Below, in pieces: positions 1 through 64,000 of a stretch of 64,000 nt of DNA (its first letter is position 1; every line of letters begins with the position of its first letter). Below the pieces are notes generated by a model, which saw only the letters and a list, made by a program, of their open reading frames with translations, was not told the DNA's origin and searched no databases. Both the position numbers and the translations under genes were made by a program. Where the stretch lies: positions 62,001 through 126,000 of the forward strand of contig JAAYJV010000151.1 of assembly GCA_012522755.1 (NCBI GenBank). The letters run 5' to 3'. The stretch is from Candidatus Hydrogenedens sp. GTDB taxonomy: Bacteria > Hydrogenedentota > Hydrogenedentia > Hydrogenedentales > CAITNO01.

Positions 1-2
1 TC

Positions 3-1067
3 GGAGGTGCGCTGGTGACCAGCCTGTTTTTATATATGCTCTCTTTTATGAACATGGCCTTGTTCCATCATCCCATGGATTATGCGGGAAAATTCAGGTA
101 TACCTTTGTCACAGGGGCATTGCATAACGGCGCCTGGCTCCCCTTTGATTTCCATCTGGTCTTCTACAATGACGCTCTTGGCATGATCGCCATCAACGGC
201 TTGCTGGTCACGGTCATGCTGTATCTTTTGTGGAAATTGAACTGTCTTCAGCGTACAAGGCGTGCAGCGATGATCCTCGGCCTGACGACAGCCTTCATCT
301 TTCTCCTCTCCCCTTTTCTGCACAGCAGGCTGGATCCTCTGTTCTTTACCGCCCTCGATGAGCGTCGTATCGGCCTGGCCCTCTTCCTGAAACTCTTTGT
401 GGGAGTCGGTTTTTCCACCTTCCCCTATGCGGCCTATGGAATGATCGGAATGATTCTCGGACTCTTTCTGGCGAAACACAAGGAAGCCAAATGGCTCCGT
501 CACACCGGCTATGATGTGGCCACAGCCATGATCGTGAGTGGCGTGGTTCTCACCATCATGACCGGTTTTGAGCCGAAAGATGTGATTCACCATCCCTACC
601 CCTTTAACATGCAGCTCATTGTCCTGGGAACTATCCTCTTGACCTGTATCTGGCTCATCCTCCGTCTGGAATACTGTACAGAAGAACAGCGTGCCCGTCG
701 TGCGAAAAGAACGCTCTGGCTGCGTCGTTTCGGTCTTCTCGCACTGACCATATTCTGCTGTGAGAGCGTTTTTTCCATGCTCTTGAGTATTGGTTACAGA
801 AAACTTTTCGGCTATGGGGATTTCTTTCCGAAAAATCCACTGCACATCATTTTCTTTATCTCCCTCAATGTCCTTTTCTGGTCTGTCGTTCTCAAAAACT
901 GGGAAAAGATTGATTTCAAGTACAGCATTGAATGGTGGATTTCGAGGATTGCGGGGATGGTTCGGGGACGCCCCTCTGTGCGTTTACAGGCCGATGCCAT
1001 TTTGTATCAACCCTGTGTTCCCATCAGAACAACTGTAACTCCCTGTGTGGCGAAAGCCGATATATAA
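3..1067 (+). CDS. Polytopic inner-membrane protein, 5' end outside window
   Basis: The frame is open from the first bases, so the gene probably begins upstream; a GTG at 15 is the first possible start inside the window but has no clear ribosome site. The visible part (about 350 residues) has roughly eight hydrophobic segments separated by short basic loops. It resembles multi-spanning acyltransferase-type or DUF418/DUF1624-type membrane proteins, but I see no motif that decides the family. The last 35 residues after the final helix are low in hydrophobicity and look unlike the rest. The gene converges on folC with a gap of about 30 bases and no obvious terminator. Function is not assigned. 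Confidence 0.6.
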   Translation, partial: GGALVTSLFLYMLSFMNMALFHHPMDYAGKFRYTFVTGALHNGAWLPFDFHLVFYNDALGMIAINGLLVTVMLYLLWKLNCLQRTRRAAMILGLTTAFIFLLSPFLHSRLDPLFFTALDERRIGLALFLKLFVGVGFSTFPYAAYGMIGMILGLFLAKHKEAKWLRHTGYDVATAMIVSGVVLTIMTGFEPKDVIHHPYPFNMQLIVLGTILLTCIWLILRLEYCTEEQRARRAKRTLWLRRFGLLALTIFCCESVFSMLLSIGYRKLFGYGDFFPKNPLHIIFFISLNVLFWSVVLKNWEKIDFKYSIEWWISRIAGMVRGRPSVRLQADAILYQPCVPIRTTVTPCVAKADI

Positions 1068-1099
1068 AGCTTTTTCCGGCCTTCAGTCTGGGCGGGCAA

Positions 1100-2434
1100 C
1101 TACGGTCTGTAATAGGCCGGAGCACTGACACCCCATTGTTTCATCATATAGTTCCGGGCTTCGCCGCAAGCGTAGATGGATCCGGTAATCAACAGGGCTT
1201 TGTCTGATGAAGCTTCTTGTCGTCCCCGTTCCAGAGCCTCGGGCAGAGAGCGAATAATCAGACAATGCTCTGTGTCAGCACATACACTGAGTTCTTTCAG
1301 TGACAGGCTTCGTTCGCCGGAATAACTGCTCAGGATGAGCGGTCTGGCCAAAGGTTTGAGTAAAGACAGCATGGTTCGGGCATCTTTATCGGAAGAAACA
1401 GCAAAGACCACAACACAAGGATCGATGGCTTTGGTAAGCACTGTACATCCGGCGGGATTGTGTGCCACATCCATGAGCACAGGCGGATCTTCCAGAATAC
1501 GCTCCAACCGCCCGGGCCACAAGGCTTTTTCAAGACCTTTGCGAATACTTTGCTCAGTAATTTTTGAATACTCTTCACGAAGCAGGCCGGCCAATGTCAC
1601 GGCGATTCCTGCATTTTCAATCTGGTGCATACCTGCCAGGCCCAGAGAAATTCCTTCCAGCCGCAGTCCGAGGCCTTCATAGTGCAGCCAGGGCGTCCAG
1701 GGAGTCCCATCGGCTTTGGCGACGTATTCAATCCCTTCTCTGTAGAGCTTCACGCCTTTTTCTCTTGCCTCTTCTTCAATGACCGCCAGCGCAACGGGAT
1801 CCATTTTCCCGGTAACGACCGGCACCCCCTCTTTGAGGATTCCGGCCTTTTCAAAAGCGATCTCTGCAAGACTGTCGCCCAGAAAGCGCGTATGATCCAG
1901 GGCAATATTCGTGATGGCACAAAGACGGGGGTGAATCAGGTTCGTTGAATCAAAACGCCCACCCATACCGACCTCGATGAGAGCCGCATCCACTTTCTCC
2001 TCTCTGAAACAATGAAAGGCCATGGCTGTATTGGCTTCGAAGTAGGTGGGTACACAGTGGGCCAGCTCGGCATTTTCACGGCACCACTGGGCATATCTTT
2101 CCAGAGCCGCATTGCTGATGGGGTGCCCATTGATGAGGAAGCGCTCCGTCACATCCAGCAGGTGCGGGCTTGTGAAACGTCCCGTCTTGTATCCTGATTG
2201 GAGGAGAATGGCATCCAGAAAAGCGAGGACACTCCCTTTGCCATTGGTTCCCGCCACATGCACGGCGGGACAGCCCTTCTGAGGCATACCCCCATGGCGC
2301 AAAAGGGATTCGATATTGCTCAGACCCAGTTTGATTCCATGGAGCAGCAGACTTTCAAGATACTCCCGGGCCGGTTGCTTTTGAGCTGGCTGTGTTATCA
2401 CCGCGGCGTTGGCATCATCGAGAGGCGATTGCAT
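1100..2434 (-). CDS. folC: Bifunctional folylpolyglutamate synthase/dihydrofolate synthase
   Basis: A cytoplasmic ATP-dependent ligase of the Mur ligase superfamily. It adds glutamate to dihydropteroate and/or to reduced folates. The P-loop HVAGTNGKGS lies near residue 58, followed by the folate-binding stretch (SPHLLDVTERF) and, later, the Mur-type C-terminal domain beginning near the VLMDVAHNP motif. The length (444 residues) is normal. It starts five bases after the end of the zinc-ribbon gene, so the two form an operon. folP and folD lie about 57-60 kb away in the same window, so much of folate metabolism is local but not in one operon. Identification is firm; whether it has both activities cannot be read from sequence alone. 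Confidence 0.93.
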   Translation of the reverse strand: MQSPLDDANAAVITQPAQKQPAREYLESLLLHGIKLGLSNIESLLRHGGMPQKGCPAVHVAGTNGKGSVLAFLDAILLQSGYKTGRFTSPHLLDVTERFLINGHPISNAALERYAQWCRENAELAHCVPTYFEANTAMAFHCFREEKVDAALIEVGMGGRFDSTNLIHPRLCAITNIALDHTRFLGDSLAEIAFEKAGILKEGVPVVTGKMDPVALAVIEEEAREKGVKLYREGIEYVAKADGTPWTPWLHYEGLGLRLEGISLGLAGMHQIENAGIAVTLAGLLREEYSKITEQSIRKGLEKALWPGRLERILEDPPVLMDVAHNPAGCTVLTKAIDPCVVVFAVSSDKDARTMLSLLKPLARPLILSSYSGERSLSLKELSVCADTEHCLIIRSLPEALERGRQEASSDKALLITGSIYACGEARNYMMKQWGVSAPAYYRP

Positions 2435-2439
2435 GGTAT

Positions 2440-3171
2440 TCAGACGCTTTCTTCGAGAACCTCGGCTTCAGGAAAATTGACATTCCCCGGATAATAGAGC
2501 AAGCGGTTGCAGTGCTGGCAGCAATGGACCCTTTCGTTTCCAATGATTTCATTGACAATCTGAGGTCTGATGGTCATGAAACAGCCGCCGCAGGATTCTT
2601 CATTGAGCGGGACCACGGCCGGGATACGGGCTTTTCTGATCCGTTCATACATTCGCAGAAGTTCATCGTCCACCTGAGACCTATGGTCCGGGCGCGTAGC
2701 CTGCAACGCTTCACGGTGAGCTACCATTTCGGCAAGCTCTCTGTCGACGGCGGCACATTCGGCTTCAACCCTGGCGATTTCTTCGTTGATGCGCGATTTG
2801 TCTTCTTCCAATTGCGCCTGGGTTTCTTCCTGTTCATAGAGGAGGGCAATGCTCCGTTCTTCTCGGATCCCTATCTGTTTTTTGAGCAAATCAATTTCGT
2901 GGAGAACAGCTTTGTATTCCTCATTCTTTTTGATATCGACAAGCTGCCCTTCATATTTGAGAATCTTTTCCTGCCGCTGCTCAATATCTTGCGCACACTC
3001 ACGCTGCTCCACTTCCACTTTTTTGCAACGCTCTTCACTCTGTGCCATTTCCTCGTCAAGACGTTTACGCTGGATGGCGAACCTGTCTTTTTGCCGGGGA
3101 AGATCTTTTTCTTTTTGCATACAGTCGGCAATCTTTGTATCCAATGCCTGAAGTTTCAGTAATGCCTGCAA
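2440..3171 (-). CDS. C4-type zinc-ribbon coiled-coil protein (COG1579 family)
   Basis: A 243-residue protein. About 170 N-terminal residues are strongly charged, heptad-like helix predicted to form a long coiled coil. The C-terminus carries a zinc ribbon with paired cysteines (CGGC near residue 198 and CQHC about 22 residues later). The family is widespread; the chlamydial member (CdsZ) is linked to secretion, but most members have no settled role. The start is a TTG at 3171 preceded by an AGGAG ribosome site about eight bases away; no ATG fits as well. It is cotranscribed with folC. Upstream is the structured RNA terminated at 3218-3252, so this gene needs its own promoter in the AT-rich stretch 3175-3217. 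Confidence 0.85.
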   Translation of the reverse strand: MQALLKLQALDTKIADCMQKEKDLPRQKDRFAIQRKRLDEEMAQSEERCKKVEVEQRECAQDIEQRQEKILKYEGQLVDIKKNEEYKAVLHEIDLLKKQIGIREERSIALLYEQEETQAQLEEDKSRINEEIARVEAECAAVDRELAEMVAHREALQATRPDHRSQVDDELLRMYERIRKARIPAVVPLNEESCGGCFMTIRPQIVNEIIGNERVHCCQHCNRLLYYPGNVNFPEAEVLEESV

Positions 3172-3217
3172 GGTGTGTACTCCTGATTCTATGGTTAAAA
3201 CATAAATTTATGGTTAA

Positions 3218-3252
3218 ATAAAAAAAACCGCAACTCTGAAAGAGCTGCGGTT
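3218..3252 (-). terminator. Intrinsic terminator of the 3.2-3.5 kb RNA
   Basis: A near-perfect 12-bp stem (3226-3237 with 3241-3252, one G-T pair) and a three-base loop are followed, in the minus direction, by a run of about nine T. There is no T run in the plus direction, so it ends minus-strand transcripts. Confidence 0.85.
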
Positions 3253-3476
3253 GAAAAACACGCTGATCATATCCCCTTTATGCCAGGGGCCGGCTTGCGT
3301 GGCATCCGAAGATACACCGTGGGAAAGACCGCCCTGGGCAATGCGGGACACCGTAAAGGGTTGGAGTTTAGAGAAGTGATACACTGAATATATACTCCCG
3401 GCCAAAGAAAGGCCGTCATCAAAAAAAAACGTTTCAACTGTCACTGCACATACGGGAATGTGCAAATTCCAATAAG
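3228..3476 (-). ncRNA. Putative structured noncoding RNA, family unknown
   Basis: A stretch of about 250 bases upstream of the zinc-ribbon gene has no convincing reading frame. It is bounded by a TATACT -10-like box at 3482-3487 and the terminator at 3218-3252. In the minus-strand sense it shows nested complementarity. A 7-bp hairpin lies at 3445-3464. A GTTGAAA segment near 3433-3440 can pair with TTTCAAC near 3249-3256 and close a domain of about 185 bases. Inside it are a CGGCC/GGCCG hairpin, a 5-bp stem capped by a UUCG tetraloop at 3302-3315, an ATGCCA/TGGCAT stem and a CCCTTTA/TAAAGGG helix. The size and closed-domain shape recall 6S RNA, but I cannot match a 6S consensus, and RNase P, tmRNA and SRP hallmarks are absent. 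A cis-acting leader for the next gene is a possible alternative. Confidence 0.5.
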
Positions 3477-3481
3477 AGAGA

Positions 3482-3506
3482 AGTATAACAAAAAAACACA
3501 GGTCAA
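3482..3506 (-). promoter_or_regulatory. Candidate promoter of the structured RNA
   Basis: The minus strand reads TTGACC (3501-3506) and TATACT (3482-3487). The 13-base spacer is short, so a less perfect -35 (TTCATT, 3505-3510, spacer 17) may be used instead. The -10 box alone is a good match. Confidence 0.4.
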
Positions 3507-3670
3507 TGAAAACTTGATACTCACCGGAGGCCCGTGGGTATCCAAGACGGTCAGGACAGCATTTTGCACTTATCGGCGGCGTTCCCTTTTTTGTGTATTG
3601 TCAGGACAAAAAGGCATAATAAGCATATGTTTTATGAACCACAGCCCTTTGTCATCGGGAGACACAACGA

Positions 3671-4474
3671 ATGACCCAGATTACGAGAAGAAATTTTTTG
3701 CAGCTAACGTCAGCGACAGCTCTGGCCGCTTCCTTACCCTTATTTCGGATCCAGGCGCAGACTGATACCGACTCTCCCTTCATCTTCGCCGGAATCAATG
3801 ATCTTCATATGAAAGACAGCGACTGCCTGCCTTATGCGAAACGGGTCATTGCGGCGATCAACGCTGATTCCGCCATAAACGGTGTCGTTGTTCTGGGCGA
3901 TCTGGCAACGGCATCCCTTCCCGAAGAACTGGCACTGGCCAAAGAAGCTTTGGATGGTCTGGAAAAACCCTGCTTTGTTCTCCCGGGCAACCACGATATC
4001 GGCCCGAAAGAAGAAGGCCCGCTGGCACGGTACAACAGATTTTTCGGGCCCGAACACTGGGTAAAAGAATGGGAACACTGGACCTTCATCGGTTTCAATT
4101 CCTGTGTCGGCACGGCCAGTGATGTAACCGTCCCGCAAAGTGAACTTGACTGGATAAATGAACAGCTCCAGTCCATTGACCGGAACCGGCCCTTGGCGCT
4201 TTTTTGCCATCATCCCCTCAACCCCCATTCCAGAGCCTATCGTGTTTTGAATGCCGATGACATTCTGGCACTTTTTGATGGGCATGCTTTGCGTCTGGTT
4301 GCATCAGGTCACTGGCACGGCAACCAGGAAGAAACCACGGAGCGGACACTTTTCACCACGACAGCCTGCTGTTCCTCCACGCGCAACAACTTTGATAAAA
4401 CCAATGCGAAAGGGTATCGCCTCTTCTACTTCGGTACCGATCGTCTGGATACACAATTCGTTGCCGTTTCCTGA
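3671..4474 (+). CDS. Tat-exported calcineurin-like metallophosphoesterase
   Basis: 267 residues. The N-terminus has a twin-arginine signal (TRRNFLQL, residues 5-12), a hydrophobic stretch and a probable cleavage site after IQAQ near residue 30, so the enzyme is expected to fold with its metals in the cytoplasm and act outside the inner membrane. All metal-ligand motifs of the family are visible: D44 and H46, GD near 77, GNH near 106-108, HH at 180-181 and GHWH at 213-216. Substrate is unknown; relatives hydrolyse nucleotides, phospholipid headgroups or other phosphoesters. It stands alone between the structured RNA and the ATP synthase operon. A CATAAT box near 3615 could be its -10 element. 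Confidence 0.87.
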   Translation: MTQITRRNFLQLTSATALAASLPLFRIQAQTDTDSPFIFAGINDLHMKDSDCLPYAKRVIAAINADSAINGVVVLGDLATASLPEELALAKEALDGLEKPCFVLPGNHDIGPKEEGPLARYNRFFGPEHWVKEWEHWTFIGFNSCVGTASDVTVPQSELDWINEQLQSIDRNRPLALFCHHPLNPHSRAYRVLNADDILALFDGHALRLVASGHWHGNQEETTERTLFTTTACCSSTRNNFDKTNAKGYRLFYFGTDRLDTQFVAVS

Positions 4475-4493
4475 ATGCTCTTGTCAGAAAGTA

Positions 4494-4522
4494 TTGACAG
4501 TACCCGCCCTTCTTTCTAAAAC
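4494..4522 (+). promoter_or_regulatory. Candidate promoter of the ATP synthase operon
   Basis: TTGACA (4494-4499), a 17-base spacer and TAAAAC (4517-4522). It would give a leader of nearly 280 bases. The rest of 4475-4801 holds no gene I can support; a second, weaker TTGACT at 4752 is nearer the first gene. Confidence 0.4.
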
Positions 4523-4801
4523 CGACTGTTCATATGGCTTGAGAAAGCTTTGCTGTGCCCGATTCACAGGCCCCAGTTGCAGTTTCCGCAATTTGTTTCA
4601 AAGCACCATTTTATAGTATTATCAAGCTGTTCCTTTACGGGTATCCACCAACCATAATCTTTATACGGCCTTGCGAGGGCAGTGTCTGAACTTGAGAAGT
4701 CACTGGTGGTGAAGACGGGTGCCTCATTCGCGGGAGGGAAGATGCAGATTCTTGACTGTCATGTTAACTGAACTGTTATTTTTTTGTCCTGTCGAATTTC
4801 C

Positions 4802-5218
4802 ATGAGCGCATATTTTTTATTTCAAAAAAGACTTTTTCTGGGTATTCTGCTCAGCGCAACACCCCTGTGTCTGCTTGCCTGGTATCTTTCACATGCCTTT
4901 GCGGAAGCCTTTCTTCTGGGTCTGGCTGCGGCATTGCTCAGTCTTCTTTTGAAGTTCAGGCTTGTGCGCCAGACCCTGAAGGCACTCCCCAGCACGGTAC
5001 CCTGGTATACGCTGCTGTCCATGACTCTTTATGTGGGAGCTCTCTATGGTGGGTACAAGGTTCATGCCCGCCATTTGCTGGGATTGGCCGGTGTTTCTTC
5101 AGCCATTGTTCTTGTGATTTTCATTCTTTTTATTTTCGGGTTGACTGAATTTGATCTGCGAGGCACCCCTCTTCACAGTTCAGTCGTTCAGAATCCGGAT
5201 GGGAAGGAGCTCTCCTGA
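4802..5218 (+). CDS. AtpI-like small membrane protein
   Basis: About 138 residues with four hydrophobic segments, in the position where ATP synthase operons usually carry atpI. It is probably the ATP synthase I/assembly-factor type protein that helps c-ring assembly or ion uptake, but sequence conservation in that family is low and the call leans on context. The ATG at 4802 is preferred over an upstream TTG at 4784; neither has a strong ribosome site. Its stop overlaps the atpB start by one base (TGATG), indicating translational coupling. Confidence 0.6.
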   Translation: MSAYFLFQKRLFLGILLSATPLCLLAWYLSHAFAEAFLLGLAAALLSLLLKFRLVRQTLKALPSTVPWYTLLSMTLYVGALYGGYKVHARHLLGLAGVSSAIVLVIFILFIFGLTEFDLRGTPLHSSVVQNPDGKELS

Positions 5219-5979
5219 TGGAAGATCTGGGACAACGTCTGGTCTGGCATTATATTCCCTTTACGGATCTGCTGATTCCTTTCGGGGGCATTAATATTAT
5301 CACGGTGATCAATACCGTTTTCGTGTTTTTTGTTGCTCTCCTCCTTATCTGGTGGGGCACGCGCAAAATCGATCTGATTCCTGGTCGAAGCCAGGTGCTT
5401 TTTGAATTTATGATTCAGATTTTCAGGAACATGCTGGAACCGGCCGCCGGTGATACGCATCAGCGTGTCGCCAGACGTGCCCTTCCGGTGGTCATGTCCC
5501 TGTTTTATTTTATTCTGGTGTCCAATGCCATTGTTCTGTTGCCTATTCCCCATCTGGAAGAACCCACGGGTGATCTGAACTGCACCTTTGCACTGGCCGT
5601 GGTAGCGGTGACCTACAGTGTTCTGGCGAGTATCCGTGCCCATGGTGTCAAGGGAACTTTTGCGGAATTCTGCGGACCTTTGTGGCATCAGCCTGATAAA
5701 AGCGGCTGGGACGCCCTGCCCGCAAAACTGTCAGGTCTCTTCTTCTTTCCTTTACGTATCATCGAAGAAGTGAGCCGGATGATTTCCCTGTCCTGCCGAC
5801 TCTTTGGAAACATTTTCGGTGTTGCGATTGTAATCATAGTGGTGTCTTCCATTTCTTACTATGTTCTGATGCCACTTGCTCTATATGGTGTTCTGGTTAT
5901 TTTTGAAGCGGGGTTGCAGGCCTTTGTTTTTGCCACCTTAACAGTCACTTATTTATCTTCAGCGATAAATCCAAATTAA
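5218..5979 (+). CDS. atpB: F-type ATP synthase subunit a
   Basis: 253 residues with about six membrane helices. It forms the ion half-channels beside the c-ring. The essential arginine of the fourth helix is present (R194 in LSCRLFGNIFG), and the C-terminal helix has the usual EAGLQAFVFATL pattern near residue 232. The protein is translationally coupled to the upstream atpI-like gene and followed closely by atpE. Confidence 0.95.
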   Translation: MEDLGQRLVWHYIPFTDLLIPFGGINIITVINTVFVFFVALLLIWWGTRKIDLIPGRSQVLFEFMIQIFRNMLEPAAGDTHQRVARRALPVVMSLFYFILVSNAIVLLPIPHLEEPTGDLNCTFALAVVAVTYSVLASIRAHGVKGTFAEFCGPLWHQPDKSGWDALPAKLSGLFFFPLRIIEEVSRMISLSCRLFGNIFGVAIVIIVVSSISYYVLMPLALYGVLVIFEAGLQAFVFATLTVTYLSSAINPN

Positions 5980-6005
5980 ATACAAACACAAGGGAGATGT
6001 ACAAC

Positions 6006-6332
6006 ATGGATACAAGCACCATCGTCGCTTTTCTGCACACGGTTGCTGCTCAGGCGGAAACAGCCGAAGCCACGCAGGGCATGATCACAGGCATGGACCT
6101 TCGGGTCATCGTCGCCTGTATCAGTGCTGCAGTGGTCATGGCTCTGGCGGCCGTTGCCACAGGCTGGAGCGAAGGGGTAGCCACGGGTAAAGCCGTGGAA
6201 AGCATCGGACGCAATCCGGAATCAGCAGCCGGGGTTACCCGTGCGCTGGTCATCGGACTGGCCATTACGGAGGCTGTCGCCATTTATGCGCTTCTGGTAG
6301 CCGCTATGATTCTTTTCATGGTGGTGAATTGA
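6006..6332 (+). CDS. atpE: F-type ATP synthase subunit c, two-carboxylate type
   Basis: The rotor-ring proteolipid, two helices joined by the polar loop (GRNPE). The start is the ATG at 6006, nine bases after an AGGGAG ribosome site; the ATG at 5997 directly abuts that site. It has about 28 extra residues before helix 1, longer than most c subunits. Counting from 6006, the ion-binding glutamate of helix 2 is E89 (ITEAVAIYAL). Helix 1 carries a second glutamate, E56 (WSEGVATGKAVES), exactly 33 residues earlier, where sodium-type rings have glutamine. This is the spacing of the two-carboxylate motif known from Fusobacterium. The serine after the helix-2 glutamate of sodium rings is alanine here. 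The GxGxGxG packing motif of helix 1 is largely replaced by alanines. Confidence 0.94.
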   Translation: MDTSTIVAFLHTVAAQAETAEATQGMITGMDLRVIVACISAAVVMALAAVATGWSEGVATGKAVESIGRNPESAAGVTRALVIGLAITEAVAIYALLVAAMILFMVVN

Positions 6333-6374
6333 TCTGTTTTGATGCCGGACTCCTGAGTTCGCCGGAAAAGAAGC

Positions 6375-6806
6375 ATGCTTACTCTTAATTTCACAACAGT
6401 CATCACGCTGGTGATTTTCCTGATCTTTCTGAGGATCGCCAGCCGTGCCTCATGGCGTCCGCTGATCCGCCATATGGTCAGGCGCGAACGCCTTTTCAGC
6501 ACTCATGAAGCGGCCATTGATCAGCATCGTCGTGAAAGTGCACGGCTGCAACAGCGTATGACGGATCATCTTGAAAATAAAGAGAAGCGTTTTATCCGGG
6601 AATTGGATAAAAGGGTTCAACAGGCCCACAGATCCAGGCGCGTTCTGCTTACAGAAGAACACAACCGGGTGGAACAGCAGCTCATTACGCTTCATGAAGA
6701 AATGCAGCGCTATCTGGAAAAAGAGCGCCTTCTTTTCTCTGATGCTCTTCCCGAACTGATTGCCGACATGGATGAACAGTTTCAACGTCGGGGGCCGCGC
6801 TTATGA
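6375..6806 (+). CDS. atpF: F-type ATP synthase subunit b (first copy)
   Basis: 143 residues: one N-terminal membrane helix (about residues 4-20), then a long charged helix rich in Arg, Glu and Gln, as in the peripheral stalk. It is shorter than the usual 155-170 residues. It is followed by a second stalk-type gene starting inside its end, so the stalk is probably a b/b' heterodimer. Conservation is low, as normal for b subunits; the operon position supports the call. Confidence 0.85.
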   Translation: MLTLNFTTVITLVIFLIFLRIASRASWRPLIRHMVRRERLFSTHEAAIDQHRRESARLQQRMTDHLENKEKRFIRELDKRVQQAHRSRRVLLTEEHNRVEQQLITLHEEMQRYLEKERLLFSDALPELIADMDEQFQRRGPRL

Positions 6807-7561
6807 AAAGTGGACGCCTTTTTTTACTGATCGTCATTGTCGGCTATGCCCTGCTGACGGCTGCGGGTATCTGGCTCCTGCAAGGCCCGGAATATACATC
6901 GGCTTACCTGGATGTGAACCAGCAGGACCATCAACGTTACCTGAAGATCAAAACAAATCCGCTCTATCAGTTACACAGCGAACGTCCCCATCTGCATCCT
7001 CTGGAGGGCACTCTGAAGGTTGAAGCGGAATTCGCCAAAGAGTATACGGCCCGACCCGAATTTCGATCGGAGCAGAAGCGCATGCTTTTGTATGCCTTGT
7101 GGTTCAAGGTACTCAATGCCGGCTTTATCTTTCTGGTTCTTTTCTATTTCGGTACTCCTTATCTTCTGAAGTTTCTGGATAGCCAGATCGAAGATATCAG
7201 CAATACAAAGTTGACTCTTGAAAGGGATCTTGCGAACTCCATTGACGAGGCTTCAGCAGCCCGGCGCGCTTATGACAAGTTGCCTGAAAAAGCGGCGGAA
7301 CTGCAGGCTGCTCATGATCAACTGTTGCAGGAAAAGCTCGCCAGCATTGAAGAACAGACAGAAAATGCTTTGAAACAGATTGCACTGGACGCTGAAAAGC
7401 GTATCGCTGCAGAAGAGAAAGCGGCCACTGCCACGATCCGGCGTGAACTGGTAACCAGTGCACTCCACGAACTGGAGCTCCGATATCGCAAAGCCGCCGA
7501 TCTGGAGCATCTTAAAAAGGATGTGGAAAGTTTCAGCCAGTTTATGGGATTTCTGTCATGA
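6803..7561 (+). CDS. Second b-type stalk subunit with N-terminal membrane extension
   Basis: 252 residues. An N-terminal hydrophobic helix (about 6-25) is followed by about 70 hydrophilic residues rich in His, Tyr and Pro, then a second hydrophobic helix (about 93-112) and a charged helix of about 130 residues ending just before atpH. The part from the second helix onward is what a b' subunit normally looks like. The first helix and the intervening loop are extra, and would place the loop on the periplasmic side. It overlaps atpF by four bases (ATGA) and atpH by four bases, so it is translated as part of the operon. I know no described role for the added domain. Confidence 0.75.
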   Translation: MKSGRLFLLIVIVGYALLTAAGIWLLQGPEYTSAYLDVNQQDHQRYLKIKTNPLYQLHSERPHLHPLEGTLKVEAEFAKEYTARPEFRSEQKRMLLYALWFKVLNAGFIFLVLFYFGTPYLLKFLDSQIEDISNTKLTLERDLANSIDEASAARRAYDKLPEKAAELQAAHDQLLQEKLASIEEQTENALKQIALDAEKRIAAEEKAATATIRRELVTSALHELELRYRKAADLEHLKKDVESFSQFMGFLS

Positions 7562-8121
7562 CCCCTGCTCAAATTGCTGATAAATATACGCGCGCCTTGC
7601 GGGCCACCCTGCAAAGCGAAGAGGATCTTCTGCAGACCGTAACAGCCTATCGCCAATTCATGGCTATCTGTAATGAAGAGCCGACTTTGTTGCGTTATCT
7701 CAATAACCCGGTTATCCCTTTGGAAGACAGAAGGCTCCTTCTCAAGAATGCTCTGGAGGCTTGCAATCCCCCGCCTTCCATGACCGCTCTCGCCCATCTG
7801 CTTCTGGAGCGGAACCGCTTTTCCCTGTTGCCTCTGATCGTTTCGCAATTTGAAAAACAGATTGACAAATGGCTTGATCGTGTCGAGGTGGAAGTGATTA
7901 CAGCAGTGCCCTTGACTGAAGAACTGCGTTCGCAGGTTCATCAGACCATGGAGCATTTCACCAAAAAGACGGTACGCATGCACAATACCGTTGACCCTGA
8001 TATTATCGGCGGTCTCATTGCAAAAATGCAGGGACTCGCACTGGATTTCAGCTATCGTTCACGGCTGGAACAGTTACAGGAAAAACTCCTTTCAGAGGAA
8101 AGTTCACTTTATGGCGCTTAA
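7558..8121 (+). CDS. atpH: F-type ATP synthase subunit delta
   Basis: 187 residues, the normal length for the subunit that joins the peripheral stalk to the top of the alpha3-beta3 head. It shows the family's C-terminal pattern ([14 protein letters not shown] near 147). The start overlaps the upstream stop by four bases, and the end overlaps the atpA start by 11 bases. Confidence 0.93.
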
Positions 8122-9638
8122 TCCACGTACAGACGAAATTGTTGAAATCATCCGACGGCAGATCAGTGACTTCACCTGGTCCATGGATATTGGCGAGGTG
8201 GGCACAGTACTTCAAACCGGTGACGGCATAGCCCGTATCTTCGGACTGGATCAGGTTCTTGCCGGTGAAATGCTTGACTTCGGTCATAACGTCAAAGGCA
8301 TGGCTTATAATCTGGAGTCCGATCACGTGGGTGCCATTCTTTTCGGTGATTATCTGAAAGTCAAGGAAGGGGATACGGTCAAAAGAACCTGGGATGTCAC
8401 CTCCGTACCTGTGGGCGAAGGGCTCATAGGCCGGGTTGTGAACGCTCTGGGCGAACCCGTTGACGGGAGCGATCCCATCGAAGCCCAGGGAACCTTGCCT
8501 GTGGAACGTCTGGCTCCCGGTGTGGTGGATCGCCAGCCTGTTACCCGACCTTTGTATACAGGCATCAAAGCCATTGACTCCATGACACCCATCGGCAAAG
8601 GCCAGCGTGAGCTGATTATCGGAGACAGACAGACGGGAAAAACAGCCATTGCTCTGGATACGATGATCAACCAGCGTGGGAAGAATGTGATCTGCATTTA
8701 TGTCGCCATCGGCCAGAAGCAATCCACCGTTGCCCGGCTGGTTCAGGAGCTGACAGACCATGGAGCCATGGAACACTCCATTATTGTTACTGCGGCGGCC
8801 TCAGAACCTGCGCCCATGCAGTTTGTCGCACCTTATACGGGCTGCAGCATGGGTGAATATTTTCGGGATAAAGGACAGGATGCGCTGGTGATTTATGATG
8901 ACCTTTCCAAGCATGCCGTAGCCTATCGTCAGCTCTCTCTGCTTCTGCGCCGTCCTCCCGGGCGGGAAGCCTATCCCGGTGATGTCTTCTATCTTCACAG
9001 CCGTCTGCTTGAACGGGCGGCCGCCATGAGCGACGAGAAGGGAGGCGGAACCCTTTCCGCACTGCCCATTATTGAGACCCAGGCCGGAGACGTTTCCGCT
9101 TATATTCCGACCAATGTGATTTCCATTACAGATGGTCAGATTTATCTTGAATCATCTCTTTTCCACTCCGGCATACGGCCGGCCATCAATCCGGGAATCA
9201 GCGTGAGTCGTGTAGGCGGTTCCGCCCAGACAGCAGCCATGAAAGCGGTGTCCGGGGCATTGCGCCTCGAACTTGCTCAGTTCCGTGAATTGCAGGCTTT
9301 TGCACAATTCGGCAGTGAACTGGATAAGGTTGCCCAGGCCCAGCTGGACCGCGGCATGCGTCTTGTGGAAATTTTCAAGCAGGATCAGTCCTCCCCCATT
9401 TCCGTGGGAATACAGGTATTGATCATCCGTTCCGCTTCTTCGGGGCTCCTTGACGATATGAAAGTGGCTGATCTTGAAGGTTTTCAGCAGGAACTGTGTA
9501 AATATTTTGAAGGCCATCACGAAGCCTTGCTCGATGAACTTGCCACAGCCTCCACCTTTACGGAGGAATTGCAAGAAACAGCCGATAAGGCGCTGGCCTC
9601 TTTTAAAAGCATGTTTTCAGAAGGAGATGTGAAGACGG

Positions 9639-9646
<8 letters not shown>
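8111..9646 (+). CDS. atpA: F-type ATP synthase subunit alpha
   Basis: 511 residues from the ATG at 8111. The same frame extends further upstream, but only inside atpH. The P-loop GDRQTGKTA lies near residue 170, and the alpha-type signature region ([14 protein letters not shown]) near 355. It is a non-catalytic nucleotide-binding subunit of the F1 head. Overlaps with atpH (11 bases) and atpG (8 bases) suggest coupled translation. Confidence 0.97.
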
Positions 9647-12345
<2,699 letters not shown>

Positions 12346-12470
12346 TTCTGCTCTTCAGGCTTTCTGACCCTCCCGTATTTTGTTATACTCTTTGCATATC
12401 CCTCAGGATGGACAACGGCCGGTCTGTTGTTCAGCCGGACACCTGCATTGATTCCACAAAGGCGGCATCC

Positions 12471-14939
12471 ATGGACTTGTTTTCAACCCAATCACCGGCT
12501 GTCAAAGTAGCACTTCCACTGAGCCTGGATAAGGTGTTGACCTGGCTGGTGCCTGCTGAACTGACGGAAAAAGCTCAGCCCGGGATGCGCGTTCTCGTGC
12601 CGATTCAATCTCGTGTGGCTTTGGGAATCATCGTGCAGGTACTTGCAGGCTGTGACCGGCCTGATGCCAGATATCTTATTGATATCCCGGATGATGAACC
12701 TGTTTTTGACCGTCAACTGCTGCGATTGTGCAAATGGATTTCAGAATATTACTGCTGCTCCTGGGGTGAAGCTCTCTTTTCCGCTCTCCCCTCCTTTCTG
12801 AAAAAGGCACCGACAAAACGTTATTATCTGAATCAGGATCGTCTGGAGAGCGGGCCTTTTTCAGGAGCACAGCGCCTGGTGATTGGAGCGCTCTACAGCC
12901 AAAGCCCTCTTACGCTGGCGCAACTCTCCAAAAAGGCGGAAGGAAAATCGCTGGCAAGTTCCGTTAAAACCCTCCTCGCACGGGGAATCATCCGGGAGGA
13001 ACTTCTTTTCAGGGATCGGGCCCGCTCCATTGTCACGGAAACACGGGTGACACTGGCTGACGGTGCTCCCAGTGATCAGGAAACACTCAACAGCCTTCAG
13101 CGAAAAGCACCACGCCAGGGTGCCCTCTATCTTGATCTGCTTTATGGTGAGAAAGAACAGTCCGCTGATCTGTTGTGCCGTCGTCACAATACGACCAAGG
13201 CTGTCTTGAAAGGCCTGGAAAAGCGGGGGTGGATTCATCTGAAAGAAATAGAGGTCTACCGCCAGCCTGATCTGAAAGCCGATGCACGCTCCAAAACAAA
13301 ACTCACTCTCAATCAAGAGCAGCAGCATGCTTATGATGCGCTCTGTGCTCCTCTGCAGGACAATGCCTATCACTGTTTTCTTCTCCACGGCATCACCGGA
13401 TCCGGAAAGACGGAAGTATATTTGCAGGTCATTGAAAAGGCTCTGGCACTGGGAAAAACAGCGCTCATGCTTGTTCCTGAAATTTCGCTGACTCCACAGA
13501 CTGTAGGCCGCTTTTATGCACGCTTCGAACAGGATATCGCTGTCTTTCACAGCGCTTTGAGCGAGGGCGAACGTTATGATGCCTGGCGACGAACCAGAGA
13601 GGGGAAAGTACGTATTGTTGTGGGGGCCCGATCCGCCCTTTTTGCACCGCTCAACAATATCGGGGTCATTGTAGTGGATGAAGAACACGACTCTTCCTAT
13701 AAACAGGGAGAAACGCCCCGCTATCATGGACGGGATCTGGCCATTGTCCGTGCACGCATGGAAAAAGCCATTTGCATTCTAGGTTCCGCCACGCCTTCTG
13801 TTGAGTCTTTTTTCAATTCACAACATGAAAAATCAACCTGTCTCGCTTTGTATAACCGTGCCACGGAGGGAACACTTCCGGAAGTACGTGTGATTGACAT
13901 GCGTCGGGAGGCGGCTGAAAATCCGGGAAAACTCATCCTTTCAACGGAGCTGGAAAAAGCGATTCTGAAACGGGTTGAGAAAAAAGAACAGGTTATTCTG
14001 CTGCTCAACAGGCGGGGCTTCGCTCCTGTCGTGCTCTGCCCCATCTGCGGGTGGGTCCCTGAATGCTCTGATTGCCAGGTGAGCCTCACCTATCACCGGA
14101 AAGGCTCCGCCCTTCAATGCCACTACTGTCAGGCCACCCGGCCCAATCCATTGGTCTGTGGTGAATGTGGATTCAACCCTCTTCTGTATCTGGGTCTGGG
14201 CACACAAAAAGCCGAAGATTATCTGCTGCGCAGTTTTGGTGATGCCCGGGTCGAAAGGATGGATGCTGACACCACGGCCGGGAGAGGCGGCCACGCAAAG
14301 ATTCTGGAGCGTTTCGCCCGACGGGAAATCGATATTCTCATAGGCACGCAAATGCTGGCAAAAGGCCATGATTATCCTGGTGTTACGCTGGTAGGAGTGA
14401 TCAACGCCGATGCAGGGCTGACTTTGCCCGACTTCCGTGCGGCGGAACAGGCTTTTCAGCTGCTGACCCAGGTGGCCGGTCGGGCCGGTCGAGGTTCCCT
14501 TCGCGGTGAAGTTCTTATCCAGACCCACCGTCCCAATCATTATGCCGTTCAGACCGCTTCCCGTCATGATTATGCGGCCTTCTACCGTCATGAGATCAGA
14601 GAACGGGAAGCAGCGGGCTATCCTCCCTTTCGACGGATGGTCAATTTTATGATTGAAGGAAACGATCCTCTGCATACGGAAAGAGCCAGTGTTCTTCTCA
14701 GACGGCTGGCTGTACAGGAAGTGGAAAAGCTCGGTTATCGGGGAGTGGCTCTTCTGGGACCGGCTCCGGCCGCCATACGGCGCATCAAAAAAACCTATCG
14801 CTGGAATTTCGCAATGTTGTCACGCAGTTCAGCCAGAATCAATACCCTTTCCCGCGCTCTTCGTGAAGCCTTTGAGAACAACCGGCCTGAGGGTAATATC
14901 AGGATCAAGGTGGATCTGGATCCTTATGGCATGTTTTAA
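12471..14939 (+). CDS. priA: Primosomal helicase PriA
   Basis: The superfamily-2 helicase that reloads the replisome at stalled forks and D-loops. After the DNA-binding N-terminus (VALPLSLDK) come the Walker A motif GITGSGKTEVY, the Walker B box VVDEEHDSSYKQ and the two-zinc cysteine cluster (CPICGWVPECSDC, then CHYC and CGECG), followed by the helicase C-terminal domain (GTQMLAKGHDYPG). An ATG at 12408 would add 21 residues unlike the family N-terminus, so 12471 is preferred. A TATACT box at 12384-12389 suggests a promoter separate from the ATP synthase operon. Confidence 0.95.
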   Translation: MDLFSTQSPAVKVALPLSLDKVLTWLVPAELTEKAQPGMRVLVPIQSRVALGIIVQVLAGCDRPDARYLIDIPDDEPVFDRQLLRLCKWISEYYCCSWGEALFSALPSFLKKAPTKRYYLNQDRLESGPFSGAQRLVIGALYSQSPLTLAQLSKKAEGKSLASSVKTLLARGIIREELLFRDRARSIVTETRVTLADGAPSDQETLNSLQRKAPRQGALYLDLLYGEKEQSADLLCRRHNTTKAVLKGLEKRGWIHLKEIEVYRQPDLKADARSKTKLTLNQEQQHAYDALCAPLQDNAYHCFLLHGITGSGKTEVYLQVIEKALALGKTALMLVPEISLTPQTVGRFYARFEQDIAVFHSALSEGERYDAWRRTREGKVRIVVGARSALFAPLNNIGVIVVDEEHDSSYKQGETPRYHGRDLAIVRARMEKAICILGSATPSVESFFNSQHEKSTCLALYNRATEGTLPEVRVIDMRREAAENPGKLILSTELEKAILKRVEKKEQVILLLNRRGFAPVVLCPICGWVPECSDCQVSLTYHRKGSALQCHYCQATRPNPLVCGECGFNPLLYLGLGTQKAEDYLLRSFGDARVERMDADTTAGRGGHAKILERFARREIDILIGTQMLAKGHDYPGVTLVGVINADAGLTLPDFRAAEQAFQLLTQVAGRAGRGSLRGEVLIQTHRPNHYAVQTASRHDYAAFYRHEIREREAAGYPPFRRMVNFMIEGNDPLHTERASVLLRRLAVQEVEKLGYRGVALLGPAPAAIRRIKKTYRWNFAMLSRSSARINTLSRALREAFENNRPEGNIRIKVDLDPYGMF

Positions 14940-14971
14940 GACCAAACAGAAAGAAAAAGAGACGAAGGCAT

Positions 14972-15002
14972 AAAAAAAGGCTTATGCTGATGCATAAGCC
15001 TT
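14972..15002 (-). terminator. Terminator of the initiator tRNA transcript
   Basis: An 11-bp perfect stem (14977-14987 with 14992-15002) with a four-base loop, followed in the minus direction by seven T. It lies just past the 3' end of the tRNA and also within the 3' flank of priA. Confidence 0.85.
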
Positions 15003-15011
15003 ATGGAATAT

Positions 15012-15087
<76 letters not shown>

Positions 15088-15134
15088 TCATTTTCTGAAG
15101 CCATTGTAACAGATAGAAGAAGGGTACATCAAGT
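15088..15134. repeat. Direct repeat, left copy
   Basis: An imperfect repeat of about 47 bases whose core at 15106-15134 (29 bases) is identical to 16162-16190. It begins at the 5' edge of the initiator tRNA. The two copies bracket about 1.05 kb containing the pRiA4b-ORF3-like gene. Confidence 0.8.
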
Positions 15135-15433
15135 TGTTTTGGGAAGATATGTAAGCATTTTTGAAGTTTTGCTTCTTTTTTTTCATCAGAAACGCGAAGC
15201 AAGCAAAACCGAAGGAAAGCGAAGAAAACCTTCAACAGAACGGTGTCATCCGGGATTTTTCCGATCAGCGAGTTCAGATAGTTTCCCGCAAGCTGAACAC
15301 ACAAAGAAATGGTGAGGATGACGGGTGCTTTCCGCCTCCATATAACCATGGAAAAGCTCAATTGACTGCCCGTACTCGCAGCCGCTCATCGTTTTGATCC
15401 AGAGGAAATATTTTACATGTATCTGGGGCGCGA

Positions 15434-16027
15434 TCAGCTCAAGTACTGTAACAGTGCACCGTTCACGGCTTCCATGTCGAATTTTTCGCTGTCATACCCC
15501 TTTCCCTCAGGAAATACATAGGATATCCATTCTTTCATAGCCCGATGCTCTTTATGCTTCGGATTCTTGATGGCCTCGCAAAATTCATAATAACCCGGCA
15601 CACTTCCCACATCTTCAGGTGGACAGGCCCTTGCTCCGTCCAGGCATTCTACTAAGGGTCTTCCAAGGACCTGACCGGTGGCATCTTGTGTGACCGGGAT
15701 GTATCGCTTGTCTTCAACCCTTATCTCATGCTCCCAACAGTCTCCAAAGTCATAAATATACTGAAAGGAGCGTCCCTTGGCTTTTATCAAATCCATCAGG
15801 CGATATTTGGCGACATCCAGTCCTTCGTCTTCGAACTCCGGGCTTTCGATATAGTGTTTTCCTGATATCTCAAATTCATAGAGATGACAACTCTGCCAGC
15901 CCATTATAATCTGAATGACATCGTGGAGTCTGTCGAGGGAAAAAAAGCCCGGCACGACAAAACGCCGCCAAATTTCCGGCTCAATATATTTCAACTTGAT
16001 CTTTAATAGATACCGGTGTTCATCCAT
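15434..16027 (-). CDS. pRiA4b ORF-3-like family protein
   Basis: 197 residues. It matches the family first noted as ORF-3 of plasmid pRiA4b: an N-terminal strand with EPEIWRRFVVPG, a helix LDRLHDVIQIIMGW, then DFGDCWEHEI near residue 93 and a C-terminal ACPPEDVGSVPGYYEF segment near 136-151. The molecular function is not known; members are common on mobile and accessory DNA. A GAGGG ribosome site precedes the ATG. The gene lies alone between two direct repeats beside the initiator tRNA, which suggests insertion of an accessory cassette. The remaining flanks (15135-15433, 16028-16143) show no other gene. Confidence 0.85.
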   Translation of the reverse strand: MDEHRYLLKIKLKYIEPEIWRRFVVPGFFSLDRLHDVIQIIMGWQSCHLYEFEISGKHYIESPEFEDEGLDVAKYRLMDLIKAKGRSFQYIYDFGDCWEHEIRVEDKRYIPVTQDATGQVLGRPLVECLDGARACPPEDVGSVPGYYEFCEAIKNPKHKEHRAMKEWISYVFPEGKGYDSEKFDMEAVNGALLQYLS

Positions 16028-16143
16028 GATTTTTCCCTCATATGGTCACAGTCAATAACAGGATGGTAAACAGGTCAAGGATTCAGCGCTTGACGTCTCT
16101 CTGTCCTGGATAAAATCAGCAACGGACACGACTCTATCCCGCA

Positions 16144-16190
16144 TCATTTTTTCAAGGCATCGTAACAGATAGAAGAAGGGTACATCAAGT
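16144..16190. repeat. Direct repeat, right copy
   Basis: The second copy of the repeat at 15088-15134, same orientation; 29 identical bases at 16162-16190. Confidence 0.8.
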
Positions 16191-16234
16191 GTTTTTCTCA
16201 GCACAATCGTACTCGTAATAGTAACCCCAAAGCA

Positions 16235-16562
16235 GCACAGCCGCAACCAAATGAACTTTTTTTTTCACAAAGACTTTTAGAACCACAGATGAACACCGAT
16301 CAACACTGATAAATTAAAGACCTTGGGTCGCGCAGCCTGGGAACGCCAATTTCCACATTGGCAGGACACCCGGGAAAAGACCATGACTTATGTATGCATT
16401 TGACGGGAGAACAAAGACTCAGAGTTTATAAAGGCTTTTATTCAATTCATGGCCAGTAAAAGATCTATTGCCGAATCACTGTTTACAAAATGTCGATGTC
16501 ATAACACGCTGTCAGCCAATGTGGAAATTGGCGATCCCAGGAGTGAATCTCAAGGTCTTTCA
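16235..16562. repeat. Palindromic dispersed repeat, copy 1
   Basis: About 328 bases closely similar to 52674-52982. It contains two 27-base inverted arms (16336-16362 and 16515-16541, 26 of 27 matching). Each arm itself contains a small hairpin, GCCAAT-TTCCAC-ATTGGC. The repeats just outside the arms are also roughly inverted (AAAGACCTTG near 16316). This is the layout of a REP/BIME or MITE-like noncoding element. No transposase is nearby. Confidence 0.8.
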
Positions 16563-16640
16563 GGGTTCCCCAAAGGATTATTTGTTCGTGATTATCAGAA
16601 GACAGCTTGCAGAAATCCAGGAACCTTTTTTTAAAGAATT

Positions 16641-17777
16641 TTAACGGACCTGACTTTTTCTTCCCAGACATCCCAGTCCGCGGTCAATGAGCCGGGCCCG
16701 TTCAACGCTTCTGTCAATATAGAGGGGGCTTATGCCGAGGATCTGATCACCGAGCATGAGCCGGACATTTCCGCATTCGGTGCCCTGCTCCACAGGAGCT
16801 TCGAGAGCGACGGGAGCGGTAATCTCCAGGAAGAGTTTTTCGCTGTCTTCCTTTTTGATGAGTGCCGTAATATCTTTAGAAGCACGAAGGCCGACAACTT
16901 CGTCCAGACTTTTTTCCACAGGGATACTTTTGCCGATGGCCATGCCACTGAAAACAGGCTGAATACGCATGACTTTATCAAAGCATTCATTGAGGATATC
17001 GCGGGTATGATTGAAGCGTCCTTCTCTGTCGCTGCCCATGAGCACTGCAATAAGACGGATATCATCTTTCTGAGCAGTGGCTGTGAGACAAAAGCCGGAT
17101 GCGCGGATGTAGCCTGTTTTGAGTCCGTCACAGCCGGGCATGCGGTCCATGAGTTTGTTCGTGCTGGGCCGTGCCGGTGTTCCCGGACGGAGCGTATATT
17201 CTTTCGTGCTGGACCGTCGCAGGGTATGGGGTATTTTGAGAGATTCCCGGCCCAATATGGCCATGTCCCGGGCTGAGGTGAGATCAAAGTTTTCCCGGTC
17301 ACTGGGCGGCAGACCATGGACACTGGTAAAATGCGTCTGGCTCATTCCCAATTCCCGTGCCCGTGTGTTCATGGCCTCCAAACAGTCCGGCACACTTCCG
17401 AAGAGGGTTTCCGCCACAGCTACGGAGGCATCATTTGCGGAGAGGACGGACATGGCCATGAGCATCTGTTCCAGTGGATAGACGTCGCCGGCTGCAAGAT
17501 ACACCTGGGTACCTCCCATGCTCTGTGCAAATTTAGAGACTTGTATGGGTGTATCGTAAGTCCATTTCCCCGCTTCCACGCCTTCATCCGCCAGGAGCAT
17601 GAGCATCATCTTGAGCATACTTGCCGGGGGTCGCTGCAGATCGGCATTTGATTCCGTAATCACCAGACCCGTCTCCACTTCAATGCATATGTAACTGAGG
17701 GGAAGTTGTTCGTATTGTTGTTGTACGGTTTGAGTTGTCAAACAAAGGGAAAGGGTGGCAATCAAACTTAAAATCAT
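16641..17777 (-). CDS. dacA: D-alanyl-D-alanine carboxypeptidase, PBP5 type
   Basis: 378 residues with an N-terminal signal peptide. The penicillin-binding active site is complete: SMLK (S53, K56), SAN (113-115) and KTG (220-222). These enzymes sit on the periplasmic face and trim the terminal D-Ala from peptidoglycan stem peptides. A second, beta-rich C-terminal domain follows, as in PBP5; an amphipathic anchor at the extreme C-terminus is not obvious. It lies 25 bases after the histidine kinase and is probably cotranscribed with it. Confidence 0.92.
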   Translation of the reverse strand: MILSLIATLSLCLTTQTVQQQYEQLPLSYICIEVETGLVITESNADLQRPPASMLKMMLMLLADEGVEAGKWTYDTPIQVSKFAQSMGGTQVYLAAGDVYPLEQMLMAMSVLSANDASVAVAETLFGSVPDCLEAMNTRARELGMSQTHFTSVHGLPPSDRENFDLTSARDMAILGRESLKIPHTLRRSSTKEYTLRPGTPARPSTNKLMDRMPGCDGLKTGYIRASGFCLTATAQKDDIRLIAVLMGSDREGRFNHTRDILNECFDKVMRIQPVFSGMAIGKSIPVEKSLDEVVGLRASKDITALIKKEDSEKLFLEITAPVALEAPVEQGTECGNVRLMLGDQILGISPLYIDRSVERARLIDRGLGCLGRKSQVR

Positions 17778-17802
17778 ACTTTATCGGGCTCCTCATGAAG
17801 AC

Positions 17803-20607
17803 TTATGACTGTTTGTTTTCTGTGGTTTGTGATTTTTCTTTCTGCAGATCCCGTTGTTTTTTAATGAGTCCTGTCATATCGCTTATGGGAAAAGGCTTGT
17901 GCAGTACGCCGGCGATACCGTCGAGATCACCGGCGGCATCCACGGTATTGCGCATCCCTGAAAGCAGATAGAGGGGTACCCGGGCTGTTTCGGGATCACT
18001 GAAATAATTGTTGAGCAATTCTGAAAGTTGTCCCGAGGTGATATCAGCATCGAGAAAGGCGGCATCGGTTCTTTTCTGCCGGACAAGTTCGGGAAGCCTT
18101 TCCGGGGCATTGGCAATGCGTGCATCAATATTTTGCAAGTGCAGCGCCTTGTTCATCCATTCCAGAAATTCGGAATCCTGGTCCACTACGACAGCTTGCA
18201 GTTTGTCCGAATCAAAGACCAGGCTCTCGTCTTCCATACCGTTTTTATAACTTTCCTGACCGGTGATAATGTAGAGTATTTTGTCGGTCAGACTCTGGGC
18301 TGTGCAAGGCTTGTAATGCAAATACAGGTTTGAATCTGTTTCAACTGTGAGACGGATAGTCTCCCCTTCTTCGTTGGTGAGGACAAGAATGGGCAGTCCG
18401 GCCAGAGCAAATTGCTGACGCAATATCCGGCGGGAAGTGGCTCCGGCCACGTCAGCCGGTGCATCGTTAATGAGAATGAGATCAAAGTCTCTGGGCTCCG
18501 TCCACCGGGTTACCTCGTAGGCATTGGCTGCTATGGTCACCTGACAATGCCGCAGAGGCGACAGCGTTGTGAAGGCCTGTTGCCGTTCAGGGCTTTCCTC
18601 AACGAGAAGAATGCTGAGCTCAGAAAGAACCGGGATACTCTCCTCTTTGACTCCGGAGAGATAGGCCGCTTCGGGGAACTGGACAGTGAATGTGGTGCCG
18701 CTTCCTTTGTCACTCTGGAGGGAGATGAAACCGTCATGGGCCTGCACAATGGTTTGAGCTATGGAGAGGCCTATACCGGCTCCCTCATACTGACGCGTTT
18801 TGGAACTGTCCACCTGGAAGAAACGGGAAAAGATTTTTTCATGGTATTTGGGATCTATGCCGATTCCCGTATCGATGACTTCAAAGGAAACAGTGCGGTG
18901 GGCTTTCATGGAAACGCGTATGGCAACTGTACCGCCGCTGTCCGTGAATTTGAGGGCGTTATTCAGCAAAATGCCCAGCACTTGACTGATCTTGTCCCTG
19001 TCTCCCCAGCTGTAAATGGCACCTTCAGGAACTTCAACCTGGAGTGCGACACTTTTTTCTTCAGCCGCGGGCACCAATGCTGTCATGGCTTCCTGGGCCA
19101 GCACACAGGCATCATAGAGATTGGAGGCGATCTGAATACCCCGTATCTGCATGCGACTGAATTCAATGAGTTCGTTGATATGGTTGAGCAGATGTCGGGC
19201 ATTACGGTCCATGATCACAAGCGCGCGCCGCTGTTCATCGCTGACAGAGCCCATATCATCCTCTTTGAGCATTTCGATATACCCCTGAATGGTTGTCAGA
19301 GGAGTCCGTAATTCATGGGTGATGTTGGAAAGGAAGCCATCTTTGGCTCTATCGTGGAGGCGCAGTTCTTCGTTGGCACGTTCCAGATCACGGGCCCGGG
19401 CCATGAGCTGCAGCTGCATGCGTTTAAGATCGCCGATTGGCGTAATCACGAGAGAAAAGCCCTTGTGTTCTTCTTCTTCCGTGCTGAGATAGGCAACACC
19501 GACGAGGGCGGAAGTCTCCTGATCACCAGCACCCAAAAGATCAATTTCCTGACGAAGGGCCTGACCGGGCTTGTGCTCCATGGACTTTGAAAAGAGATTC
19601 ATCAGCCGGGAACGACCGACAGAGTCTACAAAGTCAAAAATCTCCCGGTCAATAAGCGATTTATCTTCTGTACTGAGGATTCTGCGGGCCTGCTCATTGG
19701 CAAAGCGGATTTTGTAATCCAGATCGACGGTAATGAAACCTTCGTTCATGGAGAGCAGCAGTTGTCGCAGACGTTCTTCAGAGAGATGGAGTTTCCGCGT
19801 TTGTTTGTCCACCAGTTGCTGAAGTCCCCGGGCATACTGTTCCACCCGCACGGTAAGTTTACGATGCTCCGTAATGTCACGTATGGTGGCCATGGTAAGA
19901 GAGTGCTGCCCGTGTTTGTCAAAGACAGGCGCTCCGTTAAGCAGGAGGATGCGCTCTTCATCATTGACCTGCCAGGCAATTTCATATTCGTTGGCGACAC
20001 CCACAGCCCGGTTGTCCAGTTGGCGTGCAATCGTTTCCAGCCCGAAGGACAGGGCCAGATCGCGGGCATTGCTGCCGATAACAGATTTCCGGTCTTTACC
20101 GAAGATATCCAGAGCACGCTGGTTCACCAGAAGAACGGTGCCATCAGGTGTACTGAGGATGAATCCATCGGAGATATGTTCGGCCAGGAAACGAAAGCGT
20201 TCCGTGAGTTCCTCTATCCCCTCCCCTTTACGCATGATCCCCATGAAAACGACAATAAAGCCCACCAGAAGACTGAATATCCCTATGGAGCGGGAGATGG
20301 CGTGGACGGTATCGGTTACATATTCAGATTCGCTGAGTGTATCAAAAACTCCCGAAAAGACCAGAGAGGCGCCAGCCACCAGAAGAAGGAAGCCCAGTAC
20401 CATGCCGAGCCGTTCCATGGGGCTGGTGTAATAGCGGACAAGAAGGCTGCTGCCCGCATAGAAAGGTACCAGAACAGAAATAACAAGAACAGCTGCGCGA
20501 AGGGCGATATGATCGAGTTGCTGAGAAAAAGCAACTCCGCCCAATCCGATCAGGGCCGGAATAATGTAATAGGTTAATCTTCGCTTTGCGACTGATGGCA
20601 GATTCAT
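17803..20607 (-). CDS. Hybrid sensor histidine kinase with two receiver domains
   Basis: 934 residues. Order: four or five membrane helices (about 10-125) with no large periplasmic domain, two PAS domains (about 135-250 and 275-390), HisKA with phospho-acceptor H431 in HELRTP, and HATPase with NALKFT near 550 and DTGIGI near 580. Two CheY-like domains follow. In the first (about 663-785) the phospho-aspartate position is N714 and the acidic pair is EE, so it is probably not phosphorylated; its lysine (K766) is kept. The second (about 803-915) has D853 and K904 and looks functional. There is no DNA-binding output, so a separate regulator is needed. It lies between rnhA and dacA in one direction, which hints at a link with envelope control, but that is inference. 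Confidence 0.92.
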   Translation of the reverse strand: MNLPSVAKRRLTYYIIPALIGLGGVAFSQQLDHIALRAAVLVISVLVPFYAGSSLLVRYYTSPMERLGMVLGFLLLVAGASLVFSGVFDTLSESEYVTDTVHAISRSIGIFSLLVGFIVVFMGIMRKGEGIEELTERFRFLAEHISDGFILSTPDGTVLLVNQRALDIFGKDRKSVIGSNARDLALSFGLETIARQLDNRAVGVANEYEIAWQVNDEERILLLNGAPVFDKHGQHSLTMATIRDITEHRKLTVRVEQYARGLQQLVDKQTRKLHLSEERLRQLLLSMNEGFITVDLDYKIRFANEQARRILSTEDKSLIDREIFDFVDSVGRSRLMNLFSKSMEHKPGQALRQEIDLLGAGDQETSALVGVAYLSTEEEEHKGFSLVITPIGDLKRMQLQLMARARDLERANEELRLHDRAKDGFLSNITHELRTPLTTIQGYIEMLKEDDMGSVSDEQRRALVIMDRNARHLLNHINELIEFSRMQIRGIQIASNLYDACVLAQEAMTALVPAAEEKSVALQVEVPEGAIYSWGDRDKISQVLGILLNNALKFTDSGGTVAIRVSMKAHRTVSFEVIDTGIGIDPKYHEKIFSRFFQVDSSKTRQYEGAGIGLSIAQTIVQAHDGFISLQSDKGSGTTFTVQFPEAAYLSGVKEESIPVLSELSILLVEESPERQQAFTTLSPLRHCQVTIAANAYEVTRWTEPRDFDLILINDAPADVAGATSRRILRQQFALAGLPILVLTNEEGETIRLTVETDSNLYLHYKPCTAQSLTDKILYIITGQESYKNGMEDESLVFDSDKLQAVVVDQDSEFLEWMNKALHLQNIDARIANAPERLPELVRQKRTDAAFLDADITSGQLSELLNNYFSDPETARVPLYLLSGMRNTVDAAGDLDGIAGVLHKPFPISDMTGLIKKQRDLQKEKSQTTENKQS

Positions 20608-20646
20608 AAGCCCCGTCTCTTGTCTGGCCGTTGAAGTATATTCATT

Positions 20647-21105
20647 TCAGCTCTCCCGTGACAGTCCGGCTCGCTGTTCTTCTATAGCCTTGCCGGCAAG
20701 ACGATCACAAGCCTCATTCAGTGGATTCCCGGCATGACCTCGAACCCAGACCCATTCTATATCATGTTGCCGGGCGAGGGCATCCAGTGCTTCCCACAAG
20801 TCCCGATTCAAAACAGGCTCATTCCGGCGTTTCCAATTATTGCGCTTCCAGCCTGCAAGCCATTCTGTCATGCCTCTTACCAGATAATTGGAGTCTGAAT
20901 GGAGCGTCACCCGGCAGGGACGTTTGAGGGCCGATAAGGCTTCTATGGCCGCTGTCATTTCCATGCGATTGTTCGTGGAATCTGGATGCCCACCGTAAAT
21001 CTCTTTGCGATGGCGGCCGCAAATCATAATGGCTCCCCACCCTCCGATCCCGGGGTTGGGTTCGCATCCGCCGTCTGTGTAGATAGTCACTTGCAGTTTT
21101 GTCAT
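20647..21105 (-). CDS. rnhA: Ribonuclease HI
   Basis: 152 residues, normal length. The catalytic acids D11, E49, D71 and D134, plus H124, are all present in their usual contexts (YTDGGCEPNPG, NNRMEM, HSDSNY, GHAGNPLNEACD). It removes RNA from RNA-DNA hybrids. It is the first gene of a probable rnhA-kinase-dacA operon. Confidence 0.96.
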   Translation of the reverse strand: MTKLQVTIYTDGGCEPNPGIGGWGAIMICGRHRKEIYGGHPDSTNNRMEMTAAIEALSALKRPCRVTLHSDSNYLVRGMTEWLAGWKRNNWKRRNEPVLNRDLWEALDALARQHDIEWVWVRGHAGNPLNEACDRLAGKAIEEQRAGLSRES

Positions 21106-21272
21106 GAACCGTACAGACCTTCCTTAGCCACTCTTTGCCAGAAGAGTATCTGTTCATTATACCCCTTTATATAGTGTTTTTTAAAGCTTTTATGGATCAA
21201 CTCCACCATATATCTGTCATCTTTGCATCCATGCACTTTCACAGAGCTCTGAGGAACAATGAACACATTATG

Positions 21273-21301
21273 TTGCACAATACGGTACATTGTGGTATGA
21301 T
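21273..21301 (+). promoter_or_regulatory. Promoter of the radical-SAM-like gene
   Basis: TTGCAC (21273-21278), a 17-base spacer and TATGAT (21296-21301). The leader is about 115 bases and includes a GTCTTC-AACCAT-GAAGAC hairpin at 21368-21385 upstream of the ribosome site. The rplM promoter uses the same two boxes. Confidence 0.6.
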
Positions 21302-21424
21302 AAGGACAATATGTAGTGGTTGCCGACGAATGAGCACCATATATTGTGTCTGAAACTGTGAGAAAGGGTCTTCAACCATGAAGACAGCCCGATCGATCCA
21401 TAACAGACTCTGGGAGGAATGACT

Positions 21425-22912
21425 GTGGCACTGATCCGCCTGATTTATACCCCCGGCCCTTCGCTGACTCTGTCGTCCTTATGCCCTCGTCCCGTCTTGC
21501 TGGAGGCCCTCGGGCAACTCTGTGAACTGGGGTTTCAAACAGATCTGCAACACTTTGCAGCCCTTCAAGAGGAAGGAGCACCTTCTCGCCAGGAGATTTT
21601 ATGTGCTCTTCCGGTCGCGGCCATGTCAGTCTTCTATGTTGAAACCCGTGAGGACTACGAAGAAGCACGGCGGACGGGTCTCACTCTTTCAAAACATTTT
21701 CCTGAAATGATTCAGGTGCTTGCGGGACCTTATGCGGTTCACTTCGCGTCCTCTCTCCTTTCAGACCTGTCCGCTCTGGACGCCATCATTTTTGATGAGT
21801 TTTCCAGGACTCTTTGCGAAGGGGCCCTGTTTTTTTTGAGTGACCATCCCCGTCCCAGTGAGCGTGCCATGCTCCTGAAGAATCAGCACACTGACAAGTG
21901 GTGGACACGCAGTCAGGCCTTCTCCCCTCTTGCTCCTTTCATGGCCAAACAAGAAAAGCGCAACAAATTTCTGCAGTTCTATCCGCTTTCTTTTTCCCGG
22001 GCACCCAGCCAGTTCTATTATCATGACACGAAAAGAAGCAGCAGAAAAGAGAAAACGAGCCGGGAAATCTTTGAGGAGATCAAGTGGCTTCATGATTGTC
22101 ACGGTGCTGTTGCCTTCCATTTGGATGCGGGCTCCGTGTCCATGGCTGAGGTGGAGGATCTGGCCCGGGAACTGCTCAGCCGCAATCTGCTGGTTCTGTA
22201 CAGTCTTGGCAATGTTCATGAAGCCTTTGCAGGGAACACAGCGCGGCTTCTTCTCGCCTCAGGCTGTCGCAGCATCGGTTTTCGGATACCCACAGGCAGC
22301 CAGCGTCTTCTGGAAGATTATTATGGACTGCAGATCAGCATCAGCGCCCTGGGCAACACTTTGCGACTCTGTCGGGAGACAGGCCTCTTCACGGCACTGC
22401 ACCTGACAGGCCCCTGTCCCTTTGATGATCGACACAGCATTGCGGAAACAAAACGTTTTCTCGAAGAGTATCAGCCGACGGGAGTCAGTCTGCATGCACC
22501 GGCTGTCGTTCCTGACTCCCTGTGGTTCTGTCAGTCACGCCACTTCAGTTTCGCCATCAACTACAAGAAGTATCAGAAAGAACTGGATCCCAGCCGGTTG
22601 CCACTGCGCTTTTCAGGACAATGGAATATGCGACGCCTTTCCTTTGTTCAAAAAGTAATCACGGCATGTGCAAGCAGACAATCGATCCTGTATAATACAG
22701 ACGAATGTGAAGCGCTGATCTTGCGTCTGCTGGGCATAGAGGGCGTGGGTGCCTCGGCCCGGGCACTGGACAGATTGTCCCATCTGCTGACACAGCGTGA
22801 TAATGCCGGTCTCTCTGAACTGATCCTCAAGTTCAATCAGCGGGCGGCCCATGTTCTGGCTGTCGATATTCTCGCTACAGCCGGCACAGGTAACACAGCC
22901 GCCGCTCGTTAA
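21425..22912 (+). CDS. B12-binding/radical-SAM-like protein lacking cluster cysteines
   Basis: 495 residues from the GTG at 21425, seven bases after a GGAGG ribosome site; an ATG at 21419 abuts that site. The N-terminal 140 residues read like the Rossmann-fold cobalamin-binding domain of B12/radical-SAM enzymes (an AGPYAVHF element, then a DAIIFDEFSRTL element), but without the DxHxxG cobalamin ligand. The segment from about 188 matches the radical-SAM entry motif in outline (FSRAPSQFYYHD, then a TSREIFEEIKWL helix). The three cysteines of CxxxCxxC, however, are P194, Y198 and D201. The rest follows the barrel (GCRSIGFRIPTGSQRLLE; LTGPCPFDD). The frame is long and intact with a good promoter, so it looks like a maintained non-catalytic homologue rather than a decaying gene. 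Confidence 0.7.
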   Translation: MALIRLIYTPGPSLTLSSLCPRPVLLEALGQLCELGFQTDLQHFAALQEEGAPSRQEILCALPVAAMSVFYVETREDYEEARRTGLTLSKHFPEMIQVLAGPYAVHFASSLLSDLSALDAIIFDEFSRTLCEGALFFLSDHPRPSERAMLLKNQHTDKWWTRSQAFSPLAPFMAKQEKRNKFLQFYPLSFSRAPSQFYYHDTKRSSRKEKTSREIFEEIKWLHDCHGAVAFHLDAGSVSMAEVEDLARELLSRNLLVLYSLGNVHEAFAGNTARLLLASGCRSIGFRIPTGSQRLLEDYYGLQISISALGNTLRLCRETGLFTALHLTGPCPFDDRHSIAETKRFLEEYQPTGVSLHAPAVVPDSLWFCQSRHFSFAINYKKYQKELDPSRLPLRFSGQWNMRRLSFVQKVITACASRQSILYNTDECEALILRLLGIEGVGASARALDRLSHLLTQRDNAGLSELILKFNQRAAHVLAVDILATAGTGNTAAAR

Positions 22913-22986
22913 ACTTTCCGGATACAGGTTTTGAGTGATCAAAAGGGTGTGGCCCAACCTCCATCCTTATCTGTTTATGCGTGTAT

Positions 22987-23016
22987 TTGGTGTTTTTACT
23001 GCAAATCCTGTATACT
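22987..23016 (+). promoter_or_regulatory. Candidate trxA promoter
   Basis: A weak TTGGTG (22987-22992), an 18-base spacer and a good TATACT (23011-23016), about 50 bases before the trxA start. Confidence 0.45.
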
Positions 23017-23065
23017 TTCCTGCAGTAGAAACTGGAGTAACAACCTGTTTGACAAGGATATTAAC

Positions 23066-23386
23066 ATGAGTAAAGTTACAGAACTTACAGAAGCAACTTT
23101 CAAAAGTGCAGTAGAAAACGGCGTTTCTCTGGTTGATTTTTGGGCGGAATGGTGCGGTCCCTGCAGAATGATGACCCCCATTCTTGAAGATGTTGCCGCC
23201 TCTGTCGGTGACTCAGCCTCTGTTTACAAAGTCAATGTTGACAGTGCCCAGGGCCTGGCCGGTGATCTGAAAATTGCCAGCATCCCTGCGTTGATCATAT
23301 TTAAAGACGGTGCGGAAGTGAAACGTTTCGTCGGTGTCACCTCCAAGGCTGATCTCGTCACCGCGCTGGAAGCAGCCACTCAGTAA
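23066..23386 (+). CDS. trxA: Thioredoxin
   Basis: 106 residues from the ATG at 23066, preceded by AAGGAT. The redox motif WCGPC is at 29-33 (C30, C33) and the conserved cis-proline loop is SIPALIIF near 72. It reduces disulfides in cytoplasmic proteins such as ribonucleotide reductase. It is a single-gene unit with its own promoter and terminator. Confidence 0.95.
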   Translation: MSKVTELTEATFKSAVENGVSLVDFWAEWCGPCRMMTPILEDVAASVGDSASVYKVNVDSAQGLAGDLKIASIPALIIFKDGAEVKRFVGVTSKADLVTALEAATQ

Positions 23387-23428
23387 GCTGCAGCAATCTC
23401 TTTCATAATCAGACTGATTCAGAATTGC

Positions 23429-23470
23429 AGGCGCCCTGGACTCGTTATTTTTTCGGGGCGCCTTATTTTT
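23429..23470 (+). terminator. trxA terminator
   Basis: An 8-bp G+C-rich stem (AGGCGCCC at 23429-23436 with GGGCGCCT at 23456-23463), a long loop, then TATTTTT. Confidence 0.7.
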
Positions 23471-23551
23471 AACCCTTCCTTCCCCTGTCTCCCGGACTCA
23501 AAGTGAAAAGACCGGAAGCTGAAGACAGGATTAACAGAAAAGGACCGAACG

Positions 23552-24562
23552 ATGAGTAAAAAAGTCGTCGCTGTAGTCGGCGCAACCGGTGTAGTCGGAC
23601 GTCAGATGATGGAAACCCTGGAAAAGCGTAATTTTCCTTTGGCCCGCCTTGTGCCCTTGGCTTCCGAGCGTTCACGCGGCAAAACAGTATCGTTCAAAGG
23701 CGAGACCATCCCTGTGGAGGTCTTGTCGGACAAGTCCTTTGAAGGGATCGATATCGCCCTGTTCAGCGCAGGCGGAGGAACGAGCAGGAAATATGCATCA
23801 GCGGCTGTGGCATCAGGTGCTGTAGTCATTGACAACTCCAGTGCCTTCCGCATGGATCCTGATGTTCCTCTCGTTGTTCCCGAGGTGAATGCCGATGCCC
23901 TGAAATCGCATAAGGGAATCATTGCCAACCCGAACTGTTCCACGACACAAATGGTTGTGGTCCTGAAGCCCCTCCATGATGCGGCCCGCATCCGTCGCGT
24001 CGTTGTGTCCACCTATCAGGCCGTGTCCGGTGCCGGCATAGCGGCCATCACGGAACTCGAAGAACAGACCCGTGCGCTGCTGGCTGGGGAGAGCTATGCG
24101 CCCCGAATTTTCCCCCATCAGATTGCTTTCAACTGTCTCCCCCAGATTCCGCAAAGTGATGCTTTTCTTGATAACGGTTACACGAGCGAAGAGATGAAAA
24201 TGGTTGATGAGACCAGGAAGATTCTCGGTGATGAGAGTATTGCAGTCACGGCGACGACGGTTCGTGTTCCTGTGATCAACGGTCACAGTGAAAGCATCAA
24301 TGTACAGACCGAGAAGAAATTGAGTGCCGCGGAAGCGCGGGACATTCTGTCCAAAGCCCCCGGTGTGGTCGTTCAGGATAACCCCGCCGAACAGTTGTAT
24401 CCCATTGCCCCCTGTGCCACGGGTAAATACGACACCTTCGTGGGCCGTATCCGTGAAGACATCTCTCATGAAAGTGCGCTGGACATGTGGGTTGTATCGG
24501 ACAACCTGCTTAAAGGCGCTGCTCTCAACACAGTGCAGATTGCGGAAGCCCTGCTCGCATAG
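23552..24562 (+). CDS. asd: Aspartate-semialdehyde dehydrogenase
   Basis: 336 residues. It makes aspartate semialdehyde for lysine/diaminopimelate, threonine and methionine synthesis, using NADPH. The dinucleotide motif GATGVVGRQ is at 10-18 and the catalytic cysteine C129 lies in NPNCSTTQ. It stands alone between two terminators. Confidence 0.96.
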   Translation: MSKKVVAVVGATGVVGRQMMETLEKRNFPLARLVPLASERSRGKTVSFKGETIPVEVLSDKSFEGIDIALFSAGGGTSRKYASAAVASGAVVIDNSSAFRMDPDVPLVVPEVNADALKSHKGIIANPNCSTTQMVVVLKPLHDAARIRRVVVSTYQAVSGAGIAAITELEEQTRALLAGESYAPRIFPHQIAFNCLPQIPQSDAFLDNGYTSEEMKMVDETRKILGDESIAVTATTVRVPVINGHSESINVQTEKKLSAAEARDILSKAPGVVVQDNPAEQLYPIAPCATGKYDTFVGRIREDISHESALDMWVVSDNLLKGAALNTVQIAEALLA

Positions 24563-24585
24563 AGGCAATTTCAACAAATTCTTTT

Positions 24586-24617
24586 AAACGTCCGGTACTG
24601 TTACCGGACGTTTTTTA
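24586..24617 (+). terminator. asd terminator
   Basis: A 12-bp perfect stem (24586-24597 with 24602-24613) and a four-base loop, with six T starting inside the right arm. Its end overlaps the stop codon of the convergent menG gene. Confidence 0.8.
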
Positions 24618-25370
24618 TTTGTTGCGTCGGGCCGTGTAGAGCGTGGCAACACCGAAGGTCAGTGGTTTCGCTTCCACAGGGTCAAAGCCGGCTGTATGTA
24701 AATGGCCGCAAATGATATTGGGTTCAGGAAAGGCTTCCACAGAGCGGTCCAGATATTTATAGGCTTCGGCCTGTCGGCTCAGCTTTCCCGCTGCAGGAGT
24801 CATGAGATATCTGAAATAGAACAAATAGACCCAGCGTATGAGAAAGTTTTTGGGCAGGCTGAATTCGAGAATAACGAGTTTTCCGCCGGGCCGTAAAATA
24901 CGGAAGATATCTTCAAGACTTTCAGACAACTGTGCAAAATTACGTATGCCGAAAGCGATGGTCACCGTGTCAATGCTGTGGTCGGCAAAGCAGAGTGTGG
25001 CTGCATCAGCCTGAACCAGAAGTTCTTTTTCAGCTCCTTTTTTTTTAAGCTTTCTCTGAGCACCCTGCAGCATGGAGAAGGAAAGATCGGCTCCGAAAGC
25101 CCGGCTTCCGTCATCATGTTTCAGGATGCCAAGCAGTACTTCTCCCGTACCTGTGGCCAGATCCAGGATCACCCGATTTTCATCTTTGAATACAATCTGA
25201 AGCATGGCCTTGCGCCAGACCGCATCTTGTCGGAAAGAGAAAATCCGGTTTATCAGGTCGTAACGGCGGGCAATGGCATCAAACATGTACCGTATGCGAT
25301 TTCGCTGCTTGAATGCCCTGCTTCCATCCTGGCTGTTCAAATTATCCGTGTTCCTTGTCTTCGACTTCAT
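24615..25370 (-). CDS. menG: Demethylmenaquinone methyltransferase (UbiE/MenG family)
   Basis: 251 residues with the SAM-binding motif LDLATGTGEV near 71, the family signatures YDLINRIFSFRQD (38-50) and FGIRNF near 140, and a PGGKLVILEFSLP element. It performs the last C-methylation of menaquinone (or ubiquinone); no other quinone genes are in the window to tell which. It is the last gene of HU-tsaB-rimI-menG. Confidence 0.9.
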   Translation of the reverse strand: MKSKTRNTDNLNSQDGSRAFKQRNRIRYMFDAIARRYDLINRIFSFRQDAVWRKAMLQIVFKDENRVILDLATGTGEVLLGILKHDDGSRAFGADLSFSMLQGAQRKLKKKGAEKELLVQADAATLCFADHSIDTVTIAFGIRNFAQLSESLEDIFRILRPGGKLVILEFSLPKNFLIRWVYLFYFRYLMTPAAGKLSRQAEAYKYLDRSVEAFPEPNIICGHLHTAGFDPVEAKPLTFGVATLYTARRNK

Positions 25371-25382
25371 CAGTCAATTGCA

Positions 25383-25862
25383 TTAAAGGGTATTTTGTGG
25401 AAAATCAAATTCTTTGATCATTTCCAGGGCATTTTCATCAGTACGCCGGTAGTAGCCCATGCGATAAGCCACGGGCCGGAATCCCAGAGAAAGATACAAT
25501 AATATTGCCCGGTAATTATGTTCCCGCACTTCAAGCCGGATCTTATCCAACCCCCACTCCAACGCTTCCTCAAAAAGACGCTGCATCAGAGGACGGGCGA
25601 ATCCGCGCTTTCGAAAAGAGGGAAGAATGGTGACACGTGTAACATGGGCTTCGTCGACCATATCCCAAAATCCCGCATATCCGACCAGTTCATTGTCATG
25701 AAACATGAGAAAGAAATAAGCACGGGGATTTTCCATTTCCATTCTCAGCTCTCTCGTGGTCCAGGCTTCGGGATAGGCTTCTTTTTCCGCTTCAGCCACA
25801 AGATCCATATAGGCCTCCGTGAGAAGCTGAAAAGAAAAATCTGAAGTGGTATCGTCATTCAT
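25383..25862 (-). CDS. rimI: GNAT acetyltransferase, probable RimI
   Basis: 159 residues with the GNAT acetyl-CoA loop (RKRGFARPLM near 84) and the C-terminal YRAILLYLSLGF motif. Members acetylate the N-terminus of ribosomal protein bS18. It overlaps tsaB by four bases, the classic tsaB-rimI arrangement, which supports this name over other GNAT enzymes. Confidence 0.85.
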   Translation of the reverse strand: MNDDTTSDFSFQLLTEAYMDLVAEAEKEAYPEAWTTRELRMEMENPRAYFFLMFHDNELVGYAGFWDMVDEAHVTRVTILPSFRKRGFARPLMQRLFEEALEWGLDKIRLEVREHNYRAILLYLSLGFRPVAYRMGYYRRTDENALEMIKEFDFPQNTL

Positions 25863-26647
25863 GAAGAGCCACTCTCAGAGGCCGAAGCGTCCGCCTCTGA
25901 AGCCTCACGCTGTGATCGGGCTTGTTCGGCCTGAGAAAGACGGTGATAACGGGGAACAGCAGAGGCCGGATCATGATCCGGATTTTGCATCCAGAGTTCC
26001 AGGGCTTCAGCCGCTACGGCTTCGGCCCTGGGCAAGCCGCAATGAAGGGGAGCAATAAAGACTTCCCGGCCTGCAGAGAGAATGGCTTCACGATATTTTT
26101 GCGCACCATTACCCAGAAAGAGATAAGGCCCTTTTTCTTTCAAGGCTTCAGCAATAAAAAACTCTACAGAAGCGGCCTGATCTTCCGTAACCTTGGTCCG
26201 GATTCCTGATTCAAAACGATAGACCGCTCCGAATACTTCTTTCATTCGCGCATCGAGAAGAGGAATGAGGGTGCCCTCGGGAAAGGCATTGAGCCGTGTC
26301 AGCGCATCCAGGGTCGGCACGGATATCAAAGGCTGTTGCAAGGCAAGAGCAAGTCCCTTCCAGAAAGCCAACCCCACGCGCAAGCCTGTAAAAGAACCGG
26401 GCCCTGTTGTCATGGCAAGACAGGACAGGTCTTCGAATGCGACCCCGGCCTCATCCAGAACCCACTGAACAGCGCCGAGCAAACGCTCAGAATGAAGACG
26501 TTTACTGTCCAGAGTCATTGTGCTCAAGGGAATACAATGTCCGGACTGTGTATCACAGCTGCAAAGTGCAACTGTGCAATAACCCGTGCTTGTATCACCG
26601 GCGAGCATGAGGGGAAGAGGACTGTTATTATCGGGCGAGAGAGCCAT
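25859..26647 (-). CDS. tsaB: tRNA threonylcarbamoyladenosine protein TsaB
   Basis: 262 residues. The ASKHA-fold partner of TsaD in making t6A37 on ANN-decoding tRNAs. Family marks: a DTSTGYCTVAL strand near residue 18, HSERLLGAV near 52 and TTGPGSFTGLRVGL near 79. The first 13 residues before MLAGDTSTG may be extra; an ATG at 26608 is an alternative start. The C-terminal 20 residues are Ser/Glu/Ala-rich. Confidence 0.92.
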   Translation of the reverse strand: MALSPDNNSPLPLMLAGDTSTGYCTVALCSCDTQSGHCIPLSTMTLDSKRLHSERLLGAVQWVLDEAGVAFEDLSCLAMTTGPGSFTGLRVGLAFWKGLALALQQPLISVPTLDALTRLNAFPEGTLIPLLDARMKEVFGAVYRFESGIRTKVTEDQAASVEFFIAEALKEKGPYLFLGNGAQKYREAILSAGREVFIAPLHCGLPRAEAVAAEALELWMQNPDHDPASAVPRYHRLSQAEQARSQREASEADASASESGSS

Positions 26648-26686
26648 CTCAAGTGCTTTCTTTGGAAGATCAAAGGCGAATAACTG

Positions 26687-27004
26687 TTATTTTTTGCGTC
26701 GTTTCGGTTCGGTGAAACGTGTAACCTGGGCCACCCGTTTCAACATGAGGCGACCGGGTTTGAAAATAACATCCAGATAAGAGGGTACAGGAACCTTTTC
26801 GCCCGTATGAATATTTCTTCCCGTACGTGGTGCCCGCTGCTTGGTTTTGAAAACGCCGAAGTTTCTGATTTCCCAGTATTCCCCGGCTACGAGAGCATCG
26901 CCCAGAATTTCAAACATGGTCTCCACAGATTTTTGAATCTCAACAGGAGGCGCCTCGAGTCGCTCGGACATTTGCTGGACAATATCTTTTTTGGTTGTAG
27001 TCAT
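26687..27004 (-). CDS. HU/IHF-family DNA-binding protein
   Basis: 105 residues from the ATG at 27004, which has a GAGGA ribosome site nine bases upstream; an earlier ATG at 27067 lacks one. It has the DNABII fold: N-terminal helices, GEYWEIRNFGVF, the flexible arm RAPRTGRNIHTGE and the C-terminal KPGRLMLKRV helix. A basic tail (EPKRRKK) follows. It bends DNA and shapes the nucleoid. It is the first gene of the tsaB-rimI-menG group. Confidence 0.93.
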   Translation of the reverse strand: MTTTKKDIVQQMSERLEAPPVEIQKSVETMFEILGDALVAGEYWEIRNFGVFKTKQRAPRTGRNIHTGEKVPVPSYLDVIFKPGRLMLKRVAQVTRFTEPKRRKK

Positions 27005-27078
27005 GGTAACTGTATCCTCATAGGGCTTTGCAAGTCGGTTGCTTGCACATATTTTGGGCACAAACAATAGAGACCGGA

Positions 27079-28272
27079 TTAAAAGACTTTAAAATATTTT
27101 TCATAGGCATGGGCCGGTAATATATGGGTACGACAGAGGAGTTTGAAGACAGGCCTGAAAATTTTTATCCAGGAATAATAGTTTGGATAGTCGGTAAAAT
27201 ATTTGTTGGGCTTTTTCAAAATCTCTTCAAATTCTTCCTCGGACACCCCCTGCTTTTGCAGGGCACGGCTGGCCAGCTCTTTATTGTCAAAATATGCAAT
27301 ACTATCCATGATAGCCAGCCCTTCTTCACGAGTCAAGGTACCGGCACGGACTTTTGCGGACACCTCCACAATACGCCAGTCAATGTTGAACTTTTTCAAA
27401 GCATAGTAATAGATCAGGATAAACAATTCATTGTCCATGTGGTGCCCGCCCGGCTCTTCCCATCCGAAACGCTCCGTGAGCATGGTCTCCACGCTGTCGC
27501 CCATATCATCATAATAATTTGTGACATTGACCACCTTGATTCTTTTAAAAAGGATCCAATAGAGGAAGTCATGGAGATCCGCATTTTTAAAGTGAGTGAT
27601 TTTTTTGCGGGCAAAACGCCGGATAATGGCGCGGGTAAACCGCCCATCCATATAGTTCCATAACAGCGGAGTGATCCCCTCTTCACGGAATGAATGGCTG
27701 AGCAGAATATATCGGATCTTATGTTTGCAGGCCATATCATAAAGTGTGCGGGCGATCCCGATATCGTTGGTCAGATCGAGATAGGGGACACAGGCCCGCA
27801 TGGTGGCATTGGTCAGTTCTTTGGAATCTTCCCAATCCATGGTAATCACCTGCAGATCCACCTCCAGTCTCTCGCAAATCCGCTGCATGTTTCCACGGGC
27901 GATATCCGAGGTCCATCCATTATCAAAATGAACAGCCAGCGGTCTGAGTCCCAATACTTCTTTCGCATAATAGAGACAATAGGAAGTATCTCTTCCACCA
28001 CTGAGACCCACTATACAATCATAGGCTTTGCCCCGGCCGTCTTTCTGCATACCTTTCGCCATATCCAGCAGAATCTGTTTTCCCGTCGCACCCAGAGGAA
28101 AAAGTTTTTCCAGATGGTCATGTATCCTGCAATGGCTGCAGACTCCTTGAGCATCAAAAGAAATCCCCGCCACCCTGTCGTCCATAAGACAGCGTGTACA
28201 GCAAATACGATTTTCATGATCATCTCTTTGAGAGGACATAGGAGATTGGTATCCTGTATAAAATCCGGACAT
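27079..28272 (-). CDS. N-acetyl sugar amidotransferase (WbpG/PseA-like)
   Basis: 397 residues. A zinc-binding N-terminus (CCTRCLMDD then CSHCRIHD) is followed by the ATP pyrophosphatase PP-loop VGLSGGRDTSY near 93. This family turns an acetamido group of a nucleotide-linked sugar into an acetamidino group during O-antigen, pseudaminic or legionaminic acid glycan synthesis, with ammonia delivered by HisH/HisF-like partners. No such partner gene or polysaccharide cluster is adjacent here. Start choice between 28272 and 28239 is uncertain. The 360 bases upstream hold no other gene. Confidence 0.85.
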   Translation of the reverse strand: MSGFYTGYQSPMSSQRDDHENRICCTRCLMDDRVAGISFDAQGVCSHCRIHDHLEKLFPLGATGKQILLDMAKGMQKDGRGKAYDCIVGLSGGRDTSYCLYYAKEVLGLRPLAVHFDNGWTSDIARGNMQRICERLEVDLQVITMDWEDSKELTNATMRACVPYLDLTNDIGIARTLYDMACKHKIRYILLSHSFREEGITPLLWNYMDGRFTRAIIRRFARKKITHFKNADLHDFLYWILFKRIKVVNVTNYYDDMGDSVETMLTERFGWEEPGGHHMDNELFILIYYYALKKFNIDWRIVEVSAKVRAGTLTREEGLAIMDSIAYFDNKELASRALQKQGVSEEEFEEILKKPNKYFTDYPNYYSWIKIFRPVFKLLCRTHILPAHAYEKYFKVF

Positions 28273-28457
28273 TCACAGTCAATAAACTCAGCCTGGGGAT
28301 ATCTTACAAGTATTGTTGGTGACAGCCAGCCCGCACCTCCTCAATCACCGGCACTGCAACTCTTGCAGGCAAATCATAAGAAGTCCTAAAATAGAGTATC
28401 AAAAACAGACCCTCCGATGCATCAAAAAAACGGGACGAACAAGAAGACTGTAACGGT

Positions 28458-28487
28458 TTGAGGCACCCAAAGGTATTTTGATATAAT
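28458..28487 (+). promoter_or_regulatory. ndk promoter
   Basis: TTGAGG (28458-28463), an 18-base spacer and a perfect TATAAT (28482-28487). The leader to ndk is about 140 bases; otherwise 28273-28634 shows nothing I can name. Confidence 0.6.
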
Positions 28488-28634
28488 TACCATCCAACCC
28501 GGTAATCATTGAACGTCAAGTAATTGTACGGCCTTTGTACCCTTTCTTCCAGTGTGAGATCTGTGGTCTCCTCTCCTCTTTCAGAACAGGGTGCATCATG
28601 GCAAAAAACCTGTTGTATAAGAAAGCTATCGTTG

Positions 28635-29081
28635 ATGGAACGTACTTTTGTAATGATCAAACCTGACGGCGTGGGCCGTGGTCTCGTTGGAGAGTGCCTG
28701 CGACGTTATGAGAACCGGGGATTGAAACTGATCGCACTCAAAATGCAGCAGCTCAGCTCGGAGCAGGCTGAAAGGCATTACGGCGAACATAAGGGCAAAA
28801 GCTTTTATGAAGAACTTGTGGCTTTCATCACTTCCGGACCGACAGTCCAGTTGGTACTTGAAGGAAAAGATGCCATTGCCCAAGTTCGTAAAATGCACGG
28901 AGCAACCAATTGCCTCGATGCAGCCGTGGGTACCATCCGCGGTGATCTCGGGCTGAGCAATCAAAAGAATCTGGTGCATGCGTCGGACGGGCCGGAAACA
29001 GCCCAACGCGAAATAGCCTTGTATTTTACTGAAGATGAAATCGTATCTTATGAATTGCCTGTAGCCTCCTGGCTGCAATAG
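28635..29081 (+). CDS. ndk: Nucleoside diphosphate kinase
   Basis: 148 residues from the ATG at 28635 (MERTFVMIKPDGV). The active-site lysine K9 and phospho-histidine H115 (NLVHASDG) are present. It balances NTP and dNTP pools by phosphate transfer. Same-frame codons upstream of 28635 do not resemble the family. Confidence 0.95.
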   Translation: MERTFVMIKPDGVGRGLVGECLRRYENRGLKLIALKMQQLSSEQAERHYGEHKGKSFYEELVAFITSGPTVQLVLEGKDAIAQVRKMHGATNCLDAAVGTIRGDLGLSNQKNLVHASDGPETAQREIALYFTEDEIVSYELPVASWLQ

Positions 29082-29136
29082 GCGGTTTTGTCCATACTAT
29101 TTGCTTACAATAAGGTTTAATCTGGAGGATTTACTC

Positions 29137-29226
29137 GTGGCTGGTGGAAGAAAAGTTCGCAAAGCTAAAATCAACAAACACAAACGCAAAAAACGTTCCA
29201 GACAGAACAGACACAAGAACAAATAA
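29137..29226 (+). CDS. 29-residue basic peptide, COX24/mS38-like (bS22-type)
   Basis: A GTG start at 29137 lies seven bases after a GGAGGA ribosome site; stop at 29224-29226. Of 29 residues, about half are Lys or Arg, with the core KINKHKRKKRSR. This matches the AURKAIP1/COX24 C-terminal motif, which in bacteria is a tiny ribosomal-subunit protein related to mitochondrial mS38 and actinobacterial bS22. It is 55 bases after ndk and probably cotranscribed. Family assignment is by motif memory; the ribosome role is inferred. Confidence 0.65.
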   Translation: MAGGRKVRKAKINKHKRKKRSRQNRHKNK

Positions 29227-29371
29227 GACCTGATGATCGGAAGACAGTCGTTTTTTTGATCCCTGGTCAGGCACTGTTTTCTTTGTACATGGCTCTTCTT
29301 CTTTTGCCGGTCTGTTCACGGTTGGCGTGCTGTGTCATTGAAAAGTGCTGTAGCGAACGAGGTTGAATGTC

Positions 29372-29839
29372 ATGGATGAAATGAGAGCCCGGACTGTAGT
29401 AGACGAAGACTGGAAGGCACGTGTCCAACGTGAGAAAGAACTTTCCCGTCAGGCTGCAGCCGGAGCGGCTTCTCAGGCTGCTCAGGCTGCGAATGCACCG
29501 GCCGGTACTCCCCCGCCGGATGGTGAAGCAGATCCCGTCTTTGAAGGGCTGGTCAGTACCCTGGCAACACAGGTCATGTATTGTCTGGGATACATTGCAG
29601 CTCCGGGTCAGTCCGCCCCCGCGCTTAATCTTGAACAGGCTAAAGAGAGCCTGGAAATGCTCATGATGGTGAAAGAAAAGACACAAGGCAATCTGAATGC
29701 TCAGGAAATCGCCGTCCTTGAGGAGGCCGTGGTTGAGCTACAGCGCCTTTTCGCCGCCCGTGTACAGCAGGTTCAGGCTGAGGCCAGACAGCGTGCCAAT
29801 ATCGACCCCTCACAGCTGCGTGGCGAAGATCCTTCCTGA
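29372..29839 (+). CDS. DUF1844 domain protein
   Basis: 155 residues from the ATG at 29372 (a TTG at 29363 is possible). The charged N-terminus and an Ala/Pro linker (about 32-52) precede the DUF1844 domain: FEGLVSTLATQVMYCLG, then AKESLEMLMMVKEKTQGNL. Function is unknown. The family is frequent in PVC bacteria and deltaproteobacteria. It is followed 50 bases later by the TolC-like gene. Confidence 0.8.
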   Translation: MDEMRARTVVDEDWKARVQREKELSRQAAAGAASQAAQAANAPAGTPPPDGEADPVFEGLVSTLATQVMYCLGYIAAPGQSAPALNLEQAKESLEMLMMVKEKTQGNLNAQEIAVLEEAVVELQRLFAARVQQVQAEARQRANIDPSQLRGEDPS

Positions 29840-29893
29840 ACCTTCCTTTGACACTTCAGTTTATGCGACTCACAGGCCGCACAGGAGCAGTAT

Positions 29894-31645
29894 ATGCGTT
29901 ATTTCGGACTCACCATTTCTTTGATTTGTGCAGCAATGGCCTGTCATTTCACCGCTTCAGGACAGGATCTTGATGATGCGATCCCGGAAGCTCACAGTGA
30001 GACAGCCGCGGCGGATGCGGACAGTGTACAAAGCGCCGGTGCCAATGCCCTGAAAGCGGCCATTTCCGCTGATCTCATTGATCTGAGCGAGCTGCGTGCT
30101 GCGGCCGAAAGAATGCCCGACTCTGAAATACTCCGACTGAGTCTCAATGATGCAGTCCGTATAGCCGTGGACAACAACCCCGATATCCTCATTGCGGAGC
30201 TTGAACCGGAAAAGGCTGAAGCGGAAAACTTTGCAGCTCATGGCGAGTTCGATCCCATTTTCCAGCATACCTTCTCTTTTACCAGGGCCGCCCTCTCCCT
30301 CAACCAGCAGCTGAGAACTTTCGCCGGCGTTTTCATGCCTTCAGCCATTGACTCCCGATCCTTCAGCAACGAAAGCGCTCTGGCCGGAAAACTGACTACA
30401 GGTACCCAGTATGCCCTCCAATTCCAAGTGGACTTCGACAAAAACACCTATGGTGGCAGTGTTGGCGAATACGGCGCAACCTTGGGACTCATGTTGACCC
30501 AACCTGTATTGCGTGGCTTCGGCAAAGATGTCAATCGTATCCGAATCCGTGCCAGCTCCAATTTGAAAGAACTTTCTGAAGCACAGCTGAAACTGGTAAT
30601 CCTCAATAAAACGGCTGATACCATCAAAGCCTACTGGGATCTCGTGGGTGCCACGGAAGCAGTCCGGGTCTATGAAGGGGCCTTGCGCAATGCGGAACGG
30701 TTGCTGACCATCAGTGAAACACGCCGTGATATCGGAACGGCCGCGGACATCGATGTTTTACAGGCTAAAGCCGGGGTGGCCATGCGCCAATCGGAACTCA
30801 TACAGGCTTTTGCCCGTATTTCCGACGCAGGGGACGCATTGAAACTGCTGCTGAATATGAAAGACAATGATCGTTTCTCTCCTATTACCATCCTTCCTCT
30901 GGACAGACCGGATCCATCCAGCAACACTTTTTTTGATGCGAACGCTTTCGAAGAAAGTCTGGAGATCTCTGTTGAGAAAGCCCTGGAACTGCGTCCTGAA
31001 AATATCATGACGGATCTGGAAATCGCCAATGCGCTCCTCGAGGAAGAAAAGGCTCGAAACGATATGCTTCCTCAGGTGGACTTTGTGGGATTGTATGCCC
31101 GCGGCGGACGAAACACCCTTCTGGGCCGCACTCTGGCCGGTATCCGTGACAATCAGGACTATACCTATAATTTCGGCATCCAGGCTTCCATTCCCATCAA
31201 CAACCGTGCCGGTCGCGGTGCTCATCAACGGGCACGCCTCGGCGTCCGTCAGGCGGAAGAGCGGCGGAAACAGGCGCTCATGGCACTGATGATGCGCATT
31301 CATGTGGCGGCCCGTGGCGTGGTTACAGGAAAGACACTGGTGGAAAGCAACCATCAGACAACGCTTCTTCAGGAAACCAATGTCATGGCCGAAGAGAAGC
31401 GCCTGAAGATCGGTATTTCCAACAGTTACCAGGTATTGAAAGTTCAGGAAGATCTCACAGCCGCACAGGTTTCAGAATTACAGGCCAGTATCGCCTTTGA
31501 AAAAGCACTGGTGGAACTGCAACTGGCGGAAGGCTCTCTGTTGGACAATTTGGGTATACAATGGAATCACGATCCTTCCATAGAGCCTGTGTCCTGGATT
31601 GAAAGCGTGGGACTGCTCTATGAAAGCGAAGGGAAAACTCCCTGA
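29894..31645 (+). CDS. TolC-family outer-membrane protein
   Basis: 583 residues with a signal peptide (about 1-23), a short Ala/Asp-rich linker and two copies of the TolC helical repeat: LRLSLNDAVRIAVDNNPDI near 85, and later the long helices ending in QVSELQASIAFEKALVEL. It should form an outer-membrane exit duct for type I secretion or efflux. No membrane-fusion or inner-membrane pump gene is next to it, so it may serve pumps encoded elsewhere. Confidence 0.87.
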   Translation: MRYFGLTISLICAAMACHFTASGQDLDDAIPEAHSETAAADADSVQSAGANALKAAISADLIDLSELRAAAERMPDSEILRLSLNDAVRIAVDNNPDILIAELEPEKAEAENFAAHGEFDPIFQHTFSFTRAALSLNQQLRTFAGVFMPSAIDSRSFSNESALAGKLTTGTQYALQFQVDFDKNTYGGSVGEYGATLGLMLTQPVLRGFGKDVNRIRIRASSNLKELSEAQLKLVILNKTADTIKAYWDLVGATEAVRVYEGALRNAERLLTISETRRDIGTAADIDVLQAKAGVAMRQSELIQAFARISDAGDALKLLLNMKDNDRFSPITILPLDRPDPSSNTFFDANAFEESLEISVEKALELRPENIMTDLEIANALLEEEKARNDMLPQVDFVGLYARGGRNTLLGRTLAGIRDNQDYTYNFGIQASIPINNRAGRGAHQRARLGVRQAEERRKQALMALMMRIHVAARGVVTGKTLVESNHQTTLLQETNVMAEEKRLKIGISNSYQVLKVQEDLTAAQVSELQASIAFEKALVELQLAEGSLLDNLGIQWNHDPSIEPVSWIESVGLLYESEGKTP

Positions 31646-31801
31646 TCCATTGCAGCTGCTGACCGGTCTGCCAGGCTGAAATAAAGTGCCTCCGAGGTCT
31701 GTCAAACAGTACATACCCTCTGGCACACGCCACCTATGACAGTTCCCCCACTCTGTCCTTTCTCCCGAGGAAAGCCCGTTCTGATCCGGAAAGGAAAGAT
31801 C

Positions 31802-33172
31802 ATGAATGTTCTGCTGTTCATTTCTTTGCTGACCCTTCAAATTGCTGAACCCCGGCTGTTCACCTTGGAATCACCTGCAAATGTCTGGGATGTAGCCACT
31901 GCAAAGATGAGCCAGACCGATCAGCAGGATATCCTTCTTCTGGTAAATGATGAGCAGGCCTGGCCTTCCTGTAAAGAACTGCTTCTTTACGCTCCCGACA
32001 CTGAGGGCGCTTACCCCTCTCAACCCACCCATCGCCTTGCCTTGCCGGAGGAAACAGGAGCGCTTTTCCTGGCGGAGGTTGACGGAAAAGAACCTGTGGA
32101 AATCGTGGCTGTCCACGGATCAGGCGCAAAGATTTATCACTTCACTGGCCATGGGTTTTCTCTTTTGAAAACACTTGAATTTCAATCCCTCTATCCCACA
32201 GGGAGCCGGGAGCCTTCCTTTGTCAAAGCAGGTGCCCTGGACTTGCGCGGCTCCGGTGTGGATGAATGGTTGATACCGCTTCCGGGAGGTTTTCAAATCA
32301 GAAACTCCCAAGAAGAATTCGCCTTCATTCCCTGTGATCTCGTCAGTGAAATGCGTTCCGGAGAAAGCATCTTCATTGTGCATCGCTTTCCCGATATTCA
32401 TGCCTTCGCCCACCCGGAAACAAAGACCCGGGCTCTGGCTTTTCTCAGCGATGAGTTCGCGGATTTCGCCTGGGGCGATGATTGGGAAAAACGCAAGCGT
32501 ATCCCTTTGCCCATGAAGCTGGAAGAAAAATGGGATGCCTCGGCCAGAATGAAAGATATTACAGGTGATGGTTTTCCTGATCTGGTCATTACCCAGACCA
32601 GAGGAACAAGCCAGATGTATGCGGAGACACATGTATATCTGGCGAAAGAACCCTTTGTTTATGACGACACGCCTGATGCGATTTTCTCGGCAAAAGGTGC
32701 TGTCTCCAGTCCCGTTCTTCTGGATGTGAATGGTGACGGTTTTCAAGACCTCATCTTTATTCGCATTCCCTTCGGTGTCAAGAATCTGGTGAGTTTTTTT
32801 GTAAGAAATAAAATCAGCATTAAAGCGGGAGTACATCTCTTTGATGGTCAGCGGTTTCATTCCAAAGCCGACTACAGCACACAGATGACCATGGATGCGC
32901 CTGAAGGGCGGGCAAGGGTTGCCTATACCTTCGGTGACTTCAACGGAGACGGTCTCGTGGATGTTATTTATGGAAGCGGGAAAAATACATTGGCTCTCTA
33001 TCTGGGGGACAGTAAAGCTTTTCTGTCTTCACGCCCCTGGAAAAAATTTGCTGTTCCCGCCTTCGGAACAGCTCGCCCTTATGATCTGGACGGCCAAGGC
33101 GGCAAAGATCTCATTCTTTTCCGGCCCGGCACCGACTTGGGAAAACGGGTGGAAGTTTTTTTGTTTCAGTAA
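31802..33172 (+). CDS. Exported FG-GAP/VCBS-repeat protein
   Basis: 456 residues from the ATG at 31802, preceded by GGAAAGGAAAG. The signal peptide is short (about 16 residues). At least three calcium-binding-type blades show the DxNGDGxxD pattern (ITGDGFPDLVI, VNGDGFQDLIF, FNGDGLVDVIY), and a fourth is degenerate (LDGQGGKDLIL), so the C-terminal half is probably a beta-propeller. Function is unknown; relatives are surface or periplasmic. The 230 bases after it hold no gene, only a TATAAT box at 33356-33361 before the acyltransferase. Confidence 0.8.
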   Translation: MNVLLFISLLTLQIAEPRLFTLESPANVWDVATAKMSQTDQQDILLLVNDEQAWPSCKELLLYAPDTEGAYPSQPTHRLALPEETGALFLAEVDGKEPVEIVAVHGSGAKIYHFTGHGFSLLKTLEFQSLYPTGSREPSFVKAGALDLRGSGVDEWLIPLPGGFQIRNSQEEFAFIPCDLVSEMRSGESIFIVHRFPDIHAFAHPETKTRALAFLSDEFADFAWGDDWEKRKRIPLPMKLEEKWDASARMKDITGDGFPDLVITQTRGTSQMYAETHVYLAKEPFVYDDTPDAIFSAKGAVSSPVLLDVNGDGFQDLIFIRIPFGVKNLVSFFVRNKISIKAGVHLFDGQRFHSKADYSTQMTMDAPEGRARVAYTFGDFNGDGLVDVIYGSGKNTLALYLGDSKAFLSSRPWKKFAVPAFGTARPYDLDGQGGKDLILFRPGTDLGKRVEVFLFQ

Positions 33173-33406
33173 TTGCACCAGGGTCTCCGGCGGTGCCTGA
33201 TAAGGTCTGTATCCGATCTTGAGGGAGTTGCGGACAGAATGGACACGGCAGGCCTCTGTGTTTGTGTGGTGAAAAGAAATGAAAAAAAGGGCTGTATTTT
33301 TCGGCGGGCATGAGACACCTGTTTCCCTGGGAAGAAATCAACACTCCATTTACTGTATAATGCTAAACATTCAACACTTCCTGTTTGCCTGATTTGGAGA
33401 AACACC

Positions 33407-34024
33407 ATGTCTTACACCATTTTTGATACACCTTTTGTTTCTGTCATCGGCCGTATCTGGGCGCGTATTTTCCTGGGTATTCTGGGTTGGAAAAAGGAGG
33501 GCGATATTCCGGAGGTTCCCAAATTTGTACTTATCGCCGCTCCCCATACCTCAAATTGGGATTTGCCGATTATGCTCGCTCTGGGATTTTTGTTCCGTGC
33601 CAAGCTTTTCTGGATGAGTAAAGAATCTGTTTTCCGATGGCCCTTCGGTGGATTGTTGCGTTGGCTGGGCGGAATTCCCATTGACCGGAGTAAACCCAAC
33701 GGCGTCGTAGGTCAGTGCATCGAACGTTTTGAACAGCGGGACACCCTGATTCTGGCTGTTCCTCCGGAGGGTACCCGTAAAAAAGTGCGACGGTGGAAGA
33801 CAGGTTTTTATCATATTGCCGTGGGCGCCAATGTCCCCATTGCTCTGGGATTTCTGGATTATGGACGACGTCGGGGCGGCGTGAACGGCTTGTTCCATCC
33901 CACGGGAGATTATGACCGGGACATTGCCGAACTCCAAGCTTTCTATGCCGGTATCACGCCCAAATACCCCGCCCTGTATGAAACGACTCAGTCCGAAGAA
34001 AAGGAAGAAGAGCCAAAAGAGTAG
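33407..34024 (+). CDS. PlsC-like lysophospholipid acyltransferase
   Basis: 205 residues. The acyltransferase blocks are visible: HTSNWDLP (H and D spaced as in HxxxxD) near 47, the GGIPIDRSK block near 88, PEGTRKKV near 122 and a hydrophobic VPIALGFLDYG block. Enzymes of this subgroup acylate lysophosphatidate or related lipids at the inner membrane. The substrate is not certain. Confidence 0.85.
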   Translation: MSYTIFDTPFVSVIGRIWARIFLGILGWKKEGDIPEVPKFVLIAAPHTSNWDLPIMLALGFLFRAKLFWMSKESVFRWPFGGLLRWLGGIPIDRSKPNGVVGQCIERFEQRDTLILAVPPEGTRKKVRRWKTGFYHIAVGANVPIALGFLDYGRRRGGVNGLFHPTGDYDRDIAELQAFYAGITPKYPALYETTQSEEKEEEPKE

Positions 34025-34147
34025 TCTGTCGGGTTATTTTCACTGCCCATTTTCTCACAGCAGCCCCTTCATCATCCTTATAGTGGCGCATTTCTTTTCG
34101 TCCCTCCAAAAGCGTATACTTGAGTTACTTTAGAGGACGGGAATTTC

Positions 34148-35755
34148 TTGGACCAGAACACACAACAGAGTCATTCTTCGAGCGATTTTTCTCAAATACG
34201 CCGTTTCGCCGCCGTTTTTGCCGGAGGCACCATGATCAGCCGTGTTGCCGGACTATTGCGTGATATGGTTTTTGCTCACACCATTCCCGCCATACCGCTG
34301 GGTTCTTTCCTCTTCGCCTTCAGCCTTCCGAATATGCTCAGAGACATGCTCGGAGAAGGGGCGGTCAATGCGGCACTGGTGCCTGTGCTCAGTCAGTCCC
34401 GGACTCAACACGATGACGAAGAGTACAGACAGGTAATCTCTTCACTCATGACGCTCATGCTGTGCTTTTTCGTTGTATTGACTGTCGTCGGTATTTTGCT
34501 GATGCCTCTGGCCCCGGGTCTTCTGGCTTCTTTAAAAATCTTTACGGGTAAGGCGCTCCCGCAAAGCGCCGAAGAATTGGAGGAAACAGTCCGTCTCATG
34601 CAATGGACTTTTCCTTATCTCTTCTTCATAGGCACAGCGGTCTTTGCCATGGCTCCCCTTTTCGTGGCGCGTCATTACAGCACTCCAGCCTGGACTCCGG
34701 CTGTCATGAATTTCAGTTTCATTCTCTGCGCCATTCTGCTGGGCACACGTTTCGACAACCCGGCCTGGGCTCTGGTTACAGGGGTCTGGGTGGGCGGTCT
34801 TATTCAACTGGCTGTGCTCTGGTTTGCCATGTTCCGTCATATCGGACTTGTGCTTCCCACACTTCATCTGCATCTGAAGAGTATATCCCGGGCCCTGTGG
34901 CTTCTCTTTCCCGTGATCCTGGGTCAGGCGGCTGGCGAGGTCAACAAATTAGTGGACCGCTTTTTTGCCCTGTCACTGGGTGAAGACACCGTACTGGCCC
35001 TGTATATTTCAAACCGGCTCGTTCAGCTTCCTCTCTCTATCTTCGGTGTTTCCGTTGCTGTAGCACTTCTCCCGGCTTTGTCTAAAGCCTATGTCTCGAA
35101 CAAGGACGATGAACAACAATCTTTACTTTCCTCAGGGCTGCGCCAGGCTTTTTTTCTTACAGCTCCTGCGGCCATCGCTCTGATTGTACTGCGACACCCT
35201 GTTATACGGCTTCTTTTTCAACGGGGTGAATTTGGAGAAGAGGCCACGAATATGGCGGCCGGTGCTCTCTTATACGCTGCTCTGGGACTCGTTTTCTTTG
35301 CTTTTGTAAAAGTCATGGTACAGGGTTTTTATGCCCGTCAAAGCACAAGACTCCCTGTGATCATTGCCAGTGGCTGCATGATTCTCAATATCATTTTAAA
35401 TGCTCTTCTTGTGGGTCCCATGGGCTATCAGGGACTTGCTCTGGCCACCAGCATTTCTTATGCGGTCAACTTTTTAATTCTCTTTCTCTGTTACAGTGTG
35501 GCTGTCCGAAGCTTGTTTTCCCTTTCTTTTCTCTCGGCAATACTTAAAATTATTGCTGCCACTTTTTGTATGGGTGTCACAGCCTGGTTTATACATGAAA
35601 AGTTGCAGACGCTGGCTGGCGGAGCGCATGCCCTGAGGCAACTGCTTACGCTTGGCGGTACAGCGCTTACAGCCGGAAGTGTTTATGCTCTGCTGTGTTT
35701 CCTTCTGAATATTGAAGAGTTCAGGCCTTTTCGGCGTCTGCTTTTCCGACGATAA
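34148..35755 (+). CDS. murJ: Lipid II flippase MurJ
   Basis: 535 residues, about 14 membrane helices of the MOP superfamily. The family N-terminus (GGTMISRVAGLLRDMVFA) and PNMLRDMLGEGAVNAALVPV near 56-75 are clear. It moves the peptidoglycan precursor lipid II across the inner membrane. The start is a TTG at 34148 after a GAGGACGGG ribosome site; an internal ATG at 34231 would cut into the conserved first helix. A TATACT box lies at 34115-34120. Confidence 0.94.
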   Translation: MDQNTQQSHSSSDFSQIRRFAAVFAGGTMISRVAGLLRDMVFAHTIPAIPLGSFLFAFSLPNMLRDMLGEGAVNAALVPVLSQSRTQHDDEEYRQVISSLMTLMLCFFVVLTVVGILLMPLAPGLLASLKIFTGKALPQSAEELEETVRLMQWTFPYLFFIGTAVFAMAPLFVARHYSTPAWTPAVMNFSFILCAILLGTRFDNPAWALVTGVWVGGLIQLAVLWFAMFRHIGLVLPTLHLHLKSISRALWLLFPVILGQAAGEVNKLVDRFFALSLGEDTVLALYISNRLVQLPLSIFGVSVAVALLPALSKAYVSNKDDEQQSLLSSGLRQAFFLTAPAAIALIVLRHPVIRLLFQRGEFGEEATNMAAGALLYAALGLVFFAFVKVMVQGFYARQSTRLPVIIASGCMILNIILNALLVGPMGYQGLALATSISYAVNFLILFLCYSVAVRSLFSLSFLSAILKIIAATFCMGVTAWFIHEKLQTLAGGAHALRQLLTLGGTALTAGSVYALLCFLLNIEEFRPFRRLLFRR

Positions 35756-35930
35756 GCGTGGATGACTCCACTTTTCTTCGGCTCTGAAGCGCTGCGAAAG
35801 TATGCAGTTTCGACTCATACTTGAAGACTCCCCTGCTTATCTGGCTCAATAGAGCGATTGAATTCAGTCTGTTTATTCTTCTACTGTTCCATACTTTCCC
35901 TCCCGAATTTTATTTTTTGAAAGGAATACT

Positions 35931-37094
35931 GTGAATCGCACGCTGCTCTTGATTCTATGCTATGGCGGCATGGTGAGTGTCGCCATCTGCCTCAACCTCA
36001 TGCCGGTACATTACACGACTTTCGCCCAGGAGTTCGGTAATCTTCACGAGGAGCAATTGGGGCGTATTTCAGCACTGGTATTTGCAGGTGTGGTCATCGG
36101 TGTTTTATTAAGCGGCCCCCTGGCTGACCGTTTCGGGGCGGCCCTTTTCACTTGTCTGGGCCTGCTCATTTCCGGTATCGGTCTGTTGCTTATTTCCATT
36201 GCACGCAGCTATGAACTGCTTTTGGTGGCAAGTGTTGTAGCCGGATTCGGAGCGGGAATTCTGGATATGCTCATGAGTCCCATAGTCTCCGCTGTATGCG
36301 TTGACCGTCGTGCTTCGGCCTTGAACCACCTTCACGCCTTTTATTGTATAGGTGCATTGGCCACCGTTCTTCTGGCATCGGCCTGTATGCGGCTGGGTAT
36401 CTCCTGGCGTATTCTTGCAGCGGCCATGGCACTGGTTCCTCTCGCTTTGACGGGCCTTCTCTTTCTGACTGATTTTCCGCCACTGGTCCATCCAGAACGT
36501 TCCCGGGACAATATTGTGCATCTTATTTTACGGCCCCGTTTTTTTGCAGCCCTGATTATCATCTGGCTCATCGGTGCGACAGAAAACGGAATCATCCAAT
36601 GGCTGCCGGCCTTTGCAGAACGGGGTCTGGGCTTTGATAAATCCATGGGCGGCGTTGCAGCCGGCATGTTCTCATTGTTCATGGCTGGCGGGCGTCTTGC
36701 CGCACCGGGTGTTTTGAAAAAGATGGGATCTTACGGCGTTCTTTTCGCCGGTATCTTTCTTTGCATTGCCTGTTACCTTTTGGGAACCCTGATTCCTGTG
36801 CCGGCCATCGCTTTGGCGGCCTGTGTTCTTGCCGGGCTGGCCTGCAGTGTTCTCTGGCCGACCTGGCTGGGTATCACGGCTGACATTTTCCCTCAAGGCG
36901 GTGCATCCATGTTTGCGCTTCTGGCGGCCTTGGGTAATTTCGGCGGTCTGGTAGTGCCCTGGATTATCGGAGGCATAGCGGAACATTCCAGCATCCGCTC
37001 AGGTCTGCTCATTGGTACTCTGGCTCCAGTTTTTCTGGCTCTGTTGGCCTTTTTCTGTCTCTATTCAGATAAAAAAACCGTCTCATCCCCTTGA
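35931..37094 (+). CDS. Major facilitator superfamily transporter
   Basis: 387 residues, 12 predicted membrane helices, GTG start after GAAAGGAA. The MFS motif between helices 2 and 3 is present (GPLADRFGAALF near 62). The shape (RISALVFAGVVIGVLLSGPLADR) recalls sugar or FucP-type carriers, but the substrate cannot be read. It stands alone between murJ and the rplM operon. Confidence 0.85.
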   Translation: MNRTLLLILCYGGMVSVAICLNLMPVHYTTFAQEFGNLHEEQLGRISALVFAGVVIGVLLSGPLADRFGAALFTCLGLLISGIGLLLISIARSYELLLVASVVAGFGAGILDMLMSPIVSAVCVDRRASALNHLHAFYCIGALATVLLASACMRLGISWRILAAAMALVPLALTGLLFLTDFPPLVHPERSRDNIVHLILRPRFFAALIIIWLIGATENGIIQWLPAFAERGLGFDKSMGGVAAGMFSLFMAGGRLAAPGVLKKMGSYGVLFAGIFLCIACYLLGTLIPVPAIALAACVLAGLACSVLWPTWLGITADIFPQGGASMFALLAALGNFGGLVVPWIIGGIAEHSSIRSGLLIGTLAPVFLALLAFFCLYSDKKTVSSP

Positions 37095-37184
37095 TTTCAA
37101 TACAGGCAAAAGATCTGCTGATTTTGACTGTGAGAAAGTGCAGTTTGAACTTGAAGTCCTCTGGAAATAAACTGCAGAAGAAAG

Positions 37185-37214
37185 TTGCACTTATCCTTCT
37201 CTATTTGCTATGAT
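37185..37214 (+). promoter_or_regulatory. rplM-rpsI promoter
   Basis: TTGCAC (37185-37190), an 18-base spacer and TATGAT (37209-37214), with a leader of about 75 bases before rplM. Confidence 0.6.
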
Positions 37215-37295
37215 TAAGCTCCCCGTTGCTGATTATTCCCAATTTAGAAACTCAAACCTATAATGTCGCTATGACTCCAACCGGAGGATTGTTTT

Positions 37296-37727
37296 GTGAA
37301 AACCTATGTCCCCACACAAGGGGCTGAGCCCAAGCAATGGTATGTGATTGACGCTGAAGGGCAGTCCATCGGGCGTGTAGCCGCTGTTGTTGCCTCCTTA
37401 TTGCGTGGCAAGCACAAGCCTGAATACACCCCCTATCTGGATTGTGGCGATTCTGTTGTTGTTATCAATGCCGCAAAGGTACGCCTCATCGGCTCCAAAG
37501 GCCGCAGGAAAATCTATTACCGGCACTCTGGATATCCGGGTGGTCTGAAAGAGACCCCTCTGGAAATTATGCTTGAGAAACACCCCACCCGCGCCATGGA
37601 AAAAGCGATCAACGGCATGCTGCCGGGCAATCGTCTGGGTCGCAAACTGGCTACGCAATACCGCGTTTATGCCGGTGCCGAACATCCCCATGAAGCGCAG
37701 AACCCCATTCCATATACAGTGAAATAA
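37296..37727 (+). CDS. rplM: 50S ribosomal protein uL13
   Basis: 143 residues, GTG start after GGAGGAT. Typical motifs: WYVIDAEGQSIGRVA, LRGKHKPEYTP, GDSVVVINA, and the C-terminal KRLYVYAGAEHPH-like end. A large-subunit assembly protein; paired with rpsI as in most bacteria. Confidence 0.97.
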   Translation: MKTYVPTQGAEPKQWYVIDAEGQSIGRVAAVVASLLRGKHKPEYTPYLDCGDSVVVINAAKVRLIGSKGRRKIYYRHSGYPGGLKETPLEIMLEKHPTRAMEKAINGMLPGNRLGRKLATQYRVYAGAEHPHEAQNPIPYTVK

Positions 37728-37747
37728 TCATTTAGGGAGAGCCTGTT

Positions 37748-38149
37748 GTGATAGATGCAAACACCAAAGAAATCGTAGCACTGGGAAGACGCAAACGCGC
37801 ATCGGCGCGGGTTCGTATCAAACCGGGTACAGGCGTGTTCACCGTTAACGGACGGCCTGTTGATGAATATCTTGCCCGTGAAACACTTGTTCAGCTCGCT
37901 GAGTTGCCGCTGGTAACCGCAGGACTGAAAGAGAGCACCGATGTCCGTGCTCTTTGCACAGGCGGCGGCCTGGCCGGCCAGGCCGGTGCCCTGAGTATGG
38001 GTATTGCCCGTGCACTTGTGGAACAGGACGAAGAACTTCGTGCCACCCTGCGCAGTAAAGGCTTGCTCACCCGTGATGCCCGTGAAGTTGAACGTAAAAA
38101 ATACGGTCAGCCCGGCGCACGCAAACGCTTCCAGTTCTCCAAACGCTGA
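37748..38149 (+). CDS. rpsI: 30S ribosomal protein uS9
   Basis: 133 residues, GTG start after GGGAGAG. It ends in the conserved PGARKRFQFSKR tail that reaches the P-site tRNA, and carries GRRKRASARV near the N-terminus. It follows rplM by 20 bases and is closed by an intrinsic terminator. Confidence 0.97.
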   Translation: MIDANTKEIVALGRRKRASARVRIKPGTGVFTVNGRPVDEYLARETLVQLAELPLVTAGLKESTDVRALCTGGGLAGQAGALSMGIARALVEQDEELRATLRSKGLLTRDAREVERKKYGQPGARKRFQFSKR

Positions 38150-38170
38150 TACTTTTTCTTTCGCCTTTTC

Positions 38171-38204
38171 AATCCCGCCTCCTCTGTGTGGCGGGATTTT
38201 TTTT
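38171..38204 (+). terminator. rplM-rpsI terminator
   Basis: A 9-bp stem AATCCCGCC/GGCGGGATT (38171-38179 with 38190-38198) followed by an eight-T run. Confidence 0.92.
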
Positions 38205-38537
38205 GTCCGTACTTAGAAGTCTATCTCTTGGGAGAACAAAAAGGCGTAAAAACCGGAATGACGGCGGGGGTTGGTCTTGGGGAAAATAAGAGACTTGAAG
38301 GTTCAGTGGTCTCAGGGGAGTCGGCCGGATCCGACGGATCGGTCGGATGTGGGCGGAGCGGGAGTCTGTTCCGGGCATTGCTGCGAGGTCAGTGGCCCAA
38401 GTGGACTGTACGGACGAGTCAAGAATACAGGCCTTTTATGCCCCTTGTACTTTTTCCGTGTGCAACCTGATTGACCTGGTTAAAAGATAAAGGCTGATTT
38501 GGTTGCGGCTGTGCTGCGCACTGTATTTCATCAAAAA
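38205..38537. repeat. Gene-free stretch with dispersed-repeat fragments
   Basis: No supported gene. It contains a perfect 7-bp inverted repeat (ATCCGAC at 38329-38335, GTCGGAT at 38342-38348). A segment at 38371-38404 matches the reverse complement of about 53092-53125 at roughly 27 of 34 positions. An inverted copy (about 38498-38519) of the sequence that opens the repeat at 16235 and 52674 is also present. It looks like a graveyard of small dispersed elements. Confidence 0.6.
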
Positions 38538-38567
38538 TTGATGCCACTCTATATTTCATCGTACAAT
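38538..38567 (+). promoter_or_regulatory. Candidate promoter of the nfeD-floA operon
   Basis: TTGATG (38538-38543), an 18-base spacer and TACAAT (38562-38567), about 50 bases before the first gene. Confidence 0.5.
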
Positions 38568-38617
38568 AAGAATTCAAGAAAGACCGTCTCACCCACACAC
38601 TGAAGGAAAGACCGGAT

Positions 38618-40351
38618 ATGCGAAAGACATATTTCAGGCGTCATCATCCTATTTCTCTGATCCGGCTTTTACCTCTGCTCTTTCTCTTCTTTCCCCTCTT
38701 GCTGATTTCTTCTTCCTCTCAGGTGTCTGCCGAGGATAAGGCCGCAGAAAAGACGGTGCTCATCTGTCCTGTTTCCGGTGATATTTTTGATGGCGTGAGT
38801 GTTCTTGTTGATCGTGTAGTCAAAAAAGACAGTAAACAGGGCGATGTGCTTGTTTTTTCCATAGACACTTTCGGGGGTCGTGTCGATGCGGCCATCGACA
38901 TTGCCGCATCCATTCTTGAATCGCCCATACCCACCATCGCCTATATCCATGGGAAAGGCGCCATCTCGGCCGGAGCACTCATTGCTTACGCCTGTGACAC
39001 CATTGTCATGGCTCCCAGTGCAAACATCGGCGCCTCCACGCCCGTCATGCCCGGCGTGGAAATGGATGAAAGCATGAACGAAAAGTCCATGTCCTTTCTC
39101 CGGGCGAAATATCGGGCTCTGGGAGAAACCAATGGCCACAACCCGCTCATCGGTGAAGCCATGGTGGACCCCAAGATAGAATTATATGCCTCAGCGGAAG
39201 TGGACGGGAGCACGACCATTTACAAAATCGAAAATGGCCGTGTCATGGAAAAATATAATACGGTCCCGGCCGCTTCCAGAACAAGTGATGATCTGGATCT
39301 GGAATTGGCCAGACTCCAGGCTCAAATCATTCCCGAAAATGCTATGGAAGAAGTGGAAAGAGCTGTCAGAGATGCTCTTAATCTGCCGGAGACACGCAGG
39401 GAAACCAACGCTGATACAGATAAAGACCAGGCTTCTCAGGAACCGGCATCTGTAACAGCATCTTCAGACAGACTTCCCGAAGGACTTCCCCCCCACGCTT
39501 ATCTCTTCAGCCCTGCAAACAGTGTGCTGACCCTTACGGCCCGCGAGGCACTGGAGGTCGGGCTCATTGCTCATACTGCATCCAGTCAGGAAGAAGCCTT
39601 GCAGAATCTGGGTTACAGCGCCTTCACAATACATCATCTGTCCATGACATTTGCAGAAAGAGTTTACGCTTTTCTGACGAGCCCGCTCATCAGTGCTCTG
39701 CTGCTTCTGGGCGGTCTGGCCGGTATATACATAGAAATCAAGACACCCGGCTTTGGTCTTCCGGGGCTGCTGGGAATACTGTGCATTGCCTTGTATTTCG
39801 GCTCTCGAGTGGTTTTGGGCATTGTGGGCTGGCTCGATCTGCTGTTGGTCATAGCCGGTGTGATTCTGCTTATTTTGGAAATCTTTTTCATACCCGGATT
39901 CGGAATTACGGGCATCAGTGGCATCATCTGTCTTGTCCTGGGAATCTGGCTCTCTCTGACACGGGTCCCCATCCCGACTTATACCTGGGATTATGTACGT
40001 CTTCGTGACAGTGGCATGATTCTGATTTCCGTGGCATTTTTCTTCTTCCTTTTTGTCGCAATCACCTGGCGCTTTCTGCCTCGCTCATCCTTTGCCCGAA
40101 AACTGATTCTGACTGATGCACAAAACGCGTCTGAAGGCTTTGTTGTTCAGGATGCAAAAGAGAGCCGCATCGCTGTGGGGTTGCGTGGCCAAGCCCTGAC
40201 CATGCTCCGCCCGGCCGGCCGGGCACGCTTCGGCAACACCACCTATGATGTCATGACAGAAGGTGAATTCCTTGAAAAAGGAACAGCTGTGGAAATTATT
40301 CTCGTTGAAGGAAATCGCTATCTTGTTCAACAACAGGAAGAAGAGGATTAA
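38618..40351 (+). CDS. Long NfeD family protein (ClpP-type protease, membrane and OB domains)
   Basis: 577 residues. A signal peptide (about 1-38) leads into a ClpP/SppA-like periplasmic serine protease domain: FGGRVDAAIDIA near 88, and AISAGALIAYACD with the candidate nucleophile serine near 117. A variable linker follows, then four or five membrane helices (about 345-490) and a C-terminal OB-fold NfeD domain (RPAGRARFGNTTYDV). This is the long form of NfeD, typically encoded with a flotillin/stomatin-type protein, as here. It heads the operon. Confidence 0.9.
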   Translation: MRKTYFRRHHPISLIRLLPLLFLFFPLLLISSSSQVSAEDKAAEKTVLICPVSGDIFDGVSVLVDRVVKKDSKQGDVLVFSIDTFGGRVDAAIDIAASILESPIPTIAYIHGKGAISAGALIAYACDTIVMAPSANIGASTPVMPGVEMDESMNEKSMSFLRAKYRALGETNGHNPLIGEAMVDPKIELYASAEVDGSTTIYKIENGRVMEKYNTVPAASRTSDDLDLELARLQAQIIPENAMEEVERAVRDALNLPETRRETNADTDKDQASQEPASVTASSDRLPEGLPPHAYLFSPANSVLTLTAREALEVGLIAHTASSQEEALQNLGYSAFTIHHLSMTFAERVYAFLTSPLISALLLLGGLAGIYIEIKTPGFGLPGLLGILCIALYFGSRVVLGIVGWLDLLLVIAGVILLILEIFFIPGFGITGISGIICLVLGIWLSLTRVPIPTYTWDYVRLRDSGMILISVAFFFFLFVAITWRFLPRSSFARKLILTDAQNASEGFVVQDAKESRIAVGLRGQALTMLRPAGRARFGNTTYDVMTEGEFLEKGTAVEIILVEGNRYLVQQQEEED

Positions 40352-40356
40352 GGTCC

Positions 40357-40656
40357 ATGGATAACAACACTATTCTGGTTCAAATGCTTCGTCAGTTACT
40401 GAAAGAAATGGAGATCGTTTCTTCTCAAGGGGCCGGGTATTATACCTGCGTTCCTTTTGCGCGCCGCTTCAACAAACTGCTGGAACAGGCACGCAATCTG
40501 CACGGAGCTGAAAATGCCTTTCTCCATACCTTTGAAAGCCTGGAAGAACATGACCCTAAAGACCCCAGTGACAAGAGCAATGTGTTGCTGGGTATCCGCG
40601 TTGAAATTTCTCAGTTGATCACCTATCTTGAATGTTTGAATGAAGGTAAGGCCTGA
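40357..40656 (+). CDS. Small conserved-context protein, function unknown
   Basis: 99 residues, soluble, mostly helical by eye, no signal and no membrane segment. I do not recognise a family. It lies five bases after the long nfeD gene and two bases before the short one, so it is certainly translated with the operon. A mid-protein GYYTCVPFARRFNKLLEQA segment is its most distinctive part. A role with the NfeD-FloA membrane complex is a context-based guess. Confidence 0.75.
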   Translation: MDNNTILVQMLRQLLKEMEIVSSQGAGYYTCVPFARRFNKLLEQARNLHGAENAFLHTFESLEEHDPKDPSDKSNVLLGIRVEISQLITYLECLNEGKA

Positions 40657-40658
40657 TT

Positions 40659-41141
40659 ATGATATGGGTAATTTTATTTTTTATTGCCGGAATGGTGTTG
40701 ATTTTCAGTGAGTTTTTTCTGCCGGGTGGTGTTCTGGGCGCCATCGGCGGCCTATTGATACTGGTCAGTATCGCTTTGGGCTTTCAGACGGCCGGTGATT
40801 ATTTTCTTTTCATTATCATCGGTGAATTGCTCGGGGCCGCCATGTGCATTGTTCTGGGATTCTGGGTCCTTACCCGGACGAAGGCTTCCCGCCTTCTGAC
40901 TCAGGAACATGTGCAGACACAGGAGTCCGGTTATGTGAGTGCCGAGTCAGACTTGAGCCTGCTGGGACAGGAAGGTACAGCCCTGACCGCCTTACGTCCA
41001 TCAGGCACTGTGGTCATCGGAAAACAGCGTATAGATGTCGTCACTGACGGCACATTTTTGGAAGAAGGTACCCGCATCGTTGTCGTGCAGGTGCAGGGCT
41101 CTCGCGTGGTTGTGGAAGCGGTTTCATCCCCTTCACCGTAA
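40659..41141 (+). CDS. Short NfeD family protein
   Basis: 160 residues: two or three membrane helices (about 1-70) followed by a C-terminal OB-fold domain (GQEGTALTALRPSGTVVIG near 107 and a second strand set near 131). This is the truncated NfeD without protease domain, the usual partner of FloA. It duplicates the C-terminal half of the long NfeD two genes upstream. Confidence 0.88.
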   Translation: MIWVILFFIAGMVLIFSEFFLPGGVLGAIGGLLILVSIALGFQTAGDYFLFIIIGELLGAAMCIVLGFWVLTRTKASRLLTQEHVQTQESGYVSAESDLSLLGQEGTALTALRPSGTVVIGKQRIDVVTDGTFLEEGTRIVVVQVQGSRVVVEAVSSPSP

Positions 41142-41162
41142 CACTGGAAAAGGAAGATATTC

Positions 41163-42170
41163 ATGGATGCTCTCTTTGGGATTTTTGCTTTCGGTATTTT
41201 CATTGTCTTCATGATCATTTTGGTCGTGTTCATATCCTACATACGCTTGTGGTTACGGGCCTGGCTGTCGCAGGCCAGCGTGGGCTGGCTGCAACTGATC
41301 GGCATGAGCCTGCGTAAAGTCAGCGCAGCAACCATTGTGGACTCGCGGATCATGGCTGTAAAAGCCGGTTTGAATGTGAGTACCAATGAACTTGAAACCC
41401 ACTATCTTGCCGGCGGTAATGTGGTTCGCGTGGTACAGGCGCTCATTGCCGCAAACAAGGCGAATATTGATCTTTCCTTCCAGCAGGCCACAGCCATCGA
41501 TCTGGCGGGACGTGATGTCCTGGACGCTGTGCAGACATCGGTACGGCCCAAAGTGATTGACTGTCCTGATCCCACCAAAGGCGCACCTACTGTGGCCGCT
41601 GTAGCCATGGACGGTATCCAGCTGAAAGCGAAGGCCCGTGTGACAGTGCGTACCAATATCCGCCGGCTCGTGGGTGGTGCAACGGAAGAAACCATTGTGG
41701 CCCGTGTAGGCGAGGGTATTGTGACCACCATCGGCTCCTCCCAGTCCCACAAAAAAGTGTTGGAAAACCCCGACAGTATCTCCAAAACTGTTCTGGCCCG
41801 TGGACTTGATGCGGGCACGGCCTTTGAAATCCTTTCCATAGATATTGCCGATGTTGATGTGGGCGAAAATATCGGTGCCGAGCTGCAGATCAAACAGGCC
41901 GAAGCGGACAAACAAATTGCCCAGGCCAGAGCGGAAGAACGGCGGGCCATGGCCCGGGCTAGGGAAGCCGAAATGCTTGCCACTGTTCAGGAAATGCGCG
42001 CACAGGTGGTGAAAGCGGAAGCGGAAGTGCCTCTGGCTATTGCAGAAGCTTTCAAAAATGGCAATCTGGGAATCATGGATTATTATCGGATGAAAAATAT
42101 ATCCGCCGATACCTCCATGCGCGAATCCATCGCCAAACCCGGAGCAGAGCCCACCAATGAATTGAAATAA
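41163..42170 (+). CDS. floA: Flotillin-like protein FloA
   Basis: 335 residues. An N-terminal membrane hairpin (about 5-30) precedes the band-7/SPFH-like domain with the FloA-specific [20 protein letters not shown] stretch (positions about 118-137). A long Glu/Ala-rich helix ([20 protein letters not shown]) forms the oligomerisation tail. FloA scaffolds membrane microdomains. The tail ends with a short disordered segment. It follows the short nfeD by 21 bases, the classic pairing. Confidence 0.93.
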
Positions 42171-42206
42171 CGGCCTGTTGCGACTCTTACTGAAAGGAAT
42201 CACCCT

Positions 42207-42914
42207 ATGGACGATCTCCTGGGCTTTTTTATCTTCGTGATCATTGCAGTCTTCAGTATTATCGGCCGATTTATGAAGGAAAAGAAAGAGAGCACGGAGA
42301 GCGATGAGACTTTCTCTGAAGTGCCTCCGCCTATAGAAATCTCCGATGCAACACGACGCATGGTTTATGGTGACGACGATTGGGATATTCCTGTTGCGAA
42401 ACCCAAGGTAAGCGGAAGAACCATTGTTGTACCGGAAACACAACGGCCGCCTGTGACAGCACAACGGCCTCAGCCACGCCCAGCCGTCAGGACAGCACAA
42501 CATCCGCAGCAAAGCCTTGAACGGCCTGTTCAACGCCCTGTAAGCCCGCAAAGCCCTGTTCAACGGCCTGTCCAGGCACGGGAAATGCCCCGACCCGCCG
42601 CGCAAGGGCCGAGACCGACACCACAGGCCGCTCCTCGGCCGAGTGCGCCAGCCGGTCGAACTGTGACAAGCTATGAACAGAGAGCAAAGCCGGCCAGGGC
42701 TCCCCGACCTGCGAAAGCATCTGCTCAACGGCCGACTCAATCGCGCCCCCAGCGTTCACAACAGAGAATGCCGCAGGTTCAGACCGCTACTCCCGGAACA
42801 GCCTTTGTAAGCGACCTGCACCATGCTCTGGGCTCACGTGATGAAATAGTTCGCGCGCTGGTTCTGCGTGAAATTCTGGGGCCTCCCAAAGCGCTGGATG
42901 AGATGATGTTTTAA
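42207..42914 (+). CDS. Single-span membrane protein with Pro/Gln/Arg-rich linker
   Basis: 235 residues. One N-terminal membrane helix (about 4-20) is followed by a short acidic stretch, then a low-complexity segment (about 75-195) built of Arg, Pro, Gln and Ala, with recurrent QRP units. A compact C-terminal motif closes it (a helix around DEIVRALVLREILGPPKAL). Proteins with this end motif and a variable linker occur in planctomycete-type genomes; their function is unknown to me. It sits 36 bases after floA and is probably the last gene of that operon. Confidence 0.75.
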   Translation: MDDLLGFFIFVIIAVFSIIGRFMKEKKESTESDETFSEVPPPIEISDATRRMVYGDDDWDIPVAKPKVSGRTIVVPETQRPPVTAQRPQPRPAVRTAQHPQQSLERPVQRPVSPQSPVQRPVQAREMPRPAAQGPRPTPQAAPRPSAPAGRTVTSYEQRAKPARAPRPAKASAQRPTQSRPQRSQQRMPQVQTATPGTAFVSDLHHALGSRDEIVRALVLREILGPPKALDEMMF

Positions 42915-42973
42915 CCGATCAAACCACAACAGTGCCCATTGTTTTCCATGGCAACGGGCTTGGAGAGAACTTT

Positions 42974-44980
42974 ATGATCCTGAGAAAAGAGTTTACCCGG
43001 TCTTTTTCAGTCGCGGCATTCCTTTTCTTCCTGCTTCCGGTACTGACTGTCTCCGCTGCTTCCGTCAATTTCGGAACTATGCTTGAGGAAATGACGGATA
43101 TGGAGCGTTTGATAACACTGGATACCATTCCATATACGACCGGTCAGTTTTCCAGCTATGACAGGCTTTCCACAGATCCCACAGTGCTCACAGATCAAAA
43201 TTGGTTTGCCAACCTCGACCGTAACAACCACTTGCGCGTAGAAGAACGTGATGGCCGTCAGGAATGGGTGCTCATGGATGTGGCCGGTCCCGGTGCCGTG
43301 GTACGTTTCTGGTCAGCCAATCCTCTGGAAGGAGGCATTGTTCGCTTTTATCTGGATCACAGTGACGAGCCGGTCATTGAAATGCCGCTGGCTGCTTTTC
43401 TGGAAGGTCGAAGCAAGCCTTTCATAAGCCCTCTTTGCGGCAACCGCGGGCAGGGCTGGAACAGCTACGTGCCCATCCCTTATGCCGAACATTGCAAGAT
43501 CACCATCGACGAAGGCGATATTTACTACATCATCAATTACAGGACTTACACGACGGGCACAGAGGTGGACAGTTTCACTTTTGCCGATACGGAAACCCAC
43601 GTCAAAGCCTTGCGGGACACAGCCGCAACTCTGCTTCATCCTGATGCGATTGAAGATAAGCAGCCTGTGACAGCCCATAGTTTCGATGTGACCGTATCGG
43701 GTGCGGATTCGGAAGATTTTTCTTTCTCCGGACCGGCCGCCATTCGTGGAATCCGTTGCAGTGTGGAAGCGGATAATCTTGAAGAGGCCTTGCGCGGCTG
43801 CCTGTTGAAGATCAACTTTGACGAAAATGAAGCTTCTGTACTTGCGCCTCTGGGCGACTTTTTCGGCACGGCACCGGGTGTCAACGAGTATCAATCGCTG
43901 CCATCGGGAACGCTGGATGATGGCCGCCTCTACAGCCGTTGGGTCATGCCCTTTCAGAAATCTGCTGACATTGAGCTGATCAACTTCAACCGCTTTGCAG
44001 TCCGACTGAGCGGAGAGATCCTGGTCGCTGAACGTCCCTGGACAGAGGACAGCCTTTACTTTCACGCCAAGTGGAAGGGAGAATCTGATATTGCCACACG
44101 TCCCATGCAGGATTGGAATTATATGACAGCTCAAGGTCAGGGACGTTTTTGCGGAGTCATGCTCCATATCACCAATCCCGTGACCCACTGGTGGGGTGAA
44201 GGGGATGAAAAGATTTATGTGGATGGTGACACTTTCCCGACCTGGTTCGGCACAGGAACCGAAGATTATTACGGCTATGCCTGGTGCTCTCCCCTGCTCT
44301 TCACCCATGCCTATCACAACCAAAGCCGCTGCGACGGTCCGGGCAATCTTGGTCATACCTGCGTGAGCCGCTTCCATATCATGGACGATATTCCCTTTAC
44401 CCGTGATTTCCGCTTCGACATGGAAGTCTGGCATTGGGCGGACACTCATATAGCCCAGTCCATTACAGCCTTCTGGTACGCCACAGCTGAGAGCAAAGAT
44501 AATTTCTCAGAGCCTGGCGGCGAGTTGCTCCCTGTGCCCACCTATGAAGTACCCGAACCCGTTGAAGGTGCTTTGGAAGGGGAAAATATGCGCGTAATGG
44601 AAGTATCAGCCGGCACGGTGGACAAACAAAGCGGCAGCTGGCCCTGGAGTTCCTTTTTGCAGCTCTGGTGGCGTGGCGGTGCTCAGAAAGATCATCTGAA
44701 ACTGCGATTCCGTGTTGAAAAAGCCGGGAACTATGCTGTCTCCGCTGTATTCACCAAAGCCCCTGACTACGGTATTCATGAGATGGCCATCAATGGCACT
44801 GTCGTTGCCCCCGCTCTGGATCTCTATAATGCTGATGAAGTCATTGTCAGCGATCCTGTCTCTCTGGGCCGTGTTGATTTTGTCAAAGGCTTCAATTTTA
44901 TTGATGTGCGGATTGTGGACAAGCATCCCGATTCCAAAGACTATATGTTCGGGCTGGATTACATCCTGCTGGAACCCTGA
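42974..44980 (+). CDS. DUF2961 (GH172-type) glycoside hydrolase
   Basis: 668 residues from the ATG at 42974, which has GGAGAG upstream and starts a clean signal peptide (about 1-28). The DUF2961 domain fills about 50-450, with marks such as PGAVVRFWSANP and FPTWFGTGTEDYYGYAW. GH172 enzymes act on furanosides such as difructose anhydride or arabinofuranosyl links. A C-terminal beta-sandwich (about 560-668; GNYAVSAVFTKAPDYG) may bind carbohydrate. Exact substrate is unknown. It converges on a small-peptide operon and a GH38 enzyme. Confidence 0.87.
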   Translation: MILRKEFTRSFSVAAFLFFLLPVLTVSAASVNFGTMLEEMTDMERLITLDTIPYTTGQFSSYDRLSTDPTVLTDQNWFANLDRNNHLRVEERDGRQEWVLMDVAGPGAVVRFWSANPLEGGIVRFYLDHSDEPVIEMPLAAFLEGRSKPFISPLCGNRGQGWNSYVPIPYAEHCKITIDEGDIYYIINYRTYTTGTEVDSFTFADTETHVKALRDTAATLLHPDAIEDKQPVTAHSFDVTVSGADSEDFSFSGPAAIRGIRCSVEADNLEEALRGCLLKINFDENEASVLAPLGDFFGTAPGVNEYQSLPSGTLDDGRLYSRWVMPFQKSADIELINFNRFAVRLSGEILVAERPWTEDSLYFHAKWKGESDIATRPMQDWNYMTAQGQGRFCGVMLHITNPVTHWWGEGDEKIYVDGDTFPTWFGTGTEDYYGYAWCSPLLFTHAYHNQSRCDGPGNLGHTCVSRFHIMDDIPFTRDFRFDMEVWHWADTHIAQSITAFWYATAESKDNFSEPGGELLPVPTYEVPEPVEGALEGENMRVMEVSAGTVDKQSGSWPWSSFLQLWWRGGAQKDHLKLRFRVEKAGNYAVSAVFTKAPDYGIHEMAINGTVVAPALDLYNADEVIVSDPVSLGRVDFVKGFNFIDVRIVDKHPDSKDYMFGLDYILLEP

Positions 44981-45005
44981 GTATCATCTCATACAATAAA
45001 ACCAA

Positions 45006-45048
45006 GCCGCTGTTCATTGTAAGATACAGGAAGAACAGCGGCATTTTT
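45006..45048 (+). terminator. Terminator of the DUF2961 gene
   Basis: A 10-bp perfect stem GCCGCTGTTC/GAACAGCGGC (45006-45015 with 45033-45042) followed by ATTTTTC. Confidence 0.85.
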
Positions 45049-45103
45049 CTTCTCATTGCCTGTTGACCCGGAAAGCATGTACAGGATCCGGGTCAGGACT
45101 TGC

Positions 45104-45137
45104 AAAAAAAAGAAAGTGGACACCGAAGTGTCCACTT
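45104..45137 (-). terminator. Terminator of the micropeptide operon
   Basis: In the minus direction, a 10-bp perfect stem (45114-45123 with 45128-45137) closed by a UUCG tetraloop, then a T-rich run (45104-45113). Confidence 0.9.
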
Positions 45138-45163
45138 GATTGTTTACGGATGGTGAGGGGGAC

Positions 45164-45286
45164 TCAAACGACAGCGCCGCCGAATAAAATATCCGACAGA
45201 AAAGCGAAGAGTCCATTCAGAAAGCTGTCAAGCAAAAAAGTAACTGCTGTGTTGATCAGGCTGGCAATAAGAATACTGAAATCCAT
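45164..45286 (-). CDS. 40-residue hydrophobic peptide, second of pair
   Basis: The ATG at 45284-45286 has an AAGGAT ribosome site seven bases upstream and the stop is at 45164-45166. The peptide begins MDFSILIASLI and is hydrophobic almost throughout, with a central AVTFLLDSFLNGLF segment, so it should lie in or on the membrane. No family is recognised. It shares an AxxFxxDxF..GL pattern with the upstream peptide at 45341-45457 and is likely a paralogue. The intrinsic terminator follows after about 27 bases. Confidence 0.6.
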   Translation of the reverse strand: MDFSILIASLINTAVTFLLDSFLNGLFAFLSDILFGGAVV

Positions 45287-45340
45287 GGGAATATCCTTTT
45301 AGTTTTACTGGGTTGGAGTTGTACTGCTTCCGTTGAAAAT

Positions 45341-45457
45341 TCAAGATTCATCGCTGGATTCAGGGGTAATCCAACCCATGACCAGACCTGTGAACCAGTC
45401 GGCAAAAAAACTGAAAGCAACTGAAAAGAGTTTGTGGAACAGTTCAAGAAAGATCAT
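45341..45457 (-). CDS. 38-residue amphipathic/hydrophobic peptide, first of pair
   Basis: The ATG at 45455-45457 has a TAGGAGA ribosome site about seven bases upstream; stop at 45341-45343. The peptide starts MIFLELFHKLF, is very rich in Phe (eight), and ends in a polar TPESSDES tail. Central AFSFFADWFTGL parallels the second peptide. Candidates for its role are a small membrane-protein subunit, a holin-like or type I toxin peptide, or a secreted modulin-like peptide; nothing in the sequence decides this. Confidence 0.6.
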   Translation of the reverse strand: MIFLELFHKLFSVAFSFFADWFTGLVMGWITPESSDES

Positions 45458-45513
45458 CTGAGGTCTCCTAATGATTGTAACAATTGACGCGATGCTTCCA
45501 TGCATCTGGTTAA

Positions 45514-45542
45514 TTTACAATTCCTTCACAAGAATGTTACAA
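45514..45542 (-). promoter_or_regulatory. Candidate promoter of the micropeptide operon
   Basis: On the minus strand, TTGTAA (45537-45542), a 17-base spacer and TGTAAA (45514-45519), giving a leader of about 50 bases. It would make the pair independent of the upstream mannosidase gene, which ends at 45611. Confidence 0.35.
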
Positions 45543-45610
45543 CAATATTACTGACAAAATCTGCGCTCAAGAAAACGCCGTACCCATTCATAAAGTACTA
45601 TACTGTAGCA

Positions 45611-48280
45611 TTATCCTTCTTGCCATTCAAAATAGATGGTGCGCAAGGCATAAGGCGGAATTTCTATGGTCAGACTGTTCCCGGAAATATTCAGCGGCTG
45701 CTCCTTTTCTTCATTCAGATTACACGCCCAGGCGGCTGTGAGAGAATGACAGAGTTTGAAGCCATCAGATACTGCTTTGCTCGTGGGATTCCAGAATCGG
45801 ACAACCCCTCCCGGTCCTTCAGCAGCAAGTTTCAATGCGGTCATGACCGCTTCTCCGCTGAGCTGATTGAAAAGTGACCTGGCGGCGGAAGCTGTTGCTG
45901 ATTCATGATGCCTGGGTCTTGCCAGCATCTCTGAGACCAGACGGAGAATCTGTCGTGTATCCGCTTTCTCTCTGAGAGGCAACAGCCCATACTCCACTTC
46001 CAGACAGCCGCGGAGTTGGCCGTCTGTCTCTCCTTGCGTACCCACTGTTTTGGCGAAGCCTCTGAAGAGCGTCAAGGCCAGTTCACAACGGGGCGTGTCC
46101 AGAGCGGCATATTCATGCAATCCTGCAGGACAGAGTACAGCCAGGCCCCGGCGCTGATCCTGAACACCGAAAAAAGTGGTAAAAGCTTTTTCCTCGTTGA
46201 CCCTTTCCTGCCAGAGGGCTGTTTCAGGGGGAATTTCTATCTCTCTTTCCACTACTGCAAAAGGTGTCTCAGCAAAGGAGACGGCTGTCTCACAGTCCGT
46301 GGGGAAAAAGACACGGAGACGATGATCTTCGGCTGTATTGAGGATGGTGGTTTTGACCTTCACCAGAGGAGAATGTTTTTCGAGGGTAATACGATCTGTA
46401 ATGACCATCTCCACTTTATTTTCTGAGCGGTAGCCGTTGCCTTTTTCCAGATCTGCGGGTACGGCAAGTTTTCTTTCCACTCTGAAGGTGCAGCGCAAGG
46501 GTCCGTTCTCTTCTATGCTCGTCGTGACCTCTGTCCCGTAGGAACGCACAAGCAGATCATTTACAGGAATTCCCCGTGTCCATCCATCGCCGCAATCTCC
46601 CGCGTCTTCATAAAGGAGGAGGCCATCGTAACGCTGGCCATCAGCTGTTTCAATGGATAGAGCCCCATGATTATCAAGAGAAATCTCCACGTGCCCATTG
46701 GAAGCGGATAAGGGACCGGTCAGCAGGCTCCCGAAGTTACGTGTGGCATCGTTGGTTCCCTCAATGGAGAAGGAAGTGTATCCACAGGCGGGCAGCTCCA
46801 ATTCCACGGCGACATGATAGGCATCGCCCAAAGTGGACATTTCCCGGCCACGTTCATTGAGGCGGGGCCATTCCATATTCCGCTCAATCCTTTTGTGCTG
46901 ATAGCTCAGACGCCTGCCATCCGCATCAACGAGATGGAATTTGTTGTATCGCTCCCCCGTGGCCAGGCCGTCATGATAAATATACCCTGTCTTCTGTCCA
47001 TAGTCGGAGGGGAAATACAGTGCGAGATCATAGATTCCTTTCCGTGCATAGGGCAGCGGATTATGAACGGTGATATGCTGCCACTGATCCACTTCCGCCG
47101 TGGCATCACCCAGATCGGCCACAGCACGGCGGATGAGACCATCAGCAATGAGTTCAGACTGATCATAGCGATAATGCATATCCCGGTGCACCTGATCGAT
47201 ACTGCAACCGCAAATGGAATCGTGAGGATGGTTCTTCATCAGATATTCCCACGACTTTTCCACATAGCTTCGGGGGAACTGCGTACCCTTCAAAGCGGAG
47301 AGCAGCAGAACAGGCTCACACCACTTTTCCAGCAAAGCACTGCACTCATCATTTCGTTTTTTAAGATCCATGCGTGAAGAAAGCGTGTGGACAATCAGGT
47401 AATGACCATAACGCTCCGTATCACGGACAGGCTCTCTCAGCTCTCCTTTGCGCAGCGGATAAGTATCCTGATGACGAATGAGTTCCCGACCGAAGTCCTC
47501 CAGTCCCGTCCAGATAAATTCAATGTCCGGATAGCGCTTCTGCAACTCTTTGAATATCTGCACCATTTCAATATCAGGGTCCTGATGGTCAATGGCATCG
47601 AGCATGAGAACGATGGGTGCTGATCCACGCGCTTTTTCTGTTTCAAAATATTTTTCAAAGTGCTCTTTATAGCTTTCGTCGGTGAATCCGGCCTCCCGAA
47701 GAGGTCTGCGTACCTGAAAGTCATAGGGCCCATAGCTGCCCACATCGGATAGCTTGCAATAGGCGAGAGTAGTTCCATCGGGACCTTCCCAGTTAAATTG
47801 GGCCGGATAGTTTTCGTCCTGGCCCCCACGCCAGATGATGCCGGCTTTGAGACCGAAACCACCCATGAGCATGGGCAAAGCGGCAATGTGTCCGAACTGA
47901 TCCGGTGTATAGGCATAATCGAGGGGTTCAATGCCCAGCTTTCTGCAGTCGCTGTAACCTCGCATCAGGTTCCTGATGAGGCTTTCACCTGACAGAAGCC
48001 ATTCGTCGGGCAGGTTATACCAAGGCCCCACAAGTATCTTGCGTTCTTTCAGATGCTTGAGAAAGCGTTCTCTGGCCTCAGGACGTATCTGCAGATAATC
48101 ATCAATGACAATGGTCTGTCCGTCGAGATGAAAGGCTTTGAAAACCTCCTCTTCTTCCAGGAGATCCATGGCTTTGTCCACACATTCCACCAGCCACATC
48201 CTGAACTCCTGAAAAGTTTTATACCATTCACGATCCCAATGGGTTCCGACACAATAAAAAGCCTTCATTTTGTTCTCCAT
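45611..48280 (-). CDS. GH38 alpha-mannosidase-type glycosidase
   Basis: 889 residues without signal peptide, so cytoplasmic. The GH38 zinc and catalytic motifs are present: THWDREW (H14, D16), then YTPDQFGH with the likely nucleophile aspartate near 139, and HDSICGCS near 350. The beta-rich C-terminal half matches the family's central and C-terminal domains. Bacterial members cleave alpha-mannosides, including mannosylglycerate. The start is 48280 or, less likely, 48268. It is 5 bases after rsmA on the same strand. Confidence 0.9.
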   Translation of the reverse strand: MENKMKAFYCVGTHWDREWYKTFQEFRMWLVECVDKAMDLLEEEEVFKAFHLDGQTIVIDDYLQIRPEARERFLKHLKERKILVGPWYNLPDEWLLSGESLIRNLMRGYSDCRKLGIEPLDYAYTPDQFGHIAALPMLMGGFGLKAGIIWRGGQDENYPAQFNWEGPDGTTLAYCKLSDVGSYGPYDFQVRRPLREAGFTDESYKEHFEKYFETEKARGSAPIVLMLDAIDHQDPDIEMVQIFKELQKRYPDIEFIWTGLEDFGRELIRHQDTYPLRKGELREPVRDTERYGHYLIVHTLSSRMDLKKRNDECSALLEKWCEPVLLLSALKGTQFPRSYVEKSWEYLMKNHPHDSICGCSIDQVHRDMHYRYDQSELIADGLIRRAVADLGDATAEVDQWQHITVHNPLPYARKGIYDLALYFPSDYGQKTGYIYHDGLATGERYNKFHLVDADGRRLSYQHKRIERNMEWPRLNERGREMSTLGDAYHVAVELELPACGYTSFSIEGTNDATRNFGSLLTGPLSASNGHVEISLDNHGALSIETADGQRYDGLLLYEDAGDCGDGWTRGIPVNDLLVRSYGTEVTTSIEENGPLRCTFRVERKLAVPADLEKGNGYRSENKVEMVITDRITLEKHSPLVKVKTTILNTAEDHRLRVFFPTDCETAVSFAETPFAVVEREIEIPPETALWQERVNEEKAFTTFFGVQDQRRGLAVLCPAGLHEYAALDTPRCELALTLFRGFAKTVGTQGETDGQLRGCLEVEYGLLPLREKADTRQILRLVSEMLARPRHHESATASAARSLFNQLSGEAVMTALKLAAEGPGGVVRFWNPTSKAVSDGFKLCHSLTAAWACNLNEEKEQPLNISGNSLTIEIPPYALRTIYFEWQEG

Positions 48281-48285
48281 AGATC

Positions 48286-49215
48286 TTAAGAAAGAGCATT
48301 GTTTCTGATTGTTTTGATTTGCGCTGTCAGGGAAGCGAAGTCATTGCAGTCCAGGGTCTGGGCACGCCGGTTGTGATCAATACCCACCTCGGACAAAACG
48401 TCCATGATCTCTTCACGGCTCAGTCCAAGATTACCGCCTGTGAGAGTATTGCGCAATGTTTTGCGACGCTGGCGAAAAGCGGAGCGAACCACTTTCATGA
48501 TTTCAGAAATTTCCAGACCGGGAAAGGGTGACCCCTCGTGACAACGAAAACGCACGATGCAGCTGTCCACCTTGGGTCTGGGCAAAAAACAGGAAGCAGG
48601 CACGCGGTGAACAATATCCGTATGAGCATAGAGCCTGGCCGCAATGGAAAGAACACCGTAATCTTCAGAATTCACAGCCGCTGTCAGACGTTGTCCCACT
48701 TCATACTGAGTCATCACAACGAGCCGCTCAAAATATACGGGACTCTCCAGAAAATGAAAGAGCACAGGGGTGGTTACATAATACGGAAGATTGGACACCA
48801 TTTTCAGGGTGCCGGCATGAGGCAAAAATTCCGCTATCAGATTATCCAGATCATGATTGAGAATATCGCCGCGAAAGAGCGTCACCTTTTCATTCTGGCC
48901 AAACTGCTCTTCCAGACAGGGCATGAAGGATGCGTCGATTTCCACGCAAAGAAGCCGCCCCGCCTGATGTACCAGTTTCCTGGTCAATGCCCCGAGCCCC
49001 GACCCGACTTCGATAACACTGTCTTCCGGGGTCAGACCGGCTGCACGGACCATGATCGCATTGATATTGTCATCCAGAAGCATGTTCTGGCCCAGTTGTT
49101 TTTTAAACCGGATATTATGGCGTTGACAGAGTTCTTTCAGTCGAGGATAGATGTCATCGCTGTTATCTTTGGGAGAGACTGGTTTATTCACGGCTGGCTC
49201 AAAATGGGGTGACAA
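48286..49215 (-). CDS. rsmA: 16S rRNA dimethyladenosine transferase RsmA/KsgA
   Basis: 309 residues. It dimethylates A1518 and A1519 in helix 45 of 16S rRNA. Motifs: KQLGQNMLLDD near 40, SAM-binding VIEVGSGLGALTRKL near 64 and the catalytic NLPYYVTTPVLF near 142. The N-terminus has about 35 extra residues ahead of the conserved block. Its start lies 17 bases inside the upstream lipoprotein-like gene. Confidence 0.95.
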   Translation of the reverse strand: MSPHFEPAVNKPVSPKDNSDDIYPRLKELCQRHNIRFKKQLGQNMLLDDNINAIMVRAAGLTPEDSVIEVGSGLGALTRKLVHQAGRLLCVEIDASFMPCLEEQFGQNEKVTLFRGDILNHDLDNLIAEFLPHAGTLKMVSNLPYYVTTPVLFHFLESPVYFERLVVMTQYEVGQRLTAAVNSEDYGVLSIAARLYAHTDIVHRVPASCFLPRPKVDSCIVRFRCHEGSPFPGLEISEIMKVVRSAFRQRRKTLRNTLTGGNLGLSREEIMDVLSEVGIDHNRRAQTLDCNDFASLTAQIKTIRNNALS

Positions 49216-49801
49216 TAACGCTGAAAATGCTTCGCAGAGGGGCTTCTATAACAAGCTCAAAGGGCAATTCCCGTGCTTCCGGCTGTTGGACTGAGTCCGC
49301 GGCCGGCATGGGTGCAGAGAAAAGAATCAGGCCTTCTGTGGCACTCTCAGTCACTTCCAGACCGCCGCCTTCACGGGACTGAAGCATTCCCAAAGCCTGG
49401 TAGGCCGGAGGGCCGGGCTGAAAAGAGTCAATGGAAGAAATATATTTCCCTGCGAGCAGCCATTTGCCGTCCTCCTGAGGCACCAGACTCCCCTCAATGG
49501 CGATACCTTCTACAGGGAAGTGCCCTTCCAGAAGAAAGCCCACTTCTTTTTCCTGAGGAATGAGCCTGACAGAGGGTTCACTACCCGTTCTTTGTCCGGC
49601 ATGATCGGCACCGAGAGCAACGCGAAGATAGGAAACCCCTTCCTCAGCAGTCACCTCTTCCTGAGGCTCCGAAGCAGGAAGGGGTGCCTCTTTTGCGGGA
49701 GCGGGTACTTCAGGAGGAGGTGGTGTTGAAGGGATACATCCCGGGGAAAGGGAGAGACCGATTAGCAGAGCCAAGATCATTGCAGTGCAGCTGGTTTTCA
49801 T
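49199..49801 (-). CDS. Secreted or lipoprotein-like protein, function unknown
   Basis: 200 residues. A signal peptide ends at a cysteine near 22 (LSPGC, a weak lipobox), followed by a Pro/Glu/Ala-rich linker (about 25-50) and a soluble domain of about 140 residues with alternating beta-type patterns. I do not recognise the domain. The last residues overlap rsmA. It probably ends up anchored at the periplasmic face. Confidence 0.65.
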   Translation of the reverse strand: MKTSCTAMILALLIGLSLSPGCIPSTPPPPEVPAPAKEAPLPASEPQEEVTAEEGVSYLRVALGADHAGQRTGSEPSVRLIPQEKEVGFLLEGHFPVEGIAIEGSLVPQEDGKWLLAGKYISSIDSFQPGPPAYQALGMLQSREGGGLEVTESATEGLILFSAPMPAADSVQQPEARELPFELVIEAPLRSIFSVIVTPF

Positions 49802-49831
49802 AAGATCGCCTTTTTCTTTAATGAAGATTTA

Positions 49832-50107
49832 TTAAATGGACACCAGAAAGGTACGGATCAGCCACAAAATCAATACACCGGCCAGAGGCGACCAGTCCGT
49901 AAACCCCATGGATGGCAAAGTATTCCGTATCAGTTTCAGATAGGGATCAGTAATGGGAGTCAGCCAGATGCAGGGTTTTCCCTGCATATTCAAAGAAAGA
50001 AAAGGAGCCAGCCAGCGGAGAAGGAGTGCCATCATATACAGCGTTATGGCACTGTAAACAAAGGCACCGAAAGTTGTATGAAAAACGATTTCTGTATTTT
50101 CAGCCAT
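49832..50107 (-). CDS. YggT family membrane protein
   Basis: 91 residues, two membrane helices (about 13-33 and 72-91) joined by the typical PITDPYLKLIRNTLPSMG segment. YggT proteins are linked to osmotic or cell-shape functions and are often near division or proteostasis genes. It overlaps the start region of thpR's end by one base, so the two are cotranscribed. Confidence 0.87.
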   Translation of the reverse strand: MAENTEIVFHTTFGAFVYSAITLYMMALLLRWLAPFLSLNMQGKPCIWLTPITDPYLKLIRNTLPSMGFTDWSPLAGVLILWLIRTFLVSI

Positions 50108-50703
50108 TATAGCAGCGGGTACTCCTTCAAAGGGGTATAAACAGGGCCCCGGGGGGTTAATTGACTCTTAAACAATACCACATTCTGCGCTTTAAATTCC
50201 TGTCCGAAGTGTGAAGGGGTCCGGGAGCCAAAGACTTCCCTTTCTCTGTGACTGAACTCTTTTTTCTTTCGCAAACGTCCTAAAGTGATATGAGGGACAA
50301 ATCTTTTAGCTTCAGCAGGCTGATCAAGACGGTGCGCCGCCTCTTCACAGGCCTCCACAAGCGGCATCAGGTCACCGGAAAGAATCTTCACGCCAGCCCA
50401 AAAGATGGAAGGTCGACGCAGAGAAGGGAAGGCCCCTGTACCGGCAAGCTGCAAAAGAGGTCCTGTCAGACCTGATAAGGAATGATCCAAAGAGGACTGC
50501 AACAAAAGAGCCTGCTCTGCTTGCAGCTCACCATAGAATCGTAGCGTGATGTGAAGATTTTTCGGATCCACCCAGCGTATGGAGGTCGGGACAGCGTTGC
50601 GGCATTCTTCCACATAAGCAGCCACAGACTCCTGCACGGATGAGGGCAGGGCAATGGCCGCAAAGAGACGTACTGTCTTTTCTTCAGAAGTCCGGTCAGT
50701 CAT
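50107..50703 (-). CDS. thpR: RNA 2',3'-cyclic phosphodiesterase ThpR (LigT)
   Basis: 198 residues with the two HxT motifs of the 2H phosphoesterase superfamily: HITLRFYG near 50 and HITLGRL near 137. It opens 2',3'-cyclic phosphates at RNA ends. It lies 15 bases after cstA and one base from yggT. Confidence 0.93.
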   Translation of the reverse strand: MTDRTSEEKTVRLFAAIALPSSVQESVAAYVEECRNAVPTSIRWVDPKNLHITLRFYGELQAEQALLLQSSLDHSLSGLTGPLLQLAGTGAFPSLRRPSIFWAGVKILSGDLMPLVEACEEAAHRLDQPAEAKRFVPHITLGRLRKKKEFSHREREVFGSRTPSHFGQEFKAQNVVLFKSQLTPRGPVYTPLKEYPLL

Positions 50704-50717
50704 AGTCTGTTGAAACT

Positions 50718-52481
50718 CTATTGCATCGGATCGGCTTTTTCTGCAGCAGCGCGGGGAATGGTCTTCCAGGCCAGAAGCGCTTCCACGACCATCCAGAGTT
50801 GCAGTGCCACAATAATAAAACCAAAAAGGACAAGCAGATAGTTGTGCTTCTCGACAAAGCCTGGCATCTGGCTGAAAATGGCCCAGACAGGCATGAGCAG
50901 CATCAACAGTAAAGGCAGAACAACAAAGAAAATCTTTTTGTTTTTCCAGCGCAAATAGAATACGATCACCATGAGTGCGAGCCCGGCGAGAAGCTGATTG
51001 GTTGCGCCGAAGAGAGGCCAGAGGAGCAGACCCCCGGATCCCGGTCCTTGAGGGCCCGGCAGAAAAGCCAGAACAGCCGCCGAAGCAACAGCTATGACTG
51101 TGGCTGTATATTTGTTTCGGATGGCTTTTACCTGAAGGGCATTGCCAATTTCCTGAATAACATAACGGTTCAATCGCGTGGAGGTATCTATGGTCGTCAT
51201 GGCGAATCCGGCGATCATCACGGCTACAACAGCACAGGCGAGATCGCGGGGGATCCCCAGAGCTGCAATGAGATTACCCGCTCCTTCCACAAAGATCGCA
51301 ATGGTGTGGGCCATCGTCATAGTCTCCCAGCCTTCCCCGTAATAATGCATGAAGGCGGCTTCGCCCGTGAGCAGGCCGCCTTCCGATTGAACGAGAATTC
51401 CCACTCCGGCAACGCAGCTGAGAATCACCAGTACAGCCAGAGCGGCTTCCACGAGCATGGAGCCATAACCGATAAAGAGTGCATCCTTTTCGTTGTCGAT
51501 CTGTTTGGCCGAAGTACCGGAAGATACCACGGAATGAAATCCTGAGACAGCACCACAGGCAATAGTGATAAAGAGAAAGGGCATCATGGGAGGAGCACCT
51601 GTACCACCACAACCAAGCGCTGGAGCGACAATGGGCGGTGCTGCAACGAAGAGTCCGGCCAGCAACGCGATAAGAGCGATATAGAGTTGTAATGAACTGA
51701 TGTAATCACGAGGCTGCAGCAAAAGCCAGACAGGCAGCACACTGGCGAGAAAACAGTAAACCAGAATCAGCAGTGTCCAGATTCCAACAGAAGAATGCAG
51801 GGACTCAGTCAATGATGCGCCGGAGCCGGGAAAGAGGGGAAGATCCAGATTGAGAGGCAGATAATAAACACCGACGTAGATGCTCAGGTACAACAGAAGC
51901 AGAGCTATGAGAGAGGGTACGAACAAAGGCAGGTTCATTTTGTAGATTACAGCACCCACACACAAGGCCAGTGGCATGGCGAACCAGGTTGTAAACACAG
52001 AGCCCGGATATATGGAAAAAAGGGTGGCAATCACCAATCCGAAAACAGCCACAACAAGCGTCAGTGTGAAATAGAGAATGCTCAGAAACAAAAAACGACA
52101 ACGACGACTGATGAGTTTGCCGGACACATCGCCGATGGACTGGCCCTTGTTACGCATGGACACGACCAGGGATCCGAAATCGTGGACAGCACCTACGAAC
52201 ACGGAGCCTATCAACACCCATAAGAGTGCCGGGAGCCATCCCCACAGAACGGCTATGGCTGGCCCTACAATGGGGCCAGTGCCCGCAATAGACGAGAAGT
52301 GATGGCCGAAAAGGATGGCTGGCCTGGTTGAAACATAATCTTTGTTATCGGCCAAAGCATGAGAGGGTGTCGCAGCTGCAGGATCCAAAGAAAATATTTT
52401 TCGCGACAACCACCGCCCATACGTATTATAAGCCACAATAAAGCCGATAAAGGAGCCCAAAGCGATCAGAAGCGTAGTCAT
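50718..52481 (-). CDS. cstA: Carbon starvation protein CstA-type peptide/pyruvate transporter
   Basis: 587 residues, about 16-18 membrane helices. The N-terminal CstA block is clear (YGRWLSRKIF, then the HHFSSIAGTGPIVGPAIAV stretch near 61-79). Family members import peptides or pyruvate, often upon starvation. A GGGGAT ribosome site lies nine bases before the ATG. It heads cstA-thpR-yggT. Confidence 0.95.
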   Translation of the reverse strand: MTTLLIALGSFIGFIVAYNTYGRWLSRKIFSLDPAAATPSHALADNKDYVSTRPAILFGHHFSSIAGTGPIVGPAIAVLWGWLPALLWVLIGSVFVGAVHDFGSLVVSMRNKGQSIGDVSGKLISRRCRFLFLSILYFTLTLVVAVFGLVIATLFSIYPGSVFTTWFAMPLALCVGAVIYKMNLPLFVPSLIALLLLYLSIYVGVYYLPLNLDLPLFPGSGASLTESLHSSVGIWTLLILVYCFLASVLPVWLLLQPRDYISSLQLYIALIALLAGLFVAAPPIVAPALGCGGTGAPPMMPFLFITIACGAVSGFHSVVSSGTSAKQIDNEKDALFIGYGSMLVEAALAVLVILSCVAGVGILVQSEGGLLTGEAAFMHYYGEGWETMTMAHTIAIFVEGAGNLIAALGIPRDLACAVVAVMIAGFAMTTIDTSTRLNRYVIQEIGNALQVKAIRNKYTATVIAVASAAVLAFLPGPQGPGSGGLLLWPLFGATNQLLAGLALMVIVFYLRWKNKKIFFVVLPLLLMLLMPVWAIFSQMPGFVEKHNYLLVLFGFIIVALQLWMVVEALLAWKTIPRAAAEKADPMQ

Positions 52482-52673
52482 AAAATATCATCCCCACACA
52501 CAGGATCTGTGTTACAGTAATTGTTGCAGTGTCCCAAAGGCACCACTACGATTGTACAATGGAGGTGCAGGCTTTGGCAATGATTGCGTATCCGTAAGGG
52601 AACATTATTTCAACTCCAACCCCGGCCGCTATTTTCTTTTCTTCACCAGTTCAGACACTGAACACACGGGGCC

Positions 52674-52982
52674 GCACAGCCGCAACCAAATGAACTTTTT
52701 TTCCACAAAGACTTTTATAAACATTGATAAATTAAAGACCTTGGGGTCGCGCAGCCTGGGAACGCCAATTTCCACATTGGCAGGTCACCCGGGAAAAGAC
52801 CATGATTTATGTATGCGGTTGACGGGAGAACAAAGACTCAGAGTTTACAAAGGCTTTTATTTTATTCTTGGTTAGCAAAAGACCTGTTACCGCATCACTG
52901 TTTACAAAATGTCGATGCCATCACGCGCTGTCTGCCAATGTGGAAATTGGCGTTCCCAGAAGTGACTCTCAAGGTCTTTCAA
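52674..52982. repeat. Palindromic dispersed repeat, copy 2
   Basis: About 309 bases matching 16235-16562 in the same orientation, with one internal gap of about 20 bases. It carries a 28-base perfect inverted repeat (52756-52783 and 52932-52959). The flank to about 53035 repeats part of the element again in tandem (AAAGCCTTTATT and ACAAAAGAC motifs at 52990-53022). The whole stretch 52482-53157 has no supported gene; 53092-53125 also matches 38371-38404 in inverse. Confidence 0.8.
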
Positions 52983-53157
52983 GATTTTCAAAGCCTTTAT
53001 TTTTTGCGGTTGACAAAAGACACATTGCCGAATTGAGGGCCGCACGGAAGAGGCACAACAGGGCACAAAACAATTTATAGCTTTGAAACGTCCATTCTGT
53101 CCACTGACCCCGCAGCAATACCCAAAACCCACCTCCGACTGATTTTCCCACACTGTT

Positions 53158-54426
53158 TTATTCTTCCCCGATGAGGCCCACCGCCCAGAGTGCAGCTCGC
53201 CGGTAAAGGGCAGCCGCATCTTCATTGTCATAGACCTGAGTATCATGTCCCAATAGACAGTGAAACACCCGGCCTTCAGTATTCTCCACAATGAAAGCAA
53301 TGGGATACACTTTTTCATCCACCACCGATAGGGCATCACACAAAACAGTGATCTCATGCTGTCCATCAAGACAGGTATAAAGTTCATCCTGAATCTGAAA
53401 ATCCGTCAGGCCCTGCGTGATGAGATGTTTTTCTTCCGTCATGCGCACCTGAAAAACACCATAAGGATCATGAGCCCGTAATTCCGGATTCCATATGCGT
53501 CCTGCGATTTTTTCGAAGGGAGGCCAGTTTTCAAAAGCACCACAGGCGAAGTGTGATAGAAGAAGGCCTTTGCCACTGGCCACATAATTTCTCAGTGCTT
53601 CTCCGGAAGAGGGAGCGAGCAAAAGACGTTGGTCGTAATTTTTAAAATGCAATACGACAGCATCGTAAAAAGCAAGCCAGGGCGAGCCTGTCATGGCCGG
53701 ACTTTCTGTAATTGTCACTTCCAGGCGGGGATCCTCACGCAACACCCGAGCAAGAGCCGGAGCAGTATTCACCCAGTCGTGGCCACCATAATCATCCCCC
53801 GTTATGATGAGAATCTTTTTTTCTCTTGTTGTTGTTTTCAAGCGGAAAAGAGAGACGGCCTGGAGGACTGCATGAGGGCCCTCTTCTTTCAAGATAGACA
53901 GATGAAAGATACCTCCCTCTACCCCACTCTGCGGTATCGGCAAAAGGATTTTAGCCGGAACAGAACGATCTCCACTGAAGGCTGCGGCCGGTGCAGCGGG
54001 CACAGCCGTCTGCCAGCCCTTATCTTCGGGAGATGAAAACTGCACAGATTGAACTATTCCTTCTTCCGCCGCATCCCACCAGGAAAGACCCAGAATATAG
54101 TCAGCTTCAGGATCCAGACCGGAGAAGATACAGCCAATACGCTCCGTAGACGTCCAGGCGTAATTCCAGGGAACAGCGACATTTTTGGAGAGCTCAGCAG
54201 CCGCGCTGTCCACCATGATCCGCTCTGACTCGGCCGAAGACCTTGAACTGTTCGGATGAGTGGTGAGCGAGGCTGTCAGCACATAGCCTTCGGGACAATG
54301 GGGATCTTCACTGGTAATAACGGTGCTCTCAGCGGGAGCGGCACCGCAAGCGATCTGAAAAAGAAAGCAAAAGAAGAGCGTTACAAATCCAAAACTCTTT
54401 ATTTCTCCAACTGAGGGACACATCAT
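53158..54426 (-). CDS. ThuA-like domain protein
   Basis: 422 residues with a signal peptide ending near residue 30. A beta-rich N-terminal part (about 35-200) is followed by a ThuA/glutamine-amidotransferase-like flavodoxin-fold domain: ILIITGDDYGGHDW near 204, YDAVVLHFKNYDQR near 252, and LLSHFACGAFENWP near 288. ThuA domains occur with sugar-oxidising and DUF1080 proteins in trehalose or disaccharide use. It overlaps the DUF1080 gene by four bases, an association seen repeatedly in PVC-type bacteria. The substrate is unknown. Confidence 0.85.
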   Translation of the reverse strand: MMCPSVGEIKSFGFVTLFFCFLFQIACGAAPAESTVITSEDPHCPEGYVLTASLTTHPNSSRSSAESERIMVDSAAAELSKNVAVPWNYAWTSTERIGCIFSGLDPEADYILGLSWWDAAEEGIVQSVQFSSPEDKGWQTAVPAAPAAAFSGDRSVPAKILLPIPQSGVEGGIFHLSILKEEGPHAVLQAVSLFRLKTTTREKKILIITGDDYGGHDWVNTAPALARVLREDPRLEVTITESPAMTGSPWLAFYDAVVLHFKNYDQRLLLAPSSGEALRNYVASGKGLLLSHFACGAFENWPPFEKIAGRIWNPELRAHDPYGVFQVRMTEEKHLITQGLTDFQIQDELYTCLDGQHEITVLCDALSVVDEKVYPIAFIVENTEGRVFHCLLGHDTQVYDNEDAAALYRRAALWAVGLIGEE

Positions 54427-55148
54427 TCTTGCTCAACTTCTTCCAGAGGACGAATCCAAATGTTTCTATACCACACTTCCCCACCATGATCCTGAAAAGC
54501 GATGAGTCCTTCCAGAGGAAGTTCCGTATAGGCAATGGAAAATTTTCCATAGGGTTTCTTCAGGATGGAAAAATCCGTATCAATCACTTTCATGCCGTTC
54601 ACAGTGACCTGAATCTCCTTGCCCTGACAGCGTATATCATAAGAGTTCCACTCTCCGGCTGCTTTGGCCATATTGTACATGGGACAGACCATGTCATAAA
54701 TGGAGCCTGTACCTGTGCGGCTGGGCAGGGAACCATGATCATCGAGGACCTGTATTTCAAAACCGCGCCGGACCGGATCATTTTCCTGGACTCTTAAAAA
54801 TACTCCGCTGTTGGTTCGCCGGGCGACCTTGAACTCCAGATGCAATTCAAAGTCTGAAAAAGCTTGCGCTCCATAGCCTGCATACCGCAATTTACCCAGA
54901 GAATTTCCAAAAAGATGGAGTACGCCGTCTTTGATTTCAAAAAGCTCCGCGTCATCAGTGATATTTCTCCATTCTTTTGCGTGTTCTTCATCGAGCAGAT
55001 TGAGCCAGCCTTCTCCCTCAGGAATAGCTGTGACTTCACCCTGAGGACGGGGCTTATAATCGGTGAAGAGAAACTTCCAGGCACCATAGGCGATCAACAG
55101 GGCACAAAGAAGGGATACAAAGACGTTGATGGCAATGATTTTTTTCAT
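54423..55148 (-). CDS. DUF1080 (3-keto-disaccharide hydrolase-like) protein
   Basis: 241 residues. An N-terminal membrane anchor or signal (about 5-25) precedes a concanavalin-type jelly-roll fold with DUF1080 marks: SDFELHLEFKVARRTNSGVF near 98, GFEIQVLDDHG near 131 and GEWNSYDIRCQGKEIQV near 167. Members hydrolyse 3-keto-glucosides. An AAGGAA ribosome site precedes the ATG. It forms a two-gene unit with the ThuA gene. Confidence 0.88.
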   Translation of the reverse strand: MKKIIAINVFVSLLCALLIAYGAWKFLFTDYKPRPQGEVTAIPEGEGWLNLLDEEHAKEWRNITDDAELFEIKDGVLHLFGNSLGKLRYAGYGAQAFSDFELHLEFKVARRTNSGVFLRVQENDPVRRGFEIQVLDDHGSLPSRTGTGSIYDMVCPMYNMAKAAGEWNSYDIRCQGKEIQVTVNGMKVIDTDFSILKKPYGKFSIAYTELPLEGLIAFQDHGGEVWYRNIWIRPLEEVEQE

Positions 55149-55185
55149 TGATCATTCCTTTCGTTCTTTACATAAACTGCTTATC

Positions 55186-55215
55186 ACTGTACGCCACTAT
55201 CCTTCAGACAGTCAA
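55186..55215 (-). promoter_or_regulatory. Promoter of the DUF1080-ThuA pair
   Basis: On the minus strand, TTGACT (55210-55215), an 18-base spacer and TACAGT (55186-55191), with a leader of about 30 bases. Confidence 0.5.
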
Positions 55216-55336
55216 AAAAGAGGCCGGTTTGATTCACACTGGACATTTTTCGCTAGAATGTACAAGTAAGATCTTGATGATGATGCATTTTCCTCTTCTG
55301 CGGTGAAGAACTGTACAGTATGTAAAAAGGATAATC

Positions 55337-56410
55337 ATGGCAGTCATAGTCGTCACGGGCTCAGCCGGACTGATCGGTTCGGAAAGTGTCCGATATTTCG
55401 CCACACAAGGATATACCGTTGTGGGCATTGATAATGATATGCGCTCCTATTTTTTCGGCCAAGAGGCATCCACGGGTAAAATGGCCCGGGAGCTTACAGA
55501 TCATTACCCGCAATACCGTCATCATGAAACCGACATCCGGGATTATGCCGCTCTGGAGGCGATTTTTTCTGAATACAGCTCCGAGATCAACGCGATCATA
55601 CACACGGCCGCTCAGCCCAGTCACGATTGGGCGGCGCGGGAACCGCTCACAGATTTTGGTGTCAATGCCCAAGGTACGCTGCATCTTCTGGAACTGACCC
55701 GGCTTTATGCACCGGATGCGGTCTTTATTTTTACCAGTACCAACAAGGTCTATGGCGATCAGCCCAACTTTCTTCCTCTCATGGAACAAGAAACCAGATG
55801 GGAAGTGGAAGAGAATCATCCTTATGCTTCAGATGGTATCGACGAATCCATGAGTCTGGATCAGTGCAAGCATTCCATTTTCGGTGCTTCGAAAGTGGCT
55901 GCTGATATCATGACTCAGGAATATGGCCGATATTTCGGCATGAAAACCATGACTTTTCGGGGGGGCTGTCTCACGGGTCCGGGCCATGCCGGAGCAGAAC
56001 TGCACGGTTTTTTGGCCTGGCTCATGAAATGCGCTGTCACCAACACGGAATATCATATTTTCGGCTATAAGGGGAAGCAGGTGCGCGACAACATACACAG
56101 TGCGGATCTGGTATCCTGTTTTGATGAAGCCATCAAAGCGCCGCGCTCAGGAGAAGTGTATAATATAGGTGGCAGCCGCTTCAGTCATTGTTCTCTTCTG
56201 GAAGCGGTGGCTCTTTGTGAAGAGATCAGCGGCAATCCCATGAAGGTGAGCTACAGCGAAACAAACCGTATTGGCGATCATATCTGGTGGATCAGCGACA
56301 CACGCAAATTTCAGAAGCACTATCCGCACTGGAAACAACGCTATGATCTGAAATCCATTCTCATCGAAATTTATGCAGCCTTGAGTCCTGGAAATTCCCC
56401 ATGCCCGTAA
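55337..56410 (+). CDS. NAD-dependent sugar epimerase (CDP-paratose 2-epimerase-like)
   Basis: 357 residues; an extended short-chain dehydrogenase. NAD-binding GSAGLIGSE at 8-16, TSTNKVYG near 133 and the [12 protein letters not shown] stretch. The usual catalytic YxxxK is FGASK (F182, K186): tyrosine is replaced by phenylalanine. I recall the same FGASK in close relatives, so it may define the subgroup. It probably makes or converts a nucleotide-linked sugar for surface glycans. It overlaps the glycosyltransferase by ten bases. A weak TTGATT/TAGAAT pair lies at 55229-55259. Confidence 0.82.
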
Positions 56411-57180
56411 AAGACAACCGCCTGCTATATTCCATCCTTATCCCGGCATACAATGAAGCACAGAACCTGCCGCCCACCCTTCAAGCGCTGGCGACGCAGT
56501 TGCGCAATGAAGAGATTCCCTTTGAACTGCTTGTTGTCAACGACAACAGCCGGGACGATACTCCGGAAATTCTGGGTGGGCTGAGCCGGGAATATCCGGA
56601 ATTGCATGTTGTTCACAATACACCCCCCGGCGGTTTGGGGCGTGCCATTCGCTGTGGCTTGCGTCACTTCAAAGGTGATGTTGTGGCCATTGTCATGGCG
56701 GACAGCTCAGATGCCCCTGAAGACGTGGTGGCCTGTTACCGGAAAATTGAAGAGGGGTATGACTGTGTCTTCGGTTCCCGTTTCAGAAAAGACAGTAAAG
56801 TCAGCATGTATCCACCTGTGAAATTGTTTTTCAATCGCATTGTCAATCATGCCTTGCGCATGCTTTTCATGACCAGACACAACGATCTCACCAACGCTTT
56901 CAAGGTGTACAGGCGCCATGTCATCGACAGTATCAGCCCGCTGCAGGCTGCTCATTTCAATATCACCATTGAAATGTCTTTGTCGGCACTGATTCGAAAA
57001 TTCCGCATTGCCGAGATTCCCATTTCCTGGAGTGGCCGCACCTGGGGACAATCCAACCTGCGTCTCCGTGAAATGGGGCGACGTTATTTATGTACGCTCA
57101 TCATGATCTGGTTTGAAAGAATGTTGATCCTGGATGACCTGCTGCTTGAAACACATTCTTATCCTGAAGAAAAAGAATGA
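56401..57180 (+). CDS. Family 2 glycosyltransferase, DPM1-like
   Basis: 259 residues. A GT-A fold with [14 protein letters not shown] near 14-27, VVNDNSRDD and the DxD-like MADSSD near 99, then FGSRF. It lacks C-terminal membrane helices, like the eukaryotic-type dolichol-phosphate mannose synthase. It probably moves a hexose onto a polyprenyl phosphate. The overlap with the epimerase implies a joint pathway. Confidence 0.88.
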
Positions 57181-57208
57181 GCCTTTTCCGGGTGAGAATA
57201 CTGTATGC

Positions 57209-57238
57209 TTGTAAGATATCGCCGTTAATTAGTATAAT
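57209..57238 (+). promoter_or_regulatory. ftsH promoter
   Basis: TTGTAA (57209-57214), an 18-base spacer and a perfect TATAAT (57233-57238). The leader to ftsH is about 100 bases. Confidence 0.6.
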
Positions 57239-57345
57239 TTCAGGATATTGAACATTCTACTGACAGTAAGCGTTGCAAACAGCTGCGATTCCCTGGGGCA
57301 TCATGAGTGGGCTTCAGGAGTCTCAAGAACAATAAAGCCTTTATT

Positions 57346-59397
57346 ATGAATAATTTCTTAAAACACATATCCCTGTGGATTGTACTTTTAATCATTATTG
57401 TTTTTGCCATGTCAAATCTGGGCAAAATGCAGGGAGACAAGCGTCCTTTGGGAGAACCGGATTTCGTCAGCCAACTCTCCCAGAACAATGTAGAATCGGT
57501 CGTTATCAAAGAAGCCGGCTCCAACCTCAAAGATGTGAAGGTCAAGTTTCGGGAAAAGGTGGATAACAATCAGGGTTTCGAGTTCAAGACCGATAATTTT
57601 CGCGAGGAATGGCGTGCCAAACTGGATGATCAGAATGTCCCCTATGAATTTCAGGTTGAAAGCACGCTCTGGCAGGGTCTGCTGATCAATCTTCTCCCCC
57701 TCATCCTTATCTTCGGGGTTTTCTGGTTTTTCATGTTCAGACAGCAGGGCAGCACCAACAAGGCCATGTCTTTCGGAAAAAGCAGGGCGCGCATGGCCGG
57801 TCGTGGAGATCGATCAGTCACTTTCAAAGACGTTGCCGGTGTGGATGAAGCCAAAGAAGAACTGGAAGAAATCATCGATTTTCTGAAAGATCCCAAACGC
57901 TATTCCCGTCTGGGTGGCCGTATCCCCAAAGGCGTGCTTCTCGTGGGTTCGCCCGGTTCAGGAAAGACTCTCCTGGCCAAAGCGGTGGCCGGTGAAGCCG
58001 ATGTACCCTTTTTCAGCATCAGTGGTTCAGACTTTGTTGAAATGTTCGTCGGCGTCGGTGCCAGCCGTGTACGTGACCTTTTCCAACAGGGGCACAAGAA
58101 TGCGCCTTGTATTATTTTTATTGACGAAATCGATGCAGTCGGTCGGCAACGTGGTGCCGGGCTGGGCGGTGGCCATGACGAACGGGAACAAACCCTGAAC
58201 CAGCTGCTCGTGGAGATGGATGGCTTCACAGATAATGAAGGAGTCATTCTCATGGCGGCCACCAACCGTCCTGATGTACTGGACCAGGCATTGCTCCGCC
58301 CCGGTCGCTTCGACAGGCAGGTTGTCGTGCCCAATCCTGACATTAAAGGACGAGAGGCCATTCTCGGTATTCATATCAGCAACCAGGAAGTTCCCCTGGC
58401 CGATGATGTGGATATTACGGCTATTGCCCGGGGAACTCCGGGTTTTTCCGGGGCTGATCTGGCCAATCTGGTCAATGAATCGGCTTTGATTGCCGCCCGT
58501 GCCAATGCGGAAGCCGTTCATCGCATGCACATGGAAGAAGCCAAAGACAAAATCATGATGGGTCCCGCACGGCGCAGCATGATTTTGAGTGATAAAGAAA
58601 AACTTTCCACAGCCTATCACGAAGCCGGGCATACGCTTGTGGCGCGGCTCACTCCCGAATGCGATCCTATTCACAAGGTCACCATTGTACCCCGAGGCAT
58701 GGCTCTGGGAATCACCAGTTCGCTGCCGGAAGAAGACAGGCACAGCCTCACACGCTCCTATTGTGTGGCATCCATACGGCTCTTTATGGCCGGACGTGCA
58801 GCCGAAGAAATCGTCTATGGCGAGTTTACCAGTGGTGCCTCCAACGATCTGAAACGTTCCACCCAGCTGGCACATAAGATGGTTTGTGAATGGGGTATGA
58901 GTGATCTGGGTCCCGTCACCTTCGGTGGTGAAGATGAGGTTTTTCTGGGACGTGACTTTACAAAAATGCGTGATTTCAGTGATGAGACAGCCTCTGCTGT
59001 TGACCGGGAAATCCACAAGATCTGTGACGGCTGCTATCAGGAAGCCAAAGATCTCCTCACGAAAAACCGGCATGTACTGGATGCCCTGGCACAACGGCTC
59101 TTTGAAAATGAAACGCTTCTTGCCGAAGAAGTGGATGCCATTATCGTGGAGGTGGGCGGCGAAGATCTGCTCCCCTTCCGCCCGAAGCCGGAGACAGCCA
59201 AGACGGACACACCTGCAGATTCTGATGAGCCGAAGGAGAAACCGAAGTCCTCTGAAACAGAAGACAATTACGAAGATACCGCTCCAGCTCCCGCAGAAGA
59301 AGAGGATGCTCTCGCTCCAGCCGTCTCAAAGAATGTTGAGGCCAAAAACACTTCTCCCCTGCCTCCCCCACTCCCGGGCGCAGGAGAAAATGAATGA
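57346..59397 (+). CDS. ftsH: Membrane AAA+ zinc metalloprotease FtsH
   Basis: 683 residues from the ATG at 57346. Two membrane helices (about 7-22 and 110-131) flank a small periplasmic domain. The AAA module has GSPGSGKT near 201, [11 protein letters not shown] near 258 and RPGRFDRQ near 320; the protease site HEAGH lies near 425. The C-terminal 65 residues are a Glu/Pro/Ala-rich tail ending in a proline cluster, longer than in E. coli and probably disordered. It degrades unassembled or damaged membrane proteins. Confidence 0.97.
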
Positions 59398-59467
59398 GTC
59401 TTTCCTTCCCCTGTCCATGACGGCGGGATGATAATGACTTTCCCAGACTGTGGGAGCAGCCCATACA

Positions 59468-60343
59468 ATGAACAGATCAGACAGGAATCTTCAGGTTCTT
59501 CCCGATTCTCCCACACGGGTCATGGGTATTCTCAATATTACCCCTGACTCCTTTCATGACGGCGGACGCTATATTTCCCCTGAAAGTGCCCTCGATCACC
59601 TGAGACTGTTGATTGAAGAAGGGGCGGATATCATTGATATCGGCGGAGCATCAAGCAGACCGGGCGCACCAGTCGTGTCTCCTGAAGAGGAAATAGCGCG
59701 CATCACGCCTGTCCTGGCCACAGCCGTGGAAAGCGGTCTTCCTGTTTCCGTGGATACGATCCATGGGAAGACAGCCGCTTTTGCCTTGGAGAGAGGGGCC
59801 TCCATGATCAACGACATCTCCGCTTTCCGTCATGACCCTTCTCTCGCATCCCTGACCGCCGAGCATGGTTGTACCTGTGTTCTGATGCACATGCAGGGTA
59901 CCCCGCAGACCATGCAGCTTGCCCCTTTCTATGAGGATGTCGTTCAGGATATTCTGGAATTTTTTAAAGAACGCATCGACTTTTGTCTGCAAAGAGGTGT
60001 AAAGGAAAAGCAGATCTGGCTGGATCCGGGCTTCGGTTTCGGGAAAACAGTAGCTCATAATCTCGAATTGCTCCGACGTTTGGAGGAGTTTCAGATTCTT
60101 GGTTTCCCCTTGCTTTTGGGCACCTCCAACAAGTCAACCATCGGCGCTGTGCTGGATCTTCCCTCTCATGAACGTATGGAAGGGACAGCGGCCACATTGG
60201 CAATAGGAATCCTCAAAGGGGTACACTGTATACGTTTTCATGATGTGCGTGCCATGAGCCTCGTGGCACAAATGTGCGACACTGTACTCGGTCGCACTTC
60301 AGGGCACGATCAGGCAAACCAAAGGAGAAATCAATCATCATGA
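59468..60343 (+). CDS. folP: Dihydropteroate synthase
   Basis: 291 residues from the ATG at 59468. Motifs: MGILNITPDSFHDGGRY, DIGGASSRPGAP, the NDISAFRHD strand near 108, and DPGFGFGKT near 180. It joins p-aminobenzoate to the pterin diphosphate and is the sulfonamide target. It overlaps pdxJ by four bases (ATGA). Confidence 0.95.
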   Translation: MNRSDRNLQVLPDSPTRVMGILNITPDSFHDGGRYISPESALDHLRLLIEEGADIIDIGGASSRPGAPVVSPEEEIARITPVLATAVESGLPVSVDTIHGKTAAFALERGASMINDISAFRHDPSLASLTAEHGCTCVLMHMQGTPQTMQLAPFYEDVVQDILEFFKERIDFCLQRGVKEKQIWLDPGFGFGKTVAHNLELLRRLEEFQILGFPLLLGTSNKSTIGAVLDLPSHERMEGTAATLAIGILKGVHCIRFHDVRAMSLVAQMCDTVLGRTSGHDQANQRRNQSS

Positions 60344-61065
60344 TAGAACTCGGTGTCAATATAGACCATGTCGCCACCTTGCGCGAGGCCCGTAAAGGAA
60401 AAGCCCCTGACCTCATCGCCGCTGCGAAACTGTGTGAATTGGCGGGAGCCCATCAGATCACCGTTCATTTGCGTGTTGACCGCAGACATATCCAGGATGC
60501 GGATATTTACGCTTTGAAACAGGTTCTCCTACTGCGGATGAATCTTGAGATGGCGGCTGAAGAGGAAATCATCCTTATTGCTGAAGAGGTCCGCCCTTAT
60601 ACCATTTGCCTGGTTCCGGAAACACGTGAAGAAGTCACCACGGAAGGCGGTCTGGATGTGGCAGGTCAGATCAGCAAGCTGAAAGAAGTGACGGCTCGTA
60701 TGCATGAAAAAGGCATTCTGGTCAGCACCTTCATCGATCCCGTAGCAGCGCAGGTGGAGGCATCCAAAGCAATTGGTGCTGATGCCATTGAATTCCACAC
60801 GGGTCCTTATGCGGCGGCCACGGGTTCAGAAGCATGCAAAGAGTTGGAGCGGCTTCAGGAATGTGCCGCAGTGGCGAATGAGATTGAATTGAATTTTCAT
60901 GCCGGTCATGGACTGAGCATTCGCAATCTGCTTCCTGTTGCAAGAATCCCGGGACTGCGCGAAGTGAATATAGGCCATGACATTATCGCTCGCTCGATCT
61001 TTATCGGGCTGGAAGGAGCGGTTCAGGAAATATTGGCCATATTGGAAAAAGTCGAGACTGACTGA
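60340..61065 (+). CDS. pdxJ: Pyridoxine 5'-phosphate synthase
   Basis: 241 residues from the ATG at 60340, with AAAGGAG upstream; the same frame extends into folP but the family begins at IELGVNIDHVATLREAR. It closes the ring of pyridoxine phosphate from deoxyxylulose phosphate and an aminoacetone phosphate. Its presence means the DXP-dependent vitamin B6 route. Confidence 0.96.
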   Translation: MIELGVNIDHVATLREARKGKAPDLIAAAKLCELAGAHQITVHLRVDRRHIQDADIYALKQVLLLRMNLEMAAEEEIILIAEEVRPYTICLVPETREEVTTEGGLDVAGQISKLKEVTARMHEKGILVSTFIDPVAAQVEASKAIGADAIEFHTGPYAAATGSEACKELERLQECAAVANEIELNFHAGHGLSIRNLLPVARIPGLREVNIGHDIIARSIFIGLEGAVQEILAILEKVETD

Positions 61066-61189
61066 AGCGGGGAATACCAAGTAAAATTGTGAATGGGTAA
61101 GGTCTTTTCGGAACTTTTTCCGCAAGAGCCTTCCCTTTTATTCGATCCACCTGTTACACCTCAGATGCTGTATGGAGAAAGTGCAGACA

Positions 61190-62080
61190 ATGGCAATTAC
61201 CAAAACCCGTATTATTGATGGAAAAAAAACAGCTGCATCCCTGCTCGAAGAGCTGAAAGTAAAAACAGCGGCTCTGGCAAAGAAAAAGATTCAGCCCGGT
61301 CTGGCTGTAGTGCTTGTAGGGGAAGACCCCGCCAGCCAGGTCTATGTGCGCAGCAAGCGGAGAACCTGTGCTGATCTGGGCATCCAGTCCTTCTCCCATG
61401 ACCTGCCGGCCAATTGCACGGAGAAAAGACTTCTGAATCTCATCGACAAACTCAATGAAGATGAAAGGGTTCATGGCATTCTGGTTCAGATGCCTTTACC
61501 CGACCGGCTCAATGAAAAACGGGTTCTGGAAGCGATCCGACCTGAAAAAGACGTGGACGGTTTTCACCCGGTCAATGTGGGGCGTCTGCTCAATGGCGAA
61601 GAAGGCTTTGTTCCCTGTACTCCGGCGGGCTGTCTGGTACTCATGCAACGTTATGGAATCCGTCCGGAAGGAAAGCACGTGGTCATTGTGGGCCGATCCA
61701 ATATCGTGGGGAAACCTCTGGCGGCCCTGCTCATTCAAAAAGCGGACAATGCCAATGCCACCGTGACGATCTGCCATTCCCGGACACGCAGTATCGCCCG
61801 CTACACCCGGGAAGCCGATATTCTTATCGCGGCCATGGGTGTTCCGGAGTTTATCAAGCCCCGCATGGTCCGTGAAGGCGCTGTTGTCATTGATGTGGGC
61901 GTGAACCGCATTCCCGACGCTACAAAGAAGAGCGGTACCCGACTGGTGGGTGATGTGGCTTTTGCCGGTGTGTCTAAAAAAGCAAAGGCCATTACGCCTG
62001 TCCCCGGCGGCGTCGGACCCATGACCATCGCCATGCTCATGTCCAATACTATTCGTGCTGCAGAACTTGCGGGGCGTTAA
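61190..62080 (+). CDS. folD: Methylenetetrahydrofolate dehydrogenase/cyclohydrolase
   Basis: 296 residues from the ATG at 61190, eight bases after GGAGAAAG; an in-frame ATG at 61172 lies within that ribosome site. Motifs: the catalytic-lysine region YVRSKRRTCADLGI near 45, QMPLPD near 98, VGRSNIVGKP near 168 and PVPGGVGPMT near 270. It interconverts one-carbon folates. Confidence 0.96.
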   Translation: MAITKTRIIDGKKTAASLLEELKVKTAALAKKKIQPGLAVVLVGEDPASQVYVRSKRRTCADLGIQSFSHDLPANCTEKRLLNLIDKLNEDERVHGILVQMPLPDRLNEKRVLEAIRPEKDVDGFHPVNVGRLLNGEEGFVPCTPAGCLVLMQRYGIRPEGKHVVIVGRSNIVGKPLAALLIQKADNANATVTICHSRTRSIARYTREADILIAAMGVPEFIKPRMVREGAVVIDVGVNRIPDATKKSGTRLVGDVAFAGVSKKAKAITPVPGGVGPMTIAMLMSNTIRAAELAGR

Positions 62081-62125
62081 TCTTTACTGAAAACATTTCA
62101 AACTCATTTATGGAAAGGAAAATTC

Positions 62126-62971
62126 ATGTATCGTATCCTTGTTGCTCTGATGGCACTGCTCGTATCAACGGCTGCTTTTGCGGAAATTCCCTTGAAAGTC
62201 ATGACCTTCAACATACGATTTGGCACAGCCAGAGATGGTGAGAACGCTTGGCCCCATCGCAAAGAAATGCTTATCAAGACCATTCGGGATCAGGATCCTG
62301 ACCTCCTCGGCCTTCAGGAATGTCTGGCTTTCCAGGCTGACTATATTCAGGAAGCTTTTCCCGAGTACCGCTGGCTGGGCATTGATCGGGACGTGACCGG
62401 CCGAGGTGAGATGACCTGTATCTTTTACCGGCACGGAGCCTTGGATCCCGTGGAAAGCGGAAATTTCTGGATATCTGAAACACCCGAGGTGCCCGCCTCC
62501 ATATCCTGGGACTCCAGCCTGACACGCATGGCCACCTGGGCACATTTCTATCACCGGGAAAGCAAAACCTGGCTTTATTATTTCAACACCCATCTGGACC
62601 ATATCGGCCAGGAAGCTCGTAAACAGGGTATCACGCTCATCAGCGAGCGTATGGGTGAATTGACGGGAGACTCCGTGGCGATCCTTACAGGGGACTTCAA
62701 TTCAGCTGCTGAAAGCAGTCCCGCTTATGAGGTTGCCATGGAAAGTGGTTTCACTGATGCCTGGATGGTTGCTGATGAGAAGGTCGGGCCGGAAGTGACT
62801 TTCACGGCTTTCAAAACACCGGATTTCACCAAGAAAAGCCGGATTGACTGGATCCTTTTCAAGGGGCCCATCACGGTATCCCGTTGCGAAACCATCACAT
62901 ACAGTGAAGAAGGCCGTTATCCTTCCGATCACTTCCCAGTGGCTGCACAATTGCACATTGCCACTCCCTGA
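62126..62971 (+). CDS. Exported endonuclease/exonuclease/phosphatase-family protein
   Basis: 281 residues with a signal peptide cleaved near AFAE (about 19). The metal-dependent EEP fold shows FNIRFG (29-34), GLQE near 61, HLDH near 158, GDFNS near 191, RIDWIL near 243 and SDHFPV near 268. The family includes exported DNases, inositol phosphatases and sphingomyelinases; this subtype's substrate is unknown. Confidence 0.9.
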   Translation: MYRILVALMALLVSTAAFAEIPLKVMTFNIRFGTARDGENAWPHRKEMLIKTIRDQDPDLLGLQECLAFQADYIQEAFPEYRWLGIDRDVTGRGEMTCIFYRHGALDPVESGNFWISETPEVPASISWDSSLTRMATWAHFYHRESKTWLYYFNTHLDHIGQEARKQGITLISERMGELTGDSVAILTGDFNSAAESSPAYEVAMESGFTDAWMVADEKVGPEVTFTAFKTPDFTKKSRIDWILFKGPITVSRCETITYSEEGRYPSDHFPVAAQLHIATP

Positions 62972-63007
62972 TCACTGAGAAGGACAAGTTTTAATCACAA
63001 GCCCCCA

Positions 63008-64000
63008 TCACTTCGGCATCTGGCCCGCGCCGACACTGAAGTTGATGGGGGTTATTTTATTCAGGAGCGAGCCGGCGAAGCCGTGGGAGATGCCCAGAAT
63101 GAAAAGATTATGGCTTTGCAGGAAAACAAAGGTACCGAAGAATCCGCCGAAGAAGGTAAAGACCATGAGCCAGAAATTGGGCAGATGAACCAGACTGAAG
63201 GCCGTGGCGGTACACAGGCATGCCTTGGTGACTTCCCAGCGACTTTTCTCAACAGGAAAAGCACGGCTGAAGAGAACGCCGAAATATCCGGCGAAAATAA
63301 GCTGCTGCACCCAGCCCCAGGTCACATAGCCCGCCCATTGCCCGAAAATAGCCAGAGGATCGGCCAGAGCAGCCAGCCGTTCTCGAGCCGGTGCTCCTCG
63401 AAGACGGAAATGGTGAAATGGTTCCAGATAGTCCCGTAAGGGTTCGAGAACAAACTGGAAGATACAATTAAAAACCAGTATCAGCACAATGGACGCCAGT
63501 ATGAAGGCGATGACAAAACGGAAATGCTTTGCAAAGTTATCAAGACGCAGCATGAAGGGAAAGCCGACAAATAGCCACAGCAGATTCAGAAGCAGGATAA
63601 GGCCACAAATGAAAAGTATTTTTCCGGCAAAACTGTCGCCATAATAGTGGCCGTATCGCTTGTCTATCTCCACGGAAAAGGTGATGGCCGCCGAAAGATA
63701 GAGCATGGTCATGAAAAGCAACATGCCCAGAACAACTTTCTTGTGCTTCAGGACCAAAGGCCCTTCCCCATCCAGTCCGCGAAAATAGCGCATGGGATTG
63801 CCCAGCCCCCGAAACTCCCAAAAATAGAGACTGAGACCACGCGTCAACTGGTGGGGATGGAGAAAGAGGCACTGCTCAAAACGGTAATGGACGAGGGGTG
63901 AAAGAACAAACATCCACGCAATGGCCGGCACCCCGACGACAATGCGAAATGTTTTTGTAGCGTCTTTACTCAGCCAGTATTCGCACCAGACCACCGCCAT
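63008..64000 (-). CDS. CPBP-like polytopic membrane protein, catalytic residues altered, may be 5' partial
   Basis: 330 residues with an ATG exactly at the window edge (63998-64000), so the true start may lie outside. Seven or eight membrane helices. The C-terminal part follows the CPBP (Abi) intramembrane protease layout: a WGWVQQLIFAGYFG helix near 228, FSLVHLPNF near 268 and ISHGFAGSLL near 305. The paired glutamates and arginine of EExxxR are Q232, Q233 and A237, while both histidines (H272, H306) remain. It is probably a non-proteolytic relative. It converges with the EEP-family gene. Confidence 0.65.
   Translation of the reverse strand: MAVVWCEYWLSKDATKTFRIVVGVPAIAWMFVLSPLVHYRFEQCLFLHPHQLTRGLSLYFWEFRGLGNPMRYFRGLDGEGPLVLKHKKVVLGMLLFMTMLYLSAAITFSVEIDKRYGHYYGDSFAGKILFICGLILLLNLLWLFVGFPFMLRLDNFAKHFRFVIAFILASIVLILVFNCIFQFVLEPLRDYLEPFHHFRLRGAPARERLAALADPLAIFGQWAGYVTWGWVQQLIFAGYFGVLFSRAFPVEKSRWEVTKACLCTATAFSLVHLPNFWLMVFTFFGGFFGTFVFLQSHNLFILGISHGFAGSLLNKITPINFSVGAGQMPK

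Follow-up and report, generated by a model that had tools for sequence, protein, structure and literature searches.

Two minus-strand frames of 38 and 40 codons lie in a gap between convergent genes of the window, that is, the whole 64,000-nucleotide stretch of Candidatus Hydrogenedens sp. DNA analyzed here, which belongs to a 4.0-Mb genome that is 95 per cent complete (G000:C123). Are frames this short genuine genes and, if so, are their products related to each other or to any known family, and what might they do in the cell?

Organization and conservation of the PepA-PepB unit

A preliminary description of the locus had proposed that two strongly hydrophobic micropeptides, with well-spaced ribosome-binding sites and with no described family to which they could be assigned, are encoded in one operon. 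This picture is supported by our analysis: both frames (here PepA and PepB) and their ribosome-binding sites are present as described. The unit consists of the following features:

45341-45457, minus strand: PepA gene, 38 amino acids, ATG start, MIFLELFHKLFSVAFSFFADWFTGLVMGWITPESSDES (evidence: conservation, dN/dS, AF2 helix)
45164-45286, minus strand: PepB gene, 40 amino acids, ATG start, MDFSILIASLINTAVTFLLDSFLNGLFAFLSDILFGGAVV (evidence: adjoins PepA in the same genomes; dN; AF2 helix)
45465-45469, minus strand: Shine-Dalgarno sequence AGGAG of PepA (sequence; equivalent site before PepA in 26 compiled pairs)
45294-45298, minus strand: Shine-Dalgarno sequence AAGGA of PepB (sequence; equivalent site before PepB in the compiled pairs)
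45114-45137, minus strand: intrinsic terminator with a perfect 10-bp stem, UUCG loop and T-tract (terminator scan)
45536-45541, minus strand: TGTAAC leader element, 84 nt 5' of the PepA start (recurrence of GTAAC in leaders)
45597-45626, minus strand: candidate sigma-70-like promoter (9/12 match, not above chance)

The UUCG-loop terminator was recovered as described, reading from 45137 to 45114, and the 800 bases scanned held four terminator-like sites, versus 0.7 expected. The upstream promoter that had been suggested did not hold up, since the sigma-70 scan at the locus returned two sites against 1.6 expected, which is no better than chance. Pfam assignments bear out the location in a convergent gap, with a DUF2961 gene at 42932-44980 (plus strand) and a GH38 alpha-mannosidase gene at 45611-48280 (minus strand); an rRNA dimethylase gene is also among the flanks. 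Near the pair, at positions 38618-42170, the window holds a membrane microdomain operon made up of two NfeD genes and, after them, a flotillin-like floA gene.

Hydrogenedentota are known mainly from metagenome-assembled genomes, and most of the genomes compared here are of this kind. Using tblastn and profile searches, we found an ordered PepA-PepB pair in 22 of 68 genomes of the phylum: in all 17 genomes of the window's GTDB family (f1), in all four of family f7 and in one genome (G017) of family f2. Most other families of the phylum yielded no close sequence relatives of the pair. In the 26 pairs that we compiled for comparisons of starts, Shine-Dalgarno sites, spacing and selection, the gene order is always A-B, the genes are 25-125 nt apart, and every pair has ATG starts after Shine-Dalgarno-like sites. 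A terminator-like hairpin follows PepB in nearly all relatives (its identification by eye is uncertain for G014-G016 and G022). In several genera and in family f7 (L060-L065, L067, L141-L143 and L145-L148), the PepB C-termini share the motif [G/K/E]-[D/E]-P-[L/V]-x, which is lost in the window's genus. In seven family genomes (L060-L063 and L065-L067), TGTGATAA, which resembles an extended -10 element, is found 102-216 nt 5' of PepA.

Where synonymous sites are unsaturated, dN/dS is 0.03-0.48, as expected under purifying selection on both frames; synonymous sites are often saturated, and dN is then 0.04-0.46. Between the window and the same-genus copy, dN/dS is 0.24 for PepA, and dN is 0.15 for PepB, whose synonymous sites are saturated. 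The tblastn comparison with relatives, named beforehand as the check on which the proposed operon depended, found the pair kept and under purifying selection. The objection that the frames lack conservation is therefore rejected, and conservation together with dN/dS rules out chance open reading frames. Both frames are real protein-coding genes under purifying selection, far beyond chance, and the pair seems to be a core trait in two or more Hydrogenedentota families.

The unit is also autonomous, as indicated by flanks that change between genera and by upstream genes that are often on the opposite strand in relatives. Specifically, the GH38/DUF2961 neighborhood is common only to the window's genome and the same-genus genome, and the other genera have different flanks. 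No consistent partner gene was found linked to the pair across genera. The window has no transporter or immunity gene next to the pair, and the relatives share none consistently. Most genomes carry one pair; G001 carries three and G002 two, with the extra pairs of this genus (L141, L142 and L143; genus g2) located on the same strand as amtB-type ammonium transporter genes, 90-160 nt 3' of them, and, at some of these loci, preceded by a GGCC-rich hairpin between the transporter gene and the pair. This linkage is compatible with a membrane-protein partner in these genomes. The two pairs of G007 may reflect mixed bins, because the proteins flanking one of them are 88-100 per cent identical to those of G006. 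G003 additionally carries, 3' of a guanylate cyclase gene, two tandem single micropeptides with a 4-residue period (L144:2246-2712); each has a leader and apparently a terminator of its own.

Neither peptide could be placed in a known family. No Pfam or NCBIfam model scored above the cut-off (the best, YobI, reached an E-value of 0.024 in two of 19 members), PHROGs gave no consistent family (best E-value 0.02), and neither PADLOC nor the PDB sequences yielded a match to either peptide. Phages and plasmids (tblastn) and IMG/VR also gave no match, and Rfam gave no element and no antitoxin, the hit to ES205 at an E-value of 0.65 being a chance one. With no match in any database searched, an origin from a known family, phage, plasmid or defence system was rejected. 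In a search of 386 genomes, 318 of them from other phyla, four weak partial matches were obtained outside Hydrogenedentota, and G165, which was inspected, lacks such a gene; a contig search with the closer sequence set matched Hydrogenedentota only. Nothing relevant on small proteins of Hydrogenedentota turned up in a search of the literature.

A four-residue register in both peptides

The two peptides had been described as paralogous on account of a shared AxxFxxDxF core. Paralogy is unsupported: a profile comparison with hhalign gave a probability of 26 per cent, and PepA-PepB similarity is no better than chance when columns are shuffled with their position modulo 4 preserved (P-value = 0.11). 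Alignments at offsets of 0, +/-4 and +/-8 residues score about equally. What stands of the core is a 4-residue pattern common to both peptides, and it is this common register that accounts for the resemblance.

At 100 degrees in family f1, PepA is moderately amphipathic and PepB is not amphipathic, a result that prompted an analysis of 4-residue periodicity. In all 21 PepB sequences of f1, positions 4, 8, 12, 16, 20, 24, 28, 32 and 36 are small or polar, and the residues two and three past each of these stripe positions are mostly hydrophobic; position 25 is G, P or A, and once S. PepA has its stripe at about positions 8, 12, 16, 20, 24 and 28, in the same register as PepB, with E or D mostly at position 5. 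The hydrophobic moment peaks not at 100 degrees but at 90-92 degrees for PepB and 93-96 degrees for PepA in f1, and at 91-94 degrees in f7. The median amplitude at 88-97 degrees exceeds that of every control among 1132 PepA-length and 734 PepB-length hydrophobic segments, which were taken from 225 larger open reading frames of the window and neighboring loci.

AF2, run with close sequences, predicts one helix for each peptide (residues 2-30 of PepA, pLDDT 80.9; residues 3-35 of PepB, pLDDT 88.7); these models are of monomers and have pTM values of 0.4-0.5. Kyte-Doolittle maxima over 19-residue windows are 1.2-2.3; these values are at the margin of what a membrane-spanning segment requires, and the helix may instead lie in the plane of the membrane. 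Across the 26 pairs, net charge is 0 to -5, with no cationic C-terminus. Both peptides have a small or polar residue at almost every fourth position of one helix, the arrangement expected for right-handed small-xxx-small packing, and the polar residues at these positions suggest that the helices pack together in the membrane.

Look-alike peptides and leaders elsewhere in the phylum

At least five further families have peptides of 35-50 amino acids, mostly single or in tandem, that follow a Shine-Dalgarno site and keep a register of 91-97 degrees: f3 (G018), f5 (G065, G067 and G057), f8 (G023), f10 (G036) and f11 (G043, G044, G030, G045 and G046); a homology-free scan added a candidate in a weaker context from G038 (f5). 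These look-alikes keep the physical pattern and little of the sequence, with weak homology to PepA/PepB in f11 only (E-value 0.002). In 763 kb of the window's own genome, the homology-free scan returned five matches, of which only PepA and PepB are convincing, and its reversed-sequence control returned one. Single peptides of other Hydrogenedentota families seem to belong to the class as well.

GTAAC occurs at -60 to -115 in nine of 20 representative leaders, from families f1, f5, f7, f8, f10 and f11, versus 0.96 expected and a maximum of four in 500 shuffles; because the motif was picked after inspection, this enrichment is only a lead. A conserved structured leader is not general (mean z of -0.5 over 32 leaders); local leader hairpins are found in genus g2 and family f11. 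Family f11 also has a separate micropeptide family (L165, L166, L179 and L180) with a conserved leader, TGTAACGTTT, followed by a hairpin, GCGCTCTGGAGGCGC, that has a GGAG sequence within its loop region.

Taken broadly, these observations could point to a phylum-wide and previously unrecognized micropeptide class whose members are defined physically and not by sequence, as helices of about 3.8-4.0 residues per turn in which every fourth residue is small or polar; they would share a GTAAC leader element, self-assemble into right-handed bundles in the membrane and serve a core membrane function that has no known bacterial counterpart. We regard this extended reading as tentative and, on balance, doubtful.

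Possible roles and comparison with known systems

For the pair itself, the chances seem to us about even that the autonomous two-gene operon encodes two single-helix membrane peptides that pair via a small/polar ladder and constitute a core trait of the family. With no signal peptide, PepA and PepB would insert into the membrane, and their helices would pack mutually along the ladder, as a hetero-oligomer or as homo-oligomers. The packing geometry would probably be right-handed and GxxxG-like, because the period of 3.8-4.0 residues exceeds that of an undistorted helix. A stripe with such a period drifts round a straight 3.6-residue helix and favors a right-handed crossing, as in GxxxG pairs. 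The assembly might finally act as a constitutive membrane component or as a regulator of larger membrane proteins, which is the weakest step of the proposal; we favor a core membrane role, given that no family genome lacks the pair. Among the options listed in the preliminary description, paired membrane peptides fit best, and toxins, holin-like and modulin-like peptides gained no positive evidence. The latter three are disfavored by the lack of PHROG or PADLOC matches, the family-wide conservation, the neutral-to-negative charge and the absence of a visible sigma-70-like antisense promoter.

Alternatively, the peptides may be small accessory subunits, similar to CydX or AcrZ, of a single larger membrane complex that is encoded at another locus. 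Like CydX, AcrZ and SpoVM (the last an amphipathic membrane-surface peptide), which are conserved membrane helices of 25-50 amino acids with core functions, they would form membrane helices, and they show core conservation and are encoded in a stand-alone location, and the extra pairs of genus g2 lie 3' of ammonium transporter genes. However, the transporter link is confined to this one genus, G001 has up to three pairs, and the pattern recurs in other families with little sequence similarity, which would be unusual for peptides fitted to one partner. The absence of a sequence match and of a fixed partner gene, the two-peptide operon and the strict 4-residue register also distinguish PepA/PepB from these proteins, and we consider this alternative unlikely.

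Quite unlikely, in our view, is a type I toxin-like or stress-induced depolarizing peptide pair. In such a pair, as described for TisB, helices would associate through a narrow polar stripe and leak protons, and expression would be restrained by an antisense RNA or a long leader. TisB is reported to form antiparallel dimers and to hold its charged residues along a narrow strip (PMC8309996), and PepA/PepB share with TisB, Ldr, Ibs, Fst and Hok a length below 60 amino acids, a hydrophobic helix, a polar stripe and, sometimes, several copies; the leader is also long. Yet type I toxins are single-toxin genes, and those reviewed have antisense RNAs and generally a cationic C-terminus (PMC8309996), whereas PepA/PepB are an ordered pair present in every genome of the family, usually in single copy, and are neutral to acidic with no cationic C-terminus. 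Further against a toxin, a sigma-70-like scan of 45104-45542 detected no promoter-like site on the plus strand, the leaders are not unusually structured (by the same mean z), and no defence or consistent phage family was matched.

It is very unlikely that the peptides are secreted as a surfactant pair or as a two-peptide leaderless bacteriocin: such bacteriocins, among them enterocin L50 and DD14, do consist of two leader-free peptides of similar size, about 40 residues (PMC6131525), but they are net cationic (PMC6131525), are accompanied by secretion or immunity genes and are patchily distributed, whereas PepA/PepB are neutral to acidic, universal in the family and have no such genes consistently beside them.

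Conserved genes of 30-45 codons are below the reach of many annotation pipelines, and the 4-residue register provides both a directly testable structural prediction and a homology-free route to more such peptides. With the right-handed GxxxG motif, PepA/PepB share small residues at each fourth position; GxxxG usually comprises one or two repeats, whereas PepA/PepB have about six to nine, over their whole length and with many polar or charged stripe residues. A strict register over up to nine repeats would make them a rare natural case of extended small-xxx-small membrane packing.
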